A DNA stretch of 22,899 nucleotides from IMG/VR virus record IMGVR_UViG_3300036853_000072, positions 1 to 22,899 of that record; one strand, written 5' to 3'. This document shows positions 1 through 22,899 of the stretch, in pieces. Each line of letters starts with the position of its first letter. The stretch's first letter is position 1. The notes beneath the pieces are model-generated. The model was given only the letters and a program-made list of their open reading frames with translations, did not search any database and had not been told where the DNA came from. Position numbers and translations under genes: made by a program. Source of the stretch: a virus.

Positions 1-1775
1 GAATAGGTTCCGCCTGGCGCTTCCCACTCGCTCGTCTTGTCTCCCCTTCCCTTTTTCCAGGGTTCGTCACCACCGCCACCGCCCGATTTGGGAGGAGCCG
101 AGGGAAAGTCCGGGAAACCGCCCGCGCCGCCAACAGAGAAGGGGAGTTCTTTCTTGGAGGGCACGCCTGCCAAATTGCGGGCTACGTCGAGCAGTCTCTG
201 TATCTCCGCTTCCCATTTGTCCCGGTCTGCCAGCGCCCAAGCATTGCCCGCCGCAAGCCGCCGCTGGAAGTTCGGATCGCCGAGCTGCTGCCGAAGTTCG
301 CGGACGCGGGCAATCGGCACAGACGCCCCGGAACCGAGCGCGGCATTCGTGTCCATGTTTTGCTGATTGGCGGCAATGTTGTCTTTCGCCGTCTTGTTCA
401 TCAGCCATCCGAAGCCAGCCGCCGCAAGCAGTCCGCCCGTCGCCGACGCCGTAACACCAAGAGACACCAGCGCCGTCTTCATAGTCGCGATGAAGCCGAC
501 GAACTTCGCAGCCGCGCCGCCAACGAGCAGGATACCTGCCGTCCATTCTGCGATCTTCAGGTAACTCTCCCGCACTTCTGGTGTGAGGTCTTTCCACTCT
601 TTCAGCAGCCCATGTACGTACTGAATCGCGTCTCGTAGAACCGGCAGGAGTTTCTCCCCAATCTCAATAGCGACGCCTTGCAATTCCTTTTTGGCGATTT
701 CGAGTTGCGCGTTGAAGCCTTTGTTCTGTTCGTTGAGTGCCTTCGTCGCCTGGCCTACGCCGTCCTCCGCCTCTCCCATGCCCTTCAGCGCCTCGGTGTA
801 TTTGCGCCCCGACTCGTCGGTCAGCGAGAGGAGCGCCTTCATGCCGCGCACTTCGGGGATCAGTGCGACGAACGCCTGCTTGTTCGCGCCGATCTTGGCT
901 TCCATCTGCTCCAGGACGCCGGTCAGCCCCTTCGCCTGCACGGCTGCAATCCCATGCTCGATGCCGAAGTACTTCATGACCTCGGTGCTTTCCTTGCTTG
1001 GTTTCACGATGTGCGTGAGGAGTTGATTGAGTGCAGTAACGGCCTCATTGACATTGATACCGCCGCGCGTCATCACCGTCAGCGCCGCCCCGACCTCCTG
1101 CAAACTCACACCCGCAACCTTCGCCATCGGCAGCACATCGCCCAGCACGTTCCCCAGTTCCCCGAAGGTGTTGACGCCGAGGTTGACTTCCTGGAAGAGA
1201 ACGTCCATCGCCTGCTTCGCGCTGGTGACGCCCGATATGCCGGAGTTCAGAACCGCCATCAGGACTTTGCTGCTCGTCGCTGTGTCCGTCATGCCTGCCG
1301 ACGCGCCGAGCGCGGAAACCTTCAGTATCTCCAACGCTTTCGCGCCTTCAAAACCGGAGGAGACCACATCGTACAAGCCTTTCGCCAGGTCGGTCGGCAT
1401 CTGGCGGATGTTGGGATCGTCGGCAATGCCCTTCACACTCTCCTTGAGCGAGTCGAACTGCTTCTGTCCGAGTAGGGCAATCGAGTTGACATTTCGCATC
1501 GCCTGGTCAAAATCGCCCGCCGATTTGACCGCCCCACCGAGCGCAACCGCTATGCCTGTGCCTGCCGAGAGCATCGCCGTGCTGAGTTGCTTCACGCCCG
1601 CGAGCGTCTTCTGCATCTGCTGCTCGGTGTCTTTTTGCACCTGCGTGAGCGACGCCTTAATATCCGTGACGATGCCCGCGAACTCCGTTCGGATTTTCGC
1701 GCGGTCAGCGGCCAGTTGTTTGAGTTCTAAGGCGACTTGCGCCCGAACGGTTCCAAGATCGGCGTTGCCTGCCAT
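1..1775 (-). CDS. Phage tail tape measure protein, TP901 type (partial, C-terminus beyond left edge)
   Basis: The frame is open from ATG at 1775 to the window edge, giving 591 codons without a stop. The protein sets tail length and fills the tail tube in siphoviruses. The N-terminus is charged and helical, with heptad-like Lys/Gln/Glu segments. The core carries the TP901-type pattern, including LPMAKVAGVSLQEVGAAL at about residues 215-235, and ends before a hydrophobic stretch at about residues 410-465 (VGGAAAKFVGFIATM and on) that fits the membrane-active segment of tape measure proteins. A Gly/Pro-rich linker follows near the edge. The start lies 13 nt after the stop of the frameshifted tail chaperone, with only a weak purine SD. 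Position directly after the chaperone pair is the canonical siphophage order. The family is clear; the full length is unknown. Confidence 0.9.
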   Translation of the reverse strand, partial: MAGNADLGTVRAQVALELKQLAADRAKIRTEFAGIVTDIKASLTQVQKDTEQQMQKTLAGVKQLSTAMLSAGTGIAVALGGAVKSAGDFDQAMRNVNSIALLGQKQFDSLKESVKGIADDPNIRQMPTDLAKGLYDVVSSGFEGAKALEILKVSALGASAGMTDTATSSKVLMAVLNSGISGVTSAKQAMDVLFQEVNLGVNTFGELGNVLGDVLPMAKVAGVSLQEVGAALTVMTRGGINVNEAVTALNQLLTHIVKPSKESTEVMKYFGIEHGIAAVQAKGLTGVLEQMEAKIGANKQAFVALIPEVRGMKALLSLTDESGRKYTEALKGMGEAEDGVGQATKALNEQNKGFNAQLEIAKKELQGVAIEIGEKLLPVLRDAIQYVHGLLKEWKDLTPEVRESYLKIAEWTAGILLVGGAAAKFVGFIATMKTALVSLGVTASATGGLLAAAGFGWLMNKTAKDNIAANQQNMDTNAALGSGASVPIARVRELRQQLGDPNFQRRLAAGNAWALADRDKWEAEIQRLLDVARNLAGVPSKKELPFSVGGAGGFPDFPSAPPKSGGGGGDEPWKKGRGDKTSEWEAPGGTY

Positions 1776-1788
1776 TCAGATTCTCGCT

Positions 1789-2387
1789 TTACCAGTTCGT
1801 CACTATTACGCCACGAGCCGGAACTTTATTCATGTAGGTGAGCATCCCATCCAATTGCGGCCAGGAGAGTTCCGTATCAATCTTGTCGAACGTATAGGCC
1901 GAGTATCGGTCACAGAGAGCGCAGTAGAGCGTTCCCCAGTCCGACTCCTCGACCCCTACGCGTTTTTTGCGTCTTCTCCGAGCGCGATCCCGGTAAAGCG
2001 CTTGACGACGGCTCTGCCCTCGTCAGCATCGAAGGCGTCGAGTATCTCGTCTTCGTTCGCAGGGCGGAACCCACTCCCTTCCGTCTTATAGAGCAGTTGG
2101 GTCAACAGGACGATCAAGAAATTAAACCCGGTCTCTTCCTCATCGTCGGTTTGCCGTGCCTTGAATTCGCGCACCATCTGGCGTTGCTGCCGCAGCTTCA
2201 TCGCCCGCGCCCAAAAGCCGTTTTCCAGGTCTACATAGTCGCCTGCAATCTCTTCATGCGATTTGCGCTCGGTTGCTGTCTCCTGCCGCTGCGAGGCTGC
2301 CGCCGCCTCCATCTTGGCGATGATCGCATTCTCCGGGTCGTCCATGCCTGGATACCGAGTCGCCTCCATTATTGCTGTCTTTCGCAT
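1789..2387 (-). CDS. Tail assembly chaperone, frameshifted long form (gpGT-like), -1 shift at 1962-1968
   Basis: The short chaperone frame ends at TAG 1956-1958, just after the heptamer A AAA AAC. A -1 slip there (AAA AAC re-read as AAA AAA) continues through CGC GTA GGG to TAA at 1789-1791. This adds 57 residues from R143 to a terminal TNW and makes a protein of about 199 aa. The extension has no start codon or SD of its own at its upstream end, yet reads as a compact helical domain (DWGTLYCALCDRYSAYTFD). Lambda gpG/gpGT and many siphophages make a long chaperone from a minority of ribosomes in the same place, before the tape measure gene. The T-like part would recruit the tail tube protein. 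The frame was read by hand base by base; the efficiency of shifting is unknown. Confidence 0.8.
1956..2387 (-). CDS. Tail assembly chaperone, short form (gpG-like)
   Basis: This is a 143-aa acidic, helical protein, in the size range of siphophage G-type chaperones that coat the tape measure protein during tail assembly. There is no strong sequence motif; the call rests on gene order (tail tube, this gene, tape measure) and on the slippery heptamer at its 3' end. ATG at 2387 is preceded by AGGAAAGGATCG, a usable SD. The N-terminus (MRKTAIMEATRYPGMDD) is followed by a Gln/Glu/Arg-rich helix and a C-terminal half with a hydrophobic patch (NFLIVLLTQLLY). It is expressed alone or as the fusion at 1789-2387. 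Confidence 0.78.
   Translation of the reverse strand: MRKTAIMEATRYPGMDDPENAIIAKMEAAAASQRQETATERKSHEEIAGDYVDLENGFWARAMKLRQQRQMVREFKARQTDDEEETGFNFLIVLLTQLLYKTEGSGFRPANEDEILDAFDADEGRAVVKRFTGIALGEDAKNA
1962..1968 (-). other. Programmed -1 ribosomal frameshift site, A AAA AAC
   Basis: On the minus strand the codons read GCA AAA AAC GCG TAG, so a perfect X XXY YYZ heptamer sits two codons before the zero-frame stop. The -1 frame is open for a further 57 codons. GGAG lies 7 nt upstream of the heptamer and could act as a stimulatory internal SD, as known for dnaX. I see no strong downstream hairpin by eye; only a weak CGA-GGAG-TCG stem is present. Confidence 0.78.
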
Positions 2388-2414
2388 ATCGCTTTCGATC
2401 CTTTCCTAGAGAAG

Positions 2415-2444
2415 AGGCCAGCGAGACGCGGAGCCTGCTGGCCT
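2415..2444 (-). terminator. Intergenic stem-loop between tail tube and chaperone genes (weak terminator or processing hairpin)
   Basis: AGGCCAGC (2415-2422) and GCTGGCCT (2437-2444) form a perfect 8-bp stem with a 14-nt loop in the gap after the tail tube stop. On the transcript it is followed only by CTTCTCT rather than a clean U-run, so partial termination or mRNA stabilisation of the abundant tube message is more likely than full termination. Confidence 0.4.
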
Positions 2445-2465
2445 TAGAATGTGGGTATCCGCCAC

Positions 2466-3353
2466 CTACGGAATGCGGCGCATCTCCCAGGGCGTGCGTG
2501 CCCCGCTGCCCGTCCCGTCGTCCTTGCCGTAGACATTAAAGGTCAGGTCATGCGTCACGAAATCGCCGATCTTGCCCTCGATAGAGAAGTTCGGGATCGT
2601 GATGTTGTAGGCGTAGACATGCCAGGTCGGATCGTTGGCATTGAAGGCGTGCATATTGAAGGGCTGCACGACCGTCCCGGAATTCGCCGTGATGATCGTG
2701 GACGCGCCCCCAAGCGTGGAGACCGTGGGCGGCAGTTTGCCCGTCGTCAGTGCGTATGCCGTGATGTCGAAGGCGGTTCCGGCGTTGTTGACGAGCGCAT
2801 AGAGCTGCGCCGCCCCCGCCAGAAGCGCACTAGCGTAACTCGCACTGGTCATGTACCAGGTCACCGAGGTGATGCCCGACGGCAACGCGCCGAGCGTAGT
2901 CACGGCGATCTTCTGGGTCGCGCCAGTCACCTGCGCGGTTGTCACCGGAGAAACCTTCGTCTCCCCGTAGGCGTTGACATAGCTGTAGGCAACCCCCACA
3001 TAGCCCGCTGTGAAGTTGGAAGTTCCTGTGCCCGGCGTGAGCGTCGGTCCCGCCACCGGATCAACCTGCGCGGCCAGGGCGCTTTTCGTCATCCCGCGAA
3101 CGAGCATGAACTCTTCGAGTTGAATGTAGGCCATCTTCGCCGTGACGCTGATCTTGCGCCCCGACTGCATGACCGCGCTCGCGGTGTAGCCCGTCTCGTC
3201 CATCAGTTCCTTGTATTCGAGGTTATCGTCGAGTTTGAAGTCCTGTAACGCCCCGAAAATGGTGTCATCTGGCACGAGCACGGTTCCCCGCATGACGCCG
3301 CGCCAATCCGCTGCGCCGGTCGGCCCGATGATTTTTCCTGCCCCTGTTGGCAT
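2466..3353 (-). CDS. Major tail tube protein with Ig/FN3-like insertion
   Basis: This 295-aa protein is the likely building block of the tail tube. The N-terminal part (about 1-105) and the C-terminal part (about 215-295, ending with a beta-rich stretch FVTHDLTFNVYGKDD) look like the two halves of a tube-fold protein. Between them, at about 112-212, sits a Gly/Thr/Ser-rich beta domain with VAYSYVNAYGETKVSPVT, a pattern seen in fibronectin-like or Ig-like surface domains of phage tail proteins. ATG 3353 has a strong SD (AAAGGAGATTACGACT). Its place between the tail terminator-like gene and the tail chaperone supports the call. The insert is probably displayed on the outside of the tail. Confidence 0.72.
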   Translation of the reverse strand: MPTGAGKIIGPTGAADWRGVMRGTVLVPDDTIFGALQDFKLDDNLEYKELMDETGYTASAVMQSGRKISVTAKMAYIQLEEFMLVRGMTKSALAAQVDPVAGPTLTPGTGTSNFTAGYVGVAYSYVNAYGETKVSPVTTAQVTGATQKIAVTTLGALPSGITSVTWYMTSASYASALLAGAAQLYALVNNAGTAFDITAYALTTGKLPPTVSTLGGASTIITANSGTVVQPFNMHAFNANDPTWHVYAYNITIPNFSIEGKIGDFVTHDLTFNVYGKDDGTGSGARTPWEMRRIP

Positions 3354-3396
3354 AGTCGTAATCTCCTTTGCCGTTCCCGGCGGTCATAGTCGTTGG

Positions 3397-3879
3397 TTAG
3401 TATTGCGCTTCGCAGAATTCCCACCGCTGCAAGAGCGCCCATTCGTTTCGCACGTCGTCATACAACTCCATCGGCTCGGAGAAGGGGTTCGCGTGGAAGA
3501 ATTTCCCCTTCGCCATCGGCAGCGGCGGCGCTTCCTGTCGCACATCCAGAAGGACAGTCACCGCCTCTAAAATCAAGTCGAGGTTCTTCGCGGACGGCTC
3601 TTTTGTCCAGACCTCGAACTCGAAGAGTGGATAGCCAACGGCGAATCCTTCCCCGAAGCGCTTGTCCGAGACGCCCGAATTGGAGCGGTAGACGACGCAG
3701 GGCAGAGCGACCGTCTTTGCGCGATTGCCCTTGATGACTGCCGGATAACCTGCTCTGTCCGGATCATCGGCCAGGAGCGACTTAAGCGTCTGCTGCGCGG
3801 TCAGAAAGTCACCCGTCAACGCCGGAGACTCCCCGCCCGCCAACCGCTTATAGATCGCATCCCGCAGCGCTTTGCTCAA
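3397..3879 (-). CDS. Tail terminator/tail completion-like protein
   Basis: This is a 160-aa protein starting at TTG 3879, with GGAG 8 nt upstream; no ATG is available in frame near the SD. The N-terminus (MSKALRDAIYKRL) and the strand pattern LPCVVYRSNSG followed by FEFEVWTKE resemble phage minor tail/terminator proteins, which form the ring that ends the tail tube. No catalytic motif is visible. It lies 13 nt after the gp10-like gene and just before the tail tube gene, the usual site for a tail terminator. The call is mainly by position and size. Confidence 0.55.
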   Translation of the reverse strand: MSKALRDAIYKRLAGGESPALTGDFLTAQQTLKSLLADDPDRAGYPAVIKGNRAKTVALPCVVYRSNSGVSDKRFGEGFAVGYPLFEFEVWTKEPSAKNLDLILEAVTVLLDVRQEAPPLPMAKGKFFHANPFSEPMELYDDVRNEWALLQRWEFCEAQY

Positions 3880-3892
3880 GGCTCATTCTCCG

Positions 3893-4258
3893 TCAGTATG
3901 TCCACGCCTGCCCGGTATGCTTCACCAGGATTTCCAGGATACGCGCCCGGTTGTTCTCAATCGCAGGCCACAACCAGGCGTATTTGCCGCCGCGCGCGAG
4001 TTCGAGATAGATATCGTAATCCATGCCTGCCGAAAGCACGATGGTGATCAGTTCTGCCGTCTCCTGCACGATCTCGCCCCGCGTGGAGACATCCGTCGCG
4101 CCCGTGTCCGGCTTCCAACTATGATGCCCCTTCGCGTAGGTCTCCAAGAGCGCGGCAATCTCTTCGGCAGCCGTATGCGCGCCCTTGTGCAGCGCCGCGA
4201 TCCGAGCGTCCAGGTTGTGCAGGACGGTCTCTAGCCCGGTAATGATGATCTCTGCCAT
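3893..4258 (-). CDS. HK97 gp10-like head-tail/tail component
   Basis: This 121-aa protein opens with a helix (ITGLETVLHNLDARIAALHKG), then KGHHSWKPDTGA, then YDIYLELARGGKYAWLWPAIE. That order matches the HK97 gp10-type family, where a Tyr-rich loop is followed by PAxx near the C-terminus. Such proteins sit at the neck or tail end. The ATG shares one base with the stop of the upstream gene (TGATG), so the two are translationally coupled. Confidence 0.68.
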   Translation of the reverse strand: MAEIIITGLETVLHNLDARIAALHKGAHTAAEEIAALLETYAKGHHSWKPDTGATDVSTRGEIVQETAELITIVLSAGMDYDIYLELARGGKYAWLWPAIENNRARILEILVKHTGQAWTY

Positions 4259-4596
4259 CAGCCGATGATCTCCGTGTCTACCTGCATGGTGTACTCGTAG
4301 GTTCGCACCGAGAGCACGTTATAGTCCGAGCCGCCCGCCACGGAGAGCCGGTAGCGTACCTTGCTCTGCGGATTGGGCAGGATGGCTGGAAAGGGCGGAT
4401 CGAAGACGAATAGTTGCAGTTCCCGCGTCTCGCGTCCTGCCCCTTGCTCTTTCTCCAGGAGGCTGGTCGTGGAATAGAAATGCTGTCGCGCCGTTGCCGT
4501 CCCAATGGTCGTCTCCGCCTCCGTCGTGTCGCCATTCGCGTCTTTCGTGCTCACTACGCTCTTGATCGTCACGCTCACATCATAGGCGTCGCTCAT
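4258..4596 (-). CDS. Probable head closure/neck protein
   Basis: This is a 112-aa beta-rich protein with no catalytic motif (TARQHFYSTTSLLEKEQG, then LQLFVFDPPFPAILPNPQSK, then YRLSVAGGSDYNVLSVRTYE). Size, composition and position between the adaptor and the gp10-like gene fit a head-tail joining or head closure protein. I chose ATG 4596 because it forms an ATGA overlap with the stop of the small membrane protein gene at 4593-4706. A TTG at 4668 would extend the frame by 24 residues but would run through that gene. Confidence 0.55.
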   Translation of the reverse strand: MSDAYDVSVTIKSVVSTKDANGDTTEAETTIGTATARQHFYSTTSLLEKEQGAGRETRELQLFVFDPPFPAILPNPQSKVRYRLSVAGGSDYNVLSVRTYEYTMQVDTEIIG

Positions 4597-4706
4597 CTCT
4601 GTTTGCCTCGATACCAGAACAGAATCGAAAACCAAATCAACCGGGTTGCCTGCATGGACAGATAGCAAATAACAAACCGGATCAGTAATTCATAGGCGTC
4701 TGCCAT
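4593..4706 (-). CDS. Small membrane protein (37 aa), second of an overlapping pair
   Basis: ATG 4706 to TGA 4593 gives 37 residues (MADAYELLIRFVICYLSM through WYRGKQR). Two hydrophobic stretches, at about 7-16 and 23-32, are separated by QATR and end with a basic tail, so it is probably a membrane miniprotein. GGAGA lies 10-11 nt upstream of the ATG. Its 5' end overlaps the other small membrane gene by 17 nt in a different frame. Its stop overlaps the next start as ATGA. I do not recognise the family. The tight fit of both ends to neighbouring stops and starts is the main evidence that it is real. Confidence 0.55.
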   Translation of the reverse strand: MADAYELLIRFVICYLSMQATRLIWFSILFWYRGKQR

Positions 4707-4803
4707 TGTCGCTATTTCTCCAAATCCAGACTGCCACAATCCATGTGATGACGACCAGGGCGACGAGCGCGCCGCCGATAAACCAGAGTGTCAAAGTCCT
4801 CAC
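4690..4803 (-). CDS. Small membrane protein (37 aa), first of an overlapping pair
   Basis: GTG 4803 to TGA 4690 encodes 37 residues with a single strong transmembrane helix at about 5-28 (LWFIGGALVALVVITWIV) followed by a short polar tail WRNSDNGRRL. The start forms a GTGA overlap with the stop of the head-tail adaptor gene, which implies translational re-initiation. It has the form of a small phage membrane protein, such as a holin-like or superinfection protein, but no family is recognised and the location inside the connector genes is odd for either. Confidence 0.55.
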   Translation of the reverse strand: MRTLTLWFIGGALVALVVITWIVAVWIWRNSDNGRRL

Positions 4804-5489
4804 CCCATCCTGAGCAGTTTGTAGGTTGAACCTGCCGCCGTGCAGAAGATCATTTCCCACGTGGCCTTGAGCGTGCCGAGCGGGTCTTTACCGAACTCCT
4901 TACTCACGTCGCCCTCTTGCCAGCGCATCACGCCCTTGCTCAGATTGCCCTCGATCTGTGGCGAGAGCCAGGAGGCCGCACCCGCCAACTGCGCCTGTTT
5001 CGCGCCATCAGGAAGCGCCCCATTCGCACAGAAGCCGAACGTCCCGACAACGACAATGCTGCGCGGCAGGCCATAGACCGGACCGAGGAATTCCAGCCCG
5101 CGATACGGCTTCCCTTGCGCCGGGTTATTCTCCGGCCAGAGAAAGAAGTCGGTATCCAACACCTGCACATTCCCGCCATACGTTACCGAAGTGAGCGAGA
5201 CGAGCCCCGTGTCCAGGTCAACTAGGCAGGATTGTTGCGGGTCATATTTGCGCGTCGAGTCCACCGCCGCCGCCTCGAAAGGTACGTAGCCGGTCGCCTG
5301 CTCGAACCGGTCTTTCGCGGCGGCCAGCGCCCCGGTGAAGTCGAGCAGCGCCTGGTACGCATCCGGCGGAACGGCAACAAGCCGCGCCGCTTGCAGATAG
5401 GTCTGAAGTTCCGTCGCGGTTGCCCAGGAACTCGCTGGTACAACAGGGCCACTCGCGCCCATTCCCCCGATTAGCATTGAATTAGGCAT
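4800..5489 (-). CDS. Head-tail connector/adaptor (gp6-like)
   Basis: This 229-aa protein has a helical N-terminal half (WATATELQTYLQAARLVAVP, then ALLDFTGALAAAKDRFEQAT) and a beta-containing middle (LVSLTSVTYGG, DTDFFLWPENNP, SIVVVGTFGF) followed by PDGAKQAQLAGAASWL. This layout is typical of phage connector proteins that sit between portal and neck. ATG 5489 lies 3 nt after the upstream stop. A second possible start, residue 10 after a GGGGGA, cannot be excluded. The 3' end is coupled to the first small membrane protein through GTGA. Confidence 0.68.
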   Translation of the reverse strand: MPNSMLIGGMGASGPVVPASSWATATELQTYLQAARLVAVPPDAYQALLDFTGALAAAKDRFEQATGYVPFEAAAVDSTRKYDPQQSCLVDLDTGLVSLTSVTYGGNVQVLDTDFFLWPENNPAQGKPYRGLEFLGPVYGLPRSIVVVGTFGFCANGALPDGAKQAQLAGAASWLSPQIEGNLSKGVMRWQEGDVSKEFGKDPLGTLKATWEMIFCTAAGSTYKLLRMG

Positions 5490-5492
5490 AGT

Positions 5493-6230
5493 TTAGATCA
5501 CCTGCGTCACATCGCCGTCACTGTCCATCGTCACTGTTTTGGTGTGCAGTATCGTCGTGCCGTCCGTGCCGTAGTAGGCAATACTGCCCGTGCCCGGCAA
5601 GGCACTCGGAGGTGTGTAGACGATCTTCCCATAGGTCGCATTCCAGCCTGCCACCAGCGCCGCGCCCAGACTCCCCACTACAGGGGTGCTTGGTAGCGAT
5701 TGCGTAAAATCAATCGTCATCGCCGCGCCGACCGCCGCAGGATTTGCTGGCAGATTGTCTGTCTTCGCCTTGATAGCGGTCACATTCGCATCTGAGGCCG
5801 TTGTCACCGCTGCCGTCACACTTCCTACCGAACCCGTCACACTCCCTGCGCTCGTAATCGTGCCCGCCTGGTAGTCCACTGCGTCTAGTTCGATCTCTGC
5901 TGTCGTGACGACCATGTTCGCCGCCCCGCGCAGCAGAATCGTAGTGGACGCCCCGGAGGCTAGCGCCGCATTCGGCAGCCCAAGTTCGTATAAGCCGGGG
6001 AAGTTTGTCGCGTCCACCTCCTTAAAACCGCCACTTGACCAGGTCCCCACAGTGCCCGCAGAAAGTGAAATCGTCGTTACTGTCGCATCGGTTTCCCGAA
6101 TGTATGCCGCCGACAGCCCCGCTGAATTGTAAACCAGCCCGGTCAGCCCGGAGCCGTCTAGCGCCGTCATGTCCGCCAGGAAAACTCGGATAATTTTGGA
6201 GGTGGTCCCGCGCTTGAGTTTGAGTTTCAC
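5493..6230 (-). CDS. Phage structural protein, fibre/baseplate-associated, function unknown
   Basis: This is a 245-aa, Ala/Thr/Ser-rich protein. Its N-terminus (MKLKLKRGTTSKIIRVFLAD) and the core GGFKEVDATNFPGLYELGLP belong to a pattern I know from many environmental phage genomes, always beside structural genes and never with a proven role. Beta repeats follow, then KTDNLPANPAAVGAA, a motif common in fibre linkers, and a C-terminal beta region (YYGTDGTTILHTKTVTM). The GTG start forms a GTGA overlap with the stop of the SGNH protein, so the two are made together and may form one complex. Confidence 0.6.
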   Translation of the reverse strand: MKLKLKRGTTSKIIRVFLADMTALDGSGLTGLVYNSAGLSAAYIRETDATVTTISLSAGTVGTWSSGGFKEVDATNFPGLYELGLPNAALASGASTTILLRGAANMVVTTAEIELDAVDYQAGTITSAGSVTGSVGSVTAAVTTASDANVTAIKAKTDNLPANPAAVGAAMTIDFTQSLPSTPVVGSLGAALVAGWNATYGKIVYTPPSALPGTGSIAYYGTDGTTILHTKTVTMDSDGDVTQVI

Positions 6231-8485
6231 GAGCCGAGACCTCCGTTCGTTCCGCCGCTACGCCGTCGTAATTTCTGCCGGATGGCGGACACTACCGCCG
6301 AGCCTATCCGTGCAGACTGGAAAATGCGAGGATGCGTCCCGTCCCCGCTGGTCTGCGTTCCGCCCGCCACCGGTGTCGTCATTCCGAGCGAGAGCGGAAC
6401 CCCCAGATCAATCAGGAAGGCGCGGTTGTCAGGCGTCGCCGCCTGATACGCAGCAAATCCGGAGGCAATCGCACTGGTTTTATACTGACCGACCGGGTAT
6501 ATCACAAAAATGTAGGAGAGCGGAGCCGCTGCCCGCACCGCTGCCAGCCATGCTGTGACTGTCGCCGTTACCACATTGTCAGCGATAGGCGTCAGACCGT
6601 CGTTCGTGCCGTGTATGGAAACGATGTAGTCGGGCGCGGGTGAGAGAAGCCCGCCGACAAGCCGGGTCACGCCATTCCAAAATCTATTCCAGGCCGACGA
6701 TGCGGGCGTGGTAGTATCGTACAGCATCGGCACGTTCCCCTGCCCCGCCTTCGCGTACCCCTGCCCGCCATAACAGAGCGACGCGTATTCCGCATCCAGG
6801 CCTACCGCAATGGCCGGTACGGCACACTGCGTTGCATCGCTTAAAACTGTGTTTCCGGTCACCCCGAACGTAGTTCCCTCTCCAATCGAGTCCCAAAACA
6901 CAAGCAGGCGCTTCGGGCGCAGCGTCGGCGCAGAGAAAACGCCGTTCGCCGTCAGGCTATTGATGACAACCAAATTCACAGGGGTTGTCCAGCGATCTAT
7001 CGTGCTGTTAGTCGAAAGTATGGCTATCTCCAGTGTGTGCGAACCCGCCGCCAGCGTATTCGACAGAACAATCGAGGTGTCGGTACTCAGCAGTTGTCTG
7101 TCAACAATCGCGCCGCTGTCGAAGCAGTACCTTAACGTTGGATAACTGCCCGCCGCCACCGACGCCGCCACCAACGCCGACACATCCACTGCCATGCTCA
7201 CAATCGTACCAGTCACGACGGTTTTGAGCGGGTTCCCCGGCGCGTTGCACTTAGCAGAGGCCGATCCTGTCAGCAGCCAACTCAAGCCCGCGATACTGAA
7301 AAACAAAGCCGGATTGTCCGGCGTCACCGTCTGATTGACCGATAAGATTGCCGTTGCCGTGCTGCCGGTATCGGTCACAGTCGTTATCTTGCCGACTGCA
7401 CCGCCTGTGACCGTGATCGTCGCCGAGGTTGCGCTGGTGACGTTCTGTGCCGTGATCGTTGCGCCTGCCGAGACAGTAAAGGGGCTTCCGGTGAAGTTCG
7501 TTCCTACCCCCGTGATCGTAATGACATTCCCAGAGGTGGCATTAACGACCGCGTTAGGGGAAAGCGTGATCGTCGGCGTCAGCAGGGGAATGTAGGCTTT
7601 CGCGCCTGTATTGGCATCTACCAGCACAAGGCTCTGAACCGTCGTCCCTGGCGTCAGCGCGATGGTGGCATGGGTGTCGTCCGTGACCGTGATTGTGCCC
7701 AGCGTCTCATTCGCCATCGTGAATTTGGGCGACGCACCTCCCGTAAATGTCGTGCCCGTCCCCACGACGGTGATCGTCTGTGCACCGAGCAGAGTCGAGA
7801 GCGACGCCACGCCCCCCGACGTCGCCGTCATCGAGGCCGCATTATCATAGTAAGTCGTCACGCTGGCAACGTGATTCGGAGTGTTTGTGCCTGTGTAGTC
7901 CGCCACGAATCCGCATCTGCCCGACACCTGCATCGCGGCAGTAGTGTCCGTGCGGGTGTTAGTGATTAGCGATCCGCCATCTGTGATGTTTTGGATGGTG
8001 GCAACAAGTGTCGTCGTGCCGGAACCGGTTGCCGATAGGGTGAACTCCCAGTCCTTGCCGATGGTCGCCGTGACCGCAGCGGTTCCTAGGCTCGTTAAGA
8101 CACCCGCAACACACTTATAGATCGTGATCGAACCGGCACTGCTGGAAAAGTTAGCCATATAGCAGTTATTGGAAACTGCTCCATCCGCGCCGTCCCCACG
8201 CACGATCAGGTAATAATCGTTGTTAGTGGTGAAGTCCGTACCGGTACGCAACACAATCTTAGTGTGAAGGGCATTCTCGACTGCGGGGCGCATGATCTGG
8301 TAAACGATATGGCGGCTTCCCACTGTCGCCACCGAGCTCAGTAGTTTGTTACCGCTGATCTTGTAGGCTGTTCCGGCCTGGTCTATCCAGTTGTTGCCAG
8401 CGCCCGACGTGGAGAAAGCTGACGCCCCGTAAGAGGTGTCAGGGCGCGTGAAGTTGTCGGTAACTAGGGGTTGCCAGGTTGCCAT
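6227..8485 (-). CDS. Multidomain virion fibre protein with C-terminal SGNH/GDSL esterase domain
   Basis: This 752-aa protein has four parts. Residues 1-215 form a beta-sandwich, probably LamG/concanavalin-like. Residues 225-385 hold two Ig/IPT-like repeats marked by ITVVGTGTTFTGG and ITITGVGTNFTGS. Residues 390-520 are another beta region. The C-terminal hydrolase spans about 525-740 and carries SGNH blocks: block I is WDSIGEG with Ser533, then YGGQGY near 572-577, HGTNDG with Asn628, and SGDGTHP with Asp715 and His718. The first Gly of the classical GDS block is Trp. SGNH domains in phage deacetylate host surface glycans. ATG 8485 has SD AAGG 7 nt upstream. It has no signal peptide, as expected for a virion protein. 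Confidence 0.78.
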   Translation of the reverse strand: MATWQPLVTDNFTRPDTSYGASAFSTSGAGNNWIDQAGTAYKISGNKLLSSVATVGSRHIVYQIMRPAVENALHTKIVLRTGTDFTTNNDYYLIVRGDGADGAVSNNCYMANFSSSAGSITIYKCVAGVLTSLGTAAVTATIGKDWEFTLSATGSGTTTLVATIQNITDGGSLITNTRTDTTAAMQVSGRCGFVADYTGTNTPNHVASVTTYYDNAASMTATSGGVASLSTLLGAQTITVVGTGTTFTGGASPKFTMANETLGTITVTDDTHATIALTPGTTVQSLVLVDANTGAKAYIPLLTPTITLSPNAVVNATSGNVITITGVGTNFTGSPFTVSAGATITAQNVTSATSATITVTGGAVGKITTVTDTGSTATAILSVNQTVTPDNPALFFSIAGLSWLLTGSASAKCNAPGNPLKTVVTGTIVSMAVDVSALVAASVAAGSYPTLRYCFDSGAIVDRQLLSTDTSIVLSNTLAAGSHTLEIAILSTNSTIDRWTTPVNLVVINSLTANGVFSAPTLRPKRLLVFWDSIGEGTTFGVTGNTVLSDATQCAVPAIAVGLDAEYASLCYGGQGYAKAGQGNVPMLYDTTTPASSAWNRFWNGVTRLVGGLLSPAPDYIVSIHGTNDGLTPIADNVVTATVTAWLAAVRAAAPLSYIFVIYPVGQYKTSAIASGFAAYQAATPDNRAFLIDLGVPLSLGMTTPVAGGTQTSGDGTHPRIFQSARIGSAVVSAIRQKLRRRSGGTNGGLGS

Positions 8486-8502
8486 TCCGTTGCCTTATCC
8501 GC

Positions 8503-9051
8503 CTACGCGCTATCTGCCTCGGACGTGTTCGCCTTCGGTTGCTGCGGGGTAGGCTCCGCTGCATTCGGCAGGTGCTCCGCAGGCGGCGGGGGAGCCGGGT
8601 GCGCGGCTTTCTTATTGGCGTCCGCCTGCGCTTTCGCCAGAGCTGCGGCTTCCCGAATGGTTTTGGCCTGCTCGGTGATGGTTTTGCGCTGCGCCTCGTT
8701 CTCCTGCTGCCATTTCGCCGCCGCGTCTTCGAGTTTGATGACCTCCGCTTCCAAATCCGCGATGCGTTTCTCCTGCGCGGAAATCAGCGTCTTGGCCCCC
8801 TCGAACGCAGTTTCGGCCTCCGTCAGGGGCTTCTCTGGGATCGTCGTCGCGCCGTTATCCTTCAGGCCGATCTCCCGCGCCAGCGAGAGGGGAATGCGCC
8901 GTCCGGCTGCGCCCAGCACGAACGCGCCGCGCGGATCGCCCGCTTTCACGGCATAGCCATCGGCAGAAACGTGGAGCTCTTCGGAGAGCGTATACATCTG
9001 CGGCTCTTGTGCGTCCACGCGCCCCAGTATTTCATCTCTGGTGAGTGCCAT
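8503..9051 (-). CDS. Coiled-coil structural protein of unknown function
   Basis: This 182-aa protein starts at ATG 9051 (SD AAAGGAAATCC), just after the stop of the 67-aa gene. Residues 1-90 are globular (MALTRDEILGRVDAQEP, then RGAFVLGAAGRRIPLSLA). Residues 95-165 form a long coiled coil (LISAQEKRIADLEAEVIKLE and on), and the tail is Pro/Ala/Glu-rich (HPAPPPPAEHLP). It could be a minor head protein or an assembly factor. A longer frame upstream was rejected because it would cover the neighbouring gene in another frame. Confidence 0.6.
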   Translation of the reverse strand: MALTRDEILGRVDAQEPQMYTLSEELHVSADGYAVKAGDPRGAFVLGAAGRRIPLSLAREIGLKDNGATTIPEKPLTEAETAFEGAKTLISAQEKRIADLEAEVIKLEDAAAKWQQENEAQRKTITEQAKTIREAAALAKAQADANKKAAHPAPPPPAEHLPNAAEPTPQQPKANTSEADSA

Positions 9052-9052
9052 T

Positions 9053-9256
9053 TCAGGATTTCCTTTCTTGCTTTGCAAGGGCTTCCTTGTAGAACTGGAC
9101 TTCGCATTCCAACTCCCGAATGCGTGCCAGCAGGAGATCTCGCGCTTGTGACGCCTCGCGCATGGTCTCGCCCGGCTTCCGCAAGTCAAGGAGGTACATC
9201 GGCTCCCCGCCTTGTTTGTTCGGGTTGTCTATCAGGCCATACTCGGCGATTTCCAT
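9053..9256 (-). CDS. Small coiled-coil protein, unknown function
   Basis: This 67-aa protein begins MEIAEYGLIDNPNKQGGEP and ends in a charged helix (LLLARIRELECEVQFYKEAL). It is preceded by AAGGATCGCC and lies 22 nt after the decoration protein stop. The next ATG follows its stop by one base. No family is recognised. Its place in the head operon suggests a small structural or assembly role. Confidence 0.5.
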   Translation of the reverse strand: MEIAEYGLIDNPNKQGGEPMYLLDLRKPGETMREASQARDLLLARIRELECEVQFYKEALAKQERKS

Positions 9257-9278
9257 AGCGAGGCGATCCTTATTATCC

Positions 9279-9851
9279 TCAACTCTGGTAGAAGTCGAGA
9301 ATCACATCATTGCCGTTGAGCGCGGAGTTCAGGGTTGCAGTATTGCTCTCCAGCACGGTGGAACTAACAGCAACAGTCGGCGCCGTGCCCTCTTTCGTGC
9401 CGTTGAGGTAAGCGGCAATCACGCTGTTTCGAGAGAGCCGCGCCGGAAGTCCGATCTTCGCGCCGTACCCGATGGCCGTCGTGGCGCCGGTTCCGTCGTG
9501 TGCCGGAATGGTGATCGAGGTAATGGACGCGAACGCCTTACTGCCGGTCACGATGCCCGCCGTATCCACCGTGAAAGCCGGAAGCGTCTCGGTAATGACC
9601 GCGCCTTCCGCGTTCGTTCCCGTGATGACGACCTGAATGGCCTTGATGTCGGTATTGGTTCCGCCTGCGGTCGCCGTGACGTTGCGCGGGGATGTCGGCT
9701 GCGTGATGCCCGTCGTGATCGTCTGCGGCGCGCCATTATCGGTCACGGCGGCATGTGCCATCGCGGCTGTTCCGAGCGCAATGGCGGACACCAGATAACT
9801 CCAGATGTCGCCGGGCAGGTTGAGTACGCCTTTGGGTCTAGTGATGCTCAT
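9279..9851 (-). CDS. Probable capsid decoration protein
   Basis: This is a 190-aa beta-rich protein placed directly after the major capsid gene. It carries a pattern frequent in phage genes at this position: ITQPTSPRNVTATAGGTNTD, then VVITGTNAEGAVITETLPAF, then GAKIGLPARLSRNSVI, then NGNDVILDFYQ. Proteins of this kind are thought to bind the capsid surface. Two ATGs lie in tandem at 9854 and 9851; the second has the better spacing to GGAGG. An Ala-rich hydrophobic segment near residues 20-35 (LVSAIALGTAAMAHAAV) could be mistaken for a signal peptide but is more likely part of the fold. Confidence 0.6.
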   Translation of the reverse strand: MSITRPKGVLNLPGDIWSYLVSAIALGTAAMAHAAVTDNGAPQTITTGITQPTSPRNVTATAGGTNTDIKAIQVVITGTNAEGAVITETLPAFTVDTAGIVTGSKAFASITSITIPAHDGTGATTAIGYGAKIGLPARLSRNSVIAAYLNGTKEGTAPTVAVSSTVLESNTATLNSALNGNDVILDFYQS

Positions 9852-9871
9852 CATTCTCCTCCGGGAGTTTC

Positions 9872-9898
9872 AGGAGGGAAGCAAGTTGCCCCCTCCCT
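9872..9898 (-). terminator. Stem-loop after major capsid gene
   Basis: The transcript in the capsid-decoration gap folds as AGG(G)AGGG pairing with CCCTCCT, with an inner GCA/TGC pair. It starts just after the capsid stop codon. There is no U-run, so it is more likely a 3' stabilising or partial-termination element than a true terminator. Confidence 0.3.
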
Positions 9899-9913
9899 AA
9901 ATCGCGACTGCAC

Positions 9914-11179
9914 TCAGATGCCGGTGGTTTTGGCGAACGCGGCTGCCCGATAAATGGCGAGCAGCAGGTATTCCTCTGCCCGCAGCGTCTGTTGGTTGCG
10001 AACAAAGTCGTCGTTGACATAGCCGGCGTCAATCCGCATCTGCAACGCCCGCTGGATTTCGCTATACATTTGGAAATCGCCGGAGAGTGCCGTGCCTTCG
10101 GTTTCGGCGGTGGTGACGATGATGGGTTTGCCCCACAGTCGCTCAGTTCCCGCCTCCGAGGGCGGACCCCACAGGTAGATACCGTCTGCCGTAGTCGTGA
10201 GCCGGATGTCCTGCCAGTCGTTGGGATGGATAACGACGCCAGAAGGCTCCGCAAATCCGGTGAAGCGAATGAGCGTGAACGATTTATAGATCGCATCCGC
10301 CGCCGAGTCTGCCCCCTTCGCCTGCGTTTGAACCCCGGTTTTTGTCAGGAACCCTTGCAGTGCCGGAGGTGTGCCAGAGCCTGTCAGCAACTGAACTTCC
10401 TCTTGCAACATGAGCATGAGCATGAGGCGGTTATCCAGCGTGTTTCGGAGACCAGGCACATACATCAACTGCTCATCCGTAACCGGCAGCGTCGTCGCAA
10501 TCTTCTGCATGTTGACCGTGCGTGCTGTGAAGGCGAGTGCCGACTCCGGCTTCACGGCGCCTTCTGTGACCGGCGCAGCATTGTTGGTGAACGTCGTTTC
10601 CTCCATGTAGCTGTAGACCTGAAGGTTCGACTCAGACTGCGGAATAAGGTCGGCCACGACGGGACGGCGCTGGGCGGATAGGACAACGCGCGAAGAACGC
10701 GGGTTTGCGGGTGCGTAGCCTGCCGAGGTGGTCATCAATGTCTTCAAGTCCACGTTGTCGAGAGTGAGCGAGAAATGCGACGACGGAGACGGTCGGAACG
10801 CCTTGAATTCCTCGCTCTCGGTCACGCGCTCGAACAGGCTCTTGACCTGATCCGCGAATCCGAGCGACTGCTTGTCCACCTCTTCGCGCGACGGCGGCGC
10901 GATGCGGGGATGGATCGCCTTCATTTCTTCGAGTTCGAGGGCGTTCTTGGTCGCCGCAATCACCATTTCGCGCTTCTGCTCGTAGGTTTTGCTCAACTCG
11001 TTCAGCGCGTCGTTGTGATTGTGGAAAACTTCCAAGACCGGGCCGGTGAGGGCTTTGAGTCCGCCCTGTTTGTCAATCCAGGTCTTGAATTCTTCGCGCT
11101 TGGTCGTCAGCGCGACGGTATCGTTGACCATCTCCTGCGCGACTCGGCTTTCGAGTTTTGCCAGTGTTTCGGGTTTCAT
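9914..11179 (-). CDS. Major capsid protein, HK97 fold
   Basis: This 421-aa protein has the two-part layout of HK97-type capsid proteins. Residues 1-130 form a helical delta/scaffold region (TKREEFKTWIDKQGG, NELSKTYEQKREMVIAATKN) that would be removed by the protease. A mature part follows from about residue 140. Visible marks are ETTFTNNAAPVTEGAVKPES for the E-loop/P-domain region, VTDEQLMYVPGLRNTLDNRL for the spine helix, LLTGSGTPPALQGFLT, and GVVIHPNDWQDIRL. The start overlaps the protease stop as ATGA. Whether cross-linking occurs cannot be told. Confidence 0.93.
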   Translation of the reverse strand: MKPETLAKLESRVAQEMVNDTVALTTKREEFKTWIDKQGGLKALTGPVLEVFHNHNDALNELSKTYEQKREMVIAATKNALELEEMKAIHPRIAPPSREEVDKQSLGFADQVKSLFERVTESEEFKAFRPSPSSHFSLTLDNVDLKTLMTTSAGYAPANPRSSRVVLSAQRRPVVADLIPQSESNLQVYSYMEETTFTNNAAPVTEGAVKPESALAFTARTVNMQKIATTLPVTDEQLMYVPGLRNTLDNRLMLMLMLQEEVQLLTGSGTPPALQGFLTKTGVQTQAKGADSAADAIYKSFTLIRFTGFAEPSGVVIHPNDWQDIRLTTTADGIYLWGPPSEAGTERLWGKPIIVTTAETEGTALSGDFQMYSEIQRALQMRIDAGYVNDDFVRNQQTLRAEEYLLLAIYRAAAFAKTTGI

Positions 11180-12174
11180 ACGGGAACTCCTTGCAGAGCG
11201 CAGGTCAGCCGCGCCTCTGTCTGCACGTAGGCTTGTAGTGCCGCATCGAGCGCGGCAGTGTCTGTTTGCCTGTCAGAGTCCCTCCGACCAAAGGCTTTGT
11301 ATCCGCTTGCCGTGATTGCCAGCGCCTGCGATTTCGAGAATCCTGCCTCCCGCAAGAAGCTCTCGAAGTCACGCTCAGTGGCAATCAACGTTTTAGTACT
11401 ACCGTCCGAGAGAGGCTTGTACGAAACAATCCTCTGCACTTTCGACGGCTCTCCGAACGTGGCAGTCAGGCCGTCGAGGACGTAGGTCGCTTCGTAGCAG
11501 CCGTCATCCTGACACCAGACCACCGTTTTGTCATACACGTCCTGAATCCAGGCGTAGAAATATTCATTTTCCTGCAAGCCCTCTTTAAGTTTGGTCATGA
11601 GGGCGCGTTGGAGGATTTCGCGCTTATTGTCCGTGGACAGCCCCGACGATTTACGCTCACTCTGGTAGGCTTGCAGGCTCTTGACGCAAGCCAGGGTACG
11701 CGGCTCCGCAGGTTCTGGCGTGAGCGAAGCGTCGAGTCCCAGAGGCCAGGTCAAAATCTTGTTCGCGCCATTGTCCTGCTCTTCACGGTCGACCAGATGC
11801 CCCGGAACACCCGAACTCCAACCCAGTTTGCCCTTCTTGGACATGCTGTAGAGATCGTCTACATACTGCTCGTACTTGTCGCGCCGGGCGAGCTGCGCCT
11901 CGATCCAGGTTCCAGCAGCCTTCGTCTCCAGGGTTCCATGTCCGAGTTTCGTCTTACCAATGGCCGCATCCAGCCCGTGATCGTACAGCACTCGGCTCTT
12001 CGTGGAGAATTCGAGGTCAAAGTCGGTCTCCGGCGTGAAGAAGTCGCGCTTCTGGGAGAGGTCGGTATTGTCTTTGTCGCCAAAAAGGACGAGGTAGCCC
12101 TTGAACTCCACGAGCTCTTTGGAGACTTCCCGCGCCTTGACTTCGCCGCCGAACATGATGAGCGTATCGTCCAT
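11176..12174 (-). CDS. Prohead protease, HK97/U35-like, with long C-terminal extension
   Basis: Residues 1-165 form the protease: LVLFGDKDN, the catalytic-type His66 in VLYDHG, and Ser120/Ser121 in LGWSSGVPGH, followed by LTWPLGLDASLTPEPAEP. It matures the capsid by cutting the scaffold part of the major capsid protein. At 332 aa it is longer than a typical phage prohead protease. The extra C-terminal part has LIATERDFESFLREAGFSKS, a helical domain often found at the end of such proteases. ATG 12174 has SD GAGGGAGAG upstream. The next gene is the capsid protein with a 4-nt overlap. Confidence 0.85.
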   Translation of the reverse strand: MDDTLIMFGGEVKAREVSKELVEFKGYLVLFGDKDNTDLSQKRDFFTPETDFDLEFSTKSRVLYDHGLDAAIGKTKLGHGTLETKAAGTWIEAQLARRDKYEQYVDDLYSMSKKGKLGWSSGVPGHLVDREEQDNGANKILTWPLGLDASLTPEPAEPRTLACVKSLQAYQSERKSSGLSTDNKREILQRALMTKLKEGLQENEYFYAWIQDVYDKTVVWCQDDGCYEATYVLDGLTATFGEPSKVQRIVSYKPLSDGSTKTLIATERDFESFLREAGFSKSQALAITASGYKAFGRRDSDRQTDTAALDAALQAYVQTEARLTCALQGVPV

Positions 12175-12203
12175 CTCACTCTCCCTCTGTCAACTATCAA
12201 ACA

Positions 12204-12303
12204 GTGTGTTCGCCTCGGTGGGTCGCGTCCCATGACTTGCGTCTTCGCTTTAACGCTTGCTGATCTTCTTGCATCCTCCGATACTTAATTCAGGCGAACA
12301 CAC
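12204..12303. repeat. 12-bp perfect inverted repeat in the gap between MuF-like and protease genes
   Basis: GTGTGTTCGCCT (12204-12215) and AGGCGAACACAC (12292-12303) are exact inverse copies 76 bp apart. They fill the only sizeable gap (about 130 bp) in the head operon. In the minus-strand transcript they would enclose a short frame (ATG CAA GAA GAT and on, 25 codons). The ATG directly abuts GGAGG, too close for good initiation, so I do not call it a gene. Confidence 0.5.
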
Positions 12304-12308
12304 CTCCA

Positions 12309-13352
12309 TCAATCCTGCGCTTCCAACTGTGCCAATCGCCGCGCCGCCACTGGATCGCCCTGACGCGCATAGTACGCCACCTGGCTGCTCGGAACGCCCT
12401 CGATGGCCGGCTTCTTCCCCGGCCCGCCAATCCCCGGATAGTCCACCAACTCACTGCTCGTATAGCAAAGTCCGTGAGGATGGTCAGAAGGCACATCCTC
12501 CGGCAGATAGACCCCGCTCGGAAGGCCATCACTGCTCCCATTTGCCCACAGATCGCAGATGTCCGCACGCGGATGCGACAGCGATAGGTTCCAGCGCACT
12601 CCCGACAGAAACGGTTTCAGATTGCCCGACTCGTCCATCGTGGAGAGGATGTGCGCCTCCCGATGCGCCGTATTGATCTCCGTCCGCGCAATCCGCATCG
12701 CCTTATAGCGAGGATTGTCTGCCCCGGCTTTCGTGAGGCTCGTCTGCAACCGCGCCGCCAACTCTTTCGCGCTCACCTGCTCGGCCACGCCCTGCACGAT
12801 GGTATCCTGCACGGTCTGCCGGGTCGCCGCGTCCAGGTTGTAGAGTCGGTCGGAGAGCTTCCATCCGTCCGACCAAACTCTGTTTGCAGCGCGTTCGACG
12901 GCATTCTGTGCGACGATCCCGAACTGTACCGAAGCCTGCGTTCCGTCCGAGAGCGTGACCGCGTGGGTCAACTCCGCCGCGAGACGATGATCGTTAGGCG
13001 TCTCCAGCATGCGCGCCGTTTTCGCCTCCCGCTCTGCCGCCGATTGCGCCATCTCCAGCATGGATACGTCGAGCATCTTGCCGTAGTCGGTCGCCAGGTT
13101 CGCCAGCGTGCTATCCAGATGCTGCAACAACTGCCGCAGATACGCCTGACCGATGATGTCTTTCTCCAGCATGTAGGAGGGCAAGGTAGATACCGCCATC
13201 ACCACACTATCAATCGCGTCTCCGTAAACTTTCGAGAGCCTGCGGACGTTCTGTGCGGTCATGGAGAGTTGCCGCGCCCGCTCTTCGCGGAGGAGTTGCC
13301 GGTACTGAGCCGGGATGCTCGGCGCGATCTTCTTGACGGCGCCGGCGGTCAT
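12309..13352 (-). CDS. Phage head morphogenesis protein, MuF/SPP1 gp7-like
   Basis: This 347-aa protein is a minor capsid component linked to the portal. Its N-terminal 180 residues are helical. The C-terminal MuF domain shows AMRIARTEINTAHREA, then RWNLSLSHPRADICDLWA, then DVPSDHPHGLCYTSS, the conserved Arg-Thr-Glu, Cys-Asp and His-Pro-x-Gly-x-Cys pattern. I chose ATG 13352 because it forms an ATGA overlap with the portal stop; the longer frame to 13406 would run inside the portal gene. The last 40 residues are Gly/Pro-rich. Confidence 0.85.
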   Translation of the reverse strand: MTAGAVKKIAPSIPAQYRQLLREERARQLSMTAQNVRRLSKVYGDAIDSVVMAVSTLPSYMLEKDIIGQAYLRQLLQHLDSTLANLATDYGKMLDVSMLEMAQSAAEREAKTARMLETPNDHRLAAELTHAVTLSDGTQASVQFGIVAQNAVERAANRVWSDGWKLSDRLYNLDAATRQTVQDTIVQGVAEQVSAKELAARLQTSLTKAGADNPRYKAMRIARTEINTAHREAHILSTMDESGNLKPFLSGVRWNLSLSHPRADICDLWANGSSDGLPSGVYLPEDVPSDHPHGLCYTSSELVDYPGIGGPGKKPAIEGVPSSQVAYYARQGDPVAARRLAQLEAQD

Positions 13353-14758
13353 GCACTCGCTCCATGCAGCATCAGTTGCAACTCTGCGTCCACCCGCGCT
13401 GACCAATCCACCGGCACATTCTCAAAGTCGGGGTCGTCGTCGAGCAGGCTCTTGAGTGCCTTCTGCGCCTCGTCGAGTTTAGTGGACTGCTTGTCTTTCG
13501 CGGTCAATGTCTCTGCCACGCCCTGTACCGCCACGTCGCGATAGTAGACACCCTTATCCTCCGGCAATACCTTCAATCCCACAATGCTTTTCCAGGTAGC
13601 GCGGTCGTACAGGTTCGCCAGCCAATCCGCCAGTGCCCGCGCATGTAGTTTGTCGAGGTCGGGCTGCAACGGACGGATTTTCGTCACATCGTATTCCAGC
13701 ACGTCGCCCGGCAAATACCCCGGCATTCGCGGCAACAGATCGAAGGCAATCTGACTGGCAATCAAATTCAGGAGTGGACAGCACGTCTCTTCCCAACCCT
13801 GCTGCCGCGCTTCTCCGGCGTTCGCTCTCGTCTTGTCTAGCCGGCTTACCAGGACATGAATGACCGCAGGCGGAACCCCAATGACGGCGCAAATATCGCT
13901 CTCTGGCCTATCCGGGATCGTATCAATCGCCATTTCCTGCGGCGAATTCTTCGGAAACTGCAACTTGATGTCGGCATTGACGGCCATCATGCCGCCGACT
14001 TTATCCCCGCCGTGCTTCTCATGCCACATGCGCGTGAACTCTTTGGGGTCAAAGTCAACCCCGCCGCCTCCGGGCGCATTCGTGGAAGCATTCGTCGCCA
14101 GGCCGCCAATCGCGCCATGATTTCGCATGATGTTCGCGGTGTAGTTCACGACCTGATCGAGCGTATAGCCCTGCCGCTTCAACGCCTTCCAGCCCGACAG
14201 ACCGAGCGCCGGGTCATCCGGATCGAGTCCCATGCGGATGTGGATAACCTGATCGCGCTGCAAAATATCTGGGGTTCCACCGAGACCACTGTACTCATAG
14301 TAATCTATCAGGTTCCACGATCCGGGCAATCGGCGCGGTGTCACATATCTATGTGGCAACCATTTCAGTTCCGCTATCTGTCCTGCCCCATTCGTCTCGA
14401 TACCGATGTAGGCATTCCCGTCCGCCAGCAACGAGAGCAGAACGCCATACATCAGCTCGGCGCCGGAATGGAACGGATTAGGCCGCGTCAGCCGTGTCGC
14501 CAGTGGATGCGCCGGAACGACTTGCATCTCTCCATCCGCGTCCGGTCGCAGAACGCGCGGCGGCGCTTGTGTGACGTTTTTGGCAATCCACAAATAGCAG
14601 GCCAGTGCGGTAGAGTTTCGCCAGAACTCTCCCGTGATCGAGTCCCAGTTGATGGCGCTTCCCACCGTGTAACCGAAGCGGGCGCTCGTGCGCGAGTCGA
14701 AATCGCTGATCCATATCGACTTGATGGCGTGCACGGTTTTTTGCAAGAAGTTCGGCAT
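13349..14758 (-). CDS. Portal protein, HK97 family
   Basis: This 469-aa protein forms the dodecameric ring through which DNA enters the head. The HK97-type marks are present: FWRNSTALACYLWIAKNVTQ, then HPLATRLTRPNPFHSGAEL, then LLADGNAYIGIE, then LKWLPHRYVTP, then QVIHIRMGLDPDD, then SDICAVIGVPPAVI followed by ANAGEARQQGWEET. Length and motif order are normal. The start is 7 nt after the large terminase stop with only a weak SD. The 3' end is coupled to the MuF-like gene. Confidence 0.92.
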   Translation of the reverse strand: MPNFLQKTVHAIKSIWISDFDSRTSARFGYTVGSAINWDSITGEFWRNSTALACYLWIAKNVTQAPPRVLRPDADGEMQVVPAHPLATRLTRPNPFHSGAELMYGVLLSLLADGNAYIGIETNGAGQIAELKWLPHRYVTPRRLPGSWNLIDYYEYSGLGGTPDILQRDQVIHIRMGLDPDDPALGLSGWKALKRQGYTLDQVVNYTANIMRNHGAIGGLATNASTNAPGGGGVDFDPKEFTRMWHEKHGGDKVGGMMAVNADIKLQFPKNSPQEMAIDTIPDRPESDICAVIGVPPAVIHVLVSRLDKTRANAGEARQQGWEETCCPLLNLIASQIAFDLLPRMPGYLPGDVLEYDVTKIRPLQPDLDKLHARALADWLANLYDRATWKSIVGLKVLPEDKGVYYRDVAVQGVAETLTAKDKQSTKLDEAQKALKSLLDDDPDFENVPVDWSARVDAELQLMLHGASA

Positions 14759-14765
14759 TTGTGAA

Positions 14766-16118
14766 TTAGGCCATTTCCGCCATGCGTCGTTGTCCGGTTA
14801 CCATCAGGGCTGTCAGCGCCCAGACCAGCGCGTCCATTCGGTCCGGGCTTTTCGCGCCGGGAACCCATTCGCACATCTGATCTTCCAAGTCGGGCAGCGT
14901 CCCCACGTGATGCACCCGGTTCTGCTCATAGAGTGCCGAGATCGGCTCTGCTCGCGTTTGCTTGCCCCGTGAGGCATGAACCGCCGTATAAGGCAGCGTC
15001 TGCCCGGCCTCTTTTGCGACACTGACAATCACGTACTCGACCATCGCGCCGCCGTTGTTGACCTCGGCCACGACCCGATCTGCGTGGTGGATGTTGTACG
15101 CCTTGAGGACTTCGCCGCCCCACACATTAGGGGAAGCGCGCACGCTGTAGTCGGCCAGCACGTAGGCATGAGGCAGCGCCCCTCCGGTCACACCCGCGAC
15201 GATAATGCCCGTCTCTGCCGTCTTTTCATCCGCGTTCTGCTCATCCTTATCCGCCGCCTGCGGGTCAACCGCCACCACGATCCGCACCAGATCGGGATGA
15301 TGGCGCACCCGGTTCGCCTCGATATTGGCACGGCTCCAGAGCGCGTCCGGGTTGTCATCCAGGATTTCGGCATTGAGTTCCTGCCGCCCCAGCCGCGTTC
15401 CCTCGTATTTGCGGATGACGCGGTTGATGTAAGGCACGGCGAGATTGTGCCGATTCTCGTCGGAGTGGCCTTTCGTGATAACCGCGTCTTCATCCGCAAC
15501 AAGCGCTTTGATGATAGGAGTCGCTCTGGGCGTCGTCGAGATGCAGGCACGGGGTAACTCGCCTAATCGCAACCCCATCTCGATGTTATCCCAGGTCTCC
15601 TGCGCGAATTTCCATTTCGCCAGCTCATCCGCCCAGAGCCTGTGATGTTGCGGCCCGCGCAGTTGTCCCGGCTCATCTCCGGAGAACGTGGTTGCCGTCG
15701 CGCCGTTCGGCCAGGTGATACGGCGCTTACTCGGCTCATAGCGCGGGTAGAACCAGGGAGGGGAGCAGGCCAATAGACCACTCTCGCCTTCCACCATAAC
15801 GTCGCGCACATCCGCCGCCGTCTGTCCTACCAGAGCGAATTTCTCGTACAGACCACTCTCTGCTTCGCGCCGTATCCACTCCGCACCGATGCGCGTTTTC
15901 CCGAAACCACGTCCCGCGAGAACTACCCAGAGCGTCCAATCCCCGACCGGCGCGAGCTGCTTATCACGCGCCCAAAACGGCCAGCGGTAAACGAGCTCTT
16001 CACGCTCCTCCTTCGTCAGGTTTCGCAGGAAGGCTTGCCGCTCCCAGTCGGGCAGCGAGGCCAGCCAGTTTGCTGTCAAGCGATTCTGCGATTCGGGAGT
16101 CGCGCACGTCAACGTCAT
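14766..16118 (-). CDS. terL: Terminase large subunit (GTA-like/Terminase_6 type)
   Basis: This 450-aa motor packages DNA into proheads. The ATPase has Walker A LAGRGFGKTR (67-76), Walker B LWADELAKW with Asp164 and Glu165, and the coupling motif STTPR (194-198). The nuclease has VAVDPQ with Asp285, AEVNN with Glu352 and DRMDALVW with Asp427/Asp429. The N-terminus (LPDWERQAFLRNLTKEE, WPFWARDKQLAPVGDW) matches the alphaproteobacterial GTA-like terminase type. ATG 16118 or TTG 16079 could be the start. Either way it overlaps the small terminase by roughly 80-119 nt, because the conserved N-terminal region itself lies in the overlap. Confidence 0.93.
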   Translation of the reverse strand: MTLTCATPESQNRLTANWLASLPDWERQAFLRNLTKEEREELVYRWPFWARDKQLAPVGDWTLWVVLAGRGFGKTRIGAEWIRREAESGLYEKFALVGQTAADVRDVMVEGESGLLACSPPWFYPRYEPSKRRITWPNGATATTFSGDEPGQLRGPQHHRLWADELAKWKFAQETWDNIEMGLRLGELPRACISTTPRATPIIKALVADEDAVITKGHSDENRHNLAVPYINRVIRKYEGTRLGRQELNAEILDDNPDALWSRANIEANRVRHHPDLVRIVVAVDPQAADKDEQNADEKTAETGIIVAGVTGGALPHAYVLADYSVRASPNVWGGEVLKAYNIHHADRVVAEVNNGGAMVEYVIVSVAKEAGQTLPYTAVHASRGKQTRAEPISALYEQNRVHHVGTLPDLEDQMCEWVPGAKSPDRMDALVWALTALMVTGQRRMAEMA

Positions 16119-16581
16119 GCTTTTCCGTCCACTGCCCCAACTCGCGGGCGGCTTGCTGCTCGGTCTGTCGCAGTTCGGAGAGCAGTCCCGCATCTACCGC
16201 AAACTCCTCCACGATCTGGAAATCCGCACCTTTCCCGATGCCCTTGAGTTGCTTCACGAGCAAGCCCGTCTTACCGCCCGGAATTTCCTGATTGCGCGGA
16301 TCGTCAGCGCGCTCGATGATGACCTGCTGCATTCGTTCCCAGTCGGTATTGAGGCGACGGATGCGGTTGACCTTATCGGCAATCCCCTGTGTCATGATTG
16401 CCTGCCGCCAGGCTTCCCGATGCTCCGAAACACGCTTCACGAACTCCGGCACAGTTTTCCAGGTTGCCAACGTCTGCCTAGTTATGCCTACCTGCGCGGC
16501 AATAACCTCGTCTGCCAACTTATCATCTGCGACGAGTTTTGCGGCCTCTTCGCGCCGATTGTTCCATTGCCAGGTCTGCAT
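16000..16581 (-). CDS. terS: Terminase small subunit
   Basis: This 193-aa protein has an N-terminal helix-turn-helix (RREEAAKLVADDKLADEVI, then AAQVGITRQTLATWKTVPEF) as in phage small terminases, which bind the packaging site. A helical oligomerisation region follows, then a polar C-terminus. Position just before the large subunit supports the call. ATG 16581 follows a weak GACGGAC SD. The last 40 or so codons are shared in another frame with the start of the large subunit. Confidence 0.78.
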   Translation of the reverse strand: MQTWQWNNRREEAAKLVADDKLADEVIAAQVGITRQTLATWKTVPEFVKRVSEHREAWRQAIMTQGIADKVNRIRRLNTDWERMQQVIIERADDPRNQEIPGGKTGLLVKQLKGIGKGADFQIVEEFAVDAGLLSELRQTEQQAARELGQWTEKHDVDVRDSRIAESLDSKLAGLAARLGAASLPAKPDEGGA

Positions 16582-16590
16582 AGTCCGTCA

Positions 16591-16610
16591 AATTCTGTAA
16601 GATTTTGTAA
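16591..16610. repeat. Tandem 10-bp direct repeat just upstream of terS
   Basis: Two adjacent 10-mers on the plus strand, AATTCTGTAA and GATTTTGTAA, match at 8 of 10 positions and are one helical turn apart. They lie in the AT-rich leader between the intrinsic terminator and the terS start, where a late promoter or activator site would be needed. No convincing -35/-10 pair is visible there. Confidence 0.35.
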
Positions 16611-16631
16611 AGTGTTTCCAGGCCAAACAAC

Positions 16632-16673
16632 AAAAAGCCCGCCGCCCCGTCACGATGGACAGGGAAGCGGGCT
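16632..16673 (-). terminator. Strong intrinsic terminator closing the RNA unit and the early region
   Basis: AGCCCGC (16667-16673) pairs with GCGGGCT (16636-16642) as read on the minus strand. An inner stem CCCTGTC/GACGGGG (one G-U pair) extends it, and a U-rich run TTTTTGTTGTTT follows. It reads only on the minus strand and separates the early genes and RNA unit from terS. Confidence 0.88.
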
Positions 16674-16713
16674 GTAATTCATTAGCCGCCGATATAAAGG
16701 TGAGCCGAGATCA

Positions 16714-16810
16714 TGCTTGCGGTGAGACGATTTGAACGCCTCCCCTTCATTTTCAATCCAGCCACTGCCGATGCAGTGAGGCTTACGCCTACAGCACTCG
16801 ACCGCAAGCA
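16714..16810 (-). ncRNA. tRNA-like structured RNA (about 97 nt), family not recognised
   Basis: TGCTTGCGGT (16801-16810) and ACCGCAAGCA (minus-strand copy of 16714-16723) form a perfect 10-bp closing stem. Inside are three hairpins: AGGC-GTAA-GCCT with a GNRA tetraloop, directly followed by CACTGC-ATCG-GCAGTG, and a 6-bp arm with loop TTCAAAT stacked directly on the closing stem. The last has the consensus of a tRNA T-arm (GTTCAAATC). A tRNA-Phe-like loop TTGAAAA is present, but its flanks do not form a good anticodon stem, and the closing stem is too long for a standard tRNA. A promoter lies just upstream and a terminator just downstream. It could be a highly divergent or decayed tRNA, a tRNA mimic, or a new phage RNA. 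Confidence 0.5.
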
Positions 16811-16827
16811 GGATAGCATACAAGATT

Positions 16828-16857
16828 ACTATAACACGCTTAGGCCATGATTGTCAA
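16828..16857 (-). promoter_or_regulatory. Sigma70-type promoter for the RNA unit
   Basis: On the minus strand TTGACA (16852-16857, perfect -35) and TATAGT (16828-16833, five of six for -10) are separated by 18 nt. The start of transcription would fall near 16820, about 10 nt before the closing stem of the structured RNA. The -35 lies in the last codons of the preceding small Cys-rich gene, so the promoter is internal to the early operon. Confidence 0.72.
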
Positions 16858-17055
16858 CGTCTGGTTGTATTCTATTTTCAGGATCGTTTTGCAGCGCGGG
16901 CATTTTCCACAGAGGGAGTGGACGCCAGGAGCGAGTTGCGCGATGGAGAGAGGCGACTCCATGTAGAGACGAAACGATACGAACCCGCTGGCGTTGGTAC
17001 GCTCTTCGGCGAGTTTAGTGCGACAGCATGGGCATATGACCGTCTTCTGAATCAC
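16840..17055 (-). CDS. Small Zn-ribbon protein (Com-like)
   Basis: This is a 71-aa protein with two Cys pairs: CPCC at residues 8-11 and CGKCPRC near 49-55. The second pair is followed by KTILKIEY, recalling the small Com-type zinc proteins of Mu-like phages, which bind mRNA. The GTG start has SD GAGGAGACGC and forms a GTGA overlap with the preceding gene. The stop lies inside the spacer of the promoter for the structured RNA. Zinc binding is likely; the role is unknown. Confidence 0.62.
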   Translation of the reverse strand: MIQKTVICPCCRTKLAEERTNASGFVSFRLYMESPLSIAQLAPGVHSLCGKCPRCKTILKIEYNQTLTIMA

Positions 17056-17357
17056 GCGTCTCCTCGTCGGTGTATCCGCAAATCTGATCGCTCCAACGCC
17101 TCCATGATGCGCTCCGTCATGTCGGCCAGCCGCTCGGCTTCCTCCGCGTCAGCAGTATTATCATAGTCGGCCTGTGCCCGTGCCAGGATGTCCTCCGGAG
17201 ACTCCGGGTCATCATCCGGGATCAGAGTTGCGCCATCATTGGGGCAGACTTCGCGAACCTCTTCCGTGTTGATACCGACCGCGCCATCGGACGCCCGGAG
17301 GAGCCGCTTACTGAGGTGAAACCGACATTTCGGACATTTCCACTCGCCGTTGCTCAT
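17052..17357 (-). CDS. Small Cys-cluster protein with acidic helix
   Basis: This 101-aa protein starts at ATG 17357 after GGAGG, in ATGA overlap with the upstream gene. It has a CPKC pair near the N-terminus (WKCPKCRFHLSKR) and a single CPND later, so a complete four-Cys zinc site is not evident. The second half is a strongly acidic helix (DPESPEDILARAQADYD, then EEAERLADMTERIMEALE). No family is recognised. It may be a partner of the neighbouring Zn-ribbon proteins. Confidence 0.6.
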   Translation of the reverse strand: MSNGEWKCPKCRFHLSKRLLRASDGAVGINTEEVREVCPNDGATLIPDDDPESPEDILARAQADYDNTADAEEAERLADMTERIMEALERSDLRIHRRGDA

Positions 17358-17554
17358 AGTGTCGCCTCCCTCACCAAAGTTTCTTTCCCACACGTAGGGC
17401 AGGCACATCCGCGCCACGAACCCTCTAGCGGACTGCTAGATAAAGCCGGATGGTAGGTTGTTTCCGACGCTTCCACCTCGAACTCTGCTCCACAGACCAA
17501 GCAGTGCCCCCGGTAAAGTATCGTTGGGATTTTGCCCTGTTTGATAATTTTCAC
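17354..17554 (-). CDS. Small Zn-ribbon protein
   Basis: This 66-aa protein starts at GTG 17554 (SD GGAGG, spacing 7-8) in GTGA overlap with the DUF5131 gene. It has CLVC at about 18-21 (RGHCLVCGAEFEVEA) and CACPTC at about 50-55 (RGCACPTCGKETLV), a typical two-knuckle zinc ribbon. A longer frame upstream would be read inside the DUF5131 gene and was not used. The function is unknown. Confidence 0.62.
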   Translation of the reverse strand: MKIIKQGKIPTILYRGHCLVCGAEFEVEASETTYHPALSSSPLEGSWRGCACPTCGKETLVREATL

Positions 17555-18642
17555 CGTGCCACCTCCGGCATTTCGTTCCACTCGCGCCCGTCCAAGAGCC
17601 TGCCAGCGAGTTTCTTGCCGACTTTCTTGCAGGCGCAATCAGAATGCAGGCTGTCTTCATGCCAACCCTTCCCTATATCCCCCGTTTCTGGGTCAATGAT
17701 GTCCAACCCATGCCCGTCCCATTCTTTGCCAGTCTGATCTATCCAGAACGGAGCCTGTCCTGCTTCCTCGAAGGGCAGATACTCGCCCCATTGTTTGAAG
17801 AAATATGGCACTTTCGCCGCCTGGCACTGATCGCGGATGGAACGCGCCCAGTCGGGATGCATCGGTCGCGCTCCGGCTCCCGACTCGCCGCCTACGATCA
17901 CCCAGTGGATGCCAATCTCGCAGCGGCTGATGTAGACGGCGCGAGCAAGATTGCTGATTATCCGCTCTTGCCGTGCTTCCGTCATAGCATCAAAGCCAGC
18001 AGGTTTCTCGCAAACCTCTGCTCCCGCAGGTATCCATGCCCGTAACTCAACCGTCCCCAAAAGCGGCTCACAGGACAGAAACCGCACCACAGCCGGAACC
18101 TTGAGCAGATGCGGAATGCGCTCGTCGGCGGTCTGCTGGTTCTCGACCGAGGCTCCGAGCCAGACGTTGGGGAGATAGCCGTGCTCTAGTTTGTGCCACA
18201 GGCTTGCCAGCGTTGGGGTATATGTCACCCGCAGTACCCATTCTATGTTTTCAGGCCGCTTCGTCAACAGAAGCCAATCCAGGTGTGGAGTTTCCTCAAT
18301 GAGAGCGAATAACCGTGCCCGTGCTTCGTGAACCGGCTTTCTGCTCTCTTCCGGCATGGTTTCATCACCCTCGAACACATCCGCCAACGACGCACAGAAG
18401 ACGCGATGCCGCTCTCCTGCCGCTTCTGCTGCTTTGTTCCACTTGAGAGGCTGCTGCCAGTATTTCTCACTGGCAATCACCCGGCTGCCCTTCGGACCCC
18501 ACACACCGAGCGTCTTCGGGTTCCTGCGGGACAGCGTTTCGGCATAGCAGTGTTTGCAGCCCTCGCTGACCTTCGTACAGCCGCGCCACATGTTAAAAGT
18601 GTGCCGGGTCCACTCGATCTTGCTATCTTCTCCCAAGTCCAA
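17551..18642 (-). CDS. DUF5131 / phage Gp37-Gp68 family protein
   Basis: This 363-aa protein opens with SKIEWTRHTFNMWRGCTKVS, followed by EGCKHCYAE. Cys22, Cys29 and Cys32 form a CX6CX2C cluster resembling a radical-SAM iron-sulphur site. Other family marks are RVFCASLADVFE, LDWLLLTKRPEN, NVWLGASVEN, RFLSCEPLLG and IVGGESGAGARPMHPDWAR. Members occur widely in phages and mobile elements; the reaction is not established. The start is TTG 18642 with GGAG upstream. The 3' end is coupled to three small Cys-rich genes, which suggests joint work on one substrate or metal site. Confidence 0.85.
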   Translation of the reverse strand: MDLGEDSKIEWTRHTFNMWRGCTKVSEGCKHCYAETLSRRNPKTLGVWGPKGSRVIASEKYWQQPLKWNKAAEAAGERHRVFCASLADVFEGDETMPEESRKPVHEARARLFALIEETPHLDWLLLTKRPENIEWVLRVTYTPTLASLWHKLEHGYLPNVWLGASVENQQTADERIPHLLKVPAVVRFLSCEPLLGTVELRAWIPAGAEVCEKPAGFDAMTEARQERIISNLARAVYISRCEIGIHWVIVGGESGAGARPMHPDWARSIRDQCQAAKVPYFFKQWGEYLPFEEAGQAPFWIDQTGKEWDGHGLDIIDPETGDIGKGWHEDSLHSDCACKKVGKKLAGRLLDGREWNEMPEVAR

Positions 18643-18691
18643 ACTCCTCTCTCCTGCATAAAAATCTGCGAAAAAATCGGGTATATTCTTG

Positions 18692-19033
18692 TCAGCGTTG
18701 ATTAGCCAGCCAGTTGCGCGCCTTGAACAGATCGCAGTCTCCGCAGCCGCCCTGGTGAGCCTGCTGCTGTGTCTTTTCCTTCAGCTGCTCCGGCGTAAAT
18801 CGGGCACACTGCCGATATTGCCCCCAGCAGCCGGGAGGAGGCTGGTAGAGACCGTTTACCCAGTCCGACTCGTTGGCGAGGATGCAGGCTAACTCCGCTT
18901 TTCGCTCCCGGACAAGCGTCTTCGTCTCCTCCGTCAACTCCGCTCCGTTGACCTTGAATTGCCCGCGCTCGTCCAGCCAGAAACGGATGCGATTGAAGGT
19001 CAGGATTTTGAGCAGGTCATGTGATAGGGTCAT
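18692..19033 (-). CDS. TubC N-terminal docking-like domain protein
   Basis: Residues 1-55 of this 113-aa protein (DLLKILTFNRIRFWLDERG, then LTEETKTLVRERKAELACIL) match the pattern of the TubC-type docking domain: a short helix, a Trp-Leu turn, and a final K-x-E-L helix. The C-terminal half is Cys-rich (GCWGQYRQCARF, then GGCGDCDLF). Small proteins with this domain recur beside phage replication genes; their role is unproven. Of ATG 19039 and ATG 19033, the second has better spacing to GAGG. It overlaps the 3' end of the helicase gene. Confidence 0.6.
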   Translation of the reverse strand: MTLSHDLLKILTFNRIRFWLDERGQFKVNGAELTEETKTLVRERKAELACILANESDWVNGLYQPPPGCWGQYRQCARFTPEQLKEKTQQQAHQGGCGDCDLFKARNWLANQR

Positions 19034-20354
19034 CGTCATCCTCTTTGTAAGGCATCCTAAACCCTGTCTCTTTGTCTACTATTCCAGTTTCCCAGTTTCC
19101 CAGTTTCTCTAAGGGGGACTGGGAAACTGGGAAACTGGAATTAGGGTTAGTGACCGGCAAAACGCGAAATTCTGTCTTATTGTGCGCTCCGACTTTTTTC
19201 TCCACGATCCCGTCATCAAAGAGAGCGCGAAGGGCAGAATAAACAACATTTTTCCCGATACCTTCCTTCCGCATCGCCTCGACAAGATCGTCTGTACCGT
19301 GCCATTGCCCGCCAGCCAGGAAGCAGAACACATCCTCTTCGGCCTTATCTTTCTTTGTTGGCTTCGGCTCACTGGCGACACGCGCCGCTTTCCAGTCCGC
19401 AAACTTCACCCGCTCGAATCTGTCCTCTCCTGCCATCTGAAAGAAGAGAGACGCCTTGCCGGGTTCGAGGCGGTTCTTTATCATCTGAAGGCGGACGTGG
19501 TCGGTGCGGTCGTGCAGCTCGCCCGCGCCGTAATCGTCGTCGGTCTCCTCCGTCTCCCCGCGAACCCGCAGCATGAGGCCGACATCCGCCACGCCTAGCC
19601 GTGCTGTTGCGCCCCGCCCGAAGATGCTGGTCTGATCGCGCCCGGTGTGGTGGACATTCACCAGGGCCACATTCGTCCGCTTGCAGAGGCTCTTGAGCAT
19701 CGTAAACTGCGCGGCGGCCTCTGCGTTGTCGTTTTCGTCCTTCGTTCCGAACAGGTTGATGATCGGGTCCAGGCACACCACGTCCAACTTCCGCTCTTCG
19801 ATGATGCGCTCGAGGTCCGCAAAGCATTCCGGGCGCGTTAGATTGACGCCCTGGCCGTCGTGGAAGAGCAGCGCCTCCGGCTGTCCCTGTCCGATCCGGC
19901 GCAGTTTCCGGCTGCACAAGCCTGCTCTGCCCTTATCGAAGTTTCCCGCGTTCTCCGGGTCAATATAGAGCGTGGTGATAGGGCGTTTTAAGCCGAACGG
20001 AATGCCCCAGAGCGGCTCGTTGCGGGCGGCATGGATAAAGATGTTGTAGAGCAGGCTCGACTTCCCCGCGCCCGTCTCGCCGCAGATGTAGGTGAGCGCC
20101 CCTGGATAGATACCAAACCAGATGCGAGGGGTCTCCTCTTCATCCTCCGCAAACTCCGCTGCAGAAAGGATTCCTCTATCGAAAGGGCGAACCGATTCAG
20201 CAGGATTGATAATGGCTACTGTTCGTAGTCCGATCTCCACGCGCTCATGACCGTATCTTTGTGACAGCGTAAATAGCGCCTCATTGAGATAGTCATTGGG
20301 AGCCTCTTTCATGTAGGCGTTGGCATTCTGCCTGGCCTCTTTGTCATCCTGCAT
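19017..20354 (-). CDS. RepA-like RecA-fold ATPase / replicative helicase
   Basis: This 445-aa protein has a RecA-fold core like plasmid RepA helicases and phage AAA_25-type ATPases: Walker A GETGAGKS (92-99), Walker B DVVCLDP (191-197) and a sensor-like HHTGR (235-239). About 335-400 looks like a winged helix (LVEAMRKEGIGKNVVYSALR, then DDGIVEKK). The C-terminal tail is short and acidic. It probably unwinds DNA with the adjacent primase; the genes overlap by 11 nt. Codons for about residues 405-425 are written entirely within a 24-bp inverted repeat, so the tail sequence may be dictated by DNA structure. Confidence 0.82.
   Translation of the reverse strand: MQDDKEARQNANAYMKEAPNDYLNEALFTLSQRYGHERVEIGLRTVAIINPAESVRPFDRGILSAAEFAEDEEETPRIWFGIYPGALTYICGETGAGKSSLLYNIFIHAARNEPLWGIPFGLKRPITTLYIDPENAGNFDKGRAGLCSRKLRRIGQGQPEALLFHDGQGVNLTRPECFADLERIIEERKLDVVCLDPIINLFGTKDENDNAEAAAQFTMLKSLCKRTNVALVNVHHTGRDQTSIFGRGATARLGVADVGLMLRVRGETEETDDDYGAGELHDRTDHVRLQMIKNRLEPGKASLFFQMAGEDRFERVKFADWKAARVASEPKPTKKDKAEEDVFCFLAGGQWHGTDDLVEAMRKEGIGKNVVYSALRALFDDGIVEKKVGAHNKTEFRVLPVTNPNSSFPVSQSPLEKLGNWETGIVDKETGFRMPYKEDDDDPIT
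19081..19141. repeat. 24-bp perfect inverted repeat made of iterated CCCAGTTT units
   Basis: Left arm 19081-19104 (starting ATTCCAGTTTCCCAGTTT) and right arm 19118-19141 are exact inverse copies around a 13-nt loop. Each arm is itself a tandem of an 8-bp unit (TTTCCCAG/CTGGGAAA). It lies inside the coding sequence of the helicase near its 3' end. It is not a plain terminator, as no U-run follows on either strand. An intragenic replication origin is a reasonable guess. Confidence 0.85.
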
Positions 20355-21309
20355 GGATTACCGCCCACCTCGCTAGATTTTGATTGACCCGCTTCACGCT
20401 CTCCGGACTGCCGCACACATTCGCCTGATGATCGAGGAGCAGCCGGATCGCCTCCTCGTCGAAGCCACACATAGCGCAGGAGGCCGCGATCTGCTTGCGT
20501 ACAAGATGCCTCTGACCCTCCGGCGCCGGGTTCTGAATCTTCTGCACGGTCAAGGGAGGAAGCGGCAACACTTCTCCCGGCAGCCGCTCCCGCCAACCTG
20601 ACGCCGGTGCAACAGGACACGGTTCGGCGGGCAGATTGGCACGCCACCAGGCCAGGGTAAAGGTCTCCTCCGCAGGCGCACATCGCAGCAGTCTGACCGG
20701 ACGCGGCTGTGTCTCCCGCTTCAGGTTGAAGGTTCCCGGAACCCGCAGAATGGACGCCGTGTCCGCCCGGCTGCTGTCTGCGTGCGCCCCTGGTGGCGTT
20801 CCCCCTATGGCACGAACAAGACGCTTGAGCACCGCCTTAAATCGGTCGCAGGCGTCTCTGTCCGGGAGTTCCGTCTGTGCGGCCAGACGGAAGTAGCAAT
20901 GCAGGCCGCCGCCCGACATGACGACCAGGTGGGGCTTAGGCAGGCCGCTGCGCTTCACCCGGCTTATAGCGGCCTCTACGCCTTCCTCCCCGCCGTCCAC
21001 GTCACACCAGAGCCAGCAGGCAGAGGGAACGTCGTAGCGTCCCCCAGTGCAGCCCAGGCGCGGCAGCACGCCGACGTAGACCTCCCACTGGTGAGAGAGC
21101 GAGAGAGCCTGCCGGCCCGCCATCTCTAGCCGGTCGAGCGGATACCAGGAGCGCGGGCCAGTCCGAGGCGGCGTTCCATCCGAATGCGACTCGGTCAATC
21201 CGGACGTCTGCTCTGCCCTCCACTTCGGGCAGAGCGTTCTGATCTCACAGCGCAGGCGCGGATCGTCGTAGCCAGTAAATAGCGCGGAGAGAAAGGTTAC
21301 GGCTTGCAT
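20344..21309 (-). CDS. Archaeo-eukaryotic-type primase/polymerase (RepB-like)
   Basis: This 321-aa protein is a likely phage primase that starts DNA synthesis with the RepA-like helicase. AEP motifs are in order: catalytic DxD in WLWCDVDGG (Asp103, Asp105), SGGGLHCYF (132-140, with His137), and ILRVPGTFNLK (187-197), the nucleotide-binding Arg/Lys motif. A helical C-terminal part (about 265-321) resembles primase C-terminal domains. ATG 21309 overlaps the upstream stop as TGATG. An upstream Cys21/Cys27 pair is not a full zinc site. Confidence 0.8.
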   Translation of the reverse strand: MQAVTFLSALFTGYDDPRLRCEIRTLCPKWRAEQTSGLTESHSDGTPPRTGPRSWYPLDRLEMAGRQALSLSHQWEVYVGVLPRLGCTGGRYDVPSACWLWCDVDGGEEGVEAAISRVKRSGLPKPHLVVMSGGGLHCYFRLAAQTELPDRDACDRFKAVLKRLVRAIGGTPPGAHADSSRADTASILRVPGTFNLKRETQPRPVRLLRCAPAEETFTLAWWRANLPAEPCPVAPASGWRERLPGEVLPLPPLTVQKIQNPAPEGQRHLVRKQIAASCAMCGFDEEAIRLLLDHQANVCGSPESVKRVNQNLARWAVIHAG

Positions 21310-21611
21310 CAGTACCCCCTCTCGATCTTGCGGGCGGTGTCACGGAGTCGGCGACCGAGTGCCTCAAAGGTGGCTCCGCGTTCGTACATCTCGATGATGT
21401 CGGCGGCCAGGCGCTGCCAGGGTACGGTATCGGACGCCGGCGACTGGTCCCGAAGTTTTCGATGGCGATTGGCATTGGTGCGTTCGCGACATTGCGTGCA
21501 GACGTTGTTGTAGCCGTCGGGATTGCGTTCGTTTTCCCCAAAGAGATAGAGAGCAATCGGTTTTTTGCAATGGATGCATATTTTCGTGCGAAGGGATGTG
21601 CTAGTCTCCAT
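21309..21611 (-). CDS. Small Zn-finger DNA-binding-like protein
   Basis: This 100-aa protein has CIHCKKPIALYLF, then NPDGYNNVCTQCRE: two CxxC knuckles separated by about 27 residues, a common arrangement in phage Zn-finger proteins. A helical C-terminus follows (LAADIIEMYERGATFEALGR), which may form a helix-turn-helix. ATG 21611 has SD AGGAGATATT. It is probably a DNA-binding accessory factor. It is not an HNH nuclease, since no HNH His/Asn signature is visible. Confidence 0.62.
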   Translation of the reverse strand: METSTSLRTKICIHCKKPIALYLFGENERNPDGYNNVCTQCRERTNANRHRKLRDQSPASDTVPWQRLAADIIEMYERGATFEALGRRLRDTARKIERGY

Positions 21612-21635
21612 CAGAATATCTCCTGTGCCGGGGGG

Positions 21636-21860
21636 TCATGTCTCACCAGTCCCAGTTCTTACGGATGCCTTTTCCGTCGTCAACGAAGCGGTATCCTCGA
21701 AAGCCGGGCCATTCTGTGCGGTAGACACTGCTTTTTGTGTCGCATGACGGTGCAGGATCACCCGTGCCATCTCCGCAGGAGAGAGTCCCAGCATCTCCCC
21801 CTGTTGTGTCAGATAGGCGTTCGCTTCTGGTGTCAGACTGACCGCGATTCGTCGCATCAT
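21636..21860 (-). CDS. Ribbon-helix-helix-like small protein
   Basis: This 74-aa protein starts with MMRRIAVSLTPEANAYLTQQ, then LGLSPAEMARVIL, a strand-helix-helix pattern typical of Arc/CopG-type regulators. The tail is polar and probably disordered. ATG 21860 follows AGAGGAACGAAC and lies 15 nt after the upstream regulator gene, so both regulators are on one mRNA. It may repress its own operon. Confidence 0.55.
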   Translation of the reverse strand: MMRRIAVSLTPEANAYLTQQGEMLGLSPAEMARVILHRHATQKAVSTAQNGPAFEDTASLTTEKASVRTGTGET

Positions 21861-21875
21861 GTTCGTTCCTCTGGC

Positions 21876-22703
21876 TCACGCCGTCGCCTCCATCAGCCCC
21901 ATTGCCTGTGCCTTGCGAAGCGCCTCCTCCCGCCCGTTCACGCCCCATTTTTTATAGAGGTTGCTCAGATGCGTAGAAATAGAGCCAGGGTGCAAGTTCA
22001 ACTCTATTCCGATTTTGGCGTTGCTCTTGCCCTCGGCCACCAATCGGAGGATTTTATCCTGCATCGGACTCAGTCCCTTGTCATCGCGTTTTTGAGGTGG
22101 GGTAGGGGCAGGCGTCCCTTCCGGCGCTTCTCCCTCGCCGTCCTCGTAGTCGTCAATCGCGCTCTCGTCGAGGCTGTCTACCGCCGCCATAAGCGCGGAC
22201 AGCCCGACCTCGGCTCTGACCGCATCTCTGGGTTTGAGGCGCATCTCGTCAATGACACTGGTGATGAATCGGCGGCATACCCGCACGTCCCAGCCGGTCA
22301 TCCGCTGCACTTCTCTGGTGTCAATGCCCTTCCTGGCAGAAGTGCAGGAGTGGACGTATTCCCGCGCCCATTCCTCTGGAGTCTGCTCTTTGGCCTCTGC
22401 TGGCGGGCAGTCGGGCGCTGGCTGCGGCTCTACCAGCGCCGCGAGTTCGGCAAGCCCGGCCTCCTGCTGCTCCTGGATCACGCTCTCCGCGAGGGACTGG
22501 TAGGGTACGTGCGGCAGTTTGCCGGTGAAGAGCGCATCAGGCGGAACCGTGATGCAGTCCGGAGTCGGAAACAGGCGCGCCAGATAATCGTCCACGGCCA
22601 TGCGGATAAGACGCGCGGTCGCTGAATCATCCAGATGGATGAGTATGTCGCCTACCTGACCCTCGACGATCTCCTGTAAAAGTTGTTGGTGTGTTGGTGT
22701 CAT
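21876..22703 (-). CDS. LuxR/GerE-type HTH transcriptional regulator
   Basis: The C-terminal 65 residues of this 275-aa protein (LSPMQDKILRLVAEGKSNAK, then IGIELNLHPGSISTHLSNLY) are a clear LuxR/GerE helix-turn-helix. The N-terminal 200 residues resemble no known receiver or ligand domain; residues 130-160 look like a further helical binding domain and 185-208 are an acidic Pro-rich linker. ATG 22703 was chosen for SD GAAGG; a longer frame to 22877 would run across a terminator. As the first full gene of the window it may set early or late expression. Confidence 0.72.
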   Translation of the reverse strand: MTPTHQQLLQEIVEGQVGDILIHLDDSATARLIRMAVDDYLARLFPTPDCITVPPDALFTGKLPHVPYQSLAESVIQEQQEAGLAELAALVEPQPAPDCPPAEAKEQTPEEWAREYVHSCTSARKGIDTREVQRMTGWDVRVCRRFITSVIDEMRLKPRDAVRAEVGLSALMAAVDSLDESAIDDYEDGEGEAPEGTPAPTPPQKRDDKGLSPMQDKILRLVAEGKSNAKIGIELNLHPGSISTHLSNLYKKWGVNGREEALRKAQAMGLMEATA

Positions 22704-22720
22704 CACATACCTTCGTGTGG

Positions 22721-22762
22721 AAAAATCCGGTCTGCCCAAGTGTTCCCCGTTGAGCAGACCGG
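22721..22762 (-). terminator. Intrinsic terminator upstream of the LuxR-type regulator
   Basis: CCGGTCTGC and GCAGACCGG (22727-22735 and 22754-22762) form a 9-bp perfect stem with an 18-nt loop, followed on the minus strand by ATTTTT. It lies between the partial upstream gene and the regulator start, only 18 nt before the start codon, so it may also serve as an attenuator. Confidence 0.75.
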
Positions 22763-22785
22763 TCGGGCAACGTTCGCCCCAAGTA

Positions 22786-22899
22786 TCATTCATGGACGGA
22801 GGGAGTAACGCCCTCCGCAGGACACACCAGCCCGCACGAAGACTCGAAGTCCCCCGTAGCGAATGTGTCCAGCGCAAGGGGCAGACGGTTCACGGCCTG
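22786..22899 (-). CDS. C-terminal end of an unidentified gene (partial at right edge)
   Basis: The frame is open from the right edge to TGA at 22786-22788, giving 37 residues (QAVNRLPLALDTFATGDFES, then CGLVCPAEGV, ending SVHE). A CxxxC pair may indicate metal binding. A stop followed 24 nt later by an intrinsic terminator is what the end of an operon would look like. An internal hairpin CGGAGGG/CCCTCCG (22797-22817) lies in the coding part. The product is not recognised, and the call depends on the frame continuing beyond the window. Confidence 0.4.
   Translation of the reverse strand, partial: QAVNRLPLALDTFATGDFESSCGLVCPAEGVTPSVHE

Follow-up and report, generated by a model that had tools for sequence, protein, structure and literature searches.

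We consider it fairly probable that the promoter, structured RNA and terminator found just before the terminase genes form the leader of a late operon, similar to the lambda pR'/tR' unit, and that the 97-nt tRNA-like domain within this leader is a lineage-specific, degenerate insert derived from a tRNA. The window (the whole 22.9-kb stretch of DNA analysed, an IMG/VR virus record) carries promoter, domain and terminator on the minus strand, like the recognisable genes around them. The order from 5' to 3' is the gene for a Zn-ribbon protein, the promoter, the 97-nt domain, about 40 nt, the terminator, terS (terminase small subunit, 16000-16581, minus strand), terL (terminase large subunit, 14766-16193, minus strand), portal and head genes. 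This places the unit after the last early-side gene and ahead of terS, which is the first gene past the terminator at a distance of 50 nt. An earlier note, made from the sequence alone, described the region as a stand-alone RNA unit. It is instead the leader of the terS-terL-portal-head operon, and the part that recurs in relatives is the promoter with the terminator and not the tRNA-like body. The same note listed a regulator of the early-late switch among the candidate roles, and a part in this switch is a candidate in our reading too, given that the unit heads the late operon and that promoter-terminator pairs are enriched before terL in relatives.

The consensus promoter, for which the earlier note named no strand, lies on the minus strand. 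Its -35 element TTGACA (16852-16857) falls inside the 3' end of the gene for the 71-aa Zn-ribbon protein (16840-17055, minus strand), which overlaps the promoter. An 18-nt spacer separates it from the -10 element TATAGT (16828-16833), which has a TG extension at 16836-16835. This sigma70-type promoter with an extended -10 element scores 11 of 12 and is the only promoter-like site with a score of at least 11 on both strands of the whole window. It heads the late operon on the same strand. Transcription is predicted from the sequence to start at G16821, 7 nt past the -10 element. At +2 to +7 (16815-16820, minus strand), a -10-like sequence TATGCT is a candidate sigma-dependent pause element. Such an element was found in 4 of 13 leaders against a mean of 1.5 in shuffled leaders (P = 0.053), and because this enrichment across the leaders of the family is only marginal, the candidate is weak. 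No direct repeat for Q binding was established at the leader.

Ahead of the first late gene, the short leader ends in an intrinsic terminator (16632-16673, minus strand), predicted to be as strong as had been noted (-28.4 kcal/mol). Its 15-bp stem with one internal mismatch (16673-16636) has a pair probability of 0.99 and is followed by a T run to 16632. The positions of the predicted start and of the terminator agree with the earlier estimate of about 190 nt for the whole transcript. An alternative antiterminator pairing of GGGAGGCG in the leader with CGCTTCCC in the terminator, seen by eye, was dropped because by our own estimate chance alone would give about one match of this kind. Repeats in direct orientation, short in length (TTACAAAAT, CTTACAGAAT and TTGACG), were noticed by eye at 16603-16575, directly ahead of the terS start, and the repeats GTTGGCAAAA, GTTGGCAAGA and TTGGCC were noticed in the same way at a similar place in the closest relative, L002. 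The repeats before terS are possibly a terminase binding site.

The 97-nt domain (16714-16810, minus strand) begins 11 nt after the predicted +1 position and is closed by a perfect 10-bp stem (16810-16801 with 16723-16714; strands TGCTTGCGGT/ACCGCAAGCA). It contains a first tetraloop hairpin, AGGC-GTAA-GCCT (16779-16790; pair probability 0.95), a second one, CACTGC-ATCG-GCAGTG (16763-16778), and a T-arm-like hairpin with 6 bp and a 7-nt loop, GAGGCG-TTCAAAT-CGTCTC (16724-16742), which abuts the closing stem and is coaxial with it; all are on the minus strand. In the 97-nt element alone, the pairing probabilities are 0.92 for the closing stem and 0.72 for the T-arm. The second hairpin competes with an extended form of the first. 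With a pair probability of just 0.45 in the element alone (0.36 in the full leader), it is the least certain part of the fold. Thus the closing stem, T-arm and first hairpin of the structure proposed earlier were upheld, and its second tetraloop hairpin is present but uncertain. The proposed structure has a predicted energy of -38.4 kcal/mol, compared to -39.8 kcal/mol for the minimum free energy fold, a difference of 1.4 kcal/mol.

Taken alone, the folding z-scores are modest. The value is -2.74 for the 97-nt element (-39.8 vs. -30.0 kcal/mol in shuffles, with 3 of 200 shuffles equally stable) and -2.64 for the leader. None of 4000 leader shuffles and none of 60 whole-window shuffles contained a T-arm with a coaxial closing stem of at least 10 bp. 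When real DNA of related loci (about 1.2 Mb) was examined, the T-arm and closing-stem pattern was found in real tRNAs and at one apparent chance site. The 97-nt structure exceeds chance expectation, and the observation is confirmed. No convincing DNA homologue of the RNA was found in GenBank phages, in plasmids, in IMG/VR by the exact T-arm pattern or in 82 related loci.

The domain does not fit a standard tRNA, as had been stated earlier. ARAGORN with default settings found no tRNA at the site, the tRNA covariance model RF00005 gave nothing at E ≤ 10, and no tmRNA match was found there. The proposed search of the site against Rfam (cmscan) gave no known RNA family at gathering score and no match of tRNA type. 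Like a tRNA, the domain has a T-arm with a 7-nt TTCRANN loop stacked on an acceptor-like stem. Its other features are not those of a tRNA: it has a 10-bp stem instead of a 7-bp acceptor, tetraloop hairpins, and an end ...AGCATGA with no CCA. It has no usable arm with a 7-nt anticodon loop, and the weak 4-bp anticodon stem appears solely in a relaxed model. At a relaxed setting (-ps90), ARAGORN places a poor class II tRNA-Pro(CGG) at 16807-16715. This call is weak because the same setting gives five calls in the window, four of them elsewhere. A degenerate tRNA, one of the ideas raised earlier, is possible. Most probably the domain is such a tRNA or a tRNA-derived insert, judged by its T-arm and closing stem, to which the support for a tRNA origin is limited.

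We then compared the region with related loci. A TerL search gave 80 IMG/VR and 21 genome loci, and further scans with the TerL proteins of L008 and L004 brought the set to 131 non-redundant loci after filtering. Coding-strand units of promoter followed by terminator numbered 11 in the 61.9 kb upstream of terL vs. 7 in the 1,003-kb remainder of the same loci. Upstream of terL, a coding-strand unit is present in 11 of the 131 loci vs. 2 loci with one on the antisense strand of those stretches; in the 120 loci other than these 11, no promoter-terminator unit was detectable at the thresholds used. The gap between the -10 element and the terminator is 13-127 nt in the units of relatives vs. 154 nt in the window. 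None of seven archaeal loci (Methanolobus or Methanomassiliicoccaceae) has a unit within 2.5 kb or less upstream of terL. Because sigma70 is not expected there, these loci are a consistent though small control.

The closest relative, L002 (TerL 62%), has a Zn-ribbon homologue at the matching position, a TTGCGA-17-TATACT promoter, a terminator (-33 kcal/mol) and terS in this order. Only about 27 nt lie between its predicted start and the terminator stem. The 97-nt body, for which a conserved structure had been sought in the gap between the Zn-ribbon gene and terS of relatives, is absent from L002. The domain is therefore outside the shared arrangement and is dispensable for the promoter-terminator setup. 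Searches with other proteins added few loci. The Zn-ribbon protein gave no relatives. TerS gave L082 and L083; of these, L083 was examined and lacks a comparable unit ahead of its terS. The protein p321 gave L105, and the stretch of L105 examined shows no TerS or TerL match. Among cultured or GenBank relatives, Desulfofustis phage OP947159 and MW202777 have TTGACA promoters directly before terS with no terminator between, and in Brevundimonas phage ON529863 a good promoter and an annotated terS are both missing at this place.

The leaders before terS in relatives also carry other elements. L121, L008 and L004 have initiator-like tRNA-Met(CAU) genes there, on the same strand as the domain of the window. 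The tRNA of L121 (388-463; record G091, 2816-2888) is intact, with a C1:U72 mismatch and an encoded CCA, and lies between a TTGACA..TATACT promoter and terS; L019, a relative of L121, has no tRNA in its leader. The CAU tRNAs of L008 (3294-3369) and L004 (2261-2333) are degenerate, and both have C33 in place of U33 and a 1:72 mismatch. In L010, the leader contains an antisense ORF of 138 aa (3992-4408) with Zn-finger/HNH-like motifs seen by eye, which is missing in L015. Thus, within one group and at one point, the leader is bare in L015, holds a tRNA in L008 and holds the antisense ORF in L010. A covariance tRNA search of the related virus records found tRNAs among terS leaders in L121 and L008 only. 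Because three relatives carry tRNAs and one carries an ORF there, the leader accepts cargo, and therefore a lineage-specific insert in the leader of the window is unsurprising. The sample is small (three tRNA cases and the window), and non-coding gaps are the expected place for phage tRNA genes anyway. These tRNAs are of normal size, in contrast to the window's domain with its long closing stem.

The arrangement in the window resembles pR'-tR' of lambda and phage 21, in which a strong sigma70 promoter heading the late region is followed by a leader of about 200 nt, an intrinsic terminator and the late operon, with a -10-like sequence right after the start; there, Q allows read-through of the terminator after the late promoter (PMC6606751). 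Unlike in those phages, the unit of the window stands directly before terS and its leader holds a tRNA-like domain. The scanned proteins of the window, from a record that may be a fragment, gave no antitermination match in Pfam or PHROGs, and thus no known-family Q. Because no Q protein was recognised, we do not assign the unit to the Q-dependent leaders. In Pseudomonas aeruginosa, the promoter-bound antiterminator AlpA overrides an intrinsic terminator behind the promoter (PMC7969949). Its target promoters share the promoter-then-terminator arrangement of the window, but no AlpA-like protein was recognised in the window.

By analogy, the sigma70 RNA polymerase of the host would begin transcription constitutively near 16821 and, unless modified, would halt about 190 nt further on at the terminator, giving a short leader RNA. 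Modification of the polymerase by a phage-encoded factor that loads close to the promoter would allow read-through into terS and the terL, portal and head genes. The Zn-ribbon protein (poor model, pLDDT 58) may be this factor, a guess from the position of its gene, which ends inside the promoter. In L010, L008, L015, L013 and L004, a protein with a sigma-region-4-like fold (model pLDDT 68) is encoded upstream of the promoter, and in L004 and L010 its gene is the immediate neighbour. The Q protein of phage 21 (6jny, 6p1a) is among the weak full-length matches of this protein (E about 1-2.6). These two kinds of protein beside the promoter are concrete candidates for unrecognised antiterminators. 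Our findings suggest that late control by a lambdoid-type promoter and terminator recurs in this terminase family of mostly uncultivated phages, with no recognised Q of a known family in the window. They also show that tRNA genes and other cargo are gained and lost by phages in such leaders.

Other explanations of the unit were weighed against the late-leader reading. One point against that reading is that the terminator might simply insulate the leader RNA, with terS transcribed from another place. In one rival explanation, the unit is moron-type cargo that plays no part in late control: a phage tRNA gene, now degenerate, that brought along a promoter and terminator of its own, and terS would then be served by another promoter. 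The T-arm with its canonical loop coaxial with the closing stem, the poor tRNA-Pro(CGG) fit and the CAU tRNAs in the same leader of three relatives agree with this explanation, though the tRNA-Pro call counts for little given the five calls in the window. However, L002 keeps both promoter and terminator although it lacks a tRNA-like domain, so these two do not belong to the tRNA. The units of other relatives also lack a tRNA, and the window has no second promoter of comparable score. We regard this explanation as rather unlikely. A fold that arose by chance, either in a leader of the ordinary kind or within a short coding region, would account for the modest z-scores and the lack of conservation, and a frame of 57 codons is open at 16823-16650. 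This is very unlikely, since the T-arm and closing-stem combination never arose in the leader shuffles. The frame has a TTG start at about the transcription start, with no space for a ribosome-binding site, and by our own estimate its length is unremarkable in a short GC-rich stretch.

The RNA itself could also be the functional product. In Shiga-toxin phages, the short pR'-tR' transcript is a stable sRNA, StxS, made by default (PMC7873438). The RNA of the window would likewise be a short default product of a late promoter and its terminator, but it has no sequence relation to StxS. A terminated leader that accumulates and acts in trans, as an sRNA on mRNAs or as a tRNA mimic on a host tRNA enzyme, would be in keeping with this precedent and with a predicted structured RNA that folds better than its shuffles. 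Because none of the searches gave a homologue, there is no evidence of conservation, and we find such a role unlikely. In a related version, which we hold to be quite unlikely, the late leader RNA would be a selected tRNA mimic. As long as the late operon is off, its terminated 190-nt form would engage a host tRNA enzyme or processing nuclease, and on read-through the domain would mark the point at which processing releases the terS mRNA. If true, the late switch would in this way be linked with processing of the tRNA-like kind. The put RNAs of phage HK022 act in cis as antitermination RNAs, and a structured leader that itself modifies RNA polymerase would be suitably placed directly between promoter and terminator; a strong 5' hairpin opens the leader in several relatives. 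However, those hairpins have no evident common sequence and the leader of L002 has hardly any room ahead of the terminator, which makes a cis-acting antitermination RNA highly improbable.

Several further features of the window and its relatives were recorded. A 333-aa protein at the end of the window (21876-22877) has a C-terminal LuxR-type/sigma-region-4-like domain and is a possible transcription regulator; it counts as a further candidate for the read-through factor. A DUF5131 protein (PF07505, phrog_2045) is encoded at 17551-18642, upstream of the late region. L107 (1500-1576; record G002, the record of the closest relative, match 9286-9358) contains a tRNA with a 6-nt anticodon loop that scores above the tRNA cut-off. 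In L014 (1054-1229), two tRNAs were found, a tRNA-Leu(CAA) and one with anticodon UUA, which would read the stop codon UAA and may be a phage ochre suppressor.
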